From Actinoplanes oblitus (GTDB lineage: Bacteria > Actinomycetota > Actinomycetes > Mycobacteriales > Micromonosporaceae): a stretch of DNA of 64,000 nt. The DNA is taken from the NCBI RefSeq assembly GCF_030252345.1, contig NZ_CP126980.1, forward strand, positions 4,851,501 through 4,915,500. Direction: 5' to 3'. Shown one piece after another: positions 1 through 64,000 of the stretch; the stretch's first letter is position 1; each line of letters starts with the position of its first letter. The notes beneath the pieces are model-generated. The model saw only the letters and a list, made by a program, of their open reading frames with translations, had not been told where the DNA came from and ran no database searches. The translations under genes were made by a program, and so were the position numbers.

Positions 1-129
1 GACGCTTGACCACACACTTCCGAGTGGTCCCCTGAGATAGACCGACGACCTCCGCAGCTGTTCTGGCTCGCTTTCCGTGAACGGGTTCGGCTCCTCGGGC
101 GTTCAGCCTCCGTCTGTCAGAGTCACTGA
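1..129. other. left edge, no gene assigned
   Basis: No start codon with a convincing coding frame can be placed here on either strand. A minus-strand frame running off the left edge reads like a short helix-turn-helix segment, but it is too short to name. Confidence 0.4.
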
Positions 130-819
130 ATGGATGACAGCGGAGTGGTGACGCCCGATGGTTGTGCCGTCGAGGTGTATCTGCACCTACCCGAGAACGG
201 GGAGCCGGACCTGATCGACAGGGTTGTTCCGGTGGGCTCGCGGATTCTGGAACTCGGGTGTGGCACCGGGCGGCTGGCCAATGTGCTCGCCGCCAGAGGT
301 CATGACGTCGTCGGCGTGGACGAGTCAGCCGCCATGATCAGCCACCTTCAGGGCGTCACCCCGGTGTGCGCGCGGATCGAGAGACTGCACCTGGGGCGCA
401 CTTTTGACGCCGTCGTACTTGCCGCCCATCTGCTCAGCACAGTGGATCTCGAGCAACGCCGACTGTTTCTGAACACGTGCGAGCGGCATCTCGCTCGAGA
501 CGGCATCCTGGTTGCGCAATGGTTCCCACCGAGCTGGTTCGATGGGCTCGTTCGCGCCGGACGGCGTTCCGGGACGCTCGGCGCAGTGCGCGGGACGCTC
601 GAGGTGGTGCGCGACGACGGCGAAGTGCTGTCAGCGCGAACCGTCTACGAGATGGGCGACCGTTCCTGGAGCCAGGTTTTCCAGGCACATCGCGTCACCG
701 AGGACCGGCTCGGTGCGGAACTCATCGCTGCCGGCTTGTCGCTGGATCGCTGGCTCGACGACGCTCACGGTTGGTTCGCCGCTGCGAGACGCAGGTCCGG
801 GCCAGCTTCCCTCCCTTAG
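130..819 (+). CDS. class I SAM-dependent methyltransferase
   Basis: A 229-residue cytosolic protein with a Rossmann-type methyltransferase fold. The SAM-binding glycine motif ELGCGTGRL is at residues 41-49 and the acidic end of strand beta-2 (VGVDES) at 61-66, both in the usual places for a Methyltransf_25-like domain. The substrate cannot be told from sequence. The ATG at 130 is the only good start before motif I; no clear ribosome site precedes it. It stands alone, facing the YjbR-like gene convergently with 60 bases between the stops. Confidence 0.8.
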   Translation: MDDSGVVTPDGCAVEVYLHLPENGEPDLIDRVVPVGSRILELGCGTGRLANVLAARGHDVVGVDESAAMISHLQGVTPVCARIERLHLGRTFDAVVLAAHLLSTVDLEQRRLFLNTCERHLARDGILVAQWFPPSWFDGLVRAGRRSGTLGAVRGTLEVVRDDGEVLSARTVYEMGDRSWSQVFQAHRVTEDRLGAELIAAGLSLDRWLDDAHGWFAAARRRSGPASLP

Positions 820-879
820 GCGAGGAGGATTCGCTTCCGGTGAGGGTCTGGCCGGCGGTGACAGCGGCCCGGTCGGCGT

Positions 880-1356
880 TCAAGCGCTCGGCGAAGGTGC
901 CGATGCCAGGCGGTCCGGCAGTGGCGGACGGGGTGTCGTCGCGGGATACGGCGGTGGGGCCAGCCGGGCGGCGAGGAACTTCGGGGCCAGTTCGCGATAG
1001 CTGTCGGTGAGCAGCTCGTCGATCTCGGTCCAGTCCGTGTGCGGGCCGAGGATCGCGGCGGCGACGTTGTGGCCCCACGGGGCGCGGAAGAACGGGAAGC
1101 CGGCCGCGGTGAGGCCGAGCAGGTCGTCGACCGGGACGCGGAACGTCAGGACGGTCGGCGGCTCGCCGCCGGTCACGTGCGCGGCGTAGACCGGGAAGCG
1201 GTCCGGGTCCGGGGTGTAGACGTGGGCGACGGTGCGCCGGCGGATCCGCCAGCGCACGCCGATCCAGGCCGGCTCCTCATAGGTCTCGGGCAGCTGCCGG
1301 CAGATCGGGCGCAGGCGGTCCAGCATCTCCGACGGTACGTCTCCGGGATCCGGCAT
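880..1356 (-). CDS. MmcQ/YjbR family protein
   Basis: About 158 residues from the ATG at 1356; an in-frame upstream extension to 1437 has low-complexity sequence unlike the family. The pattern of the MmcQ/YjbR fold is visible: an early ETYEEPAWIGVRWRIRRRT stretch, a central LTFRVPVDDL, and a late DWTEIDELLTDSYRELAPK motif. This small CyaY-like domain binds DNA in some members, but its cellular role is unsettled. The C-terminal tail is proline-rich and probably disordered. It diverges from the NACHT gene with a 92-base gap. Confidence 0.75.
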   Translation of the reverse strand: MPDPGDVPSEMLDRLRPICRQLPETYEEPAWIGVRWRIRRRTVAHVYTPDPDRFPVYAAHVTGGEPPTVLTFRVPVDDLLGLTAAGFPFFRAPWGHNVAAAILGPHTDWTEIDELLTDSYRELAPKFLAARLAPPPYPATTPRPPLPDRLASAPSPSA

Positions 1357-1448
1357 GGGTCGACAGTAACCGGTGCCGGTGGCCGGCGCGCGCCCGTGAG
1401 AATCGTTCGCGTTGTTCGATCCGCGTCGATGATTCATCCGTACGGGCC

Positions 1449-3506
1449 ATGTCGTTCCGTACCCTTCGCGGGGAACATGTCCGGGTGCCGCGATGGTCCC
1501 GACAGCCCCGTTTCTGGTTCGGCGTCTCCCTGGTCGTCCTGCTGCTCCTGGTCTGCGCCCTGGCCTGGTTCCTGCAGCACCAGGGACTGGACCGGGCGGA
1601 CAAGTGGGCGAGCGTGGTGTTCGGCGGGGCCGGCACCGCCGCTGTCGTGGTCGGGGCGCTCTCCTGGCTGTGGCGGCTCGGCGGCCCGCGGGCCGTACCG
1701 GTCGGCGACGACACCACCGTCGCCCTGGACTGGCTGGCCGGCGCGCAACGCGAACAGTGGCAGGCGGAACAGGCCGCCCGCCGGGTGCGTGACCCGTGGC
1801 CGTTGAACGTACGGTGGCTGTCCAGCGCCCGCGCGCAGGCCGTGATGGCGAGCTGGGCGTCGGTGCGCGGCCGGCCCGGCGCTGCCCCGGCCGAGCTCGC
1901 CGGGGAGTACGCCGGGATCGCCGACCTGTTCACCGTCCCCGGCGGGCCGCGACGGCTGGTGGTGCTCGGCGAGCCGGGCGCCGGCAAGTCCATGCTGGTG
2001 GTGCACCTGGCGCTGCAGCTACTGGCCCGGCGCACCGCGCACGAGCCGGTGCCGGTCGTGCTGTCGGCCGCCGGGTGGAACCCGGTGCTCGGCCTCGACG
2101 ACTGGGTGGCCGAGCAGATCGTCATGATCGACCGGCGGCTGGCCCGGCAGGTGCCCGGCCCGGGCGGCGCGCCCCGGTCGCTCGCCCGTGACCTGGTCGC
2201 GCGGGGCTTGATCCTGCCGGTGCTGGACGGCCTCGACGAGATGGCGGACAGCCTGCAGCAGGCGGCGATCCGGGGCATCGCGCAGTCCGCCGGCACCGGT
2301 CACGGGCTGGTCGTCACCTGCCGCACCCGGCCGTACGAGGCGGCGGTGGCCGGGTCCGGCCCGGTGCCCGCCGCAGCGGTGGTGGAGATCCAGCCGGTCG
2401 CGGCCCGCGCCGCCGCCCGGCACCTCGCCGACAGCGCCGCGCTGACCGACCGCCGCTGGCAGCCGGTGGTCGTCCACCTGACCGAGGTGCCGGACGCGCC
2501 GCTGGCCCGGGCGCTGTCCACGCCGCTGATGATCTGGCTGGCCCGGACCGTCTACCAGGACCCGGTCCGGGACCCGGGGGAGCTGCTCACCGCCGGGTGG
2601 GCGACCACCCGCGGCGGGATCGAGCAGCACCTGCTGGAGCACCTGGTCGGCGCGGCGTACGCGAGCGCGCTGGGCCGGTACCCGGCCCGTACCGCCGAGG
2701 ACGCGGCGCGGGTCCGCCGCTGGCTCGGCACCGTCGCCGCGCACCTTCGCGAGCAGCGGACGTACGAGCTGGCCTGGTGGCATTTCAACGAGCTGCGCCC
2801 GGTCCCCGACGCGCAGTTCGTCTCGGTCGCGTTCAGCGTGATCGTCGCCCTGTTCACCGCGTGCGCCGCGATGCCGGCCGGCATGGCGGCGTTCGACCAC
2901 GGGCGGGTGTCGCCCTGGCTGATGTCCTGGTACAGCGGTGCCACCATCGGCCTGGTCACCGCCTACGCCCGGCTGCTGTTCACCGACCGGTCCGTGCCGC
3001 GGCAGCTCACCCTCGCCGGCGCGGTCACCATGTACCTGGTGGTCGGCGCTCCGCTCGGGGTCGTCGCCACCCTGGCCGGGCAGCCGGTCGTCGGGCTCGG
3101 CCTGATGCTGTCGGCCGGCACCGTCAGCGCCCTGGTCGCCGGGTCGTCGGTGGCCGCGGCGGCCACCCGGCCGAGCCGCTCACTGCACGTCGACCGGCGG
3201 ACCGCCCTCGTCGCTGGTCTCACGGCCGGGCTGGCGACGGGCTTCCTGTGCGCGGTGGCGCTCGGCGACAGCAGCCCCGGCATCTGGGCGGCGATCGCGG
3301 TGATCGCCGCGGCGGCGGTGGTCAGCTTCAGCGCGTGGGGGCAGTTCTGCCTGGCCCGGCTGGTCTCCGCGGTGGCCGGCGGGATGCCGCTGCGGATGAT
3401 GGGCGCCCTCGAGGAGGCGCACGCCCGCGGGGTGCTGCGCCGCGCCGGTGGCGTCTACCAGTTCCGCCACAACCTGCTGCAGGACCACCTCGCCACCCAC
3501 CGCTGA
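1449..3506 (+). CDS. membrane-anchored NACHT-domain STAND ATPase
   Basis: A 685-residue protein. Two N-terminal membrane segments (about 21-42 and 55-76) are followed by a soluble linker and a NACHT NTPase with Walker A GEPGAGKS at 174-181 and Walker B LILPVLDGLDE at 254-264, the small residues after the acidic pair being typical of NACHT. From about residue 455 to 620 there are several more hydrophobic segments, and the last 60 residues are soluble. No WD40, TPR or effector domain is attached, so it resembles membrane NACHT proteins of actinomycetes whose signal and output are unknown. Some bacterial NACHT proteins act in phage defence, but no defence partner lies next to it. Confidence 0.85.
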   Translation: MSFRTLRGEHVRVPRWSRQPRFWFGVSLVVLLLLVCALAWFLQHQGLDRADKWASVVFGGAGTAAVVVGALSWLWRLGGPRAVPVGDDTTVALDWLAGAQREQWQAEQAARRVRDPWPLNVRWLSSARAQAVMASWASVRGRPGAAPAELAGEYAGIADLFTVPGGPRRLVVLGEPGAGKSMLVVHLALQLLARRTAHEPVPVVLSAAGWNPVLGLDDWVAEQIVMIDRRLARQVPGPGGAPRSLARDLVARGLILPVLDGLDEMADSLQQAAIRGIAQSAGTGHGLVVTCRTRPYEAAVAGSGPVPAAAVVEIQPVAARAAARHLADSAALTDRRWQPVVVHLTEVPDAPLARALSTPLMIWLARTVYQDPVRDPGELLTAGWATTRGGIEQHLLEHLVGAAYASALGRYPARTAEDAARVRRWLGTVAAHLREQRTYELAWWHFNELRPVPDAQFVSVAFSVIVALFTACAAMPAGMAAFDHGRVSPWLMSWYSGATIGLVTAYARLLFTDRSVPRQLTLAGAVTMYLVVGAPLGVVATLAGQPVVGLGLMLSAGTVSALVAGSSVAAAATRPSRSLHVDRRTALVAGLTAGLATGFLCAVALGDSSPGIWAAIAVIAAAAVVSFSAWGQFCLARLVSAVAGGMPLRMMGALEEAHARGVLRRAGGVYQFRHNLLQDHLATHR

Positions 3507-3528
3507 CGGCCGTCCGCGGGACGCCGTG

Positions 3529-4275
3529 TCAGAGGATGGACATCGGGTCGGGCGGGAAGAGGTCGTGGCCGTCCCAGGGGTCGATCGGCTCGGGGTATTC
3601 CGGCTTCGCCGCCGCCGGCGCGGCGGGGACCGGTGCGGAGACAGCCGTCTCGGCGGGAGCCGGTGCGGAGACAGCCGGCGCGGTGGGAGCCGGCATAGGA
3701 ACAGCCGTCTCGGCGGCAGCCGGCATAGGAACAGCCGGCGCGGTGGCAGCCTGCTCAGCGCTGGACGGCGTGGCCAGTAACCGCGCGGCCTCGGCGCGTT
3801 CCTCGTTGAGCCGGGTGCGCGCGGCCTCGAAGATCGTCCCGGTCATGCCGGTCAGCGGCTTGTCCTGCCACAGGCCGAGCGCCCGGTGCACCACCAGGGT
3901 CGCGGTGTCGGCGTTGCCGGTCTGTTGCTCGCGGCGCGCCTGGGCCAGGCCGGCGCGGAACCGGCCGGCGTCGACTGCGCTGTCGCCGACCCGCAGCACG
4001 TAGCCGCCGTCGGTGAGCGTCAGCAGCGACGTCCGCTCCGGATCCAGGGTCCGCCGCAGCGCCCCGATGCAGCGCAGCACCACGTCGACGCCGTTCTCCG
4101 GCGGGTCGCCGTCCCAGAGCGCGGCGACGATCCGCTCCATCGGCACCGGCCGGCCGGCGTGCAGCAGCAGGATCGCCAGGACCGCCCGCCGGCTGGGCGG
4201 GCCGAGGTCGATCGGCTCGTCGCCCCGGTAGGCCCGGATCGGGCCGAGGACTTCGAACCGCAGCGCGTCGGTCAT
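3529..4275 (-). CDS. SARP/AfsR-type winged-helix BTAD transcription regulator
   Basis: About 248 residues from the ATG at 4275. Residues 1-90 form an OmpR-like winged helix (LRFEVLGPIRAYRGDEPIDL, then PPSRRAVLAILLLHAGRPV), followed by a bacterial transcriptional activation domain to about residue 160. SARPs usually activate antibiotic or other specialised clusters. After the BTAD the protein changes to an Ala/Pro/Glu-rich tail of about 80 residues built from four 10-residue repeats and ending in an acidic PDPMSIL-type terminus. No biosynthetic cluster is adjacent, so its targets are unknown. An upstream extension to 4359 would run into the putative operator and is not favoured. Confidence 0.8.
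   Translation of the reverse strand: MTDALRFEVLGPIRAYRGDEPIDLGPPSRRAVLAILLLHAGRPVPMERIVAALWDGDPPENGVDVVLRCIGALRRTLDPERTSLLTLTDGGYVLRVGDSAVDAGRFRAGLAQARREQQTGNADTATLVVHRALGLWQDKPLTGMTGTIFEAARTRLNEERAEAARLLATPSSAEQAATAPAVPMPAAAETAVPMPAPTAPAVSAPAPAETAVSAPVPAAPAAAKPEYPEPIDPWDGHDLFPPDPMSIL
3632..3751 (-). repeat. 4 x 30-bp tandem repeat inside the SARP gene
   Basis: Four exact-length 30-bp units start at 3632, 3662, 3692 and 3722. Units 1 and 2 share the first half GGTGCGGAGACAGCC; units 3 and 4 share GGCATAGGAACAGCC. The second halves alternate (GTCTCGGCGG type, then GGCGCGGTGG type), so the array looks like a duplicated two-unit block. It keeps the reading frame and encodes 10-residue Ala/Pro-rich repeats. 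Confidence 0.9.
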
Positions 4276-4351
4276 CGTGGCGATCCCATGAAACGGCAGC
4301 ATACGGCGGGACGGCGGCGAACCGGAGACACCCGTCCGGGTGTTAACTTTT

Positions 4352-4367
4352 ACATCCATGTAGATGT
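4352..4367. promoter_or_regulatory. inverted repeat between SARP and PadR-like genes
   Basis: ACATC (4352-4356), six bases, GATGT (4363-4367). ATGT/ACAT half-sites are typical of PadR-family operators, and this one lies 28 bases before the PadR-like start and 77 bases before the divergent SARP start. It is a candidate for autoregulation and for control of the SARP gene. Confidence 0.5.
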
Positions 4368-4394
4368 TTGTGTGGCGGAAGGCTGCTCGGCGTC

Positions 4395-4904
4395 ATGACG
4401 GCAACGCTCGGGGACATCCTGCTCGTCTTCCTGGCCGACCGGCCGGCGACACCGCACGAGCTGCAGCAGCGGCACGCCACCACGTTCGGCCCGGAGCAGG
4501 TGGTCGGGATCAATCGCGTCGTGGCCGCGCTGAACCGGCAGGAGAAACTGGGTCACGTCCGGCCGCTGGACGGCGCCGCCCGCCGGGGCCCACGGGTGTG
4601 CGCGCTGACCGACGCCGGCCGGGACCGGCAGCGCGCCTGGCTCCTCGACGTCCCGGACCGGCTCACCCGGGCGGAGGTGCTGGACCGGGTGCTGCTGACG
4701 ATGGCGGCCACCGACCGGGCGACGTTCGAGGCGGTCATCGCCGGCTGCCTGGCCGTGCTGGAGCCGCAGCGCCGGCGCCGGCCGGCCCGCGCCAGGGTCT
4801 CCGCCCCGTACGCGCTCGCGGAATACGAGGACGCCGTCACCGCCACGCTCTGCGAGTGGCTGCGCGATCTGGCCGGCCGGACCAGGGAGCGAGACGCGGC
4901 GTGA
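4395..4904 (+). CDS. PadR-like winged-helix regulator
   Basis: About 169 residues from the ATG at 4395, preceded by a GGAAGG ribosome site; the frame is open to 4368 but that start lies at the edge of the palindrome. The N-terminal LGDILLVFLADRPATPHELQQ pattern and the central ALTDAGRDRQRAWL fit a PadR-type winged helix with a C-terminal dimerisation helix bundle. It probably represses its own gene through the ACATC/GATGT site. The ligand is unknown. Confidence 0.65.
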   Translation: MTATLGDILLVFLADRPATPHELQQRHATTFGPEQVVGINRVVAALNRQEKLGHVRPLDGAARRGPRVCALTDAGRDRQRAWLLDVPDRLTRAEVLDRVLLTMAATDRATFEAVIAGCLAVLEPQRRRRPARARVSAPYALAEYEDAVTATLCEWLRDLAGRTRERDAA

Positions 4905-5024
4905 CTCCCCGCCGTACGCGAATCGGCTTTTTGGTCGGATCTTGTTATCCGAATGGGTGGTTTGGCGATTCTGCTCAGTGGAGAACAGGGGTCACACGTT
5001 CGCCGATGTTGAGGAGCCCTACCG
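4905..5024 (+). promoter_or_regulatory. upstream region of the sigma factor gene
   Basis: This AT-richer leader contains a short inverted repeat CGGAT-N6-ATCCG at 4936-4951 and a GAGGAG ribosome site just before the start codon. No promoter matches a known consensus well enough to be named. Confidence 0.3.
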
Positions 5025-5819
5025 ATGACCGTCCTGGTTGACACCGCCGTCGAGACCGATGCTTCGACCAGCACGGACCGGGCCAGCGAACTGATCAACG
5101 CGCTGGCGGCCCTGCCGGCCGGGCACCCGTCCCGCCCCGAGCTGCGTGATCGCGCGATCGAGGCATGGCTGCCGCTGGCCCGCCACCTGTCCAACCGGTA
5201 CGCCAACCGCGGCGAGCCGCGCGACGACCTCTACCAGGTCGCGGTGATGGGGCTGATCAAGGCGGTCGACCGGTTCGAGGCCGACCGGGGCGTCGACTTC
5301 GCCGGGTTCGCCATCCCCACCGTGATCGGCGAGCTGAAGCGTCACTTCCGGGACAAGACCTGGTCGGTGCGGGTGCCGCGGCGGCTGCAGGAGCTTCGCC
5401 TGGCGATCACCAGCGCCAACAACACGCTCACCCACGACCTGGGCCGCGCGCCGACGGTGACCGACATCGCCGAGTACCTCAAGATCACTGAGGACGAGGT
5501 CATCGAGGGCCTGGAGGGTGCCCGGGCCTACAACTCGACGAGCCTGTCGACGCCGATGACCGACAGCGGCACCGAGCTCGGCGACACCCTCGGCGGGATG
5601 GACGCCGGTTTCGAGGAGGCCGAGCTGCGGGTCGCCCTGGGCCCGGCGATGGCCACCCTGGACGAGCGCGAGCAGAAGATCATCAGCCTGCGGTTCTACG
5701 GCAACCTCACCCAGTCGCAGATCGCCGAGCAGGTCGGTGTGTCGCAGATGCACGTGTCGCGGCTGCTCACCAAGGCGCTCGCCAAGCTGCGCAAGCAGCT
5801 CGACGGCATGACCGTCTGA
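5025..5819 (+). CDS. SigB/SigF/SigG-family RNA polymerase sigma factor
   Basis: A 264-residue group 3 sigma factor. Region 2 (DDLYQVAVMGLIKAVDRFE, then the -10 recognition part GELKRHFRDKTWSVRVPRR) is at about residues 65-120, region 3 at 125-185, and region 4 (LDEREQKIISLRFYGNLTQSQ and the helix-turn-helix VGVSQMHVSRLL) at 205-260. Full length for the SigB/SigF group, which actinomycetes use for stress response and development. These sigmas are held by HATPase anti-sigma factors released by STAS proteins; the trio at 48206-50780 contains exactly such partners. No anti-sigma gene is adjacent, so that link is inference. Confidence 0.93.
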   Translation: MTVLVDTAVETDASTSTDRASELINALAALPAGHPSRPELRDRAIEAWLPLARHLSNRYANRGEPRDDLYQVAVMGLIKAVDRFEADRGVDFAGFAIPTVIGELKRHFRDKTWSVRVPRRLQELRLAITSANNTLTHDLGRAPTVTDIAEYLKITEDEVIEGLEGARAYNSTSLSTPMTDSGTELGDTLGGMDAGFEEAELRVALGPAMATLDEREQKIISLRFYGNLTQSQIAEQVGVSQMHVSRLLTKALAKLRKQLDGMTV

Positions 5820-5831
5820 GCATCGCTCCGA

Positions 5832-5852
5832 GGCGGCCCGCTCCGGGCCGCC
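5832..5852 (+). terminator. hairpin after the sigma factor gene
   Basis: GGCGGCCCG (5832-5840), loop CTC, CGGGCCGCC (5844-5852): a perfect 9-bp GC stem followed by TTCTCGT, 13 bases after the stop codon. Confidence 0.75.
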
Positions 5853-6066
5853 TTCTCGTGCGGGCCGCTTTCCTGCGCGGGCGCGACCGTTCTGAAGGGT
5901 GAATTCATCATTGACGCGCGTCCGCCGGGGTGCGGACCGCATGCTCCCGCGCGGGCCGAGGGCGGCGATCTGGCCGCTGCGCGTCCAGAGCGATCGCCGC
6001 CCTCTTCACTGTCCGTGGCTGGTCACGGTTACCCCGGAACCCGGCCCGCACCCTGCCCGCCGTGGC

Positions 6067-7323
6067 TCAGCAGGGGCCCTTGTCGGCCCAGACGTCCCAC
6101 TGCCCACTGTGGGTGGCCGGTGACTCGCCCCGGGTCCACCACTTGGCGCGGTAGAGCCGCCCGGCGAACGAGACCTGCGAGCCGCCGGTGTAGACGCTGG
6201 TGGCGTTCCACGCCGGTGCGGTGCAGGCCGGACCGCTCGACGGCGGGCTGCTGGGTGTGGTGGAGACACTGGTGGACGGCGACGGCCCGGTGCCACCGGA
6301 GGTGAACGCCTCGAAGGCGTGGCTGAACTGCCACGTCGACTGGCTGACGCCCGAGCAGCTGTCACTGCCGCCGACGCCCGGGCAGCCCCCGTTGTCGCGC
6401 TGCAACGCCCAGAACGACAGCAGCCCGAGACCCTTCTCGGTCGCCCACTGCGCCACCACCGGCGCGTCGGCGGTGGTGAACGTCTCGGCCGGCCCGTAGT
6501 CGTCGATGCCGATCATCTCGGTCACCCCGACCATGTTCCACAGCTGCGCGTCGGTCCTGCCCGGGTAGAGCTGACGCAGCTGGTCATGCAGCCCGGTCGC
6601 GGCGGTCTTGGTGTCGGCGGCCATCTGGTGGGTGGCCCCGTCGTAGTAGTCGAAGGTCATGATGTTGACCAGGTCGACGCGCGCGTTGTTGGCCACCGCG
6701 TTGCGCAGCACGGCCAGCCCGGAGTCGGCCAGCCCGGTGGTGGTGGTCGGCAGCGTGTAGGAGAACTGCACGGTACGCCCCTGCGCCGCGGCCCAGTCCT
6801 GCACCTGCTTGATCGCCTTGTTGCGCCGGTCGATGCCCGCGCTGTTGGTCAGCGAGTTGTCCTCGATGTCGAGGTCGATCCGGGTCACGTCGTACGTCGT
6901 GATCACGTTCTCGAACACCGCGGCGATCGAGCCGACACTGGTGCAGCTGTCGGCGATCTCGGTGCCGGTGTTGTCGGCGGTGTACCCGCCGAACGACGGG
7001 ATCACGTCGCCGCCGCCGGCCCGGATCGCGGCGATCTGGCTGCCGAAGACCGCCGTGGACACCGGGCTGCCGCTGTCGCCGTTCCAGTACGCGGTGCACG
7101 ACCCCTTGGTGGCGGCCTGCAGGAACGCCATGGTCAGGTGCTTGGCGCCGGACTGCTGCGCCAGGGTGGCCGGGTTGTCACCGGTCCACGCCTCGAAGTA
7201 GGGGGCGAAGACATGCGCCGGCAGCGGGGCGGCCGCCGCGTCGGCCGCGTGCACCATCGCCACCGCCGTGGCGGCTCCGGTGACCGCCGCGAGCAGCGCG
7301 GCGGACAGGCGTTTTCGGATCAT
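6067..7323 (-). CDS. secreted GH18 chitinase with C-terminal CBM5/12
   Basis: A 418-residue secreted glycosidase. A Sec signal (basic MIRKR, hydrophobic core, Ala-rich cleavage zone near 26-33) precedes a GH18 TIM barrel. The catalytic DxDxE signature is DLDIE at residues 150-154, with E154 as proton donor; SFGGY at about 110-114 is the usual strand-3 motif. A Ser/Thr/Pro linker (about 344-366) joins a 50-residue chitin-binding module with the conserved aromatic YRAKWWT and WDVWADKGPC ends. It should cleave chitin outside the cell. It is divergent from a second GH18 gene, with related 17-bp palindromes on each side of the shared intergenic region. Confidence 0.92.
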   Translation of the reverse strand: MIRKRLSAALLAAVTGAATAVAMVHAADAAAAPLPAHVFAPYFEAWTGDNPATLAQQSGAKHLTMAFLQAATKGSCTAYWNGDSGSPVSTAVFGSQIAAIRAGGGDVIPSFGGYTADNTGTEIADSCTSVGSIAAVFENVITTYDVTRIDLDIEDNSLTNSAGIDRRNKAIKQVQDWAAAQGRTVQFSYTLPTTTTGLADSGLAVLRNAVANNARVDLVNIMTFDYYDGATHQMAADTKTAATGLHDQLRQLYPGRTDAQLWNMVGVTEMIGIDDYGPAETFTTADAPVVAQWATEKGLGLLSFWALQRDNGGCPGVGGSDSCSGVSQSTWQFSHAFEAFTSGGTGPSPSTSVSTTPSSPPSSGPACTAPAWNATSVYTGGSQVSFAGRLYRAKWWTRGESPATHSGQWDVWADKGPC

Positions 7324-7342
7324 CGGAACGGCCTCCGAACTC

Positions 7343-7359
7343 TTAGAAAACCTTACTAA
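7343..7359. promoter_or_regulatory. 17-bp palindromic box, chitinase side 1
   Basis: TTAGAAAACCTTACTAA lies 20 bases upstream of the minus-strand chitinase start. Its reverse complement matches the box at 7436-7452 under the pattern TTAGNAANNTTTNNTAA. Probably an operator of a carbohydrate-responsive regulator. Confidence 0.6.
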
Positions 7360-7435
7360 CAGTGGGACCGTAGGAAGAAGGATCGGGATCTGTCAATGCA
7401 TGACATCTGTCATGGGCATCGATGCGGCGAATCAT

Positions 7436-7452
7436 TTAGGAAACTTTGTTAA
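7436..7452. promoter_or_regulatory. 17-bp palindromic box, chitinase side 2
   Basis: TTAGGAAACTTTGTTAA lies 22 bases upstream of the plus-strand chitinase start and is the partner of the box at 7343-7359. The DasR consensus (ACTGGTCTAGACCAGT type) is not present, so a different regulator is implied. Confidence 0.6.
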
Positions 7453-7474
7453 AGATTCGAAACCTGGAGACGTC

Positions 7475-8680
7475 ATGAAGAGATTGCTCGCCGTCGCCGC
7501 CGGCGCGGTGGCCCTGGCCGGAGCCGGGATCGCGGTGGCCGCCCAGGCCGACGCCGCCACCCTGGCCAGCAACTGGTACGCGTCAGCGCCCTACCTGATG
7601 CCGTTCGACAACAGTCCACCCGACCCGATCGAGGTCATGAACGCCACCGGGCAGAAGGCCTTCCAGCTCGCCTTCATCCTGGCCCCGAACGGCGGCGGCT
7701 GCACGCCCACCTGGGACGGCACCCGCCCGGTCGCCGACGACACCGCGGCGGCCGCGCTGATCGGCAAGATCCGTGACAACGGCGGCGACGTCAGCGTCTC
7801 GATCGGCGGCTACGGCGGCACCAAGCTCGGGCAGACCTGCGGCACCCCGGAGGCGACCGCCGCCGCGTACCAGCAGGTCGTCACGAAGTACGGCCTCAAG
7901 GCGATGGACTTCGACCTGGAGGAGCCGGAGTACGAGAACACCGCGGCCGTGCACAACGAGATCGGCGCCGCGAAGATCCTGCAGAGGAACAACCCCGGCC
8001 TGTACATCTCGATCACCACGGCGGGCACCTCGGCCGGCACCGGCTGGTTCGGTACCCAGATGCTCAACGACGCGAAGGCGCAGGGCTTCACCCCGGCCAA
8101 CTACTCGATCATGCCGTTCGACGGCGGGTTCAACGGCGGCGGCGCGCAGGTGTCGGCGCTGGAGGCGTTCCACACCATCCTGATGAACACGTTCGGCTGG
8201 GACAGCGCCACCGCGTACGCGCACGAGGGCATCTCGCAGATGAACGGGCGCAGCGACGCCGGCGAGTACTTCCGGCAGGCCGACTTCCAGGCCACCCTGG
8301 ACTACGCGCTGAGCCACAAGCTGGCCCGGTACACCAACTGGTCGGTCAACCGGGACCGGCAGTGCGCCGACCCGAACCAGAGCACCACCTCGGGTACGTG
8401 CAGCAGCGTGCCGCAGACGCCGTGGGAGTTCACCAAGTTCTCCGCCCGGTTCGCCGGGGCCACGCCGCCCACCACGCCGCCGTCGTCCTCGCCGTCGCCA
8501 AGCTCCCCGCCGACCGGCTCGTGCGCCGTGCCGGCCTGGAGCGCGACGGCGGTCTACACGCAGGGCAACCAGGCGAGCCAGAACGGCCACAAGTACACGG
8601 CCAAGTGGTGGACGCAGGGCGATTCGCCGGCCACCCACAGCGGGCAGTGGGACGTCTGGACCGACAACGGCAACTGCTAG
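7475..8680 (+). CDS. secreted GH18 chitinase with C-terminal CBM5/12 (second copy type)
   Basis: About 401 residues from the ATG at 7475, which follows GGAGA by four bases and opens a clean signal peptide (MKRLLAV, hydrophobic core, cleavage after ADA near residue 27). The GH18 signature is DFDLE at 145-149 (E149 the acid), with SIGGY at 109-113. A short Pro/Ser linker leads to a CBM5/12 with KYTAKWWT and WDVWTDNGNC. The barrel differs clearly from that of the divergent chitinase, so the pair is likely complementary in substrate attack rather than a recent duplication; the two CBMs are much more alike than the barrels. Confidence 0.92.
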   Translation: MKRLLAVAAGAVALAGAGIAVAAQADAATLASNWYASAPYLMPFDNSPPDPIEVMNATGQKAFQLAFILAPNGGGCTPTWDGTRPVADDTAAAALIGKIRDNGGDVSVSIGGYGGTKLGQTCGTPEATAAAYQQVVTKYGLKAMDFDLEEPEYENTAAVHNEIGAAKILQRNNPGLYISITTAGTSAGTGWFGTQMLNDAKAQGFTPANYSIMPFDGGFNGGGAQVSALEAFHTILMNTFGWDSATAYAHEGISQMNGRSDAGEYFRQADFQATLDYALSHKLARYTNWSVNRDRQCADPNQSTTSGTCSSVPQTPWEFTKFSARFAGATPPTTPPSSSPSPSSPPTGSCAVPAWSATAVYTQGNQASQNGHKYTAKWWTQGDSPATHSGQWDVWTDNGNC

Positions 8681-8700
8681 GAGCTCTTTCGTACGCCGGT

Positions 8701-8721
8701 CCGCGGGCACCGTGCCCGCGG
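8701..8721. terminator. bidirectional terminator hairpin
   Basis: CCGCGGGCA (8701-8709), loop CCG, TGCCCGCGG (8713-8721): a perfect 9-bp stem between the convergent chitinase and methyltransferase genes. Confidence 0.75.
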
Positions 8722-8722
8722 G

Positions 8723-9496
8723 TCAGCGGTCGGTCAGGCGCTCCATCCCGGCCTTCGACGCCCACCCCAGATACGTCACGACCGGTGGCCCGTCCGGATC
8801 GAGCACGAAACCGGTCAGCGGCCCGACCTGTTCGTCGGTCAGCAGTCCCCGGCGCCGCCGCAGCACCGCGCTGACAAGCCGTCCGATGCTCGCCGGCCGG
8901 AAACCACACACCTGCCCGCCGGACAACCCGTGCGCGGCCAGCGCCGCCCGGACCTCGCCGGGCGGCCGCAGCCGGGCCGCCGCGTACCGCCCCGGCGGCA
9001 TGATCCTGGTGAACGGAACACCCTGGAACGCGCCCAGGTACACCACCCGCGCGGGCACCGTCCGATTGACCGTGTCGTAGACGAGCACCCCGCCCGGCCG
9101 CAGCACCCGGGCCACCTCGCCGAGCACACCGTCCAGGTCGCCGGTGATCTCGAACGTGTCGGCACAGTAGACGAGGTCGAAGGACTCGCCCGGAAACGGC
9201 AGCTCCTCGCTCGGCGCGGTCACGAAATCGACCCCCGGCACCGACTCCCTGGCCAGCTTGGTCGCGGCCGCCGACGGGTCGACGCCGGTGACCTTCAGGC
9301 CGAGCCCGGCCAGACCGGCCGGCAGCACCCCACGGCCACTGCCGACGACCAGGGCACGAGCCGCCGGCGAGACACGATCAAGAGCGATTTCCCGTACGTA
9401 CTGAAGTCGCACCTCGTGAAAAGCGGCAGCCCGCAGATGTCGCCCGTCGATGGCGTCCGCCGAACGTGTGTCGAGCTCCAGGCGTGGACCGGCCAT
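8723..9496 (-). CDS. SAM-dependent methyltransferase, UbiG/Methyltransf_11 type
   Basis: About 257 residues from the ATG at 9496. Motif I is a slightly unusual VVGSGRGVLPAGLAGLG, followed by VTGVDPS and a later FDLVYCADTFE and RVLRPGGVLVYDTVNRT, the pattern of UbiG-like O-methyltransferases. The second half keeps a PGRYAAARLRPP loop seen in 3-demethylubiquinone-type enzymes; no quinone pathway gene is adjacent. It is transcribed away from an HxlR regulator, with a perfect palindrome between them, so it is probably the regulator's target. Confidence 0.82.
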   Translation of the reverse strand: MAGPRLELDTRSADAIDGRHLRAAAFHEVRLQYVREIALDRVSPAARALVVGSGRGVLPAGLAGLGLKVTGVDPSAAATKLARESVPGVDFVTAPSEELPFPGESFDLVYCADTFEITGDLDGVLGEVARVLRPGGVLVYDTVNRTVPARVVYLGAFQGVPFTRIMPPGRYAAARLRPPGEVRAALAAHGLSGGQVCGFRPASIGRLVSAVLRRRRGLLTDEQVGPLTGFVLDPDGPPVVTYLGWASKAGMERLTDR

Positions 9497-9507
9497 GACA
9501 CCTCCAT

Positions 9508-9526
9508 GAGTTCCCTCAGGGAACTC
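9508..9526. promoter_or_regulatory. perfect 19-bp palindrome, likely HxlR operator
   Basis: GAGTTCCC (9508-9515), TCA, GGGAACTC (9519-9526). It sits 12 bases before the methyltransferase start and about 22 before the HxlR start, well placed to control both divergent genes. Confidence 0.7.
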
Positions 9527-9548
9527 TACTCGCACTATGCTTCCGTGT

Positions 9549-10055
9549 ATGACCCGCACGCGACTCGCCGAGGTGGCCTGCTCCATCGCCCGGGCGACCG
9601 ACCTGTTCGCCGACGCCTGGACCGCGCTGATCATGCGCGACGTGCTGGTCGGCATCACCCGGTTCGACGACCTCGCCGACGACCTGCGGATCTCCCGCAA
9701 GGTGCTGACCCTGCGCCTGACCCGGCTGGTCGACGAGGGCGTGCTGGCCCGCGAGCGCTACCAGGACCACCCGCCCCGCGAGCACTACGTGGCCACCCCC
9801 AAGGGCAAGGAACTCTTCCCGGTCCTGCTGGCCCTGATGAACTGGGGTGACCGCTGGTACGGCCAGGACGGCCCGCCGGTCCGCGTCCACCACCGCGACT
9901 GCGGGCACGACACCACGGCTGTCACCACCTGCGCCCACTGCCACCAGCCGCTGACCATCGACAACACCACGCAGCTGCCGGGCCCGGGCGGCCGGCTGGG
10001 CCCGGGCACCTCGGTGATCGGCCCCCTGCTGGCCGCCCGCACCGCCCGCCCCTGA
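9549..10055 (+). CDS. HxlR-family winged-helix regulator
   Basis: About 168 residues from the ATG at 9549 (an ATG at 9537 is also in frame; neither has a ribosome site, so a leaderless message is possible). The HxlR core is clear: DLFADAWTALIMRDVLVGITRFDDLADDL, then ISRKVLTLRLTRLVDEGVL and the wing YQDHPPREHYVATPKGKEL. The C-terminal extension contains CGH and CAHC, a possible metal-binding ribbon found in a subset of HxlR proteins. HxlR members usually sense reactive electrophiles or redox change. Confidence 0.85.
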   Translation: MTRTRLAEVACSIARATDLFADAWTALIMRDVLVGITRFDDLADDLRISRKVLTLRLTRLVDEGVLARERYQDHPPREHYVATPKGKELFPVLLALMNWGDRWYGQDGPPVRVHHRDCGHDTTAVTTCAHCHQPLTIDNTTQLPGPGGRLGPGTSVIGPLLAARTARP

Positions 10056-10158
10056 CGGCCGGCCGGCGGAGTCCCAAGCGCGACATGGCGGTTCCTCGCG
10101 TTCCGTTTCCGTGGGAGTGTGGCATCGACACTCGTGAGTGATCGGGGAGGCGAGCAGG

Positions 10159-11322
10159 ATGCGGATACGTGGGGCCACGGTGGCCGTACTCGTCGCCGGT
10201 GCGGCGCTGACCGTGCCGGGCGCGGCGCTGGCCGACGTGCCACCGCCGGCCAGGGTGGTGTCGCGGTACGAGACGGCCAGCGGCAACACCCTGGGCCGGG
10301 ACTGCGGGTTCAGCGCGCCGCTGCCGTCGGCGAGCGGGCAGGCGCTGTGGACCTTCTGCGACACCGCCGTGGTCAACCCGGCCGGCACCGTGATCGGCTT
10401 CATCGGCGGGTCGACGGCCGCGGTCGGGTCGTACACCGCCGGCCAGGTGCCCAGCACGCTCAGCGAGCTGCCCACCCCGCCCGCCGCGCCGGCCGTGCCG
10501 AGCAACCGGGGGCCGGCGCCGTTCCTGCCCACCCCGACCGGGCTGGTGCTGCCCGGCACCACCACCGCCTGCGGCGCTGCCGACACCGGCTCCTACGCCG
10601 CCTCCTGGATCACCGGCCTGACCCGCGGTCCGAATCGCACGATCAGCGGCCGTAGCGGCTCGTCGCTGCTGTTCCTGACGTACACCAACGTCTGCGTGTA
10701 CAACAAGGCCTGGACCACGCAGAGCTACGGGGTGACGTTCTACGACCCGGCGACCAACCAGCTGGTCGGCCCGGCCACCGTCTTCCCGCGCCCGGCCACC
10801 GGCGAGCTGGCCTGGCAGCGCCGCCTCGGCTCGCCCACCTTCGCCGCCGACGGCTACCTCTACCTGTACACGTTCCTGTGCACGTCGTCGGCGTACGGCG
10901 CGTGCGGAGCGGGAACCGTCGCGCTGGCCCGTACCCCGTGGTCGTCCAGTGCGGGCTGGTCCTCGGGCGGCAGCTACCGCTACTGGACCGGGTCCACCTG
11001 GTCGTCGGACTCGGCGGCCGCGACCTCGGCCCTGCCGGGCGCCCGGCCGTTCGGCATCGACGTGCGGGTCTTCCCGGGCCGGGGCTACGTCGCCGTCGAG
11101 CAGACCACGATCGCCGGGCACTACCGGGTGTGGACCGCCCCGGCACCGACCGGCCCGTGGACCGCCGGCACCGAAGCGGTCCTGCCCGGCTGCGCCAGCA
11201 CCACGAAGAGCTGGTGCTACGCCTTCATCGGCCATCCCGAGCTGAGCACCACGAGCGCGCTGTTCATCTCCCACTTCCACCCCGACGACAATCACGTACG
11301 CGTGGTCGCCGTCCCCTGGTGA
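10159..11322 (+). CDS. secreted protein of unknown function, beta-propeller-like
   Basis: About 387 residues from the ATG at 10159, preceded by GGGAGG. The Sec signal peptide ends near ALADV (residue 26). The mature part is rich in short beta motifs, Trp, Tyr, Ser and Gly, with paired cysteines (for example DCGF, FCDT, CGAAD, NVCVY, CTSSAYGAC, PGCASTTKSWC), suggesting a disulphide-bonded extracellular beta fold such as a five-bladed propeller of the DUF4185/GH43-like type. I do not recognise a catalytic motif. A strong terminator follows. Confidence 0.65.
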   Translation: MRIRGATVAVLVAGAALTVPGAALADVPPPARVVSRYETASGNTLGRDCGFSAPLPSASGQALWTFCDTAVVNPAGTVIGFIGGSTAAVGSYTAGQVPSTLSELPTPPAAPAVPSNRGPAPFLPTPTGLVLPGTTTACGAADTGSYAASWITGLTRGPNRTISGRSGSSLLFLTYTNVCVYNKAWTTQSYGVTFYDPATNQLVGPATVFPRPATGELAWQRRLGSPTFAADGYLYLYTFLCTSSAYGACGAGTVALARTPWSSSAGWSSGGSYRYWTGSTWSSDSAAATSALPGARPFGIDVRVFPGRGYVAVEQTTIAGHYRVWTAPAPTGPWTAGTEAVLPGCASTTKSWCYAFIGHPELSTTSALFISHFHPDDNHVRVVAVPW

Positions 11323-11350
11323 CCGACCAGGCAGCGGCCGAGGAACGGAC

Positions 11351-11379
11351 GGGTCCGGGCGCCCCTGTCGCCCGGACCC
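11351..11379 (+). terminator. strong hairpin terminator
   Basis: GGGTCCGGGCG (11351-11361), 7-base loop, CGCCCGGACCC (11369-11379): a perfect 11-bp stem 28 bases after the stop of the secreted-protein gene. Confidence 0.85.
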
Positions 11380-11450
11380 GGCGCGGGCCAACCCTCCGAA
11401 CCCGAGCGTGAGCGACACGCGGCCGGTCCGGTCATGCCACAATCCCGTCG

Positions 11451-11855
11451 ATGCATGAGATCGTCACCGCGGCGCTGATTCGCGAAGGTCGTGTCCTGCT
11501 CGTCCACCGGAGCCCGAGCCGCCGTGTCTACCCGGACGTGTGGGATCTGCCCGGCGGCCACGTCGAGGCGGGCGAGACGGAGCTGGCCGCTCTCGCCCGG
11601 GAGATCCACGAGGAACTCGGCGTGCGGATGGCAACAGGCTCGGCGACTCACCTGTGCCGGCTGGAGGTGGGCCGGGGCGAGGAATCCGTGCGCTTCAGCG
11701 CCTGGCTCGTCGACGAGTGGGCGGGAACACCGGCGAACGCCGCTCCCGAGGAACATGACGAGATCCGTTGGTTCCGCCCGGAGGAGATGCCTCCGCTCGC
11801 CCACGAACCCGTGGGCACGGCGGTGCTGGAGGCGATGCGGGCTGCCCGCGCCTGA
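11451..11855 (+). CDS. NUDIX hydrolase
   Basis: A 134-residue single-domain NUDIX pyrophosphatase. The Nudix box spans residues 35-58 and keeps all required positions: GG at its start, the REIHEELG metal-binding helix at its end. It is MutT/NUDT-like in size and should hydrolyse a nucleoside diphosphate linked to another group; the substrate cannot be predicted. No operon partner. Confidence 0.9.
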   Translation: MHEIVTAALIREGRVLLVHRSPSRRVYPDVWDLPGGHVEAGETELAALAREIHEELGVRMATGSATHLCRLEVGRGEESVRFSAWLVDEWAGTPANAAPEEHDEIRWFRPEEMPPLAHEPVGTAVLEAMRAARA

Positions 11856-11914
11856 GCCGTCACGCCCTCTTCCCGCTGGTCTCGCCGCCAGTGCCCCGTC
11901 GGCCGCACCCGAGA

Positions 11915-12598
11915 TCACCTCGCCTGATCGCAGGTCTGGCTCCTCGCGGTGGCTGCGAGCGGGTCGTCCGCCGGCCGGTGCCGAAGGTTGCGGACGTCCG
12001 GGCTGGCCATGGACGCCAGGGTCGACGCGGCGATCAGGGCCGCGGCGCCGGTCAGCACCGGCAGGTCGCCGAGGTGGGTAGCGAGCGGCCCTGCCAGGGT
12101 CTGCCCGACCGGCACCGCCGCTGTCGCACCGAGAAGCTGATAGGAGGCGACCCTGGCCAGCCGGTCGGGCGGGATGTGGTCCTGGACGGCGACGGTCGCG
12201 GCCACACCGACCTGTTCCATGGCCGCCCCGACCAGGAAGGCGACCGGAACGAGCAGGGCGAGGTTCGGCGCGAGCCCGAGGGCCAGTGGCAGGGCGGCGC
12301 TCACCCCGGTCAGGGCGACACCGTACGCCACCGCCCGGCTGGGCTGCCATCGAAGGGCGAGCAAGCCACCCGCGATCGCGCCGGCCATCTGTGCGCCGAG
12401 CAGGGCGCCCCAACCCGCGGGCCCGAAGTGCCGGTCGGCGACGCCGGGGCCGATGACCAGGACCGCCCCCGCCCAGACCGCCTGCCAGACGGTCGCCTGC
12501 GCCACGACGACACACAACCAGGTGTGCGACCGGAACTCCGTCCAACCCCGCACCAGGTCGGGAACGGTGCTGATTCGAGGGGCTTCCGAATCTCTTTC
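11915..12598 (-). pseudogene. MFS transporter, C-terminal half only
   Basis: About 227 codons read as the second half of a 12-helix MFS_3-type permease: the central-loop sequence PDLVRGWTEFRSHTWLCVVV that normally links helices 6 and 7, then about six hydrophobic segments and a short tail. Homologous-looking sequence stops at about 12598, where the frame enters the upstream region of the divergent ligase gene. No start codon lies near the junction and the first six helices are missing, so this is a 5'-truncated remnant. Confidence 0.75.
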
Positions 12599-12757
12599 TG
12601 AGCTGTCATCCAACGGCTTTCCGTGGCGTCGCCGCGAGGCGGGGGCAGGGCGGAACGATTCCGACGGTGCACGGTACCCACCAGGCACGCGGTCCGCTGA
12701 TCCGCTGGCAAACCGGCGATCACCTGCGCCCGCCCCGGCGCGCTCCCTATCGTCCAG

Positions 12758-13792
12758 ATGATCGCGTCTGGACGGGGATTTGCGCTGCTCACACCACCTA
12801 TCGAACCGATGCGGGCCGTGCCGACCGGCGGCCTGCACGAGCCGCGCACCCGTGGCACCCCGCAGTACGAGGTCAAGTGGGACGGGTGGCGCTGCGTCGC
12901 GTTCTGCGGCAAGGACATCCACCTGCAGTCGCGGCAGGGCAGCGACCTGACCCGCTTCTACCCGGACGTCGTGGCCCACCTGGACGCGGCGCTGTTCCCG
13001 GACACCGTGCTGGACGGTGAGCTCGTCGTCTGGGATCCGGCCGCCGGGCGTACCTCGTTCGCGGCGCTGCAACGCCGGGCGGTCGCCGGCCGGGACCTGT
13101 CGGCCGAGGTGCGCGCCCGTCCCGCCTCGCTCGTGGTGTTCGACCTGCTCCAGCTCGACGGCGTCGAACTGCTCGACCGGCCGCTGCTGGAACGCCGCAT
13201 GCTGCTCGAAGAACTCTGCGACGGCCTGGCCGGCATCACCGTGTGCCCGGCGACCCGCGACCCGGACGAGGCGCGCCGCTGGTTCGACGACCTCGCCGCC
13301 ACCGGCTGCGAAGGCCTCGTGATCAAGGACTTGACCAGCCGATACGCGCCGGGTGGCAGGGGTTGGTGGAAGTGGCGGCGGCGGACCACGACGGAGGCGG
13401 TGGTCGGGGGAGTGGTGGGCGCCGCGGACCGGCCGACCGGCCTGCTGCTCGGCCGGTTCACGCCGTCCGGACGGCTGCACTACGTCGGCCAGAGCACGCC
13501 GCTGACCGCCCGCGCCGGTGCGGAGCTGGGCGCGCTGCTCACCCCGGCCGGCCCGGACCATCCGTGGCCGCAGCCGTTGCCGGCCGGGTGGACCGGCCGG
13601 TTCGATCGCCGGGAGCCGCAGCCGTTCGTCGCCGTCACCCCGGACACGGTCGTCGAGATCGCCGTCGACGAGGCCGCCGAGAACGGCCGCTGGCGCCACC
13701 CGGTCCGCTACGTCCGCCCCCGGCTGGAGTTGCCGGCGTCCCGGCTGCCGCCGTGGTCACCGGCCGGTCTGGACGCCGACAGGATCAGCTGA
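12758..13792 (+). CDS. ATP-dependent DNA ligase (LigC-like)
   Basis: A 344-residue ligase made of an adenylation domain and an OB fold. The nucleophile lysine is in motif I KWDGWR (K40); motif III (LVVFDLLQLDG), motif IV (EGLVIKDL) and motif V (WWKWRRR) follow in order, then a C-terminal OB domain. Size fits the compact actinobacterial LigC/LigD-ligase class used in non-homologous or base-excision repair rather than replication. No Ku or polymerase gene is adjacent. Its 3' end overlaps the convergent MFS gene by 8 bases. Confidence 0.9.
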   Translation: MIASGRGFALLTPPIEPMRAVPTGGLHEPRTRGTPQYEVKWDGWRCVAFCGKDIHLQSRQGSDLTRFYPDVVAHLDAALFPDTVLDGELVVWDPAAGRTSFAALQRRAVAGRDLSAEVRARPASLVVFDLLQLDGVELLDRPLLERRMLLEELCDGLAGITVCPATRDPDEARRWFDDLAATGCEGLVIKDLTSRYAPGGRGWWKWRRRTTTEAVVGGVVGAADRPTGLLLGRFTPSGRLHYVGQSTPLTARAGAELGALLTPAGPDHPWPQPLPAGWTGRFDRREPQPFVAVTPDTVVEIAVDEAAENGRWRHPVRYVRPRLELPASRLPPWSPAGLDADRIS

Positions 13793-15053
13793 TCGGCGAT
13801 CGCCCATCCGGCCGGTCCGCGCGGTGGAACGGCGTGGCGGCGCGGGCCAGGATGCCGGCGGCGGCGATCAGGCACAGCCCGCCGACGGTGGCCAGGACGG
13901 CCGGATAGCCACCGGTGCGGGTGTAGAGCCCGGCGGCGGCCAGCGGCGCGGCCGCTTTGGCGATGGTCACCGGGGCGGCGAGGGTGCCGGCGATGCTGGC
14001 ATAGGCGGTGGTGCCGTACCGGTCGGCGAGCAGGGCGGGGCTGGTGAGGCTGGACACGCCGAACCCGATGCCGAAGCCGGTCACCGCGATCACCGCACCG
14101 AGCCGGGTGCCGGCCGCCCAGGGCAGGCTGAGCGCGGCGGTGGCCTGCACGGTGAAGACGACGGCGACCACCCGGGCCAGCGGCACGCGGCGCTGTGCCA
14201 CGGTGAGCACGATGCGGCCGGTGACCGACAGGACACCCAGCAGCCCGGCCACCGTCGCCGCGAACGTCGCCGGATGTCCCGCCCGGGTCAGGACGCCGAC
14301 CAGGTGCACGGTCATCGTGCTCATCGCCGCGGCGTGCGCGACGAAGGCGGTCGCCAGGCACCAGAACCGGCCGTCCCGCAGCGCCGCCCGCACCAGGGTG
14401 CGCCGCAGCGCTCCGCTGGACCGCTCGGCCGGCCGTGCGGGGTGGTGCGGTGGCCGGCGTATCAGCAGGGCGTGCAGCGGGATGGCGATCAGCCCGTAGA
14501 CGGCGGCCAGCACCAGCAGGGTGACCCGCCAGCCGAGGCGTTCGTTGAGCAGGCCGGTCAGCGGCATGAAGATGGTGCTGGCGAACCCGGCGACCACGAT
14601 CATCGCCAGGATCGCCCGCGAGCGCCGGGAGCTGTCGAACCAGGAGACGACGACGGCGGTGGCCGCGTCGTAGAGCGCCATGGCCATCGCGGCACCGAGG
14701 CCGGCGAACACGAGATACAGCTGCCACAGCGTGTGCACCCGGGACCAGGCCACGAGCAGAACGGTGCCGGCGACCGACCCGGCGGTCATCAGGGAGCGCC
14801 CGCCGTGCCGGTCCAGCCACCGTCCGACGGGCACCGCCATGGCCGCCCAGGCGAGCACCGCGATGGTGAGCGCTCCGGTGGTCGCCGCGGTGGAGGTGCG
14901 CAGGTCGGCGGCGACCGGGTGCAGCAGCACCGCGAAGCTGTAGTAGAGGGCGCCGTACCCCACGGTCTGGGTGATCGCGAGCGCCGCGACGATGCGCCAG
15001 CCGCGCCGGTGACCGCGCGTGGGCGCGGCCACCGGCGATTGCCGGGTGTCCAC
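13785..15053 (-). CDS. MFS transporter of the arsenic-type cluster
   Basis: A 422-residue, 12-helix major facilitator. The loop 2-3 motif is GRWLDRHGGRSLM, and the helix 4-5 region has the long basic central loop RRPPHHPARPAERSSGALRR between helices 6 and 7. It is the last gene of a minus-strand set (CCG peptide, ArsR, acetyltransferase, flavoprotein, MFS) and starts only 6 bases after the flavoprotein stop, so co-transcription is very likely. In that setting it probably exports an arsenical, but a substrate cannot be read from the sequence. Confidence 0.85.
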   Translation of the reverse strand: MDTRQSPVAAPTRGHRRGWRIVAALAITQTVGYGALYYSFAVLLHPVAADLRTSTAATTGALTIAVLAWAAMAVPVGRWLDRHGGRSLMTAGSVAGTVLLVAWSRVHTLWQLYLVFAGLGAAMAMALYDAATAVVVSWFDSSRRSRAILAMIVVAGFASTIFMPLTGLLNERLGWRVTLLVLAAVYGLIAIPLHALLIRRPPHHPARPAERSSGALRRTLVRAALRDGRFWCLATAFVAHAAAMSTMTVHLVGVLTRAGHPATFAATVAGLLGVLSVTGRIVLTVAQRRVPLARVVAVVFTVQATAALSLPWAAGTRLGAVIAVTGFGIGFGVSSLTSPALLADRYGTTAYASIAGTLAAPVTIAKAAAPLAAAGLYTRTGGYPAVLATVGGLCLIAAAGILARAATPFHRADRPDGRSPIS

Positions 15054-15059
15054 CGGTGG

Positions 15060-16418
15060 TCAGCCGCAGCAGCCGTCACCCGCCCGGGCCGCCGGCGGGG
15101 TGCGGTCGACGACGGTCAGCGGCGAGCTGAGCAGGCCGCCGGCGATACCGGTGGCCAGGCCGCGCCCGGCCGGCTGGGCCACCGGGTTGCTGTTGCAGAC
15201 GCCGGTCTCGGGCAGGTCGAGCTGGACCTCGCGGGCGGCGTCCCAGTCACCGGCCAGCGCGGCGACCACCGACCGGGCCTGCTCGTAGCCGGTGGCGAGC
15301 AGGAACGTCGGTGCCCGCCCGTAACTCTTGGAGCCGATGGCGTAGTACCCGGGCTCGGGATGGCTCAGCTCGTCGGCGCCGTGCGGCGGCACGGTGCCGC
15401 AGGAGTGCTCGTTCGGGTCGATCAGCGGTGCGAGCGCCCGGGTGGACCCGACGACCGGGTCGAGGTCCAGGCGCAGCTCGCCGGTGATCGTGTGATCCGG
15501 GCGGAACCCGGTCGCCGCCACGATCCGGTCGACGGTGACCTCGCGGGTTCCGTCGGACACCACCACCGCGTCCCCGGTGGGCGTGAGGCGCTGCACGCCG
15601 AACCCGGTGAGCAGGGTGATCGCGCCGGACTCGACGTGCTCGCGCAGGCGGCTGCCGATCGCGCCGCGGGCCGGGAGCGCGTCGGCGGTCTGCCCGCCGT
15701 AGGTGCGCGCCGGGCTCGCCGCGCGGATCGCCCAGGTCACGCTCGTGCCGGGCGCCCGCTCGGCGAGATCGGCGAGGGCGAGCAGGGTGTTGGCTGCCGA
15801 GTGCCCGGCGCCGGCAACGAGGATCCGGCGGCCGGCGAAGCGGTGGCGGTCGCGGCCGAGCACGTCCGGCAGGGCCGTGTCGATGCGGTCGGCCACATCG
15901 CGTTCGCCGTGGGCCGGGATGCCGGCCGCGCCGAGCACGTTCGGCGTGGACCAGGTACCGGAGGCGTCGATCACCGCGCGGGCGAGCAGGTCCTCGCCGG
16001 TGGCCAGCCGGACCAGCAGCGGGGTGTCCGCGCGGCCGGTGCTCCGCAGCCGGTCGAGGCCGAGCCGGGTGATCGCGGCGACGCGGGCGCCGTACCGGAT
16101 ATCGTCCTTGATCGCGGGCAGGCCGGCGAGAGGCCGCAGGTAGTCGTCGGCGAGCTGGGCCCCGGTGGGCAGTTCGTCGTCGCCGGGCCGGATCCAGCCG
16201 GCGGCGGTGAGCAGCCGGGCGGCGGCCGGGTCGATGTTGAACCGCCACGGCGAGAACAGCCGGACGTGGCCCCACTGGCGGATGGCGGCGGCCGGGGCGT
16301 CGCCGGCCTCCAGGACGATTCGGGGCAGGCCGCGTTCGGCGAGGTGGGCGGCGGCGGCCAGGCCGACGGGTCCGGCGCCGATGACGACGACGGGCAGCTG
16401 GTCAAGCGGGATGGTCAC
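15060..16418 (-). CDS. FAD/NAD(P)-dependent flavoprotein ending in Cys-Cys-Gly (ArsO-like context)
   Basis: A 452-residue two-dinucleotide-binding flavoprotein. The FAD motif VIGAGPVGLAAAAHL is at about 11-25 and a second nucleotide motif ILVAGAGHSAAN near 200; an ATGFRPDH motif typical of this monooxygenase/thioredoxin-reductase-like family lies near 325. The extreme C-terminus is GDGCCG, a vicinal cysteine pair also repeated in the small peptide of the same locus, which suggests thiol chemistry on a soft metalloid. ArsO-type flavoproteins occur in arsenic operons but their reactions are not firmly known. Confidence 0.82.
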   Translation of the reverse strand: MTIPLDQLPVVVIGAGPVGLAAAAHLAERGLPRIVLEAGDAPAAAIRQWGHVRLFSPWRFNIDPAAARLLTAAGWIRPGDDELPTGAQLADDYLRPLAGLPAIKDDIRYGARVAAITRLGLDRLRSTGRADTPLLVRLATGEDLLARAVIDASGTWSTPNVLGAAGIPAHGERDVADRIDTALPDVLGRDRHRFAGRRILVAGAGHSAANTLLALADLAERAPGTSVTWAIRAASPARTYGGQTADALPARGAIGSRLREHVESGAITLLTGFGVQRLTPTGDAVVVSDGTREVTVDRIVAATGFRPDHTITGELRLDLDPVVGSTRALAPLIDPNEHSCGTVPPHGADELSHPEPGYYAIGSKSYGRAPTFLLATGYEQARSVVAALAGDWDAAREVQLDLPETGVCNSNPVAQPAGRGLATGIAGGLLSSPLTVVDRTPPAARAGDGCCG

Positions 16419-16452
16419 GAGAAATCGTCTCCTGGACTCGGAGCGGAACAGG

Positions 16453-16959
16453 TCAGTGGATGTGTGGGCTGCGGCGTTCGATGAAGACGGTGTCCCGCCA
16501 TCGGTTGCCGCGCGCCGGGTGGCGGGCCACCTTTTCGCGTACGCCGACGACGCGGAACCCGGCAGCGCGGTGCAGCGCGAGGCTGGCGGTGTTCTCCGGG
16601 AAGATCGCTGACTGGACGGTCCAGATCCCGGCCGCCTCCGTCGAGGCGATCAGCGCGTCGAGCAGGGCGCGGCCGACGCCCCGGCCGCGCGCGCCGGGGT
16701 CGACGTAGACGGAGTGCTCGACCACCCCCGCGTACGCGGGCCGGGCCGAGACGGCGGACACCGCGACCCAGCCGAGCAGAGCCCCGGCGGCGTCGATGGC
16801 GACGTGCCGGTGGCCGGGCAGCCGGCTCGCGTCGAACGCCGCCCAGGACGGAGCACGGAGCTCGAAAGTGGCGTCACCGCCGTCGATCCCGGCCTGGTAG
16901 ATGGCGAGCACCTGGGCGGCGTCACCGGCGTCCATCGCCCGCAGGGTCACCAGGCTCAT
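16453..16959 (-). CDS. GNAT N-acetyltransferase, ArsN1/phosphinothricin-acetyltransferase type
   Basis: About 168 residues. The order of motifs matches the ArsN1/PAT group: ATFELRAPSWAAFD, LGWVAVSAVSARPAYAGVVE, the acetyl-CoA loop ARGRGVGRALL, then IFPENTASLALHRAAGFRVVG and a final RWRDTVFIERRS. ArsN1 enzymes acetylate the amine of arsinothricin, an organoarsenical antibiotic; PAT relatives act on phosphinothricin. The ATG at 16959 overlaps the stop of the upstream arsR gene (ATGA), so it is translationally coupled to a metalloid sensor, which favours the arsenical role. Confidence 0.82.
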   Translation of the reverse strand: MSLVTLRAMDAGDAAQVLAIYQAGIDGGDATFELRAPSWAAFDASRLPGHRHVAIDAAGALLGWVAVSAVSARPAYAGVVEHSVYVDPGARGRGVGRALLDALIASTEAAGIWTVQSAIFPENTASLALHRAAGFRVVGVREKVARHPARGNRWRDTVFIERRSPHIH

Positions 16960-17285
16960 CCGCAGCTCCCGGCGACGGCCGGCGCGGGCTTGCCCATGAC
17001 GAGGTCGGCGGCGGACGGGAAGCACTCGACGCAGGCGGTGTTGATCCGGTAGTGGCGGGCGTTGCCGACCGCCTCGACCAGGACGAACCGCACCTCGGTG
17101 AGGATTTTCAGGTGCTGCGAGACGGTGGACTGGGCGAGCCCGGCGGCGGCGACGATCTCGCCGACCGGCATCGGCCGGTGCTGCCGGGCCAGGTATTCCA
17201 CGATCTGCACCCGTGACGGATCCGCGAGCGCCCGGAACCAGGACGCGTACGTCTCCGCTGTCGTCCGATCGAGAAGGTCTGCCAT
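16956..17285 (-). CDS. ArsR/SmtB-family repressor 1
   Basis: About 109 residues from the ATG at 17285; an ATG at 17309 would begin inside the operator palindrome and is rejected. The winged helix has ALADPSRVQIVEYL and the recognition helix QSTVSQHLKIL. Candidate thiol ligands are C85 and C88 (TACVECF) plus C108 in a terminal SCG, a layout unlike the classical CVC site. Likely senses a thiophilic metal(loid) and controls the acetyltransferase-flavoprotein-MFS genes. Confidence 0.85.
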   Translation of the reverse strand: MADLLDRTTAETYASWFRALADPSRVQIVEYLARQHRPMPVGEIVAAAGLAQSTVSQHLKILTEVRFVLVEAVGNARHYRINTACVECFPSAADLVMGKPAPAVAGSCG

Positions 17286-17305
17286 CCCCAGCACCGCCTT
17301 TATCG

Positions 17306-17327
17306 TCAATCGCCGATCAACGATTGA
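17306..17327. promoter_or_regulatory. operator of ArsR 1
   Basis: TCAATCG (17306-17312), 8 bases, CGATTGA (17321-17327): a perfect 7-bp inverted repeat 20 bases before the arsR1 start, of the size bound by ArsR dimers. Confidence 0.65.
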
Positions 17328-17361
17328 ACTCTACGCGTAGCCTGCGCCGCGAACCAGCGGG

Positions 17362-17565
17362 TCATCCGCAGCAGCCCTGGTTCGCGGCGACCGCCTCGGT
17401 CTTCGCCGCGCTGCCGCAGCAGGAGCCCTCCGCGGTGGCCTCCGCCGCGGTGCCGCAGCACGGGTCGGCCGCAACCGGCGCCGCGGCTGTCGCCGTGCTC
17501 CCGCAGCAGTCGCCCCGGCTCGGCGTGGCGGCCAGGTCGCCGGTCGTGGCGGTGGTGTCGCTCAT
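17362..17565 (-). CDS. small Cys-Cys-Gly repeat peptide, putative metalloid-binding protein
   Basis: A 67-residue peptide from an ATG with a good GAGGGAGA ribosome site. It holds four Cys-Cys-Gly motifs (Cys pairs at 20-21, 36-37, 49-50 and 65-66, the last at the C-terminus) spaced by 13-16 residues of Ala/Thr/Glu-rich sequence. There are no other cysteines, aromatic residues or predicted helices of note. Vicinal thiols bind As(III) and Sb(III) well (as in ArsD), so a buffering or chaperone role is plausible. It lies between two arsR genes, divergent from arsR2 and upstream of arsR1, and the flavoprotein ends in the same motif. I know of no named family. Confidence 0.8.
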   Translation of the reverse strand: MSDTTATTGDLAATPSRGDCCGSTATAAAPVAADPCCGTAAEATAEGSCCGSAAKTEAVAANQGCCG

Positions 17566-17610
17566 GTCGCATCTCCCTCGAACGCTGGACTCGATTCGAC
17601 AGCCATCGGA

Positions 17611-17626
17611 TTCGACGTCTGTCGAA
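17611..17626. promoter_or_regulatory. ArsR-type operator, copy 1
   Basis: TTCGAC (17611-17616), GTCT, GTCGAA (17621-17626): perfect 6-4-6 palindrome in the gap between the CCG peptide and arsR2. Confidence 0.65.
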
Positions 17627-17644
17627 ACCGAGCTTGCATCCGGA

Positions 17645-17660
17645 TTCGATATTTGTCAAA
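17645..17660. promoter_or_regulatory. ArsR-type operator, copy 2
   Basis: TTCGAT (17645-17650), ATTT, GTCAAA (17655-17660): same 6-4-6 geometry as the copy at 17611 with one degenerate pair per arm, ending 8 bases before the arsR2 start. Confidence 0.6.
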
Positions 17661-17668
17661 CTCGCCTT

Positions 17669-18019
17669 GTGTCAAAGCCAGCCGTTCCGGTGACCCTCGC
17701 AACGCCCTGCTGCCCGCCGATGGCCGTCCAGCGGGTCGAGGCCGCCGTCGCGGTCACCCTCTCCGGCGCGTTCAAGGCGCTCGCCGACCCGGTCCGCCTG
17801 CAGCTCATGTCGATGATCGCGTCGGCGCCCGGCGGCGAGGTCTGCGTCTGCGACCTCACACCCGCCTTCGAGGTCTCCGACTCGACCATCTCGCACCACC
17901 TCAAGGTGCTGCGCGAGGCCGGTCTGGTCGACGCCGAGCGCCGGGCCAGCTGGGTCTACTACCGGCCCCGGCCGGAGCTCATGCGGCAGCTGTCCACGCT
18001 GCTGTCGCCGGACGCCTGA
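17669..18019 (+). CDS. ArsR repressor 2 with classical CVC arsenic site
   Basis: About 116 residues from the GTG at 17669. It contains the classical ArsR metalloid signature VCVCDL (C59, C61) at the start of the DNA-binding helix pair, then SDSTISHHLKVLREAGLV. A further vicinal pair, PCCPP at residues 13-17, resembles the N-terminal ligands of actinobacterial ArsR proteins with an alternative As(III) site. The start lies just after an operator, so autoregulation is expected. It precedes the TSUP permease by 50 bases on the same strand. Confidence 0.9.
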   Translation: MSKPAVPVTLATPCCPPMAVQRVEAAVAVTLSGAFKALADPVRLQLMSMIASAPGGEVCVCDLTPAFEVSDSTISHHLKVLREAGLVDAERRASWVYYRPRPELMRQLSTLLSPDA

Positions 18020-18069
18020 CGACCGTCACCCCGACGACCCCAGGCCAAGACCGGTGATCCGGGATCCGC

Positions 18070-18801
18070 GTGAGCGCTGATCAGGTGCTGACCCTGACGG
18101 CGGCGTCGGCTGCCGCGTTCGGGCTGGCGGTGCTGTCCGCGGTCGCCGGGTTCGGCGGCGGGGTGTTGCTGCTGCCGGTGTTCGGCGCCCTGTTCGGCCT
18201 GCGGGTCGCGGTACCGATGCTCACCCTGACCCAACTGTCCAGCAACGGCTTCCGGGTCTGGCTCAACCGCCATGACCTGCACGGGCGGCTGATCGGCTGG
18301 TTCGCGCTCGGCGCCGTCCCACTCGCCGTCGCCGGCGGCCTGCTGCTGGCGCGTGCCCCGCTCGGCGCGCTCCAGCGGCTGCTGGGCGCCTTCCTGATCG
18401 GTGTGGTGATCTGGCGGCGGCGGCATCCGCAGCCGCGCCGACCGGCCGACCGGAGTTTCGTCGCGGTGGGCGCGGCCTCCGGCCTGGGCTCGGCCCTGCT
18501 CGGCTCGACCGGTCCGTTGACCGCCCCGTTCTTCCTGGCCTACGGCCTGACCCGGGCCGCCTACATCGGCACCGAGGCGGCCGGCGCGCTCACCATGCAT
18601 CTGTCCAAGATCTTCGGGTACGGCGCGGGTGACCTGCTCACCGAGCAGGTGCTGCGCTACGGCCTGGCGCTGACCCCGGCCACCCTGGCCGGGGCGTGGG
18701 TGGGCAAGCGGATCGTCGGCCGGATCAGCGAGCGCACCTTCGTGTTCCTCGTCGAGGCCGGCCTGGTCGTCGCCGGCGCGCTCTTCCTCATCGGCTGGTG
18801 A
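18070..18801 (+). CDS. TSUP (TauE/SafE) family membrane permease
   Basis: A 243-residue integral membrane protein with about seven to eight hydrophobic segments and the family glycine motif VAGFGGGVLLLPVF near residues 24-37; the second half repeats the topology after a cytosolic RRRHPQPRRPADR loop. TSUP proteins move small sulphur-containing or organic anions. Its position behind arsR2 suggests it is metalloid-induced, perhaps exporting a thiolated or organic arsenic anion, but that is inference. GTG start at 18070. Confidence 0.85.
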   Translation: MSADQVLTLTAASAAAFGLAVLSAVAGFGGGVLLLPVFGALFGLRVAVPMLTLTQLSSNGFRVWLNRHDLHGRLIGWFALGAVPLAVAGGLLLARAPLGALQRLLGAFLIGVVIWRRRHPQPRRPADRSFVAVGAASGLGSALLGSTGPLTAPFFLAYGLTRAAYIGTEAAGALTMHLSKIFGYGAGDLLTEQVLRYGLALTPATLAGAWVGKRIVGRISERTFVFLVEAGLVVAGALFLIGW

Positions 18802-18828
18802 CCGCCCGGCCGGCTCCCGGTGCGGTGG

Positions 18829-18984
18829 TCAGGGCCGCAGCGCCAGTTTGCCCACGGTGGCCCGGGCCTCGAGGTCGGCGAGCACCTTCGGCCCCTCGGC
18901 CAGGTCGTGGACGGCCGGCCGGCCGGGGCCGAGCACGCCGGCCGCGATCAGCCCGGACATCTCGCCCATCAGTTCACCGAAGAG
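18829..18984 (-). pseudogene. zinc-type quinone oxidoreductase/alcohol dehydrogenase, C-terminal fragment
   Basis: About 51 codons ending in LEARATVGKLALRP, the hallmark end of MDR-family NAD(P)H:quinone oxidoreductases, preceded by LMGEMSGLIAAGVLGP, the usual last helix before it. Everything N-terminal (about 270 residues, including the nucleotide-binding domain) is absent. Upstream the sequence passes directly into a TetR C-terminal fragment on the other strand. Confidence 0.7.
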
Positions 18985-19446
18985 TTCCGGCGAAGCAAGG
19001 AAGACCTGTTCCGCAAGGTCATGGAGCGGTATGGCGCGACGGCGGGCAAGCCGCCGCGGCGCGCGCTGCGCGAGGAACCGACCGCCCGCGCCGCCGTCCA
19101 CGCCATGCTGCGGGCCACCGCCGACCAGGTCACCGGCCCCGACACGCCGCACTACTGCATGCTCGTCCTGGCCGCGCCCACCGGGGCCGTGGAGAACCAC
19201 GCCGTCCGGGAGTTCCTGGCCGAGCGCCGGCGTGGCCAGTTCGCGGCGATCAGGGACCGGCTGGCCCGGGGCGTCGCCGACGGGGAGCTCACCGCGTCGC
19301 CGGCCGGGCTCGACGCGGCCGCCCGGTACTACGCCACGGTGGTGCAGGGGCTCTCGGTGCAGGCACGGGACGGCGCCAGCCGTACCGATATCGAATCGGT
19401 CATCGAGTGCGCGATGGCCGCCTGGGAGACGATCACGGGAAGGTGA
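18985..19446 (+). pseudogene. TetR-family regulator, C-terminal domain only
   Basis: From SKEDLFRKVMERYG (18994), which normally follows the HTH in TetR proteins, the frame reads as a complete ligand-binding domain of about 150 residues ending at 19446. The helix-turn-helix (about 45 residues) is missing and is replaced at about 18985-18993 by the reverse-strand oxidoreductase remnant. An open frame continues upstream to 18820, but that part is antisense to the oxidoreductase tail. Confidence 0.72.
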
Positions 19447-19512
19447 CCGGCCACGATGCCGGGTGGCCCGCGGGGGAGCGCGGACCGGCGCCGCCGTGAT
19501 GGGATGCCCCGC

Positions 19513-20250
19513 ATGATCGAAGCGTCAGCGCCCGCGCTGGAGATGCTCTGGGAACCCGCACGACCCCCATCAGGTGCTCGACCACCGGTTCGGCTTCGTC
19601 GACGGCCGGGCGGCCGGCCGCTGGCTCGCCCACCTCCTGGACGAGCACTGGGAGGTCCGCGTCGACACCTGCGAGCGGATCGTGATGAGCGCCGGCAACG
19701 CGCTGGCCTGGCTCGGCACGCCCGCCGGCCGGCTGATCGCCAAGTGGTCGGTGGTGCGCTGGCCGGGTACCCGGAGGCCGGCGACCTCGCCGGCACGTCC
19801 GAGCCGTTGCCGCGGCGGATCCTCGGCTGGCTCGACACCGGCGCCGGCCACCTGCCCGCCGCGCTCCGTGCCGAGCTGCGCGAGCTGGTCACCAGCGCAC
19901 CCGCCGGCGAGCTGCCGCGGCAGCTGCTCCACTTCGACTTCCGCTCCGCCAACCTGCTCTGCGTGGCCGGCGAGATCACCGCGGTCCTGGACTTCGAGGA
20001 GGCCGGGCACGACCACCGGATCGTCGAGCTGGCCCGCGCGGCGACCCTGCTCGGCACCCGTTACCACGACTGGGCGCCGGTGCCGGCCGCTGTCCGGTCC
20101 GGGTTCCTGGCCGGCTACCAGGCGGTACGCCCGCTGGCCCCGGCCGAGGCGGGCTGGTGGGACACCGTCCTGCTCTGGCAGGCCATGGCCATGGTCCCGC
20201 CCGGCGGCGACCCGGCCGGCTGGGGAGCGGCGGCGAGAGGCCTGCGGTGA
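19513..20250 (+). pseudogene. aminoglycoside phosphotransferase-like kinase, frameshifted and internally deleted
   Basis: The start reads MIEASAPALEMLWEP in one frame, then switches near 19560 to a second frame reading VLDHRFGFVDGRAAGRWLA through the N-lobe lysine strand RLIAKWSVV; near 19755 it returns to the first frame at ALAGYPEAGDL and continues to the catalytic HFDFRSANLL and metal-binding VLDFEEAG. About 80 residues that normally join the lysine strand to the ALAGYPEAG helix are missing. Two frame changes plus the deletion make this a dead kinase gene. Confidence 0.75.
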
Positions 20251-20262
20251 GCGCGCGCCGCG

Positions 20263-20628
20263 TCAGAGCCGGCGGGCGGCCGGGCGCCACGCCCAGGACA
20301 GCAGCGCCAGCACCGCGAAGAGGGTGGGCGCGAGCAGCGTCACCCACGCCTGGCGCATCGCGGCGTGCGAGGCGGCGGCACCCACCATGTTGATCAGGAC
20401 CCCGGCGTACGCCCACTCCTTCACCCTCGGCAGCCGCGGCGCCACCAGGATGACCGCCGCGATCACCTTCGCCGTTCCCATGATCGTGGCCAGGTAGCCG
20501 GGATAGCCGAGCGCCAGCATCACCGGGTAGAACGGCGGCGCCCGCATCAGGTCCAGCGCGCCGCCGATCGCGCACTCGCCCACCACCAGCACGGTGGGCA
20601 GCCAATAGGCCTGGGGTCCGAGTCTCAT
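20263..20628 (-). CDS. DoxX-like membrane protein
   Basis: A 121-residue protein with four hydrophobic segments and the DoxX-like arrangement (GGALDL after helix 1, PFYPVMLALGYP, then MGTAKVIAAVILVAPRLPRVKEWAYAG split over helix 3). The partner and reaction are unknown; such proteins are often induced by a divergent regulator. Here a TetR gene diverges from it across a perfect 12-bp palindrome. Confidence 0.82.
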   Translation of the reverse strand: MRLGPQAYWLPTVLVVGECAIGGALDLMRAPPFYPVMLALGYPGYLATIMGTAKVIAAVILVAPRLPRVKEWAYAGVLINMVGAAASHAAMRQAWVTLLAPTLFAVLALLSWAWRPAARRL

Positions 20629-20644
20629 CGGATCCTCCTAGCGA

Positions 20645-20656
20645 AACGGATCCGTT
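20645..20656. promoter_or_regulatory. TetR operator between DoxX and TetR genes
   Basis: AACGGATCCGTT, a perfect 12-bp palindrome, 16 bases before the DoxX-like start and 40 before the TetR start. Confidence 0.65.
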
Positions 20657-20696
20657 CCTTTATCGGTACGCTACCGTCTCGATGGAGGTGGTGGCG

Positions 20697-21293
20697 GTGA
20701 CCGAGTCCCGGAACCCGGCAGACGCGGGAACACCCATTTCGCGCGGGATCGGCGCCCGCCGCCGGGTGCTGCGCGCCGCCCTCGACGTGCTCGACGAGCG
20801 CGGCCTGGCCGGTTTCACCATGGAGGCGGTGGCCCGGCGTGCCGGGGCCAGCAAGGCGACGCTCTACCGCCACTGGTCCAGCTCGGGCGCGCTGCTGGTC
20901 GACGCCATGGACGCGACCTTCCAGCCCCTGCCGATCCCGGACACCGGCCGCGTCGAGGCCGACGTGGCGCAGGTCCTCACCGCGTTCGTGGCGCTGCTCG
21001 GACACCCGCGGTTCCCGCGCCTGCTGGCCGCCTTCATCGACGCGGCCGAGCGTGACCCGGCCCTCGGCTCGCTGCACGCCGAGCTGACCCGCCGCCGGCG
21101 GGAGCCGCTGCTGGTGGTGCTGACCCGGGCCCGGGACCGCGGTCAACTGCCCGCCGGCCTGGACCCGGATCTCACTGTCGACCTGCTCGCGGCGCCGTTC
21201 TTCTACCGGCGGTTCGTGGCACACCGGCCCATCCCGCCGACCCTGGTCACCGAGGTCATCGCGCGGGTCCTGGACATCCGGCCGCCGGAGTGA
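20697..21293 (+). CDS. TetR/AcrR-family repressor
   Basis: About 198 residues from the GTG at 20697, which has GGAGG eight bases upstream; an in-frame ATG at 20682 overlaps that ribosome site and is less likely. The HTH (LDERGLAGFTMEAVARRAGASKA then TLYRHW) occupies roughly residues 25-65. The C-terminal domain is of the TetR_C_16/AefR-like type with EADVAQVLTAFVALLGHPRF. Probably represses the divergent DoxX-like gene and itself. Confidence 0.87.
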   Translation: MTESRNPADAGTPISRGIGARRRVLRAALDVLDERGLAGFTMEAVARRAGASKATLYRHWSSSGALLVDAMDATFQPLPIPDTGRVEADVAQVLTAFVALLGHPRFPRLLAAFIDAAERDPALGSLHAELTRRRREPLLVVLTRARDRGQLPAGLDPDLTVDLLAAPFFYRRFVAHRPIPPTLVTEVIARVLDIRPPE

Positions 21294-21480
21294 GGGCGGG
21301 CGCCGGGGCTGATGCGGCCCGGAGCGATTTCGCGAGCAGCCGGGTCGGCGCCGATGCCGAGGCCTGCCCGGCGCGGACCGGCTCGGCGTATGCCCGGCAA
21401 CGGTTCTGGTGACCGGAGGACACGTCGATCGCTTCAAGGAAACAAGTGGCCGCGAGTCGGGCTGTGCCACACTGCCCCAC

Positions 21481-22056
21481 GTGGATCATGACCGGACGCC
21501 GGCGGCGCGGGCGCTGCTGGAGCACTTCGACAAGCTCTTCCCGGCGGGTGACGCCACGCTCCTGCCGCCCTGGCCCGGGCCGATCAGCGACACCGTTCCC
21601 AGCCTGCGCATCCTGTGCCTGACACCGCCGGAGGGCGGCCGGCTCTACGCGACAGTGGGCCTGTGGGACGTCACTCAGCGGGAGGGGCACGGCTTGGAGT
21701 TCCTGCTGCACGCCCCGGCGGCCGACGACGTCCATGTCGAAACACTCAGCATGGTCGCGCACTACCACGCCGGCGGCGGCGACTACACGCTCGGCCTCGG
21801 TCACACCGTCCCGATCGGCCGTCCGTGGCTCCCCGGTTCCCAGTGCGATCACCTGCTGGTCAGCCTGCCCTACCCGTGGGGTCCCGACCTGGAGCTCTGC
21901 ACCCTCCCCGCCGGTCACGCGCAGGTGCTGTGGCTGCTGCCGATCACCGAAGCCGAGAAGATCTACCGGCACGCCCACGACCTGGAAGCCCTCGAACAAC
22001 GCCTGGAGACCGCCGCCATCCACCCCCGCGACCCGCTCCGGCCATCCGCCGTCTGA
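21481..22056 (+). CDS. suppressor-of-fused (SUFU) domain protein
   Basis: About 191 residues from a GTG at 21481 (the frame is open from 21409). The SUFU-like domain shows in HGLEFLLHAPAADDVHVETL, the central GLGHTVPIGRPWLPGSQCDH and a late LLWLLPITEAEKIYRHAHD-like stretch (VLWLLPITEAEK in this protein). In bacteria, SUFU-family proteins are known as immunity proteins of polymorphic toxin systems. No toxin gene is seen nearby, so it may be an orphan. A 28-bp dispersed repeat begins at its stop codon. Confidence 0.72.
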   Translation: MDHDRTPAARALLEHFDKLFPAGDATLLPPWPGPISDTVPSLRILCLTPPEGGRLYATVGLWDVTQREGHGLEFLLHAPAADDVHVETLSMVAHYHAGGGDYTLGLGHTVPIGRPWLPGSQCDHLLVSLPYPWGPDLELCTLPAGHAQVLWLLPITEAEKIYRHAHDLEALEQRLETAAIHPRDPLRPSAV

Positions 22057-22083
22057 AGATCAAAACCCGCTTGGGGTACGCCC
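22056..22083 (-). repeat. 28-bp dispersed repeat, copy A
   Basis: Starts at the stop codon of the SUFU gene with AAGATCAAAACCCGCTTGGG and ends in GTACGCCC. It matches the reverse complement of 43987-44014 at 26 of 28 positions. A perfect 16-bp palindrome, CGGTACCCGGGTACCG, follows at 22114-22129. Confidence 0.7.
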
Positions 22084-22222
22084 GGAGCTCCCGCCCAGCG
22101 CAGCGCTCGCAGCCGGTACCCGGGTACCGCTCGGGGCCGAGTAATAGCGGTGATCTTCGCGCCGATACAGGCGGAGATCCATTGCCGTGCCCGTGTCGGC
22201 GGGTTCCGGAAGGGGAGAAGCC

Positions 22223-22738
22223 GTGGAGTTTCCGGGTGCCAAGCCGGACGACGAACGCGACACCTGGGTAGCGGCGCCGCTGGTCAGTGTGGGGCCGCTC
22301 CGCTTCGGAGCCACCCACGCCGAGGTCACCGCCGCGCTAGGCGGGGCTTCATCGGTGCCGACGCCGGGTGACCGCCATCTCGGCGGCGCCCGGTTCGACA
22401 GCGTCGGCGTCACCACGTACTACGTTGGCGGGCTCGCGGACGGACACCTGTCCTGCGTCGCGGTCGACGCGTTCACCGGTCCGCAGGTGCTGCTGGACGG
22501 TGTCGCGCTGACCGGCCGGGACCCGTCGGTCGTCGAGCGGTGGACGTGGACCGAGGCCGAGCGGGACGAGCGCACCCTGTACTACTCGGGCGACGCCGAT
22601 CCCGCACTCGCTGAGCTGGGCCTCGTCGTCCGCTCCCAGCGGGCCGGCGACGCGGCTCTCACCCGCCCGGTCTTCGTGGGCTACGTGATCGAAGTGCTGG
22701 ACGAAGCCCTTCCCGATCCGGAGTGGGCGACCCGCTGA
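22223..22738 (+). CDS. hypothetical protein
   Basis: About 171 residues from the GTG at 22223, which has AGGGGAG five bases upstream. The protein is acidic and soluble with no signal peptide or membrane segment. A repeated pattern of short beta strands (LRFGATHAEVTAALGG, TTYYVGGLADGHLSCVAVDA, VGYVIEVLDEALPD) resembles small cytosolic immunity-like or DUF proteins of actinomycetes, but I do not recognise the family. It lies between the SUFU gene and another small unknown gene. Confidence 0.6.
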   Translation: MEFPGAKPDDERDTWVAAPLVSVGPLRFGATHAEVTAALGGASSVPTPGDRHLGGARFDSVGVTTYYVGGLADGHLSCVAVDAFTGPQVLLDGVALTGRDPSVVERWTWTEAERDERTLYYSGDADPALAELGLVVRSQRAGDAALTRPVFVGYVIEVLDEALPDPEWATR

Positions 22739-22920
22739 GCGGGTAGGTCCGAAACGGAAACACACGTTGACCACCGGTTCGGCCGACGCGTGTGCAGCGA
22801 TCGCTCTCGGCGCCTTCACCGAGCCATTCTCCTGCGACCTCAACGACCAGGGGGCCGACGAGTCCGGATGGCATTGTCAGCTACGCGAAGATCCGTCTCT
22901 GGCCGGCGTCGGTCGGCTCG

Positions 22921-23247
22921 TCAGCGAGCAGGGTGCCGGCGCAGAGCCGTGAGGGCGTCGATCGAGTCGAGGTGGGCGGTGAGCGGGTTGTCGCGATGCG
23001 GACCACTGACGAGCACTAGCGTCTGAATGCCGGGGTGGTCGCCGTCGTAGAAGTCGTCTTCGTCGTCATCGCCGGGAATCGCGTTGGGTTGAATTTCGAC
23101 GCGCTGAGTGCCGGCGTCCGCGACCAGGTAGACGCCTCGGTAGCAGCTGTCGCGCTCGATGAAACTCACGCCCAACTGCTCGGTGAGTAGGCGCGCCAGC
23201 TCGGCAACCGGGTATGCGCTGGTGCCATAGGTGTCATAGGCGTCCAT
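22921..23247 (-). CDS. small acidic hypothetical protein
   Basis: A 108-residue protein from the ATG at 23247. It begins MDAYDTYGTSAYPVAELARL, has a central YRGVYLVADAG strand pair and a very acidic loop (GDDDEDDFYDGDHPG). Its GC content is lower than its neighbours', as seen in the acidic codons. No domain recognised; the size and charge resemble immunity proteins. It lies convergent with the 22223 gene across about 180 bases that contain nothing recognisable. Confidence 0.6.
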   Translation of the reverse strand: MDAYDTYGTSAYPVAELARLLTEQLGVSFIERDSCYRGVYLVADAGTQRVEIQPNAIPGDDDEDDFYDGDHPGIQTLVLVSGPHRDNPLTAHLDSIDALTALRRHPAR

Positions 23248-23439
23248 GGAGTTGACCGTATCGCCAGGACAGTCGCAGACCCAGGTATTACTCGGGGGTC
23301 ACGGTGCAGCAGCGGCGGCAGGCGGGGGCTGGTAGCGGGTGCCGTCGCGGCCCAGAGCACGTTGGTGCGGCGCCGGACCAAGCAGAACACCCGAACCGAA
23401 CCGGCCGGGGGCGTGCCGAGGTCGAGTAGATTCCGCGGC

Positions 23440-23994
23440 ATGCTCGCGGGGTGGCATTTTCTCTTCGGTACGATCGTCGGCGCCGTCGTCCTCGCGACGG
23501 CGGGGTTGCCGCTGGCCGGGCTGGTGGTGTGGGTCCTGGCCCGCCGGCGGGGCGCGGTGCGGACCGCGCTGGCCGAGGTCGGCATCGTCTACGGGACGGT
23601 GCCCTGGCTCTGGATGATCATGCTGCCGGGCAGGCGGGCCGGGGTGAACCTGGTGCCGTTGCGCGACCTGGCGATCGTCGTCGCGGCCGGTCCGGTGACG
23701 GCGACCGTCCAGATCGTCGGCAACCTGCTGGTGTTCGCGGCGCTCGGGTTCTTCGCGCCGATCCGGTTCGCGGCGCTGGCCTCCGTGCCGCGGATTCTGG
23801 CGCTCGGCGCGGCCGGCTCCGCACTGGTCGAGGTCGCGCAGTACGTGCTGCGCCTGGACCGGGTCTCCTCGGTGGACGACGTGCTGCTCAACGCGGCCGG
23901 CGCGGGACTGGCCGCGCTGGCGTCGCGTCGCTGGTGGTGTGCCGAGCCGGTGCTACCTGAGGTACCCGGCGAGCGGGATGCCCTGCTCCCGTAG
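23440..23994 (+). CDS. VanZ-like membrane protein
   Basis: About 184 residues from the ATG at 23440. Four to five hydrophobic segments and the VanZ core are visible: VNLVPLRDL near the middle, then IVGNLLVFAALGFFAPI and the acidic ending LVEVAQYVLRLDRVSSVDDVLLN split across helices, with the NxxG-type last helix. VanZ homologues alter teicoplanin susceptibility in some Gram-positives; most actinomycete members are uncharacterised. Its last 42 bases overlap the convergent esterase gene. Confidence 0.82.
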   Translation: MLAGWHFLFGTIVGAVVLATAGLPLAGLVVWVLARRRGAVRTALAEVGIVYGTVPWLWMIMLPGRRAGVNLVPLRDLAIVVAAGPVTATVQIVGNLLVFAALGFFAPIRFAALASVPRILALGAAGSALVEVAQYVLRLDRVSSVDDVLLNAAGAGLAALASRRWWCAEPVLPEVPGERDALLP

Positions 23995-24780
23995 CGCGGT
24001 GGCGATCAGCCCGGCGATCTGTTTCGCGCCGGCCGCCTCGAAGTGGGTGTGGTCGTTGCAGAAGAACGCGCCGACCGCGCCGGTGGTGTAGTCGCCGTTG
24101 TTCGGGCAGAGCCGGAGCCGGTTGTACAGCGCGACGCTGCGGGCGTGCAGGTCGATCACCGGTACGCCGTTGGCCGCTGCCGCGTCCTTGGTCTCGGTGA
24201 CGAAGCCGCGGTTGCCGACCGCCGTGCTGCCGCTGCAGGTGATGGCGGCCACCGGGGTGACCAGGATCGGGCGTACGCCGCGGGCCTTGGCGGCCGACGC
24301 CATCACGCCGAGCAGCTCCTTGAAGCGCGCCGGGCCCACGTGCCGCGGGCACGCCGGGTCGCCGTCGTTGATGCCGAACTGGACGATCAGGTAGTCGCCG
24401 GCGGCGAACCCGGTCAGCATCGCCGTCCACCGTGAGCTGTACGCGGTCGAGCTGAGCGCGCACTCCCCGGCGGCGTTCTTGGTGCCGGTCACGTTGCCCT
24501 CGTAGAGCCACGTCTGGATGCTGCGCCCGCCGACCGCGCTGTTGCGCACCGTGGCGTCGGTGGTGAGGTACGACGGGAACTGGCTGCCCCAGCCGATCGG
24601 GCAGGTGCTGGCGTTCATCATCGTCGAGTCGCCGGCCATCCACACCTTGATGGCCGGAGCGGCGGCGGCCGGCCGGGTCGTGCCGCACGGCGCGGCGGCC
24701 GCCGGCGTGGTGCTGATACCGGAGACGGCGGCCGCGGTGGTCAGCGTGGCGGCGGCCAGCGCCGCGAGGAAGGTCTTCAT
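23953..24780 (-). CDS. secreted SGNH esterase, CE12 rhamnogalacturonan acetylesterase-like
   Basis: A 275-residue secreted enzyme. Signal peptide to about residue 30 (AAAA/PCG). SGNH block I is MAGDSTMM (S52 nucleophile), block III FGINDGD, and block V NDHTHFE, whose His completes the triad; the DSTMM and DHTHF spellings are those of CE12 enzymes that deacetylate pectin backbones. Its ATG overlaps the stop of the upstream CE2-like gene (ATGA), so the two esterases form a coupled operon. Confidence 0.87.
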   Translation of the reverse strand: MKTFLAALAAATLTTAAAVSGISTTPAAAAPCGTTRPAAAAPAIKVWMAGDSTMMNASTCPIGWGSQFPSYLTTDATVRNSAVGGRSIQTWLYEGNVTGTKNAAGECALSSTAYSSRWTAMLTGFAAGDYLIVQFGINDGDPACPRHVGPARFKELLGVMASAAKARGVRPILVTPVAAITCSGSTAVGNRGFVTETKDAAAANGVPVIDLHARSVALYNRLRLCPNNGDYTTGAVGAFFCNDHTHFEAAGAKQIAGLIATALREQGIPLAGYLR

Positions 24781-25787
24781 GAGAGGGCTCCGGCGAGGAT
24801 CGGGGCCAGCCGGTCGGTGATCGCCCGGTGGCCTTTGTCGTTGGGGTGCACCGAGTCGCTGAGGCCGTCCGCCGGCAGCCAGCCGGTCGTGTCGACGTAG
24901 AACACGTTCGCGTCACCGGCGGCGTTGCGAGCTTGCACCGCGGCGCGCGTCTCCGTCGCGTAGCGGCCGATGAACGTACGCAAAGCAAAGATCTTGGTCG
25001 GTGGGAATTTTGCTCTGATCCTGGTCAGGAAGCTGAGATAGGTCGCCTGGAAGGTGGCGGCGCTGACGCCGTGACTCTTGTCGTTGGTGCCCAGGTTGAT
25101 CACCACGGCGGCCGGGGTGTACCTGCCGAAGTCCCACGGGTCGGTGCCGGCCTGGCCGCCGCTGGCGAGCCAGTAACGGGTCTGGTGTGCCCAGCATCCG
25201 TCGGTCGTCTCGGACAGGCACATGCCGCCGATGGCGATCTGGGTGTGGTCGGCGCCGAGCCGCTCGCCGGTCTGGAACGCGTAGTCGGTCACGGCCAGCT
25301 GACTGCTGGTGGCCCCCGCCGTGATCGAGTCACCGACGAACTCGACGAGCCGCGGGCGGGCGGGTGCCTTGACCGTGGTGGCGCCGGCGTCGAGGATCAG
25401 GCCCTGGAAGACGGCGTCGCCGGTGTAGGAGCCGGCCACCTGCCGGTAGCTGACGACCAGCGTGTGGGTGCCGGCGGCGAGCGGGGCCGGCGTCAGGTTG
25501 ATCGTGCCGGCGCCCCGGAACGCGGTGAACGCCTTGCCGTCGATGCTGGCCCACAGGTCGACGGTGTTGCGCTGCCTGAGCTTCACGGTCCGGCCGGTGA
25601 AGCCGGTCCGCAGGTAGGCGCCGGCCCAGTAGGGCACGTACGCGGCCGGGTTCGTGGTGTTCCAGCGCCCGACGAAGCTGATGTCGGGATCGGTCGGCGT
25701 GCCGTCGCCGGCGGCGCCCCGGGCCGGGGCGACCGGGGCGAGCACGCCCAGCAGCACCGCTGTGGCGATGGTTACCAGTCGTCGCAT
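24777..25787 (-). CDS. secreted SGNH esterase, CE2-like
   Basis: A 336-residue secreted enzyme. Signal peptide ends near ARGAAG (residue 25). Residues 30-145 form a beta-rich jelly-roll domain (VGRWNTTNPAAYVPYWAGAY onward), then an SGNH hydrolase with GDSITAG (S154), an INLGTND block III and DSVHPNDKGH at the end. This two-domain layout is that of CE2 deacetylases acting on xylan or glucomannan decorations. First gene of the esterase operon; a GGGAGCGCTCCC palindrome lies 21 bases upstream. Confidence 0.87.
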   Translation of the reverse strand: MRRLVTIATAVLLGVLAPVAPARGAAGDGTPTDPDISFVGRWNTTNPAAYVPYWAGAYLRTGFTGRTVKLRQRNTVDLWASIDGKAFTAFRGAGTINLTPAPLAAGTHTLVVSYRQVAGSYTGDAVFQGLILDAGATTVKAPARPRLVEFVGDSITAGATSSQLAVTDYAFQTGERLGADHTQIAIGGMCLSETTDGCWAHQTRYWLASGGQAGTDPWDFGRYTPAAVVINLGTNDKSHGVSAATFQATYLSFLTRIRAKFPPTKIFALRTFIGRYATETRAAVQARNAAGDANVFYVDTTGWLPADGLSDSVHPNDKGHRAITDRLAPILAGALS

Positions 25788-25808
25788 GACACCTCGTCTC
25801 CTCTTGGC

Positions 25809-25820
25809 GGGAGCGCTCCC
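25809..25820. promoter_or_regulatory. CebR-like box upstream of the esterase operon
   Basis: GGGAGCGCTCCC followed by A; matches 13 of 14 bases of the actinobacterial CebR operator TGGGAGCGCTCCCA. It suggests cello-oligosaccharide control of the two esterases, although no cebR gene is in the window. Confidence 0.75.
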
Positions 25821-25866
25821 ATCGTCGCGCCGAGAATTATCGATGTCAATCGATACCCAAGAGGGG

Positions 25867-25894
25867 GCGCCCGCCGGCCGCAGCCGGCGGGCGC
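25867..25894 (-). terminator. strong hairpin after the S37 peptidase gene
   Basis: GCGCCCGCCGGC (25867-25878), loop CGCA, GCCGGCGGGCGC (25883-25894): perfect 12-bp stem, 6 bases beyond the end of the minus-strand gene. Confidence 0.85.
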
Positions 25895-25900
25895 GACGGA

Positions 25901-27289
25901 TCAGGGCAGGCGGCGGCGGTCGCCGATCATGTCGTCGAGTGGCAGGTCCAGGGCCCGCACGCCGGCCAGGGTGGCCGGAACGCCGGCCCAGCGGCGCAGC
26001 ATGGCGGTGGCCGCGGCGGCGTCCGCCGGGGTCAAGCCGGCGATCTTCGCGCCGTGGTTGGCGCCCGGCGCCACGTACCGGGCGGAGTCACGCCTGCTCG
26101 GGGTGAAGCGCTCGGCACTCCACGGGTCGTTCTCGCCGTAGACGAACAGCATCCGCTCGGCGGCGGTCCGCACCCACAGGTCGACGTCGATCATCGGCAG
26201 CGGGTCGTGCTGACGCCGCAGCTCCGGCGGGAGCGACGAGTTCGCGGTGTAGATGCCGGGGTGGTGCCGCAGCCCGCGCAGGTGCTCGAAGCGCAGGCTG
26301 GGCCAGCCCAGCTGACCCGCCGCCTGGTAGTAGTACGGCCAGTACGGCTCCAGGCCCTGGTCGGTGTAGAAGCTCCAGCCGGCCACCGTGTCGATCCAGG
26401 TGTACAGCTCGTCGTCGGTCGCCGTGGTGGCCGGCACCGTCGCGCAGTCCGCGGCCGTGCTGTACTGCCAGAACGCCCACACCGAGTCGAGCACCGTCAT
26501 CTCGAACGAGCGGTCGGCGGTGCCGATCGAGCCGCCGAACGTCCAGCCCTGCGCTGCCGCGTCCGCCTCCAGGTGGGCGACGAGCCGGTCGCGGCGCCGC
26601 AGCGCCTCCCGCTGGACACCGTCCAGGGCGGCCCGGCAGGACGCGGTGCCGACCCGGTCGAAGAACCTGTCGTACGCCGTGTCGGCCGGGTTGATCACGT
26701 CGTCCGGCGCCACGTAGGCGACCACGCCGTCGACGTCGTCCGGGTAGAACCTGCGGTGGTAGACCGAGGTCATGCCGCCCTTGCTGCCGCCGGTCTGGAT
26801 CCAGCGTCCGGAGTAGACGCTCTTGAGCGCGGTGACGAGCCGGTGCTCGTCGCTGGCCTCCTGCCAGATGGTCAGGTCCGACCAGTCGGCCGGGACGGGC
26901 CGTGACGGGGTGAAGAAGCGGTGTTCGAGCGAGACCTGGTTGGCCCCGAGCAGGGCGGTCGGCTCGGTCTGGGTCGGCCGGGGGCTGGCGGCCAGCCCGT
27001 ACCCGTTGGTGTACAGCACGGTGGGGGAGCTCGCCGACCGGTGCAGCAGGGTCAGCCGCTGCTCGTAGCCGCCCCGGGAGGGGTGGTGATGGTCGGCCGG
27101 CTGGCGGTAGGTCAGGACGAAGAACCGGTAACCGGTGCCCTGGGTCTCGGAGACGACGGAGAGGCCGGGGATGGCCGCCAGCTGGTCCAGCAGCGGGTCG
27201 TCCGCGGCGCGAGCGACGGTGGCCGGGGATAGGACCACCAGTAGCGAGGCGAGGATGGCAACGATGCGTGATCTCACGCCCGCCACCAT
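25901..27289 (-). CDS. secreted S37-family tripeptidyl aminopeptidase (PS-10 type)
   Basis: A 462-residue secreted serine peptidase. Signal peptide ends near TVARAAD (residue 29). The alpha/beta-hydrolase nucleophile motif is GGSKGGMT with S169, as in Streptomyces PS-10 enzymes of family S37; the YGENDPWS and GANHGAKI segments near the C-terminus carry the expected acid and histidine. It should remove N-terminal tripeptides from extracellular proteins. It is monocistronic between the lacI gene (17 bases upstream of its start) and a strong terminator. Confidence 0.88.
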   Translation of the reverse strand: MVAGVRSRIVAILASLLVVLSPATVARAADDPLLDQLAAIPGLSVVSETQGTGYRFFVLTYRQPADHHHPSRGGYEQRLTLLHRSASSPTVLYTNGYGLAASPRPTQTEPTALLGANQVSLEHRFFTPSRPVPADWSDLTIWQEASDEHRLVTALKSVYSGRWIQTGGSKGGMTSVYHRRFYPDDVDGVVAYVAPDDVINPADTAYDRFFDRVGTASCRAALDGVQREALRRRDRLVAHLEADAAAQGWTFGGSIGTADRSFEMTVLDSVWAFWQYSTAADCATVPATTATDDELYTWIDTVAGWSFYTDQGLEPYWPYYYQAAGQLGWPSLRFEHLRGLRHHPGIYTANSSLPPELRRQHDPLPMIDVDLWVRTAAERMLFVYGENDPWSAERFTPSRRDSARYVAPGANHGAKIAGLTPADAAAATAMLRRWAGVPATLAGVRALDLPLDDMIGDRRRLP

Positions 27290-27306
27290 ATCGACGAACC
27301 GCTATC

Positions 27307-28320
27307 TCAGGTCGACCCGCGGGTGATCAGCCTGGTGGGCAGCGTGGTGGGCTCCGGTGGTGCGGCGGTGCCGGACAGCATCGCCAGCAGCGACTCGGCG
27401 GCCGCGGTGCCGATCCCGGTCTTGTCCTGCGCGACGGTGGTGAGTCCGGGAGGGATCAGCGCCGCCACCTCGATGTCGTCGAAGCCGACGATGGCGATGT
27501 CGGCCGGCACGCGCAGGCCCGCCTCGTGCACGGCGCGCAGCGCGCCGACCGCCATCTCGTCACCGGCGGCGAACACCGCGGTCGGCCGCGGATAGCGGGC
27601 GAGCAGCTGTTTCATCGCGGCGTGGCCGCTGTCCAGGTACCAGTCGCCGGACACGACGGCATCCTCGGCGAGCGGCACGCCGGCCTCGGCGAGCGCCGCG
27701 CGGAACCCGTCCAGCCGTTGCACGGCGGGGTAGGCCGGCAGCGGCCCGGTGATGGTGGCGATCCGCCGGTGTCCGCGTTCGATCAGGTGCTGCGCGGCCA
27801 GCCGGCCGCCACCGGTGTTGTCCGACGTGATGTACGTGCAGGTCGGCCCGGTGTAGCGCAGGTCGAGGGCGACGCACGGCACCGCGGCGTCGGCGAGGGC
27901 CAGCACGGCCGGGTCCCGGCTGCCGTTGTCGATGATCACCACGCCGTCGACGTTGTGCCGCTGCACCGCGCGCAGGAACCGCTGCTCGCGGTCGAGCCCC
28001 GGGCTCTGGTCCGGAGCGAGCATCAGCAGGTGCAGCCCGTGCGCGCTCAGCGCGCTCTTCAGTGCGACCAGGATGTCCTGCAGGAACGGGTGCCGCCAGC
28101 CGGGGCGGCGGTGGTCGGTGTCCCAGACCAGGCCGACCATGTTGGACTTCTTGGTGGCCAGGGTCCGGGCCGACTCGTTCGGCAGGTAGCCGATCTCGGC
28201 GGCGATGCCGAGCACGAGCTGGCGGGTCTGCTGGCTGACCACCTCCGGGGTGTTGAAGACCCGGGACACGGTGGCGACGGAAACGCCGCACCGGCGTGCT
28301 ACTTCCCTGATGCTCGACAC
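27307..28320 (-). CDS. LacI-family repressor of the GH1 sugar operon
   Basis: A 337-residue LacI/GalR regulator. The HTH is SIREVARRCGVSVATVSRVF at residues 3-22, followed by a periplasmic-binding-protein-like sugar domain (NMVGLVWDTDHRRPGW onward). It diverges from the binding protein/permease/beta-glucosidase operon. The same 14-bp sequence TGTAACCGGTTTCA lies 14 bases upstream of its own start and twice, as a head-to-head pair, before the operon, which indicates repression of both. Confidence 0.92.
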   Translation of the reverse strand: MSSIREVARRCGVSVATVSRVFNTPEVVSQQTRQLVLGIAAEIGYLPNESARTLATKKSNMVGLVWDTDHRRPGWRHPFLQDILVALKSALSAHGLHLLMLAPDQSPGLDREQRFLRAVQRHNVDGVVIIDNGSRDPAVLALADAAVPCVALDLRYTGPTCTYITSDNTGGGRLAAQHLIERGHRRIATITGPLPAYPAVQRLDGFRAALAEAGVPLAEDAVVSGDWYLDSGHAAMKQLLARYPRPTAVFAAGDEMAVGALRAVHEAGLRVPADIAIVGFDDIEVAALIPPGLTTVAQDKTGIGTAAAESLLAMLSGTAAPPEPTTLPTRLITRGST

Positions 28321-28333
28321 GGTGACGCCCCTA

Positions 28334-28347
28334 TGTAACCGGTTTCA
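28334..28347. promoter_or_regulatory. LacI operator at the lacI promoter
   Basis: TGTAACCGGTTTCA, a 14-bp near-palindrome identical to the left half of 28544-28571; suggests autoregulation. Confidence 0.85.
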
Positions 28348-28543
28348 TCACCGTAACAGGGCGATGTCGTGGCGGTCAACACCGGTCGATCTCGTTACCG
28401 TCTCGTGACTTGACATCGGACCCATTGATGTAGGCAAACTCTTGCCTCGAGGACGCACCCCGTCCCGTGAGATCTTCCGGCCGCGTACCCAGACCGGCTG
28501 TCGGCACCTCGGTTCACCCTTGCGACTTTCTTGCTCTGCCTCG

Positions 28544-28571
28544 TGTAACCGGTTTCATGAAACCGGTTACA
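28544..28571. promoter_or_regulatory. double LacI operator, 28-bp perfect palindrome
   Basis: TGTAACCGGTTTCA followed directly by its reverse complement TGAAACCGGTTACA. Each half is itself an operator-like near-palindrome centred on CCGG. It ends 11 bases before the GGGGAG ribosome site of the binding-protein gene. Confidence 0.9.
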
Positions 28572-28594
28572 TCGAATGACTTGGGGAGATGTAC

Positions 28595-29860
28595 ATGCGT
28601 TTGTCTCGATCGGCGCGCGTCGTCGCGGCGGCTGCGGCCACCGCGCTGGCGCTGACCGCCTGCGGCTCCGGCAGCGGTGGCGACAGCGGCAGCGACAAGA
28701 TCACCTTGTCGGTCAGCCTGTTCGGCAACTTCGGCTACCAGGAGCTCTACAAGCAGTACGAGAAGGACCACCCGAACATCAAGATCCAGGAGCGGACGGC
28801 GGACTACAACGCCCACCACCGCGACCTGGCCACCCACCTGGCCACCAACGCGGGCGCCGCGGACATCGAGGCGGTCGACACCGGCTTCATCGCCCAGATG
28901 CGCGAGGTCGGCAAGCAGTTCACCGACCTGGGCACCGAGCGCGAGTCGGAGTACCTGCCGTGGAAGTGGCAGGCGTCGCTGACCAAGGACGGCCAGCAGA
29001 TCGGGTACGGCACCGACGTCGGCGGCCTGGCCATCTGCTACCGCCGTGACCTGTTCCAGCAGGCCGGCCTGCCCGCCGACCGGGACCAGGTCTCCGCGGC
29101 GTGGGCGTCCGGCTGGGACAAGTACATCGAGCTCGGCCAGCAGTTCACCAAGAAGGCGCCGAAGGGCACCGCGTTCTTCGACGGCGGCGGCGCGCTCTAC
29201 AACGCGGTCATCGGCCAGGCGCCGGTCGGCTTCTACAACCCGGACAACACCGTCGTGGTGTCCACCAACCCGGAGGTCCGCAAGGCCTGGGACCTGGTCG
29301 TCAAGGCGATCCAGGCGAACCTCTCGGCCAAGCTGGTGGAGAGCTCGCCGGAGTGGAACAACGGCTTCGCCAAGGGCCAGTTCGCCACCATCGCCTGCCC
29401 CGCGTGGATGATGGCCAAGATCAAGGACCAGTCCAAGGCGTACGCCGGGAAGTGGGACGTGGCTGCCGTGCCCGGTGGCGGCGGCAACTGGGGCGGCTCG
29501 TACCTGACCGTGCCGAAGCAGGGCAAGCACGTCGACGAGGCCAAGAAGCTCGCCGCCTGGCTGACCGCTCCCGACCAGCAGGCCAAGGTCTTCACCACGC
29601 AGGGCCTGCTGCCGTCCATCCCGGCGCTCTACGACAAGCCGGAGGTCGGGGCGCTCAAGGACCCGTTCTTCAACAACGCGCCGGTCGGCAAGATCTTCAC
29701 CACCGCCGCCAAGGAGTTGAAGCCGCAGTACCAGGGCCCGCGGGCCGGCGACATCCAGACCGCGATCCGTGACGGCCTGCTCCGCGTCGAGCAGGGCAAG
29801 CAGAGCTCCGACCAGTCCTGGACGCAGACCGTCAGCGACGTCGAGCGTCTCGCCAAGTAA
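28595..29860 (+). CDS. ABC transporter sugar-binding lipoprotein
   Basis: About 421 residues from the ATG at 28595, six bases after GGGGAG; the ATG at 28589 touches that site and is rejected. Lipobox LTAC places the lipidated cysteine at residue 23. The rest is a family 1 extracellular solute-binding protein (YGTDVGGLAICYRRDLFQQA, then MMAKIKDQSKAYAGKWDVAA and GGSYLTVPKQGKH). With a downstream GH1 enzyme the ligand is likely cellobiose or another beta-glucoside. It is separated from the permeases by a strong hairpin. Confidence 0.9.
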   Translation: MRLSRSARVVAAAAATALALTACGSGSGGDSGSDKITLSVSLFGNFGYQELYKQYEKDHPNIKIQERTADYNAHHRDLATHLATNAGAADIEAVDTGFIAQMREVGKQFTDLGTERESEYLPWKWQASLTKDGQQIGYGTDVGGLAICYRRDLFQQAGLPADRDQVSAAWASGWDKYIELGQQFTKKAPKGTAFFDGGGALYNAVIGQAPVGFYNPDNTVVVSTNPEVRKAWDLVVKAIQANLSAKLVESSPEWNNGFAKGQFATIACPAWMMAKIKDQSKAYAGKWDVAAVPGGGGNWGGSYLTVPKQGKHVDEAKKLAAWLTAPDQQAKVFTTQGLLPSIPALYDKPEVGALKDPFFNNAPVGKIFTTAAKELKPQYQGPRAGDIQTAIRDGLLRVEQGKQSSDQSWTQTVSDVERLAK

Positions 29861-29871
29861 GCCCACCCCGT

Positions 29872-29901
29872 CCGGCCGGCGGCCACCCGGCCGCCGGCCG
29901 G
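29872..29901 (+). promoter_or_regulatory. intercistronic hairpin between binding protein and permease
   Basis: CCGGCCGGCGGCC (29872-29884), loop ACCC, GGCCGCCGGCCGG (29889-29901): a perfect 13-bp stem with no T run. In sugar ABC operons such hairpins protect the binding-protein message or attenuate the permease genes. Confidence 0.75.
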
Positions 29902-29923
29902 CTCCGGCGACGAAGGATCGACA

Positions 29924-30838
29924 ATGGCGCTCAAAGCCACCTTGAACCGGCTCGACGCGAAGGGCTCGCCCTACCTCTACGTGGTGCCGTTCTTCCTGCT
30001 CTTCGGCATCTTCGGGCTGTACCCGCTGATCTACACCGGGTACGTGTCGTTCAACGACTGGAACCTGCTCGACGGCGGCGAACACCAGTGGGTGGGCCTG
30101 GCGAACTACCGCGAGATGCTGCAGGACGCGTACTTCTGGAACTCGCTCGGCAACACGCTGAGCATCTGGGTGCTCTCCACGGTGCCGCAGCTGCTCGCCG
30201 CCCTCTGGATCGCCCACCTGCTCAACCACAAGCTGCGCGCCCGCACCAGCCTGCGGATGGGCGTGCTGCTGCCCAACATCACCTCGATCGTGGCCGTGAC
30301 CATCGTCTTCACCCAGCTCTTCGGCCGCGACTTCGGCATGATCAACTGGCTGCTCGGCCTGGTCGGCGTCGGGCCGATCGACTGGCAGGCCGACACCTGG
30401 AGCTCGCACCTGGCCATCGCGACCATCGTGATCTGGCGCTGGACCGGCTACAACGCGCTGATCTACCTGGCCTCGATGCAGGCCATCCCGCACGACCTGT
30501 ACGAGGCCGCCGAGCTCGACGGCGCGTCGTCGACCCAGCAGTTCTGGCGGATCACCGTGCCGAACCTGCGCCCCACCATCATCTTCACCACCGTCATCTC
30601 CACCATCGGCGGCCTGCAGATCATCGCCGAGCCGCTGCTGTTCGCCGGGACCTCGACGCCCACCGGCGGCTCCGACCGCCAGTTCCAGACCATCGCGCTG
30701 TTCATGTACGAGCAGGGCTTCCGGGAGTTCCGGTTCGGTTACGCCTCGGCGATCGCCTGGACCCTGTGCCTGATCATCGCCGTCTTCGCGATCGCCAACT
30801 TCCTGCTGACCCGGCGCATCGCCAACGACGAGGAGTAG
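29924..30838 (+). CDS. ABC sugar transporter permease (MalF/CebF type)
   Basis: A 304-residue permease with six membrane helices. The EAA cytoplasmic loop that docks the ATPase is DLYEAAELDGASSTQQFWRI, about 80 residues before the C-terminus. It starts 63 bases after the binding-protein stop, after the hairpin. No ATPase gene is in the operon, as usual for actinobacterial oligosaccharide systems that share an MsiK-type ATPase encoded elsewhere. Confidence 0.92.
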   Translation: MALKATLNRLDAKGSPYLYVVPFFLLFGIFGLYPLIYTGYVSFNDWNLLDGGEHQWVGLANYREMLQDAYFWNSLGNTLSIWVLSTVPQLLAALWIAHLLNHKLRARTSLRMGVLLPNITSIVAVTIVFTQLFGRDFGMINWLLGLVGVGPIDWQADTWSSHLAIATIVIWRWTGYNALIYLASMQAIPHDLYEAAELDGASSTQQFWRITVPNLRPTIIFTTVISTIGGLQIIAEPLLFAGTSTPTGGSDRQFQTIALFMYEQGFREFRFGYASAIAWTLCLIIAVFAIANFLLTRRIANDEE

Positions 30839-30843
30839 CCGCC

Positions 30844-31743
30844 GTGACCGTTCTCGCCAACCCGCCGGCGACCCGTACCGAGCCGCCCGCCGCGCCGAGA
30901 CGCCGGGCGAACCGCCGTGGCTTCGGCTTCCCGCGCCGCGGCTCGGTCTGGACCTATGCCGCCCTGCTGGCCATCGTGGCCGGCTCGCTGTTCCCGCTCT
31001 ACTGGTCGTTCGTGGTGTCGTCGCAGACCAGCGAGGCGGTCGCGAAGACGCCGCCGGTGCTGATCCCGGGTGGCCACCTGTTCGACAACATCGCCCGGGT
31101 CTTCGACAGCACCAACTTCGGCAAGGCGCTGCTCAACTCGTTCATCGTCAGCGGGTCGATCACCATCTCGGTGGTGTTCTTCTCCACGCTGGCCGGGTTC
31201 GCCTTCGCCAAGCTCAAGTTCCGTGGCCGCAAGCTGCTGCTGGTCCTGGCTATCGGCACCTCGATGGTGCCGCAGCAACTCGGCATCATCCCGCTCTACA
31301 TGCTGATGACCAAGCTCGGCTGGACCGACCAGCTCGCCGCCGTGATCGTGCCCGGCCTGGTCACCGCGTTCGGCGTCTTCTTCATGACCCAGTACCTCGG
31401 CCGGGCCGTCCCCGACGAGCTGCTGGAGGCCGGCCGGATGGACGGTTGCACCACGTTCGGCCTGTACTGGCACGTGGTGCTGCCGGCCGCCCGGCCGGCG
31501 GCCGCGGTGCTCGGCCTGTTCACCTTCATGCAGGCCTGGAACGACTTCTTCTGGCCGCTGGTGGTGCTGCAGAACAACGCCACCGTGCAGGTCGCCCTGT
31601 CGTCGCTGGCCAGCGGCTACACCACCGACTACACGCTGACCCTGACCGGCACGCTGCTGGCCACGCTCCCGATCCTGGTGATCTTCATCGTCCTCGGCCG
31701 GCAGATCGTCGGCGGCATCATGCAAGGAGCGATCAAAGGTTGA
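30844..31743 (+). CDS. ABC sugar transporter permease (MalG/CebG type)
   Basis: About 299 residues from the GTG at 30844, five bases after the preceding stop; the frame is open much further upstream but that part is antisense-like noise over the first permease. Arg-rich N-terminus, six membrane helices, and EAA loop DELLEAGRMDGCTTFGLYWH. Pairs with the upstream permease to form the channel. Confidence 0.92.
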   Translation: MTVLANPPATRTEPPAAPRRRANRRGFGFPRRGSVWTYAALLAIVAGSLFPLYWSFVVSSQTSEAVAKTPPVLIPGGHLFDNIARVFDSTNFGKALLNSFIVSGSITISVVFFSTLAGFAFAKLKFRGRKLLLVLAIGTSMVPQQLGIIPLYMLMTKLGWTDQLAAVIVPGLVTAFGVFFMTQYLGRAVPDELLEAGRMDGCTTFGLYWHVVLPAARPAAAVLGLFTFMQAWNDFFWPLVVLQNNATVQVALSSLASGYTTDYTLTLTGTLLATLPILVIFIVLGRQIVGGIMQGAIKG

Positions 31744-33125
31744 CCAGCTCATTCGACATCCCCGACATGCCGGACGGCTTCGTCTGGGGAGCCGCCACGG
31801 CGGCCTACCAGATCGAGGGGGCGGTGGCCGAGGACGGCCGCGGCGCCTCGATCTGGGACACCTTCACCCGGCGCCCGGGCGCCGTCGCCGACGGGACCTC
31901 CGGCGAGGTGGCCTGCGACAGCTACCACCGCTGGCGCGACGACGTGGACCTGCTGGAGAAGCTCGGCGTCGACGCGTACCGGTTCTCGGTGGCCTGGCCG
32001 CGGGTGCTGCCGGCCGGGCACGGCACGGTCAACCGGGCCGGCCTGGACTACTACGACCGGCTGGTCGACGCGCTGTGCGAGCGGGGCATCCGGCCGTTCG
32101 TCACGCTCTACCACTGGGATCTGCCACAGGCCCTGGAGGACGCCGGCGGCTGGCGGGTGCGCGACACCGCCGACCACTTCGCCGACTACGCGGCTGTGGT
32201 CGCCGGGCGGCTCGGTGACCGGGTACAGGACTGGATCACGCTCAACGAGCCGTACGTCTCGTCGATGGTCGGGTACGCCGAGGGCCGGCACGCGCCGGGC
32301 GCCACCGAGGGGCACGGCGCGCTCGCGGCCGCCCATCACCTGCTCGTCGGGCACGGCGGCGCGGTGCGGGCGCTGCGGGCCGCGCGGGCCGGCGCCCGGA
32401 TCGGCATCACGCTCAACCTGTCCCCGGCGGTGCCGGCCACCGGCAGCGCGGCCGACCGGGCGGCGGCGCACCGGATGGACCTGATGCTCAACCGGCAGTT
32501 CACCGACCCGGTGCTCGGCCGGACCTATCCGGACGGCTTCGCGGAGCTGTACGCCGGGGTGAGCGACCTGTCCTTCCGGCGCGACGGTGACCTGGAGCTG
32601 ATCGGGGCGCCGCTGGACTTCCTCGGCGTCAACTACTACTACCGGATCCACGCCGCCGACGCCCCGCGCGAGCGGGACGACCCGGCGCGGCGCAGCGCGT
32701 TCGACATCGGCGTGCGCTCGGTGACCCGCGAGGGCGTGCCGGTCACCGACCTGGGCTGGCCGATCGAGCCGCACGGCCTGTACGAGACGCTGACCGGGCT
32801 CGCCCAGCGGTACCCGGACCTGCCGCCGGTCTACGTGACCGAGAACGGGATCGCCCAGCTGCGCGACGACCCGGATGCCGATCCGGAGCGCATCGCGTTC
32901 GTCGCCGGGCACCTGGCGGCCGCCGCCCGGGCCGCCGCCGACGCCCCGGTCGACCTGCGCGGCTATTTCTACTGGTCACTGCTGGACAACTTCGAGTGGG
33001 CGCGCGGGTACGGGCCGCGGTTCGGGCTGGTGCACGTGGACTATCCGACCGGGACGCGGACGCCGCGGGCCAGTTACCACTGGCTGCGGGAGCGGTTGTC
33101 CGGGCGTACCGGAAACCGGTTTTGA
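31740..33125 (+). CDS. GH1 beta-glucosidase
   Basis: About 461 residues if translation begins at the TTG at 31740, which overlaps the permease stop (TTGA) and has AAGGAG 12 bases upstream; the first ATG is at 31767 and would still leave the whole barrel from FVWGAATAAYQIEG. Catalytic acid/base is E170 in TLNEP and nucleophile E368 in VTENG, the two GH1 retaining residues. No signal peptide: it should hydrolyse imported cellobiose or other beta-glucosides in the cytosol, completing the uptake operon. Confidence 0.93.
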   Translation: MTSSFDIPDMPDGFVWGAATAAYQIEGAVAEDGRGASIWDTFTRRPGAVADGTSGEVACDSYHRWRDDVDLLEKLGVDAYRFSVAWPRVLPAGHGTVNRAGLDYYDRLVDALCERGIRPFVTLYHWDLPQALEDAGGWRVRDTADHFADYAAVVAGRLGDRVQDWITLNEPYVSSMVGYAEGRHAPGATEGHGALAAAHHLLVGHGGAVRALRAARAGARIGITLNLSPAVPATGSAADRAAAHRMDLMLNRQFTDPVLGRTYPDGFAELYAGVSDLSFRRDGDLELIGAPLDFLGVNYYYRIHAADAPRERDDPARRSAFDIGVRSVTREGVPVTDLGWPIEPHGLYETLTGLAQRYPDLPPVYVTENGIAQLRDDPDADPERIAFVAGHLAAAARAAADAPVDLRGYFYWSLLDNFEWARGYGPRFGLVHVDYPTGTRTPRASYHWLRERLSGRTGNRF

Positions 33126-33182
33126 TCAAAATAAGTGCCGTGGCGGTGCAACAGATCGGGTGCCGTGGAACGTCATAGATGT

Positions 33183-33710
33183 ATGGGCTTCACGCGCCTG
33201 CGGGCATATCTCGTCTTCGGTGTCCTGGCCATCGCCGCGGCCGTGGTCGTGGCGGTCGCCGTGGTCCGCGACAGCCAGGGCGGCGCGGCGGCGAGCGGTT
33301 GCCCCGCGGGCACCACGCTGGTGAATGTGACGTTGCCGCGCGACGCGGCGCAGGTCAGCCTCCGGGTGCTCAACGGCACCCGGCGGGCCGGCCTGGCCGA
33401 GCAGGTCAGCGCCGAGTTCAAGGATCGCGGCTTCAAGATGCAGCCCACCAGGACCAGCAGGACCAAGTCCGCCGAGGTCGCGGTGATCCAGTTCGGGCCG
33501 AAATCGGTCGGCGCGGCCCAGTGGATCAGGGCCTACTTCCTCGGCGAGGCGAAACCCGAGTACAACGCCAAGCGCACCACCGATGTCATCGACGTGGTGC
33601 TCGGTGACCGCTATCAATCGCTGGCCACGGTCACCGAGGTCAACCAGTCGATGGCGCAGATCGGGGCGCCCAGCGCGCCGCCGGGCACGTGCCCGGGCAG
33701 CGTCGCCTGA
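33183..33710 (+). CDS. membrane-anchored LytR C-terminal domain protein
   Basis: About 175 residues from the ATG at 33183. One N-terminal membrane helix (about 9-27) is followed by an extracellular LytR_C domain, recognisable by SLRVLNGTRRAGLAEQVSAE and a later VIQFGPKSVGAAQWI. Free-standing LytR_C proteins in actinobacteria are thought to contact cell-wall polymers or assist LCP ligases; no LCP domain is present here. Starts 58 bases after the GH1 gene and is probably a separate unit. Confidence 0.85.
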   Translation: MGFTRLRAYLVFGVLAIAAAVVVAVAVVRDSQGGAAASGCPAGTTLVNVTLPRDAAQVSLRVLNGTRRAGLAEQVSAEFKDRGFKMQPTRTSRTKSAEVAVIQFGPKSVGAAQWIRAYFLGEAKPEYNAKRTTDVIDVVLGDRYQSLATVTEVNQSMAQIGAPSAPPGTCPGSVA

Positions 33711-33739
33711 CGAGCCCGCCGCTGAGGCATACTGCAGAG

Positions 33740-34744
33740 ATGCCGGCCGATGAGTCGCCGGTCCGGCCGCCGACGCTGAACCAGGTCGCGGCTCGGGCCG
33801 GGGTGAGTCTCAAGACCGCGTCGCGGGCGCTCAACGGGGAACCCTACGTGTCCGGCGCGACCGAGCGGCGGGTCCGGCAGGCCGCCGACGAACTGGGCTA
33901 CCGGCTCAACGGGCTGGCCCGTGAGCTGCGGACCGGGGGGACCTCGGCGCTGGTCGGGCTGATCAGCGGTGACCTGGCGAACCCGTTCTATTCGGCGGTC
34001 GCCAGCGGGGCGGAGCGGGAGCTGCGCCAGCACGGGCTCCTGCTGATCACCGTCAACAACGACGAGGACGGCGAGCTGGAGAGCAGCCTGCTCACGGCGC
34101 TGGTGGAGCGACGGGTCCGGGCCCTGCTGGTGATCCCCAGCGGTGGCGGCCTCGTCGCGAACAGCGCGAGCGCCCACAACGTCCCGTTCGTGTTCGTCGA
34201 CCGGCCACCGGTGGGGATGGCCGCCGACTGCGTGCTGATCGACAACACCGGCGGCGCCCGGGCCGCCGCCGAGCACCTGCTGGCCGGCGGCCACCGGCGG
34301 ATCGCGCTGGTCGCCGACCTGGTCCGGACCGCCTCGCAGCGGGCCCGGATCAGCGGGTTCGCCGCGGCGATGCGCGCCGCCGGCAACCCGGCGTGGGAGT
34401 CCTACCTGCGCACCGACGTGCACGACGCGGCCACCGCCACCCGGGTCGTCGGCGAGCTGCTCGATCTGCCGGAGCCGCCGACCGCGCTGTTCACCACCAA
34501 CAACCGGCTGACCATCGGTGCGCTGCGCGCCCTGCGCGGGTGCCGGCGGCCGCCGGCGCTTGTCGGCTTCGACGACTTCGAGCTGGCCGACGTGGTCGGA
34601 GTGACCGTTGTCGCGCACGACATGACGGAGCTGGGGCGCGCGGCGGCCCGGCTGGCGTTCGACCGGATCGGTGGTCACACCGGCCCGCCGCGGACCGTCG
34701 TCATTCCGGCGACGCTGGTGCCGCGCGGGTCCGGCGAGCGGTGA
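33740..34744 (+). CDS. LacI-family regulator 2
   Basis: About 334 residues from the ATG at 33740, 29 bases after the LytR_C gene. HTH PTLNQVAARAGVSLKTASRA at residues 11-30 (LNGEPYVS follows), then a sugar-binding-protein-like effector domain (ALVGLISGDLANPFYSAV, FVFVDRPPVGMAADCV). The unusual KTASRA instead of TTVSRV defines its recognition helix. Its operator is not evident; the TGACAACGTTGTCA box before the GH92 gene is a candidate but other regulators are possible. Confidence 0.9.
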   Translation: MPADESPVRPPTLNQVAARAGVSLKTASRALNGEPYVSGATERRVRQAADELGYRLNGLARELRTGGTSALVGLISGDLANPFYSAVASGAERELRQHGLLLITVNNDEDGELESSLLTALVERRVRALLVIPSGGGLVANSASAHNVPFVFVDRPPVGMAADCVLIDNTGGARAAAEHLLAGGHRRIALVADLVRTASQRARISGFAAAMRAAGNPAWESYLRTDVHDAATATRVVGELLDLPEPPTALFTTNNRLTIGALRALRGCRRPPALVGFDDFELADVVGVTVVAHDMTELGRAAARLAFDRIGGHTGPPRTVVIPATLVPRGSGER

Positions 34745-34808
34745 CCCGCCGTCACCGCGGTGACTGATCGCTGTCGGCACCACCTCGCGGACCCGAAGCC
34801 GGCCGCGG

Positions 34809-35594
34809 TCAGCCGCGGTCCGGCCGGGGGATCCGGATGCCGGCGGCCCGGAGCTTGCCCTCGAAGAGCGCGGTCAGCCGCGCCGTGGCAGGTGTCGGCT
34901 CGTCGCCGTGGCGGGCGATCAGCGTGTACCGGGTCGCGGCCTCGGTACGGGCTTGCAGGCCGGTCACGGTGTTCAGCAGCGCCGGGTCGGCCAGGTAGTG
35001 CTCGGCCGCGGCGGTGGCGAGCTCGACCAGCCGCGGATCATCGGGTTCCCAGGTCGCGGCCTGGGCCGCGCGTCTGGTCAGGGCGACGAGCCGGGTGTCG
35101 TGCAGCGCCTGCTCGACATGGGTGAGGTAGTCGTCGAAGCCGTCCGGCACGAGGGCCCTGGCCAGCACCCAGGAGTCCCTGGTGGCGGCCACCTCGTTCG
35201 CGGTGAAGCCGAGTCCGGGCATCCGCTCCAGCAGCGCCACCGCGCGGTCGGGTAGCAGTGCCCGGTCGCCGTCGGCGAGGCGATGCAGCGTGGCCCGGCG
35301 CGCGGTCAGCTCGTCGATCCGTGCGGTGAGCTGCCGCTCGACGCCGGCGAGCGTGGTGGCGAACCGCTCGGCGTCGCCGTCGATCATGGGCCCGATCTCG
35401 GCCAGTGGCACCCCGGCCTCGGCCAGCGTCCGGACCCGTACGAGTCGTAGCAGGTCGGCCGATCCGTACCGCCGATAGCCGGACCTGTCGCGTTCCGGCT
35501 CGTCGATCAGTCCGACCTTGTGGTAGTGGCGCACCGTCTTGACGGTGACGCCGACGAATGCCGCCGCCTGCCCGATCGTGACTCCGTTGGTCAT
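34809..35594 (-). CDS. MerR-family regulator
   Basis: A 261-residue MerR protein. N-terminal winged helix TIGQAAAFVGVTVKTVRHYH with KVGLIDEPERDRSGYRRY, a dimerisation helix (LAGVERQLTARIDELTARRA), then about 150 residues of effector domain with no cysteine ligand pattern. It resembles drug- or stress-sensing members rather than metal sensors. It lies downstream of the serine hydrolase gene on the same strand, separated by a strong terminator. Confidence 0.88.
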   Translation of the reverse strand: MTNGVTIGQAAAFVGVTVKTVRHYHKVGLIDEPERDRSGYRRYGSADLLRLVRVRTLAEAGVPLAEIGPMIDGDAERFATTLAGVERQLTARIDELTARRATLHRLADGDRALLPDRAVALLERMPGLGFTANEVAATRDSWVLARALVPDGFDDYLTHVEQALHDTRLVALTRRAAQAATWEPDDPRLVELATAAAEHYLADPALLNTVTGLQARTEAATRYTLIARHGDEPTPATARLTALFEGKLRAAGIRIPRPDRG

Positions 35595-35623
35595 CCGGTC
35601 AGCCTGCCTCGTGTTCCAGCCCG

Positions 35624-35660
35624 GCGGCCACGCCGGGCTCGACGAGCCCGGCGTGGCCGC
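35624..35660 (-). terminator. long perfect hairpin after the serine hydrolase gene
   Basis: GCGGCCACGCCGGGCTCG (35624-35641), A, CGAGCCCGGCGTGGCCGC (35643-35660): an 18-bp inverted repeat 15 bases past the stop of the minus-strand hydrolase gene and 30 bases before the MerR start. Confidence 0.88.
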
Positions 35661-35675
35661 GGTTCGCGGTGCGGA

Positions 35676-36818
35676 TCACGGGTGCTCGGCTCGTCCGCCG
35701 CCGAAGACCTCGTCGACGAGCCGATGCTGGGCGTGCCGGAATGCCGCCCCGATCGACAGCTCGGCGTCGTCCACACAGCTCAGCGTAGCGGTCAGGGTCC
35801 TGCGGCCGTCGGGTGTGCTGTACATCAGCGCCGCGTGGCCGACGGTGGCGCCGTTGTGGCAGATGACGGTGCCGCCCGCGTCCGTGGTCACCACGAACAC
35901 ACCCAGGCCGTAGCCCATGTTCGGGATGCCCGTCGGGTACGGGGTGCACATCTCGGCCAGCAGCGGCGCCGGCAGGAGTTCGCCGCCCATGAGCGCGGAG
36001 ATGAACGTGTGCAGGTCCTGAGTGGTGGAGATCATGTCGCCGCCGGTGGAGAGCCAGGACGGGTTCTGCCGGGTGACGTCGACCGTCGTGTCACCGTGAC
36101 GGTAGTAGGCGTGCGCGTGCGGCTCGGGAAGCTCCGGCGAGGCGTCCGGCACCACGGTGCCCGACAGCCCGAGCGGCCCGATGATCAGCCGCTGCATCTG
36201 TTCGGCGTACGTGTGACCGGTGACCTTCTCGATCAGCAGCCGGGCGAGGACGTAGTTGGTGTTGGAGTAGCTCCACCCCGCTCCGGGCTCGAACCGTGCC
36301 GGCTCGGCCACCGCCAGCCGGACCAGGTCCTCGGGCTGGTAGGTCGTGAACCGGTTGGCCAGCCACTCCGGGCCCGTGGTGCCGTAGGGGATCGGGATCC
36401 CCGGGGCGATCGTCCCGTCGTCGTGGACCTCGCCGGTGAAGTTGAAGATCCCGCTGGTGTGCCGCAACAGCATGCGCACGGTGATCCGCCCGTCCAGCCC
36501 GAACTCGGGCAGGTGCCCGGCGACCGGATCGTCCAGCCCGAGCCGGCCCTCGGCCACCAGCCGCAGCACGACGGCCGCGGTGAACGTCTTGGTGTTGCTG
36601 CCGACGCGGTGATGCCCGTCGGCCGGTGGCTTCGCGGTCCCGCCCAGCTCGGCCGTCCCGGCGGTGCCCACCCACTCGCCCTGTTCGTCGTGCACCCGCA
36701 GCGCGACCCCGAGGAACCCGGAAGCCACGATCTCCTCGATCGCCTTCCGCAACCGCGGACGATCGGAGGTGGCGGTCCGCGGAACGCTTGCGTCGTGGCC
36801 GGTAGGAGTGGTGTTCAT
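35676..36818 (-). CDS. serine hydrolase of the class C beta-lactamase/DD-peptidase family
   Basis: A 380-residue protein without a signal peptide. Active-site motifs are SNTK (S74, K77), YSN (Y184-N186) and a late HNG triad in ICHNGATVGH. This places it in the beta-lactamase-like S12 family (DD-carboxypeptidase or esterase). Lack of a signal argues against cell-wall or antibiotic hydrolysis and for a cytosolic esterase or amidase. GGTCAACCTCAACC at 36891-36904 lies 73 bases upstream and could be a MerR target, given the neighbouring regulator. Confidence 0.85.
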   Translation of the reverse strand: MNTTPTGHDASVPRTATSDRPRLRKAIEEIVASGFLGVALRVHDEQGEWVGTAGTAELGGTAKPPADGHHRVGSNTKTFTAAVVLRLVAEGRLGLDDPVAGHLPEFGLDGRITVRMLLRHTSGIFNFTGEVHDDGTIAPGIPIPYGTTGPEWLANRFTTYQPEDLVRLAVAEPARFEPGAGWSYSNTNYVLARLLIEKVTGHTYAEQMQRLIIGPLGLSGTVVPDASPELPEPHAHAYYRHGDTTVDVTRQNPSWLSTGGDMISTTQDLHTFISALMGGELLPAPLLAEMCTPYPTGIPNMGYGLGVFVVTTDAGGTVICHNGATVGHAALMYSTPDGRRTLTATLSCVDDAELSIGAAFRHAQHRLVDEVFGGGRAEHP

Positions 36819-36943
36819 GGTGGTCGCTCCCCGAGGTCGGTTCGGCTCGTCGTCGGCGTGCCGCTGCGACGAGCGTCGACCCTGCCCCTAGGTCAACCTC
36901 AACCGTGTTGTGGACCACAGCCGGGCACGGCAGGTGCCGGCCG

Positions 36944-37002
36944 GTCCCGGAATCCGGCCGGGGCCGACCGGCCATCCCGCGCGGCCGGTCGGATTCCGGG
37001 AC
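36944..37002 (-). terminator. two-tier hairpin after the GH92 gene
   Basis: Outer arms GTCCCGGAATCCG (36944-36956) and CGGATTCCGGGAC (36990-37002) are perfect over 13 bp; inner arms GACCGGCC (36966-36973) and GGCCGGTC (36983-36990) add a second stem. It starts 14 bases past the GH92 stop. Confidence 0.75.
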
Positions 37003-37015
37003 GGTGCTGTGCCGA

Positions 37016-40000
37016 TCAGCCGCGGACGTCGAACTCGTAGATCCGGGCGGCCCCGTTGCCGTCGCTGGCCGGGGTGATCACGCTGAGCCGGACGTACCGG
37101 GCATCCGCGTCGACCGTCGTGCTGGTGCTGTCCGCGGTGTTGCCGCGGACCGTGGCCCGGGTGGTCCACGTCGTACCGTCGTCCGAGGTCAGCACGTCGA
37201 AGTCCCGGGTGTTCCAGGCCGGGTACTCACCACCGGCGCCGGCGTGCCGGATCACCACCGAGCCGATGTGCCGGGTGCCGCCCAGGTCGGTCTGCAACCA
37301 CTTGGTGGCGCCGCCCGAGCACCACTTGTCGGTCCAGCCGCCCAGCCAGCTGCCGTTGACCGCCTTGTCGGCGCCCTCGGCCGCGCCGCACGCCGAGTCG
37401 GCGGCGGCCGGGCGGCTCAGCGCCAGGTCGGCCGGGAAGCTGCTCGACCCGTACACCTCCAGTTCGTAGATGCGGGCGGCGTTGTTGCCGTCGTTGGCCG
37501 GGGTGGTGACGTCCAGCCGGACGTACCGGGCCGTGCGGGCCGGGATCGGCGCGTAGGTGCGACTGGCCCGGGCGTTGCCGACAGTCACCGCGTTCGACCA
37601 GGTCGCGTTGTCGGTGCTGGTCGCGATGGTGAAGGCGGCGGTGTTCCAGTTGGTCCGCTCGCCACCGAGACCGGCGTGCTTGACGATGAACGAGGACACG
37701 TTCCGCTCCGAGCCCAGGTCGACGGTCAGGGTGCGCGGGGTTCCGGTCGTACACCACTTGCTGTTGTCCTTGAGCAGGTCGTCCACGGCCTTGGCCGGGG
37801 TTTCCGCGCCGCAGGCGGCCGCGCCGCCGGTGGCCGGCTTGTTCAGCGCCAGGTCGGGACCGAGGTCCGGCTCGGCGGGCGGCTGCTGTGCGCCGTCGCC
37901 GAAGCTGGGCGGGACGTCACCGGCGGCGGTGCCCCAGCCGCCGGGGGAGGAGCCCATCGTGTACGCGATGGTGGCCCCGTCGCCGATCTGCGGATACCGG
38001 ATCCAGTTGTGGCTGGTCGCGGTGCCGTCGACGGCGAGCGACTGGACGTACCGGTTGGTGGCGCTGCCGCCGGTGATGGTGATGTCGCCGCCCGGGCGCC
38101 GGATCAGCGCCTGCGGGAAGAGGCCACCGTGCACCGCCAGGGTGTCGGCGCCCGGGGTGACCGGGTAGAGGCCGAGGGCGGCCCAGACGTACCAGGCGCT
38201 GGTGGCGCCGAGATCGTCGTTGCCGGGCAGGCCGCCGGCGCCGGTGGTGAACGACTCGCTCATCACCCGGCGCACCGCGTCCGAGGCGCCGGCCGGCCGG
38301 CGGGCGTAGTGGTAGGTCCACGGGACGCCGTGCTCCGGCTCGTTGCCGACGTAGAAGTACGGCCGGGACAGACCGCCGTTGAGCTCGGTGAAGTGGTGGT
38401 CGAGCCGTTGCGCCGCGGTGTGCGGGCCGCCCATCAGGGTGACCAGCGCGCCCAGGTTGTGCGGCACCATCCAGGTGTACTGGGCGGCGTTGCCCTCCAC
38501 GTACGGCTTTTCGGTCGCCGGGTCGAGGGGCCACGAATAGGCGCCGTTGCCCTCCCGGTTGTGGATGTACGCCGATTCGCCGTTGAACAGGCTGCGCCAG
38601 TACTGCGCGTGCGTCGCGTAGGTGTCGTAGGCGGTGGTGTCGCCGAGCGCCTTGGCGAACCGGCTGATCGCGAAGTCGCTCGACGCGTACTCGAGGGTCT
38701 CCGACGGATTTCCGGGAATGTAATGGCCGCTCTCGTAGGAACCGCGATTGCCGCGCAGCACATAGCCCTGCGTGCTGCCGCCGGTGGCGCTCTTCTTCAT
38801 CAGCGCGAGGGCCGCCGCGGTGTCGAAACCGCGCACCCCGAACGCGTAGGCGCTGGCCACGATGATCGGCCCGGGGTCGCCGGGCATCACGAAGTCCTCG
38901 ATGCTCTGCTGCGACCATTTCGGCAGCAGGCCGCCCTGCTGGCCGTCGAGCACCATCGACGCGACGATGTCGCTCATCACGTCCGGCGCGATCAGCGCGG
39001 TCAGCGCCGCCCACGAGCGGTAGATGTCCCAGCCCGAATAGTTCTGGTACACCGGATGCGAGGCGGTGTGCACCGCGCCGTCGAATCCCATGTATTGCCC
39101 GTTGGTGTCGCTGGCGACGTTCGGATTCATCAGCACGTGATAGAGCGCTGTGTAGAACTTCTGCAGGTCCGTCGTGCCGCCGCCGGTCACCTGGATCCGA
39201 TTGAGTGCCGCGTTCCAATCATCAAGGGCATGCTGGCGTACGGCGGGGAACGCGCCCGCCTCGGCGGTGGCGTTGTTCTGCGCGTTCGCGACGCTGACGA
39301 ACGAGATGCCGACGGTCGCGGTGACCACCGGGTTCGCGCTGGTGTCGAATGTGACGTAGGCGCCGGCCTGGTTACCGCTGACGCTTGTCGACCCGGCGGT
39401 GACGGTGCCGCCGTTGAACGTGCCGACGCCGGTGGGCGTGCGGTCGAACAGGATCGAGTAGTACATCTTGAACGTGCGCCCGCCGCAGAAGCCGCCGGCG
39501 GTGTGCTCGCCCCAGACCCGGTTACCGCTGATCGTCACGTTGCCGGCCCGGTCGCCGGTGGCCGACCGGGAGGCGTTGATCAGCACGCGGGCACTGGTCG
39601 TGGCGGGGTAGGTGAGCCGCAGCGCGCCGGTGCGGGTCGTGGCGCTCAGCTCGGCGTCGATCCCGTACTTGTCGAGGCGGTTCTTGTAGTAGCCGGGGAC
39701 GGCCGACTCGTTGGACTTGGTGTAGCCGCTGGCGTATGAGGTCCAGGCGCTGCCCGGCGAGGAGCCGAGGTTGCCGGTGATCGGCAGGATCGGCAGGTCC
39801 TCGTTGTTCGGGCAGCCGGCGCCGTTGAAATGGGTGAGGCTGAACGACTCGATGGTCCGGTCCCGATCGCGGTAACCGGACGGCGAGCCGGTCGGGGTGT
39901 CCGGGCTGAACTGCACCATCCCGAACGGCACGGTGGCGCCGGGGAAGGTGCTGCCGCCGGCGCCGCCGCCGACCGGGTTGGGGGAGTTGCTGTCGTCGGT

Positions 40001-40114
40001 GCCGACGAACGGGTTGACGTATCCGGTGAGGTCGAGGTCGGCGGCGTGGGCCGTCACCGGGATGGAGAGGCCCGCGGCGGTGAGGAGGGCCGCGGTGGCG
40101 AGGGTACGGAGCAT
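37016..40114 (-). CDS. secreted GH92 alpha-mannosidase with two F5/8-type (CBM32-like) modules
   Basis: About 1032 residues from the ATG at 40114, which follows GAAGGGA; an upstream ATG at 40171 would begin before the operator and is rejected. Signal peptide ends near AHAAD. The GH92 catalytic unit runs from VNPFVGTDDSNSPNPVGG to about residue 770 and keeps YVGNEPEHGVPW and GNDDLGATSAWYVWAALGLY, typical of calcium-dependent exo-alpha-mannosidases. Two discoidin-like domains follow (about 790-905 and 910-1032), each starting with a DLAL(N/S)(K/R)PA strand and ending in ARIYE(L/F)(E/D)V. It should release mannose from glycans outside the cell. Confidence 0.92.
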   Translation of the reverse strand: MLRTLATAALLTAAGLSIPVTAHAADLDLTGYVNPFVGTDDSNSPNPVGGGAGGSTFPGATVPFGMVQFSPDTPTGSPSGYRDRDRTIESFSLTHFNGAGCPNNEDLPILPITGNLGSSPGSAWTSYASGYTKSNESAVPGYYKNRLDKYGIDAELSATTRTGALRLTYPATTSARVLINASRSATGDRAGNVTISGNRVWGEHTAGGFCGGRTFKMYYSILFDRTPTGVGTFNGGTVTAGSTSVSGNQAGAYVTFDTSANPVVTATVGISFVSVANAQNNATAEAGAFPAVRQHALDDWNAALNRIQVTGGGTTDLQKFYTALYHVLMNPNVASDTNGQYMGFDGAVHTASHPVYQNYSGWDIYRSWAALTALIAPDVMSDIVASMVLDGQQGGLLPKWSQQSIEDFVMPGDPGPIIVASAYAFGVRGFDTAAALALMKKSATGGSTQGYVLRGNRGSYESGHYIPGNPSETLEYASSDFAISRFAKALGDTTAYDTYATHAQYWRSLFNGESAYIHNREGNGAYSWPLDPATEKPYVEGNAAQYTWMVPHNLGALVTLMGGPHTAAQRLDHHFTELNGGLSRPYFYVGNEPEHGVPWTYHYARRPAGASDAVRRVMSESFTTGAGGLPGNDDLGATSAWYVWAALGLYPVTPGADTLAVHGGLFPQALIRRPGGDITITGGSATNRYVQSLAVDGTATSHNWIRYPQIGDGATIAYTMGSSPGGWGTAAGDVPPSFGDGAQQPPAEPDLGPDLALNKPATGGAAACGAETPAKAVDDLLKDNSKWCTTGTPRTLTVDLGSERNVSSFIVKHAGLGGERTNWNTAAFTIATSTDNATWSNAVTVGNARASRTYAPIPARTARYVRLDVTTPANDGNNAARIYELEVYGSSSFPADLALSRPAAADSACGAAEGADKAVNGSWLGGWTDKWCSGGATKWLQTDLGGTRHIGSVVIRHAGAGGEYPAWNTRDFDVLTSDDGTTWTTRATVRGNTADSTSTTVDADARYVRLSVITPASDGNGAARIYEFDVRG

Positions 40115-40426
40115 TGTTGCCGTCCCTTCGGAGCGTGACATGGGTATGACAACGTTGTCAGCACAGATCAACGAATGTCAATGCATGCCTGGTTCCGGAA
40201 CCTCGCCGCCGGGTGTCTTCACGGCGGCCAGGTGGGGGCTCGGTCAGGGCGCCCGGCGGCGCGGCTCACCCGTAGGCGCCAGTCGGCGTCGCCGGTTGCG
40301 GCCCGCCGATGGCGGCACTGCGGCCTCGGCGCGAGGCTCAGCCACAGTCGGTCACCTGGACTGTCGCGACGACCGCCGGTGGGGCCGCGCGACTGGCCCG
40401 GGCCGGGCGGGCTCGGAGCGAACCGG
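40115..40426. other. non-coding gap between GH92 and the MDMPI-domain gene
   Basis: Apart from the operator at 40147-40160 I see no gene here. The stretch 40200-40426 is open in several frames but gives only low-complexity Arg/Pro/Ala translations. Confidence 0.5.
40147..40160. promoter_or_regulatory. LacI-type operator before the GH92 gene
   Basis: TGACAACGTTGTCA, a perfect 14-bp palindrome centred on CG, 32 bases upstream of the GH92 start codon. Confidence 0.75.
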
Positions 40427-41065
40427 TCAGAGGCCGGCGATGGAGGCCGGGGCTCGTTCGGCTCGGCTGAGGGCTCGGATCAGGGCGGGCTGGCCGTGGC
40501 GGCGGGCGGCCAGGTGGCAGAGGACGCTGATCACCGGGTCGAACCAGGACGGCGGGAACGGAGGAGTGTCGGCGCCGATGCTGGTGGCCAGGTCGTCGCA
40601 GTGGACGGCGAGTTCCAGCAGGCGGGTCACGAGGAAGTCGTCCAGGGAGAGGGACCACGGGCCCCACGGCAGCTGGATGACGCGGTCGGGTGGTTCGGCG
40701 GGCAGCCGGCGGCGCAGGGCGGCCAGGGCGGTGGTGGCCGCTTCGGTCACGGCCGCTGCTCCGGCGGTCGCCGCCTCCTCGGCCGAGCAGCGGATGTAGA
40801 CGTTGACGTCGCTGTCGAGGCCGCTGTCGATCCAGGTCGACCTGGCGAAGTGCTCGGCCAGCCGAATGTGTTCGTCGACCACTGGCGCGTCCAGCACCGG
40901 TGGCACCTGGGTGACCTGGCCGGCCAGGTGGGCGGTCAGGCCGCCGACGCGTAGTCGCGCCAGCGAGCTCGGGGCGTCCCAGCGTTCCGCCACGGCCGGC
41001 TGGGCCAGGAACGCGGTGACCACCTCGGCCGACTCCAGGTAGACCTCTCTGACGCTCACGGACAC
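40427..41065 (-). CDS. MDMPI-domain (maleylpyruvate isomerase/DinB-like) protein
   Basis: About 212 residues from a GTG at 41065 (the frame is open to 41095; no ribosome site decides). The DinB-like four-helix bundle typical of mycothiol-dependent maleylpyruvate isomerase N-terminal domains is suggested by WDAPSSLARLRVGGLTAHLA and DDFLVTRLLELAVHCDDLA, the latter carrying the conserved HxxDL. Such proteins are often mycothiol S-transferases. Isolated, divergent from the next gene. Confidence 0.72.
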   Translation of the reverse strand: MSVSVREVYLESAEVVTAFLAQPAVAERWDAPSSLARLRVGGLTAHLAGQVTQVPPVLDAPVVDEHIRLAEHFARSTWIDSGLDSDVNVYIRCSAEEAATAGAAAVTEAATTALAALRRRLPAEPPDRVIQLPWGPWSLSLDDFLVTRLLELAVHCDDLATSIGADTPPFPPSWFDPVISVLCHLAARRHGQPALIRALSRAERAPASIAGL

Positions 41066-41170
41066 CAGTCTGGGGACGGCCCGGCCGGTACTCAACGGGA
41101 AGAACCCGGCTGGGCGACTGAAGCGAAACCGGGTGGGGTCCGTGCGCGACCGTCTTGATCAAATAGGCGG

Positions 41171-42424
41171 ATGACCGATGAGGAGATCGCCGAGCGGATC
41201 CGCCGGGCGCGGCGGCGCGAGCAGACGCCGGGCAGGATCGGGCGGCACGAGGTGCTCGTCGACACGGTGCGGCTGCCGGGCGGGGTGGTCACCACCGTCC
41301 ACCGGGTGCTCGACGGGCGGGTCACGGTGCTGCGGGCCGGCGCTGACTCGTTCCGCGAGGACGTGGCGCTGGCGTTGCTGGACGTGCCGGCGGTCGCGAG
41401 CGGCACTGTCGAGCCGGTCGCCATCGACGTGCCCGGGCTGCGGCTGGACCGGGCGGTCGCGCTGGGACCCGCCGGCGACTCGGGGCTCGACCCGGAGCTG
41501 GACACCCGTACGGTGACAGTGGTGGCCGTGCACCACAGCGAGATCCGGCCGGGCGAGGCGGAGGCGGACTTCCACACGGCGATCTCGTCCCGCGGCACCG
41601 GCCTGGTGCACCACCTCGACGACTGGCATCGGCACCCGGCGCCGCGGGCCGACGCGCGGCTGCTCGACGACTGGCCGGGCGGCATGATGCGGCGGTCGGC
41701 GAAGTTCCACCCGTGGCAGGCCGAGCGGATGCTGACCCGGGTCGCGCCGGACGGGCCGGCCGGGGTGCGCGTCGAGATCCGGAGCATGGGCGGCCACGTG
41801 CTGGTTCTGCGGCGCGAGTGGGACCGCGGCGTCGGCACGCTCACCTTCCCGGACGGCACGACCACGCCGGTCGACCTGCCCCGGCACGAATTGTGGGCGC
41901 GTCTGAGCCCGATCTTCCTCGGCGAGGAGCGCGAGGTGCCAGAGGCGCCGGAGGTGCCAAGAAAGCCCGAGGTGCTCGAGGGGCGAGAGGAATGGAGGGA
42001 GTCAGAGAGGCGCGAGGACGGCGCGGACCGGGACGGTGGTGCGCAGCCGGCCGGCTTGGCCACTGTCGCGCCGGGCACCCCGGAGCTCGACGTGCTGGAG
42101 ATGCGCTACCAGACACGGGACCACGGCTGGGCGGCCCTGCCACGGATGGAGGCCCTGGACAGCTGCGTAGCCCGGCTCGACCACCACATCCTGCGGGCGC
42201 CGGGCAACTGGGCGGTCTTCACGTCCCGGTCGGACGCGGTGATCCAGGTGGAGTGCACCGAGGCCGGCCGGCTCTGGCTGGAGACCCCGGACCCCGCCAC
42301 GAAGCAGTCCCGGGGCCGCCTGGTGAGCGTCCGGGAGGCCACCACCCTGCTGGAGATCCTGGCCCGCGAGGACCGCAGCGCCGTCGCCGAACTCCCCGGC
42401 GTCGAGACGATCGCCTGGGACTGA
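41171..42424 (+). CDS. hypothetical protein, unrecognised two-part
   Basis: A 417-residue soluble protein. The N-terminal 250 residues are mixed alpha/beta (EEIAERIRRARRREQTPGRI, then VTVVAVHHSEIRPGEAEADF and FHPWQAERMLTRVAP). A highly charged Glu/Arg/Pro linker of about 45 residues (near 255-300) leads to a compact C-terminal part (LEMRYQTRDHGWAALPRMEA, then NWAVFTSRSDAVIQVECTEA and LLEILAREDRSAVAELPG). I do not recognise either part. Repeated GAGG(T)GCC-like codons in the linker suggest repeat expansion. Confidence 0.65.
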   Translation: MTDEEIAERIRRARRREQTPGRIGRHEVLVDTVRLPGGVVTTVHRVLDGRVTVLRAGADSFREDVALALLDVPAVASGTVEPVAIDVPGLRLDRAVALGPAGDSGLDPELDTRTVTVVAVHHSEIRPGEAEADFHTAISSRGTGLVHHLDDWHRHPAPRADARLLDDWPGGMMRRSAKFHPWQAERMLTRVAPDGPAGVRVEIRSMGGHVLVLRREWDRGVGTLTFPDGTTTPVDLPRHELWARLSPIFLGEEREVPEAPEVPRKPEVLEGREEWRESERREDGADRDGGAQPAGLATVAPGTPELDVLEMRYQTRDHGWAALPRMEALDSCVARLDHHILRAPGNWAVFTSRSDAVIQVECTEAGRLWLETPDPATKQSRGRLVSVREATTLLEILAREDRSAVAELPGVETIAWD

Positions 42425-42529
42425 TCTCGGCCGGCCGCCGGTGCGGACGTGTCCGGGCCGACCGGCCACGTCCGCGTGGATACCCGCCGGTGCGCGTTTC
42501 GCCCGCCGTACCGGTGGTACTCGCAGGTC

Positions 42530-43954
42530 ATGGACCAGGACACGACACCGGTTCTCGACGCGATCGAGCAGTATCGGGACGAGGGCGATTACACGTTCGC
42601 GCTGCCGGGGCACCGGCTCGGCAAGGGTATCGACGAGCGGACCGCGGCGGTGCTGTCGCGCGGCGCGTTCGCCGCCGACGTGATCACCGCGAAGCAGGTG
42701 GTCGGCGACGCCGAGAAGCTGTTCGCCGAGGCGGTCGGCGCCCGCGACGTGATCTTCACGACCTGCGGTTCCAGCATCTCCATGCACACCGCGATGCTCA
42801 CGCTGATCGGGCCGGGCAAGAAGATCCTCGCCGACCGGAACGTGCACAAGTCGGTGGTGGCCTCACTGATCATGGCCGGTGCCGAGCCGATCTGGCTGCG
42901 CCCGCGCTGGGATCACCGGCGGCAGATCGCCCACCCGGCCACCGTCGGCGACGTCGAGGCCGCGCTCGCCGCGGACCCGGACATCAGCGCGGTCCTGGTG
43001 ATCACCCCGACCGAGTACGGCTGCGGCGCCGACGTGCGCGGCATCGCCGACGTGTGCCACGAGCGCGGCCTCCCGTTGCTGGTCGACGAGGCGTGGGGCG
43101 CGCACTTCGCGTTCCACGACGGGCTGCCGACCGCGGCCGTGCGGGCCGGCGCCGACCTGGTGGTGCAGAGCCTGCACAAGGCCGGTGGCGGTCTCTGCCA
43201 GGCGTCGATGATCCAGGTCGGCGGGGATCTGGTGGACCCGGTGGACCTGCGGCTGCGGCTCGACCTGATCACCACGACCAGCCCGTCGGCGCTGTTCTAC
43301 GGCTCGATCGACGGGTTCCGCCGGCACATGGTCGGGCACGGCCGGCGGCTCCTCGACGCGGCACTGGACCGTGCCGGCCGGCTCCGGACCAGGCTGTCCC
43401 GGGTGCCCGGGCTGAGCGTGATGGACGCCTCGATCATGGACGAGGACGGCGTCGCCGAGTGGGATCCGCTCAAGCTCAGCGTGGACGTGTCCGGGCTGGG
43501 CATCACCGGTTACCAGGCCAAGGAGTGGCTGCAGACGGAGAAGCGGCTGACCGTGCAGCTCGGCGACGCGCGCCGGGTGGTCTGCTCGCTCACCTACGCC
43601 GACGACGAGGCCGCGTTCGAGCGGCTCACCGGGGCGCTGGAGGAGCTCGCCGCCAAGCCGCCGCGGCCGGACCGCCCCGGCCCGCACATCCCCGCGATGG
43701 AGGATTTCGACCTGGAGCAGGCGATGAACCCGCGGGAGGCGTTCTTCGCCGAGACCGAGCAGGTCGCCGACCCGGTCGGGCGGATCAGCGCTGAGATGAT
43801 CAGCCCCTATCCGCCGGGGGTGCCGGCCATCCTGCCCGGTGAGCGGTTCAACGCGGAGGTGGTCGAGTACCTGCGGGCCGGACTGGCGGCCGGCATGGTG
43901 CTACCGGACGCCGCCGACCCGGAGCTGTCGACCTTCCGCGTGGTGCGAGCCTGA
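42530..43954 (+). CDS. Orn/Lys/Arg decarboxylase-family PLP enzyme
   Basis: About 474 residues from the ATG at 42530. Fold type I PLP enzyme of the major (biosynthetic short) decarboxylase family: FALPGHRLGKGID at the start, TTCGSSISMHTAML, the cofactor-binding DEAWGAHF and the Schiff-base lysine in SLHKAGGG (K217), then a C-terminal domain ending ISPYPPGVPAILPGE. It lacks the N-terminal wing domain of E. coli-type inducible enzymes. Likely decarboxylates lysine, ornithine or arginine; which one is not decided by sequence here. Confidence 0.88.
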   Translation: MDQDTTPVLDAIEQYRDEGDYTFALPGHRLGKGIDERTAAVLSRGAFAADVITAKQVVGDAEKLFAEAVGARDVIFTTCGSSISMHTAMLTLIGPGKKILADRNVHKSVVASLIMAGAEPIWLRPRWDHRRQIAHPATVGDVEAALAADPDISAVLVITPTEYGCGADVRGIADVCHERGLPLLVDEAWGAHFAFHDGLPTAAVRAGADLVVQSLHKAGGGLCQASMIQVGGDLVDPVDLRLRLDLITTTSPSALFYGSIDGFRRHMVGHGRRLLDAALDRAGRLRTRLSRVPGLSVMDASIMDEDGVAEWDPLKLSVDVSGLGITGYQAKEWLQTEKRLTVQLGDARRVVCSLTYADDEAAFERLTGALEELAAKPPRPDRPGPHIPAMEDFDLEQAMNPREAFFAETEQVADPVGRISAEMISPYPPGVPAILPGERFNAEVVEYLRAGLAAGMVLPDAADPELSTFRVVRA

Positions 43955-43974
43955 CCCGGGGGGAGACCCCCGGG
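43955..43974. terminator. hairpin after the decarboxylase gene
   Basis: CCCGGGGG (43955-43962), loop GAGA, CCCCCGGG (43967-43974), directly after the stop codon, between convergent genes. Confidence 0.7.
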
Positions 43975-43986
43975 AACGGCGCGGAC

Positions 43987-44014
43987 GGGCGTACCCCCAT
44001 CGGGTTTTGATCTT
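43987..44014 (+). repeat. 28-bp dispersed repeat, copy B
   Basis: GGGCGTACCCCCATCGGG followed by TTTTGATCTT. Its reverse complement equals copy A at 22056-22083 except at two positions. Both copies lie at gene 3' ends. Confidence 0.7.
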
Positions 44015-44023
44015 GGAAGGGGG

Positions 44024-46507
44024 CTAGCGGGGGAGCTTGACCCGCACGACGGTGCCGGTGGGCTGGTTGTCGTCGAGCGCGATCGTCCCGTGGTGACGCC
44101 GGACGATGGCGTGTGCCAGGCTGAGCCCCAGTCCGCTGCCGGGGATGCCCTGGTGGCGCACGTTGCTGCCGCGGAAGAACCGGTCGAAGACCCGGTCGTG
44201 TTCGGTCGCCGGGATCCCGATCCCGGTGTCGGCGATGCTCAGCTCGACGGTGTCGTCGCCGGGACGCAGCACCACGTGGATGTCCCCGTCGGCCGGGCTG
44301 TACGCGGCGGCGTTGGCGAGCAGATCGTCGACGACCTGCCGCAGCCGGCCGGCGTCGCCGTCGACGAGCAACTGCTCCGGGAGTTCGGTGGTGATCGTCG
44401 GGGCGGTGGTCGGGCGGGCCGTCTCGACCGAGTCGGCGACGAGCCGCGCCAGGTCGACGCGACGCATGGTCAGTGCGGCGCGGCCCGAGTCGAGCCCGGC
44501 GAGATCCAGCAGGGTTTCCACGATCTGCTGCAGGGCCGACGTGTTCCGGCTGATCACTTCGAGCATGTACCGGTGGTCCGGGTCGAAGGCGGCGCCGTCC
44601 TCGACGAGCAGCCCGGCGTTGGCGGCGATCGAGGTCAGCGGGGTACGCATCTCGTGGCCGACCAGCGCGATGAAGTCGTCCTGGGACCGGCCGAGCTGGC
44701 GGGCGTACTGTTCGGCCCGGCGCAACGCCACGTAGACGCCGATCTGCGCGGCGACGCCGTCCAGCAGCACGGTCAGCAGGTCCTCGTGGAACTCCGGGCT
44801 GTCGGCGTAACAGGTGAGCACGCCGAGCAGGGTGCCGCCGTCGCGGACCGGGACGGCGAGCACGGTGCGGATGCCACGGTCGCGGCAGATCCGGATCCGG
44901 TCCCGTTCGTAGGGAGTCGGATTCTGCAGGTACTCGCCGATGTCCGGGACCCACAGCGGCTCACCGGTGCGCCAGACCCGGCCGGTGATGCCCTGCCCGC
45001 GCACCGGCATGTGGCCGAAGAACCCGTCGTCGGGAGTCTCGGTCGCGCAGAAGTGCCCGGCCGAGCGCAGCAGCTCGGTGGTGTCGTCGACGAGGAACAA
45101 CTCGGCGCACGGCCAGCCGAGCGCCTCGGCCACCGCGCGCAGGATCTCCGGCGTGGCGGCGGCCGCCGATTCGGCGGTGCGCAGCGCGTGCTCGACCTGC
45201 TTGTGGCACTCCCGGAACCGTTCGGCGCGATGCAGCGCGGTGACCTCGTGGGCGACCGCGACGGCGCCCAGCCGGGAACCGTCGGTGCCGGTGATCGGCT
45301 GGGCGGTGGTGGCGAACCGGCGGATCCGGTGACCCGGTACGACGGTGAGGACGTCCACGTCGACGACGTATTCACCGCGGAAGGCGCGCATCAGCGGGGT
45401 CTGTTCCCACGTCATCGGCGTCATGTCCGCGTAGCGCAGCATGTCGTTCAGGGTGGCCGGATAGTCGGCCGGGATCTCGTAGGTGTCGTCCCAGCCGCGA
45501 ACGGCGCGCAGCGCCCGGTTGAGCACCACGACCCGGCCGGTCTCGTCGCAGGCGGCCACCCCCACCGACAGGCTGTTCAGCAGCGCGGTCAGGAAGCTGC
45601 TGTGCCGGTCGGCGAGTTCCTCGGCGGCGTTCTGGTCGGTCAGATCGGTGAGGAACATGCAGGCCAGGGCGCCGGATGCGCCGCGGACCACGGACAGCGC
45701 GGCGCGTACCGGCAGGCGGTGGCCGTCGGCGTGCCGCATCGTCAGATCGCGCGGCACGGGCCGGCGCGGGGCGGCCTCGAAGAGCCGGCCGAGGGCGGCG
45801 CTGATCGGCTGGTCGTCGTAGCCTGGCCGCAGGGTGTCGTCCAGGCGCCGGCCGCACACCTGCTCGGCGGTGTAGCCGAGCAGGCGGTGGGCGGCATGGT
45901 TGAAGCCGACCACGACGCCGTCCGTGTCGATCGCCAGGAACGCCTCCTGCACGCTGTCCAGCAGCGCGGCGCTGTCCAGGCTGGTGAGCTCGCCCGGTCG
46001 GGCCACGGCGACGGCGGTGGGCCGCAGCAGCTCGGCGATCTCACCGAGGATCGTGGTGTCGCCGGCGGTCCACTGCCGGGCCACGGTGTCGAACACCGTC
46101 AGCGAGCCGATCGCCTGATCGGTACGGTCCCGCAGCGGCACGCCGGCGAACGAGCGCACGCCGAACCGCTGTGCCAGCGGATGGCGCCGCAGCTCGGGGA
46201 AGTCGGCGACGAGCAGGTCGGGCTGGAGCATCGGCTCGTTCCGGCTGACGATGTACTTGCACACCGACACGGAGAGGGGTGCCCGCCCGGTGTCGATGAG
46301 CGCCGGCGGCAGCTCGTGGGATCCGGCGAAGTGTTCCTCCAGATCGTCGACCAGGGTGACCGCCGCCATCGGCGCGTTCAGCAGCCGGGCGGCCAGCCGG
46401 GCGATGGCGTTCAGCGGCAGCGGCGCGGCCGGTAGTGACCGCCGGGCCCCGGCCACCGCGGCCAGCCGCCCGGGGTCGTTCAGTGTCGTTTCGTCGAATG
46501 CCGCCAT
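44024..46507 (-). CDS. hybrid GAF/PAS sensor histidine kinase
   Basis: About 827 residues from the ATG at 46507 (a TTG at 46546, overlapping the dipeptidase gene, is the alternative). Domains in order: GAF (about 35-170), PAS (185-300), PAS (305-430), GAF (445-600), HisKA with H-box ALVGHEMRTPLTSI (H618), and HATPase_c with N-box DLLANAAAYSPA, DTGIGIP and a GSGLGLSLA G2 box. No membrane helix: a cytosolic sensor of small molecules, redox or light. No response regulator gene is adjacent. Confidence 0.92.
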   Translation of the reverse strand: MAAFDETTLNDPGRLAAVAGARRSLPAAPLPLNAIARLAARLLNAPMAAVTLVDDLEEHFAGSHELPPALIDTGRAPLSVSVCKYIVSRNEPMLQPDLLVADFPELRRHPLAQRFGVRSFAGVPLRDRTDQAIGSLTVFDTVARQWTAGDTTILGEIAELLRPTAVAVARPGELTSLDSAALLDSVQEAFLAIDTDGVVVGFNHAAHRLLGYTAEQVCGRRLDDTLRPGYDDQPISAALGRLFEAAPRRPVPRDLTMRHADGHRLPVRAALSVVRGASGALACMFLTDLTDQNAAEELADRHSSFLTALLNSLSVGVAACDETGRVVVLNRALRAVRGWDDTYEIPADYPATLNDMLRYADMTPMTWEQTPLMRAFRGEYVVDVDVLTVVPGHRIRRFATTAQPITGTDGSRLGAVAVAHEVTALHRAERFRECHKQVEHALRTAESAAAATPEILRAVAEALGWPCAELFLVDDTTELLRSAGHFCATETPDDGFFGHMPVRGQGITGRVWRTGEPLWVPDIGEYLQNPTPYERDRIRICRDRGIRTVLAVPVRDGGTLLGVLTCYADSPEFHEDLLTVLLDGVAAQIGVYVALRRAEQYARQLGRSQDDFIALVGHEMRTPLTSIAANAGLLVEDGAAFDPDHRYMLEVISRNTSALQQIVETLLDLAGLDSGRAALTMRRVDLARLVADSVETARPTTAPTITTELPEQLLVDGDAGRLRQVVDDLLANAAAYSPADGDIHVVLRPGDDTVELSIADTGIGIPATEHDRVFDRFFRGSNVRHQGIPGSGLGLSLAHAIVRRHHGTIALDDNQPTGTVVRVKLPR

Positions 46508-46532
46508 GAGCGAGGCAACGACCTCGTTCCCC

Positions 46533-47816
46533 TCAGAGTGACGCAAGATTGCCGAGCAGCAATGCCTCGGCCAGGCAGGTACGGGCGAAGTCGGTCAGGT
46601 GCAGGCTCTCGTTCGGCCCGTGTGCCGCGCAGTACGGGTCCTCGATGCCCGGCACCAGCATCACCGCCTCCGGGAACCGGCGCTGAAAGGCGGCGACGCA
46701 CGGGATCGAGCCGCCGATCCCGATGTCGGCCGGGGCGGTCCCGTCCCAGGCGGCGGTCCAGGCGGCGCGCGCGGCGTCGTACGCCGGCCCGCTCGTCGCC
46801 ACGACGCTCGGGGCGGTCCCGCTCTCCAGGGTCACCGTGAGGGCGGCGCCGCCCGGCAGGTGGCCGTGCAGGTGGGTGCGGACCGCGTCGTACGCCAGGA
46901 GCGGATTGTCCCCCGGAGCGAGCCGCAAGCTGACCTTGGCCGTCGCCCGGCGCGGCCGGTCCCGGTCGATGCCGAGCACCGTGAGCGACGGCTTGGCCCA
47001 GAGCCGGTCGGCGATCCGGCCCCGGCCGACCAGCCGGACGCCGTCGAGCACGCCGGCCTCGCGCCGTAGCCGCTCCTCCGGGTAGTCGACGGTGGCGGTC
47101 TCCCGGGCCACCAGGCCGGCCACCGCGACCTCGCCGGCCTCGTCGTGCAGCGTGGCCAGCAGGCGGACCAGCACGGTGAGCGGGTCCGCGGACCGCACCT
47201 CGACGAGGCAACTGAGCTGCCCGCGCAGCGACGTGGTGAAAGCCGGCCAGCCGGTGTCCCAGTTGTCGGAGTCGGCCACCACTATCACGTCGGAGCGCAG
47301 CGTCTCGGCGTGCTCGTCGAGGATCCGCTCCAGCGAACCGGAGCCGTACTCCTCCTCGCCCTCGATGAACACCGTGACGCCGACCGGCAGGTCGTCGCCC
47401 CAGGCCCGCAGCGCCGCCACGTGCAGCAGCACGCCGGCCTTGTCGTCGGCGGCGCCCCGGCCGTAGAGGCGGCCGTCGCGCTCGACCGGCTGGAACGGAT
47501 CGCTGTCCCACAGCGTCAGGTCACCCGCCGGCTGCACGTCGTGGTGGGCGTAGAGCAGCACCGTCGGTGCGCCGGGCGGTGCCGGCCGGTGCCCGATCAC
47601 CGCGGGCCGGCCGCCGGCCCGGACGATGCGCACGCGCAGGCCGCAGCCGGCCAGCAGGTCGGCGACGGCCGTGGCGGACCGGTCGACCTCCGCGTGGTCG
47701 AAGCCGTCGAAGGCGATCCCCGGGATGCTGACCAGCCGTTCCAGGTCGGCGCGCACCCCGGGCATCGTCCTGTCGACAGCGGCGCGCAGGTCGACGCCGA
47801 TGCGCATCGTCGGCAT
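46533..47816 (-). CDS. M20-family dipeptidase (zinc peptidase)
   Basis: A 427-residue di-zinc metallopeptidase. Metal and catalytic residues sit in YAHHDVQP (His ligand and Asp), GAADDKAG (bridging Asp), EGEEEYGS (general base Glu and ligand Glu) and HGPNESLHL (C-terminal His ligand). The dimerisation domain is inserted between. It resembles ArgE/DapE-like peptidases of carnosinase type. It starts 5 bases after the DUF2795 gene and ends 25 bases before the histidine kinase start: likely one operon. Confidence 0.9.
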   Translation of the reverse strand: MPTMRIGVDLRAAVDRTMPGVRADLERLVSIPGIAFDGFDHAEVDRSATAVADLLAGCGLRVRIVRAGGRPAVIGHRPAPPGAPTVLLYAHHDVQPAGDLTLWDSDPFQPVERDGRLYGRGAADDKAGVLLHVAALRAWGDDLPVGVTVFIEGEEEYGSGSLERILDEHAETLRSDVIVVADSDNWDTGWPAFTTSLRGQLSCLVEVRSADPLTVLVRLLATLHDEAGEVAVAGLVARETATVDYPEERLRREAGVLDGVRLVGRGRIADRLWAKPSLTVLGIDRDRPRRATAKVSLRLAPGDNPLLAYDAVRTHLHGHLPGGAALTVTLESGTAPSVVATSGPAYDAARAAWTAAWDGTAPADIGIGGSIPCVAAFQRRFPEAVMLVPGIEDPYCAAHGPNESLHLTDFARTCLAEALLLGNLASL

Positions 47817-47821
47817 CGTGC

Positions 47822-48037
47822 TCAGTCCGGCATCTCGTCCGGCGCGAGGCCGACCGAGCTGCGGATCTCCGAGATGTTGCGGTAGGTGGCCGGCGGCATC
47901 GCCCGCAGCGCCCGCACCGCGGCCGAGTCCGTGGACCCGCCGTTCCGCTCCGCGTGAGCGACGATCGCGTCCTTGTCCGCCGGAAAATCAAGATCCTCGA
48001 GCATTTCCTGTACGTCGGTGAACGCTAGCTCAGTCAT
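47822..48037 (-). CDS. DUF2795 protein
   Basis: A 71-residue protein from the ATG at 48035-48037. Predominantly helical, with the DUF2795 pattern VQEMLEDLDFPADKDAIVAH and LRAMPPATYRNISEIRSSVG. The family is widespread in actinobacteria; its function is unknown. Leads the dipeptidase/kinase operon. Confidence 0.85.
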   Translation of the reverse strand: MTELAFTDVQEMLEDLDFPADKDAIVAHAERNGGSTDSAAVRALRAMPPATYRNISEIRSSVGLAPDEMPD

Positions 48038-48205
48038 GCCCGGCAGGTACCCGTCCCGAGCCTGGTTAACCGCGCGTTGGCACCGAGTCGCGGCACCGGC
48101 CGGGCGAGCCTGCGCCGGTTGTTCCGCGGTGCGCGCTCTCCCGCGAACGAGTGGTGTTCCGCGCGCGCTTCGGCTGCGAGAATGGGTCGGTTGAGGAGGT
48201 GGCGG

Positions 48206-48541
48206 ATGGAGTGGGTGAACACCACCGCGGACGCCGAGGGTAACCTGGTCGTGGCGCTGCGCGGCGACATCGACTTCACCAATTCCGCTGACGTCATCCG
48301 GACCATCCGGGCGGGCGCCGCGGACGCCGCCGGTCCGGACATCGAGGTCGACCTGGCCGCGGTGACCTTCCTGGACTCCTCCGGGATCGCGGTGCTGGTG
48401 CGCCTGCTGCACCTGGCCGAGCAGCGCGCCGGGCAGCTGCGGCTGCTGCACCCGCCGGAGAAGGTGCGTGACCAGCTGTACCTGGCCGGCCTGGCCGAGC
48501 TGCTCGGCGCGCCCGACGCGCCGCCGAGCTGGCTGGGCTGA
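48206..48541 (+). CDS. STAS-domain anti-anti-sigma factor
   Basis: A 111-residue STAS protein from the ATG at 48206, preceded by GAGGAGG. The phosphorylation loop is FLDSSGIAVL with S58/S59, matching SpoIIAA/RsbV. It should bind an anti-sigma HATPase when dephosphorylated. Its stop overlaps the start of the PP2C gene by one base, so the two are coupled. Confidence 0.9.
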   Translation: MEWVNTTADAEGNLVVALRGDIDFTNSADVIRTIRAGAADAAGPDIEVDLAAVTFLDSSGIAVLVRLLHLAEQRAGQLRLLHPPEKVRDQLYLAGLAELLGAPDAPPSWLG

Positions 48542-50403
48542 TGAGCGGCGCACCCCGGGAGTACCTGCAACGGCTCGCCGAGATCGACGATGCCGTCGCG
48601 CGCGCCCGGCCGGACCCGATGGTCCTGGTGGAACGCGCCGCCGGGCTGCTCGCCGGCCGGGTCGGCTGCCGGGTCGACGAGGCGCAGGCCCAGCTGCGGC
48701 AGATCGCCGCCGAGCGGGGCCGCGCCCCGGCCGAGGTCGCCCAGGACCTGCTGGCCGCGCTGGAGAGCCGGCCACCCACCACCCGGCAGACGGTCCGCAC
48801 CGCTGTCGAGAAGGCCCTGCGGCGTCCGTCGCCCGCCGCCCGCGCCGCGCCGCGGAAACCGGCGGCCCACCCGACCGGCCAGCAGTGGGCGGGCTCGTTG
48901 CGGCAGGTGCTGGCCGCCCTGCCCGGCAATCACACGGTGCTGCTGCCGGTCCGCCGGCCGGACGGCACGATCACCGACTACGACATCGTCGCGGTCAGCC
49001 CCGCGGCGGTCGACCTGTCCGGCCGCCACGGCGACACGATCGTCGGCGGCCGGGTCTCCGAGATCTATCCCGGCGTCGCCGGCGGCCCGATCTGGCAGGC
49101 CTGGGCGGACACCCTGGCCGACGGCGTGGCCCGCGAGGTCGGTCCGATCACCTACGAGGGCGGGGACGGGCCGGCGCCGTTCGCGATCAGCCTCGTGGTC
49201 CGGGTGCACCCGATCGGGCCGGGCCTGCTGCACAGCTGGCTCCGCCCGGACGAGCAGCAGCGGATGGGCGAGCGGATCGCGCAGACCGAGCGGCTGGGCA
49301 ACCTCGGCTGGGGCGAGTGGGACCTGCTCTCCGGCCGTACCGTCTGGTCCGACGAGATGTACCGGATCTACGAGCGGGAACCGGAGGAGGGCCCGCTCAC
49401 CGACGAGGAGGCCGAGGCGCTGCGGCTGCCCGAGGACGAGGCGATCCACCAGGAGGCGGCCGCCACGTTCGGGCGGGGCGAGACCGTCGACATCACGTAC
49501 CGGGCCCGGATCGGCGGCCGGATCAAGCACCTGCGCTCGGTGGTGGACGCGGTCCGCGACGTCGAGGGCCGGCCGGTCCGGATCTACGGCATCACCCAGG
49601 ACGTGACCGCCCGGGAGACCAGCCGGGCCAAGCTGGCCGAGGTCGAGCAGCAGCTGCACCGCCAGCGGGAGACGCTGGAGGCCGAGCACCAGCTGGCCGG
49701 GCAGCTGCAGCAGGTGATCCTGCCGCTGCCGCCCGGCGTGGTGGACCTGCCCGGCCTGCGGATGGCGGTCCGCTACCTGCCGGCCGAGCAGGCCAGCCAG
49801 GTCGGCGGCGACTGGTTCCACGCCGCCGCCACCCGCGACGGCAAGGTCCTGCTGGCCATCGGTGACGTCGCCGGGCACGGGATCCGCGCGGCCACCACGA
49901 TGGCCCGGCTGCGGCACGCCGTGGACGCGCTGAGCGTCACCAGCACCACCGATCCCGCCGAGCTGCTGCGCCACCTGAACCGGCTGCTCTACACCGACTG
50001 GCCGGACGCCGACACGGCCACCGCGCTGATCGCCCGCTTCGATCCGGCCGAGGCGACACTGACCTGGTCGCAGGCCGGCCATCCGCCGCCGCTGCTGGCC
50101 CGCGACGGCGCGGCCCGGCCGCTCGACCGCCCGACCGGCATGCTGCTCGGCGCCCGCACGGATCCGGTCTACGAGACGACGAGCGTACGGCTGGCCCCCG
50201 GTGACCTGCTGCTGCTCTACACCGACGGGTTGATCGAGGACCGTGGCAAGAGCATCACGCAGGGTTTCGCGCCGGTGCTGTGCGCGCTGGGTGGCAGCGC
50301 GCCGGACGAGCCGCTCACCGACATCCTGGCCCGGCTGCGACGTGCCAACCCGCAGGACGACACCTGCATCCTGGCGCTGCGCCGGACCGCGGACGGATCG
50401 TGA
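48541..50403 (+). CDS. ANTAR-PAS-PP2C (SpoIIE/RsbU-type) phosphatase
   Basis: A 620-residue signalling protein. Residues 27-74 form an ANTAR RNA-binding-type helical domain (LVERAAGLLAGRVGCRVDEA), followed by one or two PAS-like domains (about 110-240 and 245-355, the latter with GNLGWGEWDLLSGRTVWSDE), a coiled-coil (LAEVEQQLHRQRETLEAEHQ) and a SpoIIE-type PP2C domain (about 385-615) with metal motifs GGDW (422-425), GDVAGHG (441-447) and YTDGLIE. Such phosphatases dephosphorylate STAS proteins to release sigma factors. Coupled to the genes before and after by single-base stop/start overlaps. Confidence 0.9.
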   Translation: MSGAPREYLQRLAEIDDAVARARPDPMVLVERAAGLLAGRVGCRVDEAQAQLRQIAAERGRAPAEVAQDLLAALESRPPTTRQTVRTAVEKALRRPSPAARAAPRKPAAHPTGQQWAGSLRQVLAALPGNHTVLLPVRRPDGTITDYDIVAVSPAAVDLSGRHGDTIVGGRVSEIYPGVAGGPIWQAWADTLADGVAREVGPITYEGGDGPAPFAISLVVRVHPIGPGLLHSWLRPDEQQRMGERIAQTERLGNLGWGEWDLLSGRTVWSDEMYRIYEREPEEGPLTDEEAEALRLPEDEAIHQEAAATFGRGETVDITYRARIGGRIKHLRSVVDAVRDVEGRPVRIYGITQDVTARETSRAKLAEVEQQLHRQRETLEAEHQLAGQLQQVILPLPPGVVDLPGLRMAVRYLPAEQASQVGGDWFHAAATRDGKVLLAIGDVAGHGIRAATTMARLRHAVDALSVTSTTDPAELLRHLNRLLYTDWPDADTATALIARFDPAEATLTWSQAGHPPPLLARDGAARPLDRPTGMLLGARTDPVYETTSVRLAPGDLLLLYTDGLIEDRGKSITQGFAPVLCALGGSAPDEPLTDILARLRRANPQDDTCILALRRTADGS

Positions 50404-50780
50404 TGCCCGAGATCACCCGCGACTTCACCCGGGCCGACCTGCCGGCGCTGCGCACCGAGGTCGAGCGCTTCGGCACCGCGCAGGGCCTCGACGGCCTCGC
50501 CCTCTACCGCTTCGTGGCCGCCGTCCACGAACTCGCCACCAACGCCATCCGGCACGGCGGGGGAGCGGGCCACCTCTATCTGGGCCATTCCGGCACGGCG
50601 CTGCGCTGCCGGGTCACCGACCGCGGCCCGGGTTTCCCCGATCCCGGCCACGAGCTCACCCCGCCGGACTCGCGGGCGCTCAACGGCCGCGGGTTGTGGT
50701 ATGTCCGGAATGTCGCAGCCACCCTCGACATCAGCAGCGACCCCACCGGCACCAGCGTCACCGTCACGATGCCCGGCTGA
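50403..50780 (+). CDS. HATPase anti-sigma factor / serine kinase (RsbW-like)
   Basis: A 125-residue GHKL kinase-like domain. N-box HELATNAIRHGG (E43, N47), a G1-like DRGPGFPD and a short G2 LNGRGLWYV are present; there is no His-kinase dimerisation domain. RsbW-type proteins phosphorylate the STAS partner and bind a SigB/SigF-like sigma. Last gene of the STAS-PP2C-HATPase trio. Confidence 0.9.
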   Translation: MPEITRDFTRADLPALRTEVERFGTAQGLDGLALYRFVAAVHELATNAIRHGGGAGHLYLGHSGTALRCRVTDRGPGFPDPGHELTPPDSRALNGRGLWYVRNVAATLDISSDPTGTSVTVTMPG

Positions 50781-50868
50781 GAACCACTGTTCGGTACGCC
50801 TTCCGCGCCCGCCCGTGTGGCATGCCGGCCTCCCGGTCCGCGCCGCCGCGGCCCGGCGCCTCCCTCGG

Positions 50869-51462
50869 TCAGGCTGACCGGTTGAGCGCCGGTTCGATCA
50901 CGGCGAACGCGCGGTCGGTGAGCTCGTGCGGGTCGGCGGCGCCGTCGCTGGCGCTCCAGTGGTGCATCGCGGCCTCGAACGCGGCGAGGGCCATCCCGGC
51001 CGCCATCTCGGGGAACAGGTCGACGGCGGGGTCGCGGCCCAGGCGGGCGGCCAGCTCGGTGGTCAGGGCGGCCCGCCACTGCGCCTCCCGCTCCAGCATG
51101 CGGGCGTGCAGGACGGGCGTACGCAAAATCAGTTGAACGACCCGTAACGATTTCAGCGGCTGGTCGACGCAGTGGTCGATGGCCATGCCGACGGCGTGGC
51201 GCAACGCGGTGGCCGGCGGCTCACCGGCCGGCCGCGACCGCAACTCGTCGCACATGTCGGCGCCGAGCGAGGCCAGCAGCTGGATGGCGACGTCCTCCTT
51301 GGAGGCGAAGTAGCGGAAGAACGTGCGCCGGGAGATGCCGGCCGCCTCGACGATCTCGTCGACCGTCGTGGTGTCGAAGCCCTTGACCGCGCAGAGCTGC
51401 AGTGCCACCTCGGTGATCTCGGCGGCCACCAGCTGCCGTTTGCGTTCCGCCATGCTCGTCAC
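50869..51462 (-). CDS. TetR-family regulator 2
   Basis: A 197-residue TetR protein. HTH CAVKGFDTTTVDEIVEAAGI and SRRTFFRYFASKEDV. The C-terminal domain has MGIDHCVDQPLKSLRVVQLI-like helices (here VGMAIDHCVDQPLKSLRVV). Divergent from the SDR gene across a 15-bp near-palindrome. Confidence 0.88.
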   Translation of the reverse strand: MTSMAERKRQLVAAEITEVALQLCAVKGFDTTTVDEIVEAAGISRRTFFRYFASKEDVAIQLLASLGADMCDELRSRPAGEPPATALRHAVGMAIDHCVDQPLKSLRVVQLILRTPVLHARMLEREAQWRAALTTELAARLGRDPAVDLFPEMAAGMALAAFEAAMHHWSASDGAADPHELTDRAFAVIEPALNRSA

Positions 51463-51488
51463 CGCGCCACGATACTACGCGCCTCGAT

Positions 51489-51503
51489 TGACACCGAGTG
51501 CCA
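51489..51503. promoter_or_regulatory. TetR operator between TetR and SDR genes
   Basis: TGACACCGAGTGCCA: arms TG(A/G)CAC and GTG(C/T)CA around CGA, one mismatch pair. It is 26 bases before the TetR start and 20 before the SDR start. Confidence 0.65.
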
Positions 51504-51523
51504 CTAAAGGCATGCTGTGGCGC

Positions 51524-52381
51524 ATGACGGTATCGCTGATCACCGGCACCACCAGCGGGCTCGGCCTGGCCACCGCCCGCGCCCTCCTCGACCGCGGCCA
51601 CCAGGTCATCGCCGCGGTCCGTGACCCGGACCGCGCCGCCCGCCTGCTACCCGGCGCCGAGGCCCGCCACCTCGACCTGGCCGACCTGGACTCGGTGCAC
51701 GACTTCGCCACCGAGCTGCGCGCCGGCCACCGCCACCTGGACCTGCTGATCAACAACGCCGGCGTGATGGGCATGCCGCGCACGCTCACCGCGCAGGGCC
51801 ACGAGCTGCAGTTCGGCGTCAACCACCTGGGCCACTTCGCGCTCACCGGCCTGCTGCTCGACCTGCTCGCGGCCGGCCGGGCGCCGCGCGTCGTCACCGT
51901 CTCGTCGACTCTGCACCGGAAGGGCAAGCTCCGCTTCGACGACCTCACCGGCGCCCGCGAGTACCAGCCGATGGCCGCCTACAACCAGTCCAAGCTCGCC
52001 AACGCCGCCTTCGGCCTGGAACTGCACCGCCGCCTGACCGCGGCCGGCAGCCCGATCCGCAGCGTGCTCGCCCACCCGGGCTTCAGCCGGACGAACCTGC
52101 AGCAGGCCGGCACGGTCGGCGGCAACCGGCTGCTGTTGCGGATCACCGCCCCGCTGATCGCGCAGCCCGCGGAGCGCGGCGCCCTGCCGATCCTGCACGC
52201 CGCCGCCGGTGAGCCGGTGCGCGGCGGCGAGTTCTACGGCCCGTCCGGGGCCGGCGAGCTGCGTGGCGCGCCGAAGCTCGTCGAGCCGTCCGCCGAGGCC
52301 CGCGACCCGGAGCTGGGCGCCCGCCTGTGGACGGTGTCCGAGCAGCTGACCGGGGTCCGATACGCGATGGAGAGCGTCTAG
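51524..52381 (+). CDS. short-chain dehydrogenase/reductase
   Basis: About 285 residues from the ATG at 51524 (ATG 51512 is also in frame; no clear ribosome site). NAD(P) motif TGTTSGLG, the NNAG strand (LINNAGVMG), catalytic Ser in VSSTLH and YxxxK in AAYNQSK. The ending resembles retinol dehydrogenase/WWOX-like SDRs of the light-dependent protochlorophyllide reductase branch. Probably controlled by the divergent TetR. Confidence 0.88.
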   Translation: MTVSLITGTTSGLGLATARALLDRGHQVIAAVRDPDRAARLLPGAEARHLDLADLDSVHDFATELRAGHRHLDLLINNAGVMGMPRTLTAQGHELQFGVNHLGHFALTGLLLDLLAAGRAPRVVTVSSTLHRKGKLRFDDLTGAREYQPMAAYNQSKLANAAFGLELHRRLTAAGSPIRSVLAHPGFSRTNLQQAGTVGGNRLLLRITAPLIAQPAERGALPILHAAAGEPVRGGEFYGPSGAGELRGAPKLVEPSAEARDPELGARLWTVSEQLTGVRYAMESV

Positions 52382-52470
52382 CGGCCGGCCTCGTCCAGGC
52401 GTGCGGCCAGGCCGCCCCGGCGGCGACCCGGTCCGTCGCGTCGACGGGTCCCGGACGAGTCCGAGCCGCG

Positions 52471-52824
52471 TCAGGGCGTCGCTTCGCCGGTCTCCACGAA
52501 GCTCCGCAACCCGTCGCGGAGCGCGGTCAGCTGCGCCGGGTCCATCTCACCGAAGAGCCGCCCGGCCACCTCCCGGGCCACCGCCTGCGCCGCGGCCAGG
52601 CATTCCTGCCCGCCCGGCGTCAGCGCGATCATCCGGGCTCGCCGGTCACCCGGCACCGGCTGCCGTTCGATCAGTCCGCGCCGCTCCAGATCGTCGACCG
52701 TGCGCAGCATCGTCGACTTGTCCGCGCCCAGCTCGGCGGTCAATTGCGCCTGCGTGGAGGGCCCGCGCCGGCCGACCGACGACAGCACGCCGAACAGCCG
52801 TCCGTCGATGGCCAGCGGCGACAC
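52471..52824 (-). pseudogene. MarR-family regulator lacking its N-terminus
   Basis: 117 codons from DGRLFGVLSSVGRRGPSTQA through the recognition helix DKSTMLRTVDDLERRGLIER and wing PGDRRARMIALT to the C-terminal helix. The first dimerisation helix (about 30-35 residues) expected before LAIDGRLF is missing; at about 52825-52843 the sequence passes straight into a multicopper oxidase fragment on the other strand. An ATG at 52824 could still give a short protein, so inactivity is likely but not certain. Confidence 0.65.
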
Positions 52825-52843
52825 GACCGTCGGGTCCCGCGAC

Positions 52844-53863
52844 TACACCTATCCGATGCGGCAGCCGGCGGCCACCCTCTGGTACCACGACCACCGCATG
52901 GACTTCACCGGTCCGGCGGTCTGGCGGGGTCTCGCCGGCTTCCACCTGATCCGCGACGCCACCGAGCGCGGCCTGCCGGACGGTGCCCGCGACCTGCCGC
53001 TGATGATCGCCGACCGGTCCTTCGACGCCGACGGTTCGTTCCGCTACCCGAGCGTCGACCCGTCCCTGCGCGGCGCCCCCGGCGTCACCGGCGACCACCA
53101 CGCCGGGGTGCTCGGGGATGTCCTGCTGGTCAACGGTGTGCCGTGGCCGGTCGCCCGGGTGCCCCGGGCCCGGCACCGGCTGCGCCTGCTCAACGCCTCG
53201 AACGCCCGCCGCTATCGGCTCCGGCTCGACCCGCCGCGCCCGCTCGTGCAGATCGGCACCGACGGTGGCCTGCTCACCGCCCCGGTCGAGCACGACGCGA
53301 TCGAGCTGGCCCCGGGCCAGCGCTACGACGTGATCGTCGACTTCGCCGGCTACCGGGAGGGGCAGCGGGTCACCCTGCGCAACGACTTCGGCTCCGGCGC
53401 GACGGACCGCGTCATGCGGTTCGACGTGGGCGCCACGGTCCAGGACACCAGCCGGATCCCGGACCGGCTCGCCGCCGCGACCACGCTGGCCGGGCCGGTT
53501 GCCGCCGCCCGGTCGCTGCACTTCCAGCGGGGCGGCGACAGCTGGACCGTCAACGGCCGCCCGTTCGACCCGGACGTGCCGATCGCCTCACCCCGCCTGG
53601 GCGCGGTCGAGGTGTGGCGGCTGACGTCGGACTTTCACCACCCGGTCCACGTGCACCTCGGCCGGTTCGAGGTGATCTCGCGGGGGCTCGGCGGGCCCGG
53701 CCCGTTCGACGCCGGGCCGAAGGACACCATCGACCTGCGCCCGGCCGAGGAGGTCAGCGTCCGGGTCCGCTTCGACGACCACCCGGGCCGCTACGTCCTG
53801 CACTGCCACAACCTGGAACACGAGGACATGGCGATGATGGCCACCATCCGGGTCACCGCCTGA
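52844..53863 (+). pseudogene. multicopper oxidase lacking its N-terminal part
   Basis: About 340 codons starting at YTYPMRQPAATLWYHDHRMD, the end of cupredoxin domain 1 (one T2/T3 HxH pair), through domain 2 to domain 3 with HHPVHVHLGRFEV and the HCHNLEHEDMAMM T1/T3 signature. The normal first about 150 residues, with secretion signal and the first HxHG copper ligands, are gone. Related to CotA/bilirubin oxidase-type laccases. The left break coincides with the MarR break. Confidence 0.75.
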
Positions 53864-53869
53864 CGAGGG

Positions 53870-54247
53870 TCAGTCCAGCGGCTCGCGGGCGAGCGCCGCC
53901 GGCTCCCGGCCGGCCAGCTCACCGGCCCCCGCCTCGGTGATCCGGAAGCCCTTCCGCGGCCCCGCCTCGCCGTCCTCATCGGACTCGACGAGCCCGTCCC
54001 GCTCCAGCCGCTGCAGCGTCTGATAGACCTGCCCGACGTTGAGCGGCCAGACCTCCCCGGTCCGCGCCTCGAACTCCTCCCGCAGCTGAAGCCCATACTT
54101 CGGCCCCTCGCTGAGCGGTCCCGCGAGCCGCGCCTGCGGCAAGGCACTTTTCGGTACGCCCAGGGCACCGTCCCGCCGGCCGCGTGGTGCCTGCCGCCAG
54201 GAGAAGCACCGGCCCGCACCGACCCTCCGGGGAGGGCCGGAGCGCAC
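53870..54247 (-). pseudogene. PadR-family regulator fragment
   Basis: The core SEGPKYGLQLREEFEARTGE and NVGQVYQTLQRLERDGLVES is a perfect PadR winged helix, but the frame stops after about 20 more residues (EAGAGELAG...EPLD), so the C-terminal dimerisation domain (about 90 residues) is missing. Upstream of SEGPKYG the sequence loses similarity and no good start is found. Its stop is 7 bases from the oxidase stop. Confidence 0.65.
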
Positions 54248-54686
54248 CGTCGAACCTCGGACGTCGTAGCGGAGGCCTGACCGACGCCAGCTGCCACCGT
54301 CCCGCCCAGCCAGCTTCTCGCGGCTGGTGCTGGTGGTGGTGTCGCGGGCCCGGACACCACCGTGGCGGCCAGCCGGGTTCTTGCGGCTGGTGCTGGTGGT
54401 GGTGTCGTGGGCTTGGATGCCACCGTGGCGGCCAGCCGGGTTCTCGGGGCTGGTGTTGGTGGTGGTGTCGTGGGCTTGGATGCCACCGTGGCGGCCAGCC
54501 GGGTTCTCGGGGCTGGTGTTGGTGGTGGTGTCGTGGGCTTGGATGCCACCGTGGCGGCCAGCCGGGTTCTCGGGGCTGGTGCTGGTGGTGGTGTCGCGGG
54601 CTCGGACACCACCGTCGTGACCAGCCCGGGGGTCGGCGAGGCTTGGGTGGCGGGGTGGAGATCCGGGCGGCGTGCGCCGGACCGGC
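54248..54686. other. non-coding stretch with minisatellite
   Basis: No gene can be supported. Most of it is the 63-bp tandem array at 54324-54617; the flanks on both sides show no recognisable coding sequence. Confidence 0.55.
54324..54617. repeat. 63-bp minisatellite, about 4.7 copies
   Basis: Units start at 54324, 54387, 54450, 54513 and 54576, each beginning CTGGTG(C/T)TGGTGGTGGTGTCG and containing CACCGTGGCGGCCAGCCGGGTTC. Inner units differ at only one or two bases. The 63-base period keeps frame; on the minus strand it would read as 21-residue Pro/Thr/Ala-rich repeats, but no start or flanking domain supports translation. Confidence 0.9.
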
Positions 54687-56273
54687 TCAGGCGTCCAGGT
54701 TCAGCTCGGGGTGGCGGCCGGCGATCGACCGCATCCGCCACTTGTTCGGGAACAGTGCCAGCAGCGTGTCGTCGCGGACCCGGGTCATCACCTCGACACC
54801 GGCCTCGCCGCGCAGGATCTCCCGGCCGGCGGCGTCGGTGCGGGCCGTCGTCTCGTACGGCAGGTGATCGACGTGCACCTTCACGCCGAACTCGGACTCC
54901 AGGCGGAACGTCGCGACCTCGAACTGCATCGGCCCGACCGCGGCCAGCACCGGCGACTGGTCACCGCGCTGGTCGGAGCGCAGCACCTGCACGACACCCT
55001 CGGCGTCGAGCTGCTCGATGCCGCGCCGGAACCGTTTGAACGCCGACGTGTCGGTGGTCCGGACCACGGCGAAGTGCTCCGGCGGGAACGACGGCAGCTG
55101 CGGGTACCGCACCGCCTTGCCGACGTACAGCGTGTCGCCGATGGCCAGCGCGGTCGCGTTGACCAGGCCGACCACGTCGCCCGGGAAGGCCTCGTCGATG
55201 GTGTCGCGGTCCTGCCCGAACATTTGCTGGGCGTACTTGGTGGTGAACGGCCGGCCGCTGCCGCCGTGGGTGACGATCATGCCGCGCTCGAACCGGCCGG
55301 AGTTGATCCGGACGAAGGCGACCTGGTCGCGGTGTGCCCGGTTCATGTTCGCCTGGATCTTGAAGACGAAGCCGGAGAAGTTCGCGTCGACCGGCTGCTC
55401 GGCGCCGGTGTCGGTGGGCCGGGCGGCCGGCGGCGGGGCCATCTCCAGCAGGACATCCAGGAGCTGGCGTACGCCCAGGTTCGCCACCGCCGCGCCGAAC
55501 AGCACCGGCGTGGTCGTCGCGGCGAGGAACCCCGCCTGGTCGTGGTCGGCGCCGGTCAGGGCCAGCAGGTCCAGCTCCTCCACGGAGGTGTCCCAGTCCG
55601 TACCGAAAAGGGTCTTGGCCTCGTCGGCGGACATCTCCTCCTCGATGGCCAGGTCGGCGCCGCCGGGGGAGCGCTGCATCCGGATGAACGTGCCGGTCCG
55701 CCGGTCGATCACGCCGTGGAACTGCCCGGCCGGGCCGACCGGCCAGGTCAGCGGCGTCGGGCGCAACCCGATGCGCTGCTCGATCTCGTCCATCAGGGCG
55801 AGTGGGTCCAGGCCCGGCCGGTCCCACTTGTTGATGAACGTGATCACCGGGATGCTGCGCTGGCGGCACACCTCGAACAGCTTCAGGGTCTGCGGCTCCA
55901 GGCCCTTCGCCGCGTCCAGCAGCATGACCGCGCTGTCCACAGCGGTCAGCACCCGGTACGTGTCCTCGGAGAAGTCGGCGTGGCCGGGGGTGTCCAGCAG
56001 GTTGATCACCGCGTCGCGGTAGGAGAACTGCAGCGCCGCCGAGGTGACCGAGATGCCGCGCTGCTGCTCCATGGCCATCCAGTCGGACACCACGCCCTTG
56101 CGGTCACCCTTGCCGTGCACCGCGCCGGCCTGCCCGATCACCCGGGCGTGCAGCGCCAGCGCCTCGGTCATCGTCGACTTGCCGGCGTCCGGGTGCGAGA
56201 TCACCGCGAACGTCCGCCGCCTGCCCGCCTGCGCTGCCACACCCGTCGCCGACGCCAGCACACTCTGACTCAC
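54687..56273 (-). CDS. prfC: peptide chain release factor 3
   Basis: A 528-residue translational GTPase, normal RF3 length. G1 SHPDAGKST (26-34), switch region GISVTSAALQF, G3 DTPGH (94-98) and G4 NKWD (148-151) are intact. Domain 2/3 sequence with SGFVFKIQANMNRAHRDQVA distinguishes RF3 from EF-G. RF3 recycles RF1/RF2 from the ribosome after peptide release. Monocistronic, flanked by the L,D-transpeptidase gene upstream on the same strand. Confidence 0.95.
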   Translation of the reverse strand: MSQSVLASATGVAAQAGRRRTFAVISHPDAGKSTMTEALALHARVIGQAGAVHGKGDRKGVVSDWMAMEQQRGISVTSAALQFSYRDAVINLLDTPGHADFSEDTYRVLTAVDSAVMLLDAAKGLEPQTLKLFEVCRQRSIPVITFINKWDRPGLDPLALMDEIEQRIGLRPTPLTWPVGPAGQFHGVIDRRTGTFIRMQRSPGGADLAIEEEMSADEAKTLFGTDWDTSVEELDLLALTGADHDQAGFLAATTTPVLFGAAVANLGVRQLLDVLLEMAPPPAARPTDTGAEQPVDANFSGFVFKIQANMNRAHRDQVAFVRINSGRFERGMIVTHGGSGRPFTTKYAQQMFGQDRDTIDEAFPGDVVGLVNATALAIGDTLYVGKAVRYPQLPSFPPEHFAVVRTTDTSAFKRFRRGIEQLDAEGVVQVLRSDQRGDQSPVLAAVGPMQFEVATFRLESEFGVKVHVDHLPYETTARTDAAGREILRGEAGVEVMTRVRDDTLLALFPNKWRMRSIAGRHPELNLDA

Positions 56274-56350
56274 GTTCCGCCCTCATCGCCCCGCGGATCC
56301 GCTACCTGCGGATCTTCCGGAGCAACTGTAACGTCAGGCCGGAGCGATCA

Positions 56351-57592
56351 TCAGCGGCCGTACTTGTCGAAGGACACCGTCCAGTCCCCGAGACCGTTCC
56401 AGATCTCCAGGGTGCGCGGGCTGTGCTTCACGTCCACCACGTCGCCGAGGATGAAGTTGTCGTACACCCACTTGGCGTCGTGTGTGCTCAGGTTCACGCA
56501 GCCGTGCGACCGGTTCGCCTCGCCGAGCTGCGGGTTCCACGGGGCGGCGTGCAGGAACTCGCCCGAGTAACTGATCCGGGTGCAGAACTCGATGTCGGGG
56601 GAGTCGTAGTAGTTAGGGTCCTTCGGGTCGGTGATGCCGAAGCTTGCCGAGCTCATGCTGTGCTTGCGCTCCTTGGAGAGCACGACGTGCGGGCCGCCTG
56701 CCGTCCAGAAGCTGACCTTCTGCCCCTTCGACCCGGTGGCGCCGCCGCCCCTGCCGAAGCTGCTCTTCATGGTCCGCACCAGCTTGCCGTCGATGTACAC
56801 CTTCGTCATGTGGGTGCGGGTGTCGGCCAGCGCGATCAGCTGACGGCCGATGGTGAAGTGGGTGGCGGCGTTCTTGCCGTACACGTTCTTGCCCAGCTTC
56901 ACGCCGAGGCCGTTGACCTTCACCTTGATCGTGGTGCCTTTCGCCCAGTACTTCGCGGGGCGCCAGTGCACGGTGCGGTCGTCGGCCCAGTAGAACTTGC
57001 CCTCGACGGACGGCGACGTGGTGATCTCGATCGCTCGCTCGGCCGCCTTCTTGTTGACCGAACGGCTGAAGGCGACGATCACCGGCTGACCGGCACCGTA
57101 CGTGTGGCCGGTCTTGATGGCGTTCATGGCGTTCGCCTGGAACGTCACCCGCGCCAGGCCGTCCGGCTTGATGGTGGTGAACGTCGAGGTGTGCGCGGCG
57201 GTGGTGCCGGTGCTGTCGCTGGTCGTCGCGACCACCTTGTAGGTCTTGCTGTAGTCCAGGTCCTCGGTCGATTTCCACGACCCGTCGGACTGCATCGAGC
57301 CCTCGACCTTCGACTTGCCGCTGGTGACGGTGACCGATTTCAGCGTGCCGTTGGACGCGGCGACGGTGATCGGTTTCACCGGGGAGACCTCTTTGGTGCC
57401 GTGCGCGGGCGTCACGGTCAGGGTGACCGGCGCGGCGGGCGGCTGGGTGGCGGACTCGGCCACCGGCTCGACCCAGTTGGTCGTCGTGGTGGCGTCGCCG
57501 GAGCTCGCCTTGCTGTGGGAGGAGCACCCGGCGGCGGTGGCGGCTGCGGCCGCACCCAGTGTGCCGATGATGACCTTACGTCGGTGAATCAT
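56351..57592 (-). CDS. L,D-transpeptidase lipoprotein (LdtMt2-like)
   Basis: About 413 residues from the ATG at 57592. The N-terminus MIHRRKVIIGTLGAAAAATA ends in a lipobox-like AAGC, so it is probably an extracytoplasmic lipoprotein, perhaps via Tat. Two immunoglobulin-like domains (about 50-260) precede a YkuD catalytic domain with SHGCVNLS (C365). It forms 3-3 cross-links in peptidoglycan, as in mycobacteria and other actinobacteria. Isolated; the 900 bases upstream are largely non-coding. Confidence 0.92.
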   Translation of the reverse strand: MIHRRKVIIGTLGAAAAATAAGCSSHSKASSGDATTTTNWVEPVAESATQPPAAPVTLTVTPAHGTKEVSPVKPITVAASNGTLKSVTVTSGKSKVEGSMQSDGSWKSTEDLDYSKTYKVVATTSDSTGTTAAHTSTFTTIKPDGLARVTFQANAMNAIKTGHTYGAGQPVIVAFSRSVNKKAAERAIEITTSPSVEGKFYWADDRTVHWRPAKYWAKGTTIKVKVNGLGVKLGKNVYGKNAATHFTIGRQLIALADTRTHMTKVYIDGKLVRTMKSSFGRGGGATGSKGQKVSFWTAGGPHVVLSKERKHSMSSASFGITDPKDPNYYDSPDIEFCTRISYSGEFLHAAPWNPQLGEANRSHGCVNLSTHDAKWVYDNFILGDVVDVKHSPRTLEIWNGLGDWTVSFDKYGR

Positions 57593-58161
57593 GACTCTCG
57601 CAATCGAGGGGGTCCCGGCCGGCGCCGTCGGCCGCCGCACACCATAAGACGTGGCTGAGGCCCGAGAAGTTGCCTGTCGAGTCGATCAATTTTTAAATGT
57701 CCCGCTGTTGAGGCAGTCATCTTGACAGATCTTGTTTCGAGCCGGTAGGCCGTAACGAGCCCGGGCCGTACCGAAACGCCCCGCGCGGAGGAGATCGCCG
57801 TCACACCGGCCGTCGGCGACCAGCTTCGCACTGAACCCCCGCTCGCGAGCTGTGCGATCGGTGCCAGCGCCGGGGATACGCTTCTGCTCCTGGGCGGCAC
57901 CGGCAACTTGATCGGACGCCGCCCCGGTTCCCGCGACGCCCCGGCTCGGCTCTCCGGCGGCTGGTCGGTTCTGCCGCGCGACTCGCTCGAACGCTAGCTG
58001 CCAGGGATGGCCGTCGACGCGATCACCTCCGGAGCCCGGAGCGTGCGGCTCGAATCTTCCGGGTCCGGAAAGGACTGTTGTGCCTTCGCGGCGGAGGCTG
58101 ACCGCGTACCGGAAATCCGAGGCGGCCGGGTGAAGGGCGGACCGGTGGCGTTGTCGCGGTC
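57593..58161. other. non-coding stretch upstream of the L,D-transpeptidase
   Basis: Apart from an AT-rich patch near 57690-57740 (possible promoter region for the minus-strand gene) I see no gene, RNA or repeat here. Open frames give low-complexity Arg/Pro/Ala translations without domains. Confidence 0.5.
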
Positions 58162-58350
58162 CTACGGGTTGTCCCAGGTGATGACCGCGAGCGGGAGGGC
58201 GGCGCGGGGCTCGACCCGGACGCCGCCGGGCAGGACGCGGGGGAGGTGCTCGCCGAGGGCGGCGCGGTCGCGCCGGCGCGGACCGGGACGGTGAAGGCCG
58301 GGTGTCTTCCTCGGCGCAGACGTAGTCGACGCAGGGGCCGGTCACGTGGT
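58162..58350 (-). pseudogene. frameshifted gene remnant of unknown family
   Basis: The last 37 codons before a TAG at 58162-58164 read DRAALGEHLPRVLPGGVRVE and then PRAALPLAVITWDNP, which looks like a real protein end. Upstream, protein-like sequence continues only by changing frame: FTVPVRAGAT in one frame and GPCVDYVCAEEDTR in another. I do not recognise the family. Confidence 0.35.
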
Positions 58351-58447
58351 GGCGGCCGGACCGGTCACCGCGGTGTTGCGGGTTGTCGCCTGCACTACGG
58401 CGCCCAGCACCTGGCCGGCCCGGAGACGGGCGCCAGCCCCACCTAGT

Positions 58448-58462
58448 GCAACCAATGGTTGC
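58448..58462. promoter_or_regulatory. palindrome 1 before the SRPBCC gene
   Basis: GCAACCAATGGTTGC, a perfect 7-1-7 palindrome, 65 bases before the start codon. Confidence 0.65.
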
Positions 58463-58492
58463 GTTACGCCGCCGCGGTGGCTACCGTGTTGT

Positions 58493-58507
58493 GCAACCAA
58501 AGGTTGC
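58493..58507. promoter_or_regulatory. palindrome 2 before the SRPBCC gene
   Basis: GCAACCAAAGGTTGC, 6-3-6 palindrome, 45 bases after palindrome 1 and 20 bases before the start codon. The pair looks like two sites for one ArsR-type dimer. Confidence 0.65.
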
Positions 58508-58527
58508 GCGAAGCGAGGAGGATCACG

Positions 58528-58974
58528 ATGGCGGACATCCTGCACCGGATCGGCGTCAAGGACATCGCCCCGGAGACGGTCTACGAGGCGCTCACCACCG
58601 TCGACGGCCTGGCCGGCTGGTGGACCGAGGAGACCACGGGCAGCGGCACGGCCGGTGGGCGGCTGGCGTTCCGGTTCCCGCCGGTCGGCGGGTTCGACAT
58701 GGAGGTGCTCGAGACCCGCCCGGCCGAGCACGTCAGCTGGCGGGTCGTCGACGGCCCGGAGGAGTGGATCGGCACCACCATCGACTGGCGGCTGCGCCGT
58801 GACGGCGACTACACCATCGTGCTGTTCGAGCACCGGGGCTGGAAGGAGCCGGTCGAGTTCATGAGCCACTGCAGCACCAAGTGGGCGTCCTACCTGCTCA
58901 GCCTCAAGGCTTTCGCGGAGACCGGCACCGGCGCCCCGGCACCCGGCGACGTACCGATCAGCGACTGGCACTGA
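58528..58974 (+). CDS. SRPBCC (AHA1/START-like) domain protein
   Basis: A 148-residue protein from the ATG at 58528, preceded by GAGGAGG. It has the helix-grip fold pattern of Activator of Hsp90 ATPase-1-like proteins: an early YEALTTVDGLAGWWTEETTG, central RLAFRFPPVGGFDMEVLETR and a terminal helix WASYLLSLKAFAETG. Such proteins bind a hydrophobic ligand. In actinobacteria this type usually follows an ArsR repressor gene in one operon; here only the palindromic sites remain and no ArsR gene is present. Confidence 0.87.
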   Translation: MADILHRIGVKDIAPETVYEALTTVDGLAGWWTEETTGSGTAGGRLAFRFPPVGGFDMEVLETRPAEHVSWRVVDGPEEWIGTTIDWRLRRDGDYTIVLFEHRGWKEPVEFMSHCSTKWASYLLSLKAFAETGTGAPAPGDVPISDWH

Positions 58975-59079
58975 CCCGCCACGGAGCGCGCCGGCCGGCG
59001 GGCGCCGGCGGTTCTGTCGGCGGGATGATTGCCGGACCGGCCGGCCGGGTGGCACCGTCGTCGGGGGAGACATTCGCTG

Positions 59080-59976
59080 ATGGCCAAGCGCGCGCGACGG
59101 AACCGGCCCCGGCGGCGCACCGAGGTGCCGCCGGGCACCGTCGCGTCGAAGCGCTCCTGGCTGACCGCGAAGGGCCTGGCGCTGCTCGGGATCGTGGTGA
59201 CCGCGGTGGTCGGCTCGGGGGTCGCGCTGGCCGTCCAGCGCCTCGACGCCGCGGACCGGCGCCGTACCCAGGCACGCGTCCCGCTCCTGGTGGTCACCGC
59301 GGACTACGCCTTCGCCGACGACGCCGGCGAGGTCTGGGCGCTGCCGCGGGCGGTGAGCGCGGCCGGGGCGGGGCGGCTCGTTCAGCAGTTCGACGACCCG
59401 GCCGCGTGGCGGGCGAACATCGTGGCGGTGGCGCGCGCCGAGGGCGGCACGAAGCTCGGCCAGCAGATCGACGGCGCGGCGACCAGCATCACCCCGATCC
59501 GGATCGCGCTGACCACCACGGTCGAGGACACCGTGCTGGTGGAGGACATCACCGCGCGGACGCTGGCGTGCGCCGACCCGCCGCGGGCCTCGATCATCTT
59601 TGCCGGGAGCCAGGGCGTGGTGGCGACGGCGCGGATGAGCGTCGAGATCGACACCGGGAATCACCAGGCCGTGACCGAGGAGTCGGGCGCGCCTCGCCGG
59701 CCGTACTTCGACGAGCGGTTCCTCACCGTCGGGCGAGCCGATCCCCAGGTGGTGACCGTGGACGCGGTCACCCGGCGGCAGGCGTGCACGTGGGAGCTGG
59801 TGATCACGGCGTCGGCCGGTCAGCGCCGCCAGAGCGTGCCGGTACGCCTCGCCGGCGGCCGGCCGATGCGGTCCTCGGCCTGGGTGCGCGACTACGGCGA
59901 GCGCTTCCTCTGGACCGACGGGCTCCAGCTCAGCCGGCTCCCGGCCGGAACGGTCCGGCCGGACATCCCGTCGTGA
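59080..59976 (+). CDS. single-pass membrane protein of unknown function
   Basis: About 298 residues from the ATG at 59080, with GGGGAG upstream. A very basic N-terminus (KRARRNRPRRRTE) and one membrane helix at about 33-52 anchor an extracytoplasmic domain with mixed alpha/beta sequence (QARVPLLVVTADYAFADDAG, VEDTVLVEDITARTLACADP). No known domain. Its stop overlaps the GTG start of the WD40 gene (GTGA), so the two proteins are made together. Confidence 0.75.
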   Translation: MAKRARRNRPRRRTEVPPGTVASKRSWLTAKGLALLGIVVTAVVGSGVALAVQRLDAADRRRTQARVPLLVVTADYAFADDAGEVWALPRAVSAAGAGRLVQQFDDPAAWRANIVAVARAEGGTKLGQQIDGAATSITPIRIALTTTVEDTVLVEDITARTLACADPPRASIIFAGSQGVVATARMSVEIDTGNHQAVTEESGAPRRPYFDERFLTVGRADPQVVTVDAVTRRQACTWELVITASAGQRRQSVPVRLAGGRPMRSSAWVRDYGERFLWTDGLQLSRLPAGTVRPDIPS

Positions 59977-62240
59977 TCCGCCCGGCCGGACGGTGGCGGC
60001 CGTGGCTGCTGGGCGAGGTGATCACCCTGGCCGTGGCGACGGTGCTCGCCGTACCGGCCGCCGTCGTGGGCCGGGAGCATCGGATCACCGCCGCCGCGCG
60101 CCGGGACGTCGCGGTGTCCGCCCTGCTGCTGGAGGCCGAGCAGCGCCGTGCCGGCAATCCGGCGCTGGCGCTGCGGCTGGGCATCGCCGCCGTCCGGCTG
60201 TCCGCCACCCCGGCCACCCGGGCCGGCCTGCTCGCCACCCTGGCCGGCACCCGGTACGCCGGCCTGCTCCCGGTCCGGCACGACGGGGTCGAGGCGGTGG
60301 CCTTCGGCGACGACCCCGTGGTGGTCGCCACCGGCACCCGCGACGGCACCACGGTGCTGTGGGACATCGCCGAGCCGGGCCGTCCGCGCGAACTCGCCAG
60401 CCTGCGCGGTCATCGGTCCGCCGTCGCCGGCCTCGCCTACCGCCCGGACGGTGACCTGCTCGCGACCTCCGCGGGGGACGGCGCCACGCTGCTGTGGGAC
60501 GTCCGGGACCCGCGACACCCGGTGCGGATGGCGACCTGGCACGTCCCGGCCGGGAGCGACGCCTGGGACACCGTCCACCGCCTGGTCTTCAGCCCGGACG
60601 GCAGGCAGCTGGCGAGCGTGACCCTCGACGGCGCGGTCACGGTCCGCGACGTCGCCGACCCGCGCCGCCCGGCCGTCGCGTTCCGGCTGCCGGAGGTCGC
60701 CGACACCCTGGCGTACAGTCCGGACGGTCACCGGATCGCCGCGGCCGGTGGCGACGGCGACCTGACGATCTGGACGATCGACTCGGGCCGGCCACGCCGT
60801 ACGGCCGGGGTCCGGGCGCACTCCCGGACCGTCACCGCCCTGGCGTTCAGCCCGGACGGGCGTCGGCTGGCGACAGCGAGCTACGACGAGACGGCGAAGG
60901 TGTGGGACGCCGGCACCGCCGGCCGGATCCGTCCGGTCGCCACCCTCCGCGGCCACCAGGACGGGCTGTCCGCCGTCGCGTTCAGCCCGGACGGCCGGCG
61001 GATCGCCACCGGTGGCCTGGACAAGACGGTGCGGCTCTGGAACGCGGACGGCACGGCGGCCGCCCTGCCGGTGCTGGCCGGCCACCTCGCCCGGGTCGAG
61101 GCGCTGGCGTTCGGCCCGGACGGGCACACCCTGGTCAGCGGGGGCGCGGACGGCACGGCAATGCTCTGGGACACCGGACCGGGCACCGCGGAGTCGCCGG
61201 TGGCGAGCGCCCAGCAAACCGGCGGGATCTCCAGCCTCGCCGTCACCCCCGACGGGCGCGGACTGTACGCCGGCGATGTCGAGCAGGGCGCCGGAATCTG
61301 GACGCTGCGGGCCGGCCTGCCCCCGCAGCGGTCGGGAACCTTGACGGTACGCCGGAGCGAGTACCGCTTCCCCCTGGCGCTCACCCCGGACGGCACCACC
61401 CTGGTGATCGGCGACGGCGGCAAGGGCGTTGTCGTCTGGGACGTCGCGGACCGCTCCCGGCCACGCCGCCTGAGCGCGCTGGCCGCCGACGGCTGGACGC
61501 CCTGGCTGGCACTGAGCCGGGACGGCCGGTGCCTGGCCGTCGCCGACGGTGTCGCGCCGGTCCTGTGGGACCTGACCGACCCGGCACGTCCGGCGCGGCT
61601 CGGGCCGGTCCGCGGCCACTCGGGCTCGGTCGCCGGCGCCGCGTTCAGCGCGGACGGGCGGATCCTGGTCACCGCCGGCGACGACCGCCGGGTGATGCTC
61701 TGGGACGTGGCGGACCCGCGCCGGCCGCGCCGCCTGGCGGAGGTCGCCCTGCCCGGCCGGGTGGGCGGCGTCGCGATCAGCCCGGACGGCGGCACGCTGG
61801 CAACCGGGAGCGACGACGCCGCGGCCGTGTTGTGGAACATTCACGACCCCGGGCGTCCCCTGCGGATCCGGACCCTGATCAACCATCACCGGGACGTGAC
61901 GGTGGTGCGGTTCAGCCCGGACGGCCGGATCCTGGCGACCGGCGGTGCGGACGGGATGGTCGCCGTCTGGGAGGTGACCGATCCGGTGCACCCGGCTCTG
62001 ATCACCTCCCGGGTGAACGCGGCCGACTTCGTGTGGGCGCTCGCGTTCACCCCGGACGGCCGGACGCTGATCAGCGGGGAGAGTTCCGGCGGGCTGCGGG
62101 TCTGGGACCTGGCCGGCTGGACGGCGACAGCGGCCGACCCGGTGCGGCGGGCCTGCGCCCTGGCCGGCACCGGGCTGTCCGGACCGGAGTGGGGACAGTT
62201 CGCGCCCGGTGTCGCGTACCGCCCCACCTGCCCGCCCTGA
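59973..62240 (+). CDS. membrane-anchored WD40-repeat protein
   Basis: A 755-residue protein from the GTG at 59973. One N-terminal membrane helix (about 10-30), then a helical segment (VSALLLEAEQRRAGNPALAL) typical of the region linking NTPase or kinase modules to WD40 blades, followed by about 13-14 WD40 repeats, each marked by (A/V)FSPDGR and TTVLWD/TAKVWD-like ends: two full propellers. No NTPase, kinase or caspase domain is present, so it looks like the sensor/scaffold half of larger WD40 STAND proteins standing alone. Coupled to the upstream membrane protein. Confidence 0.88.
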   Translation: MIRPAGRWRPWLLGEVITLAVATVLAVPAAVVGREHRITAAARRDVAVSALLLEAEQRRAGNPALALRLGIAAVRLSATPATRAGLLATLAGTRYAGLLPVRHDGVEAVAFGDDPVVVATGTRDGTTVLWDIAEPGRPRELASLRGHRSAVAGLAYRPDGDLLATSAGDGATLLWDVRDPRHPVRMATWHVPAGSDAWDTVHRLVFSPDGRQLASVTLDGAVTVRDVADPRRPAVAFRLPEVADTLAYSPDGHRIAAAGGDGDLTIWTIDSGRPRRTAGVRAHSRTVTALAFSPDGRRLATASYDETAKVWDAGTAGRIRPVATLRGHQDGLSAVAFSPDGRRIATGGLDKTVRLWNADGTAAALPVLAGHLARVEALAFGPDGHTLVSGGADGTAMLWDTGPGTAESPVASAQQTGGISSLAVTPDGRGLYAGDVEQGAGIWTLRAGLPPQRSGTLTVRRSEYRFPLALTPDGTTLVIGDGGKGVVVWDVADRSRPRRLSALAADGWTPWLALSRDGRCLAVADGVAPVLWDLTDPARPARLGPVRGHSGSVAGAAFSADGRILVTAGDDRRVMLWDVADPRRPRRLAEVALPGRVGGVAISPDGGTLATGSDDAAAVLWNIHDPGRPLRIRTLINHHRDVTVVRFSPDGRILATGGADGMVAVWEVTDPVHPALITSRVNAADFVWALAFTPDGRTLISGESSGGLRVWDLAGWTATAADPVRRACALAGTGLSGPEWGQFAPGVAYRPTCPP

Positions 62241-62252
62241 GCCGCCTCGGGC

Positions 62253-62819
62253 CTACCGCTCCCGGCGCAGCGCGGTCAGCGCCGTCACCCCGCCGGACCC
62301 CGGTTCGATGGTGACGAAGCGGAAGTCGCCGCCACCACCACCGTCGAACAGCCGGTCACCCGCCCCGGCCACCACCGGGAAGGTGACCAGCCGGTACTCG
62401 TCGACCAGGTCGGCGGCCGCGAGCGCCCGCACCACGCTCAGGCTGCCGATGACCACGACGTCCCGGCGCTGCCGCTCGTCCTTCGCCCAGGCGACCGGGT
62501 CGCCGTCGATCGCCGCCGAGTTCGGCCAGGCGCCCGCGTCGATCCCGGTACGGGTGGCGACCCGCTTGGCCGCGGCGTTCATCAGCCCCGCGAACTCGCC
62601 GTCGCGAGCCGGCCAGAGCGTGGCGAACGCCTCCCAGGTGCGCCGCCCGTACAGGTGAACGCCGTCCGCCAGCCGCGACCCCAGCCGGAACTTGTCGCCG
62701 TCCACCGGCCCCGACCCGAACTTGAACGCCCACCCGCCGTGCCCGGTGCCCCCGCGCCCGTCGGGGTCGGAGACCACCCCGTCCAGGGTGATGAACTGAA
62801 TGACGATGATGTCGCCCAT
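62253..62819 (-). CDS. RibD C-terminal/dihydrofolate reductase-like protein
   Basis: A 188-residue protein with the DHFR-like fold of bacterial RibD_C proteins: IIVIQFITLDGVVSDPDG at the N-terminus, YGRRTWEAFATLWP and GSLSVVRALAAADLVDEYRL. These enzymes reduce pyrimidine or other small substrates with NADPH; many copies per genome occur in actinomycetes and individual roles are unknown. Convergent with the WD40 gene. Confidence 0.85.
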   Translation of the reverse strand: MGDIIVIQFITLDGVVSDPDGRGGTGHGGWAFKFGSGPVDGDKFRLGSRLADGVHLYGRRTWEAFATLWPARDGEFAGLMNAAAKRVATRTGIDAGAWPNSAAIDGDPVAWAKDERQRRDVVVIGSLSVVRALAAADLVDEYRLVTFPVVAGAGDRLFDGGGGGDFRFVTIEPGSGGVTALTALRRER

Positions 62820-62912
62820 GGCATGCTCCCGGCATCCTCGGCGGCCCGGCGGACCGCCTCTCACCGACCACATACCGGGCCGCGCCCGCGAACTCATCGC
62901 TACGCTTCGCCC

Positions 62913-63848
62913 GTGGTGACGAGTCCCGAGCAACACGAGGCGTTCCGCGGCGACCTGCTCGCGCACTGCTACCGGATGCTCGGGTCGTTCCAGGAGGCCG
63001 AGGATCTGGTCCAGGAGACCCTGCTGCGGGCGTGGAAGGCCGCCGACCGGTTCGACAGCGGCAAGGCGTCGCTGCGCACCTGGCTGCACCGGATCGCCAC
63101 GAACGCCTGCCTGACCGCCCTGGAGGGCCGCGCCCGGCGCCCGTTGCCGAGCGGACTCGGCGGTCCCGGCGACCCGCTGGCGCCGCTGACCCCCAGCCTC
63201 GACGTGCCCTGGCTGCAGCCGTTCCCGGACGCCCGGCTCGGCGACCCGGCCGAGGCCGCCCAGCAGCGTGCCGGCCTGCGCCTGGCCTGGGTCGCCGCCC
63301 TGCAACTGCTGCCGGCCCGGCAACGCGCCGTGCTGGTGCTGCGCGAGGTGCTCCAGCTGTCCGCCGCCGAGGTCGCCGATGTGCTCGACACCAGCGTCGC
63401 CTCGGTGAACAGCGGCCTGCAGCGGGCCCGGGCCGCCCTGCGCGCCGCCGCTCCGGCGCTCGACGAGCTGCGCGAGCCGGGCGATCCGGGGGAGCGGGCG
63501 GTCGTCGAGCGCTACCTGGTGGCGTTCGAGGCGGCCGACGTGCCGGCGCTGTCCCGGCTGCTCGCCGACGACGTGGCGCTGGAGATGCCGCCGGTGGCGC
63601 TCTGGCTGCTCGGGCGGGCGCACTACCGCGCGTTCGTCGAGCGGGTGTTCGCGATGCGCGGCCCGGGCTGGCGGCTGCTGCCGGTGGCGGCCAACGGGGG
63701 CCCGGCGCTGGCCGCCTACGCCCCGGACGGGCGGGCGCACTCGCTGCAGGTGTTCGAGGTGGCCGGCGGGCTGATCCGGCGCGGTGTGACCTTCGTCGAC
63801 CCGGCGCTCTTCGCGTCGTTCGGACTGCCCGCCGCCCTCGGCGCGTGA
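62913..63848 (+). CDS. ECF sigma factor with C-terminal SnoaL-like domain (SigJ/ECF41-like)
   Basis: About 311 residues from the GTG at 62913 (GTG 62916 equally possible; no ribosome site, likely leaderless). Sigma region 2 is EDLVQETLLRAWKAADRFD and region 4 LPARQRAVLVLREVLQLSA with SVASVNSGLQRARA. The last 110 residues (VVERYLVAFEAADVPALSRL onward) form a SnoaL/NTF2-like domain that in ECF41/SigJ-type factors controls core binding. These factors usually regulate a nearby COE or carboxymuconolactone decarboxylase gene; none is seen inside the window. Confidence 0.9.
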   Translation: MVTSPEQHEAFRGDLLAHCYRMLGSFQEAEDLVQETLLRAWKAADRFDSGKASLRTWLHRIATNACLTALEGRARRPLPSGLGGPGDPLAPLTPSLDVPWLQPFPDARLGDPAEAAQQRAGLRLAWVAALQLLPARQRAVLVLREVLQLSAAEVADVLDTSVASVNSGLQRARAALRAAAPALDELREPGDPGERAVVERYLVAFEAADVPALSRLLADDVALEMPPVALWLLGRAHYRAFVERVFAMRGPGWRLLPVAANGGPALAAYAPDGRAHSLQVFEVAGGLIRRGVTFVDPALFASFGLPAALGA

Positions 63849-63874
63849 TGGTGTTCGTCGATGCGTTGACAGTC

Positions 63875-63925
63875 GTGTTACCGCAGTGTTTCAATCGGCG
63901 ACGTACCTCCTGTGAGCGGTAACAC
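63875..63925. promoter_or_regulatory. 10-bp inverted repeat with 31-base spacer
   Basis: GTGTTACCGC (63875-63884) and GCGGTAACAC (63916-63925), perfect. No T run follows, so it could be a paired operator half-site arrangement or a long-loop hairpin. Confidence 0.45.
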
Positions 63926-63964
63926 ATCATCATCCCCATCCGGTGACACCGGATCGCGCTCGCA

Positions 63965-63982
63965 GTTGTTAGCGCTCACAAC
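63965..63982. promoter_or_regulatory. LacI-type palindrome at the right edge
   Basis: GTTGTTAGCGCTCACAAC: an 18-bp palindrome centred on AGCGCT with one mismatched pair, the style of LacI-family sugar operators. Its target gene would lie beyond the window. Confidence 0.6.
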
Positions 63983-64000
63983 GCTGTGTCCCCGACAGAA

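Follow-up and report, generated by a model that had tools for sequence, protein, structure and literature searches.

NmerA is a folded GMTCxxC domain, and ArsD is, to our knowledge, the sole arsenic metallochaperone. In MerA, Hg2+ is captured by the N-terminal domain and handed on to a flexible cysteine pair at the C-terminus, according to the accessible text of PMC10587081; ArsD has vicinal cysteine pairs at Cys12-13 and Cys112-113 (accessible text of PMC2440759), and ArsI binds trivalent organoarsenicals at its Cys98-99 pair (accessible text of PMC6514093).

A locus of Actinoplanes oblitus encodes a short peptide with four Cys-Cys-Gly (CCG) motifs, and genome comparison shows its C-terminal part to be a mobile thiol module tied to arsenic enzymes and strongly suggests its function. 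Because this module is joined to three different arsenic enzymes, the family probably catches arsenic and hands it to enzymes of the fused types. The system resembles NmerA and MerA in pairing a small thiol unit, which may stand free or be the N-terminus of a flavoprotein, with a flexible C-terminal cysteine pair on the flavoprotein (for the MerA side, accessible text of PMC10587081). The module is the N-terminus of the flavoprotein in at least 14 fusion loci, and most of these fused flavoproteins also end in CC. It differs in that the CCG peptide has no sequence match to either, its pairs lie within a low-complexity peptide, its context is arsenic, and the flavoprotein of the window type is predicted from a structure model to be FMO/YpdA-like in fold, unlike MerA. 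NmerA with the Cys-Cys tail of MerA is thus the closest working analogy, not a homologue.

Like ArsD, an As(III) metallochaperone, the CCG peptide is a small ars-operon protein with vicinal cysteine pairs, but its module is fused to enzymes, none of its recurrent neighbours was seen to be an ArsA-type gene, and membership of the ArsD family (PF06953) was rejected for lack of any match in Pfam or NCBIfam. It shares a short, thiol-rich form with metallothionein and phytochelatin buffers, but its CCG pairs stand 13-16 residues apart, it occurs fused to enzymes and no Pfam family exceeds its cut-off; membership of metallothionein families was likewise rejected, with no family match in Pfam or NCBIfam. 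The C-As lyase ArsI and ArsM also make use of vicinal or clustered cysteines, but the present case differs from ArsI or ArsM with extra cysteines in that one 31-residue CCG module is shared by ArsI-type proteins (C-terminus), ArsM (N-terminus) and a free peptide.

The CCG peptide gene and its neighbours

The window, meaning the whole stretch of 64,000 nucleotides of Actinoplanes oblitus analysed here, contains the following features around the CCG peptide gene:

13785..15053, minus strand: MFS transporter resembling ArsK (MFS_1 above cut-off)
15060..16418, minus strand: FAD/NAD(P)-type flavoprotein (Pyr_redox_3, 61.7 bits, cut-off 30)
16453..16959, minus strand: GNAT acetyltransferase resembling ArsN1 (ArsN1a the best NCBIfam model)
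16956..17285, minus strand: arsR1, ArsR/SmtB-family regulator (HTH_metalloreg, 76.3 bits, cut-off 55)
17345..17389, minus strand: 13-bp perfect hairpin over the stop codon of the CCG peptide gene, before arsR1; no T-run
17362..17565, minus strand: CCG peptide gene, 67 aa, ATG start, four CCG
17595..17610, no strand assigned: weaker operator copy, one mismatch
17611..17626, no strand assigned: palindromic operator TTCGACAGACGTCGAA (minus-strand reading), perfect on both strands
17645..17660, no strand assigned: operator TTTGACAAATATCGAA (minus-strand reading), which overlaps a TTGACA element; one strand matches perfectly and the other has one mismatch
17669..18019, plus strand: arsR2, divergent ArsR with an N-terminal CC as well as a CVC motif (HTH_metalloreg, 93.5 bits, cut-off 55)
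18070..18801, plus strand: TauE/SafE-type permease after arsR2 (PF01925, 93.1 bits, cut-off 32.6)

The original prediction of a 67-residue peptide whose only cysteines form four CCG motifs was confirmed, with all eight cysteines falling within these motifs. Its further claims of regular spacing, a C-terminal last motif and a ribosome site also held, as the steps from CC to CC are 16, 13 and 16 residues, the peptide ends with its fourth CCG and GAGGGAG lies a few bases upstream of the ATG in the window sequence. The last three pairs constitute a C-terminal module of 31 residues (36-66).

Shuffling the residues of the peptide gave three or more CCG motifs in 9 of 400,000 cases, and among the 904 frames of the window (stop to stop, at least 30 aa) four contain at least two CCG and one, the CCG peptide with its four, contains more than two. 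The peptide gave a single match in its own genome at E <= 0.001. Since the frame is kept in other genomes, 17362-17565 is a genuine gene, and an antisense or chance frame was ruled out by this conservation and by the fusion of the frame to enzymes elsewhere. Against a tandem-repeat origin, Tandem Repeats Finder returned 0 rows; a second repeat search found three 39-nt copies of 72-74% identity around three of the CCG motifs, making an old duplication possible.

The minus-strand series runs, 5' to 3', from the CCG peptide through arsR1, GNAT and flavoprotein to MFS, with arsR1 beginning 76 nt downstream of the CCG peptide and overlapped by the GNAT gene by 4 nt, while arsR2 and the TauE-type permease diverge from it; the two flanking arsR genes that had been described were recovered. 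The arsR2 product scored 104 bits against an Rv2640c-type model (cut-off 155). Cut-offs were not reached by the GNAT protein against the ArsN1 model NF040503 (120.9 bits, cut-off 170), by the flavoprotein against the ArsO model NF040505 (58.4 bits, cut-off 425) or by the MFS protein against the ArsK model NF033733 (171.3 bits, cut-off 400), and these neighbours are accordingly termed ArsN1-like, ArsO-like at most and ArsK-like. The flavoprotein of the window ends in GDGCCG. The TauE/SafE-type permease occupies the position usually taken by arsC and aquaporin in the loci of relatives; in the same genome, arsC, aquaporin and an ArsR-ArsC fusion lie about 0.49 Mb away, around 4362690-4363854 and adjoining (L272, L273), indicating that the usual divergent locus is split in Actinoplanes oblitus.

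Two TTYGACNNNNRTCRAA palindromes lie between the CCG peptide and arsR2. Allowing up to one mismatch, the window contains 6 operator strand matches, five of which fall in this gap, against a mean of 0.68 in shuffles of the whole window. TTGACA and TCGAA elements recur upstream of the CCG peptides of relatives, including those of Streptomyces. The arsR1 side of the CCG peptide has no operator copy and holds only the 13-bp perfect hairpin, so the claim of operators on both sides is half supported: it stands for the arsR2 side, with its two palindromes and one-mismatch site, and is weak for the arsR1 side. The hairpin (17345-17389) is possibly a transcript end or an attenuator, and could raise the abundance of the CCG peptide above that of the downstream proteins.

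Relatives in actinobacterial ars loci

Members of the CCG peptide family were found in ars loci of Micromonosporaceae, Amycolatopsis, Streptomycetaceae and Actinospica. At a loose E <= 0.1, 199 of the 300 same-family genomes had hits in a protein search with the peptide; many of the weaker hits look like chance. Synteny was analysed, with gene calling in Python, for 60 of the 63 listed matches at E <= 1.1e-5, excluding the own genome and leaving out G221, G201 and one of G038. These loci comprise 50 free peptides, 7 flavoprotein fusions and 3 ArsM fusions (L031 by hand).

Their usual order is arsC, aquaporin, arsC and arsR on one strand, and (50-aa protein), CCG peptide, M28 peptidase, arsR, GNAT, flavoprotein and MFS on the other. 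Among the 60 loci, arsR is present in 56, the flavoprotein in 55, arsC in 48, aquaporin in 46, MFS in 44, M28 in 36, GNAT in 32, the 50-aa protein in 15 and trxB in 10. A protein of 48-52 aa with a CDSC motif often lies just upstream of the CCG peptide (15 of 60 loci; for example L055:9019-9168 and L085:9480-9635), and that of L055 has no Pfam or NCBIfam match.

Pairs two to four (C36, C37, C49, C50, C65 and C66) are invariant and their spacing is free of gaps in 24 chosen peptides, in which C20 of the first pair is also invariant and C21 nearly so. Distant relatives from another family (f19; L091 and L092) have kept the four CCG motifs and not their spacing. Profile searches recovered the peptide in 3 of 394 class genomes and 1 of 396 phylum genomes, own included, and say little on absence because 14 candidates were scored per genome.

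No Pfam or NCBIfam model exceeds its cut-off for the CCG peptide and no PDB chain matches its profile, in agreement, for these libraries, with the earlier statement that no named family has this layout. The one Pfam hit, to the Galaxin repeat (PF24748), was rejected at 20.0 bits (cut-off 28, E 7.1e-4), this sub-threshold match probably being due to shared CC pairs; NCBIfam gave no hit. No description of the peptide was found in the literature searched, which consisted of the accessible text of sources including PMC6514093, PMC9144182, PMC10587081, PMC2440759 and PMC11719878, with subscription journals mostly outside its scope. The CCG peptides are a real, conserved small-protein family, undescribed as far as searched. 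Frame and CCG motifs have been kept near arsR in ars loci across several actinobacterial families, and the lack of such conservation, by which the original prediction would have been refuted, was not observed.

Recurrence of the module on arsenic enzymes

The C-terminal part of the peptide has the consensus CCGT..EA..AG.CC...AK.EAVA.G.GCC. A DNA-level scan of genome contigs with CCG[T/S]..........CC..............CC gave at least 119 stretches, of which at least 55 contain the module in frame (53 identified by script and, in addition, L171 and L179). These 55 or more loci belong to Micromonosporaceae, Amycolatopsis, Streptomyces, Kitasatospora, Streptacidiphilus, Actinospica, Nocardia and one unclassified actinobacterial MAG. 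An ars-type gene besides the module-bearing one is present, among the matches listed and in pieces of at most 8 kb, in 49 of 55 module loci (47 of 53 by script alone, before addition of L171 and L179) versus 0 of 64 other stretches; the module loci with no other ars-type gene among the matches listed are L159, L174, L176, L217, L255 and L271. ArsR alone accounts for 48 of 55 module loci, again among the matches listed.

The module stands at the N-terminus of the flavoprotein in at least 14 loci (12 distinct proteins) and at the N-terminus of ArsM in at least three (L034, L069 and L073), of which L034 has no flavoprotein nearby and L069, the sole ArsM fusion scanned, exceeds the cut-off of the arsenite methyltransferase model. 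It is also found at the C-terminus of ArsI/CadI-type proteins in at least 19 Nocardia loci, where the ArsI model was run on L093 and the Nocardia fusions were assigned by BLAST against the L093 protein or by resemblance; L198 and L216, whose start was called too late by the module finder, were counted as ArsI. The six-frame module finder overlooked L031, L100, L105, L171 and L179; these were included manually where stated. Other ArsI/CadI-type proteins (L093, L098, L130, L138 and L142) have CC-rich C-terminal tails, and an ArsM-like protein (L039:18240-18977) has a CC-rich N-terminus, without the spacing of the module; CC tails may be a common trait of arsenic enzymes in actinobacteria.

No free peptide was found in the 14 flavoprotein-fusion loci. 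In 6 of the 7 with wide flanks, the fused gene directly follows the divergent arsR, as the free peptide does elsewhere, and in L085 two small called frames, one of them a 51-aa CDSC protein, lie between arsR and the fused gene. In two genomes (G188 and G232) a fused flavoprotein and a free peptide coexist at separate loci, so this exclusivity holds per locus only, and G176 encodes both a fused flavoprotein and an ArsM fusion.

A plain thiol buffer similar to metallothionein or phytochelatin, soaking up trivalent metalloid until efflux with no specific enzyme contact, would suit a free peptide that is short, rich in Ala, Gly and thiols and variable in its linkers, and that is present where no flavoprotein is nearby, as in L052, which encodes peptide and MFS and no flavoprotein in its 10.7-kb contig. 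Such a buffer leaves unexplained the fusion to three enzyme types, the absence of the free peptide from flavoprotein-fusion loci and the fixed spacing of the last three pairs, and is considered unlikely. A carrier for another soft metal (Cd, Hg, Cu or Zn), with the ars context secondary, is very unlikely: vicinal thiols bind many soft metals and the ArsI family model is named ArsI/CadI heavy metal resistance, but the other ars-type gene in 49 of 55 module loci (among the matches listed) and a fusion partner that is an arsenite methyltransferase, with its model above cut-off, argue against it.

A putative carrier of trivalent arsenicals

The best explanation for these observations is that the CCG peptide acts as a free-standing thiol carrier, delivering trivalent arsenicals to the flavoprotein, a reading drawn from sequence comparison to which we give a probability of about 0.6. 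The cargo would be As(III), perhaps methylarsenite or Sb(III). Given the observed layout and operators, the metalloid would lift ArsR repression and the peptide would be made from the first gene of the operon; its cysteine pairs could then bind the metalloid and, through thiol exchange, transfer it to the flavoprotein, where the Cys-Cys tail at the C-terminus and two conserved cysteines would receive it. The flavoprotein may oxidise or otherwise transform the metalloid, using FAD and NAD(P)H, before export. The C-terminal three-pair module would be the active part, and in the observed fusions to flavoprotein, ArsM and ArsI, tethering may replace the free carrier. The original prediction had proposed a carrier handing arsenic to the flavoprotein or the transporter. 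For hand-over to the flavoprotein there is support at the genomic level, since fusions join the module to that enzyme and also to ArsM and ArsI, while nothing points to the transporter as receiver.

If this reading is true, the family would be a second kind of arsenic metallochaperone, unrelated to ArsD (role of ArsD: accessible text of PMC2440759) and present in several actinobacterial families, with a plug-in delivery domain for the flavoprotein, arsenite methylation and C-As bond cleavage. The family would also offer a handle on ars flavoproteins, and its compact thiol module might be of use in arsenic sensing or removal.

The N-terminal motif and the M28 peptidase

Most free CCG peptides start with GGF.GD.A.A(L/F), and the distance from the first G of this motif to the first CC is 18 residues in 53 of 59 motif-bearing rows, 19 in five and 17 in one. 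Counting that of the window, 68 distinct free peptides come with sufficient downstream sequence for comparison. Motif and downstream M28 gene occur together in 49 of them, three have the motif only (L052, L060 and L254), none has M28 only and 16 have neither; this table (49/3 vs 0/16) is not blind, as the motif regex was widened after three exceptions had been seen in an earlier one (50/3 vs 3/17), and the L254 exception stems from the wider rule. The N-terminal-motif patterns matched 20, 21 and 36 of 62 loci.

Five independent contrasts in motif and M28 lie on well-supported branches of a flavoprotein tree of 60 rows, and 200 pairings of these contrasts gave means of 4.7 concordant, 0.0 opposite and 0.3 without difference; the sign test on this quick tree gave a median p of 0.0625, and five pairs cannot reach p 0.05. 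Whole-genome searches for M28 picked up all 4 control genomes, which have motif and M28, and none of 16 other genomes, namely nine with motif-less free peptides (including that of the window), five with fusions and G258 and G002, two of the three motif-only exceptions. The window peptide lacks the GGF.GD motif, and the search of its genome turned up no such M28 peptidase. L060, which lies close to the window in the tree, has the motif and no M28, as would be expected if the peptidase was lost before the motif decayed.

The M28 neighbour scores 93.5 bits against PF04389 (cut-off 21.3) and has no signal peptide by eye. Its H227 and D244 are conserved in 45 of 45 sequences and its E276, E277 and D303 in 44, and these are the metal-site residues of M28 enzymes. 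The GGF.GD motif probably serves the M28 peptidase, or something else lost with it.

An N-terminal motif that is leader-like and tied to a peptidase, in an operon that also encodes a flavoprotein and an MFS transporter, would be expected if the peptide were a natural product or an exported arsenic scavenger, with M28 trimming its precursor, the flavoprotein oxidising it and MFS exporting it. The module is, against this, integral to enzymes without sign of secretion, and the window peptide and 15 other motif-less peptides are without motif and peptidase, making such a product extremely unlikely. A peptidase-dependent form of the arsenic carrier is advanced tentatively and is rather doubtful: a dedicated cytoplasmic M28 peptidase, encoded alongside the ribosomally made CCG peptide, might cut or trim the GGF.GD.A.A tag, with the first CCG at its near-fixed distance, in order to activate the arsenic-loaded peptide, hand it over or recycle it, while the three-pair module would serve as a portable arsenic-delivery domain for at least three enzyme families. 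The link to M28 would represent an unexpected maturation or recycling step that is open to direct testing.

The flavoprotein

The flavoprotein is present in 122 of 394 class genomes (E <= 1e-60) and in 122 plasmid records; the 15 plasmid records listed are annotated as FAD-dependent oxidoreductase (six), NAD(P)-binding (four) and secreted protein (one), with four unannotated. Sixty stretches were taken for the listed class matches, mostly the strongest and not all of them. Cys340 is kept in 134 of 138 sequences, and so is Cys408. A C-terminal CC is found in 66 of 77 flavoproteins with the module in their locus versus 18 of 56 without, a comparison uncorrected for kinship in which the second group comes from more distant families. 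The remaining 38 of the 56 have neither module nor CC tail, and the peptide is therefore unneeded for the chemistry of the flavoprotein. The CC tail is also absent from the flavoproteins of L254, L081, L075, L087 and others, including those of two of the 14 fusion loci (L075 and L087), and the flavoproteins adjoining the Streptomyces and Kitasatospora peptides have a single C at the end.

A structure model built from 22 sequences (mean pLDDT 75.5) gave the core fold only; the solved structures closest to it in fold are those of thioredoxin-reductase-like, YpdA and N-hydroxylating monooxygenase enzymes. Confidence is low at 335-343, around Cys340, and at 404-452, which includes the CC tail; residues 404-452 appear disordered in the model, as a mobile arm would be, which proves nothing, and docking of the tail is neither supported nor opposed by it.

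The predicted resemblance to thioredoxin-reductase-like enzymes, together with arsC in 48 of 60 loci and trxB in 10 of 60, would accord with a dithiol redox relay, in which the CC pairs bind no metalloid and shuttle electrons or disulfides among a thioredoxin-like system, arsenate reductases and the flavoprotein. This relay is improbable, as the module is also carried by ArsM and ArsI-type proteins and the half-locus of the window is without arsC.

Two further arrangements were observed beside flavoprotein genes. In L150 (9711-10595, by model scan) and in similar frames assigned by resemblance, ArsR and an ArsN1-like GNAT are fused beside the flavoprotein gene. In another family, a second CC-rich small protein (ACCS..LQTCCAPEDKGACCGTPA...SCGCR, 52-75 aa) is divergent from the flavoprotein gene (L093:8029-8229, L094, L095, L097, L098, L099 and L101), and the flavoproteins beside it have a start of the MSSGCCGP type and end in CCG.
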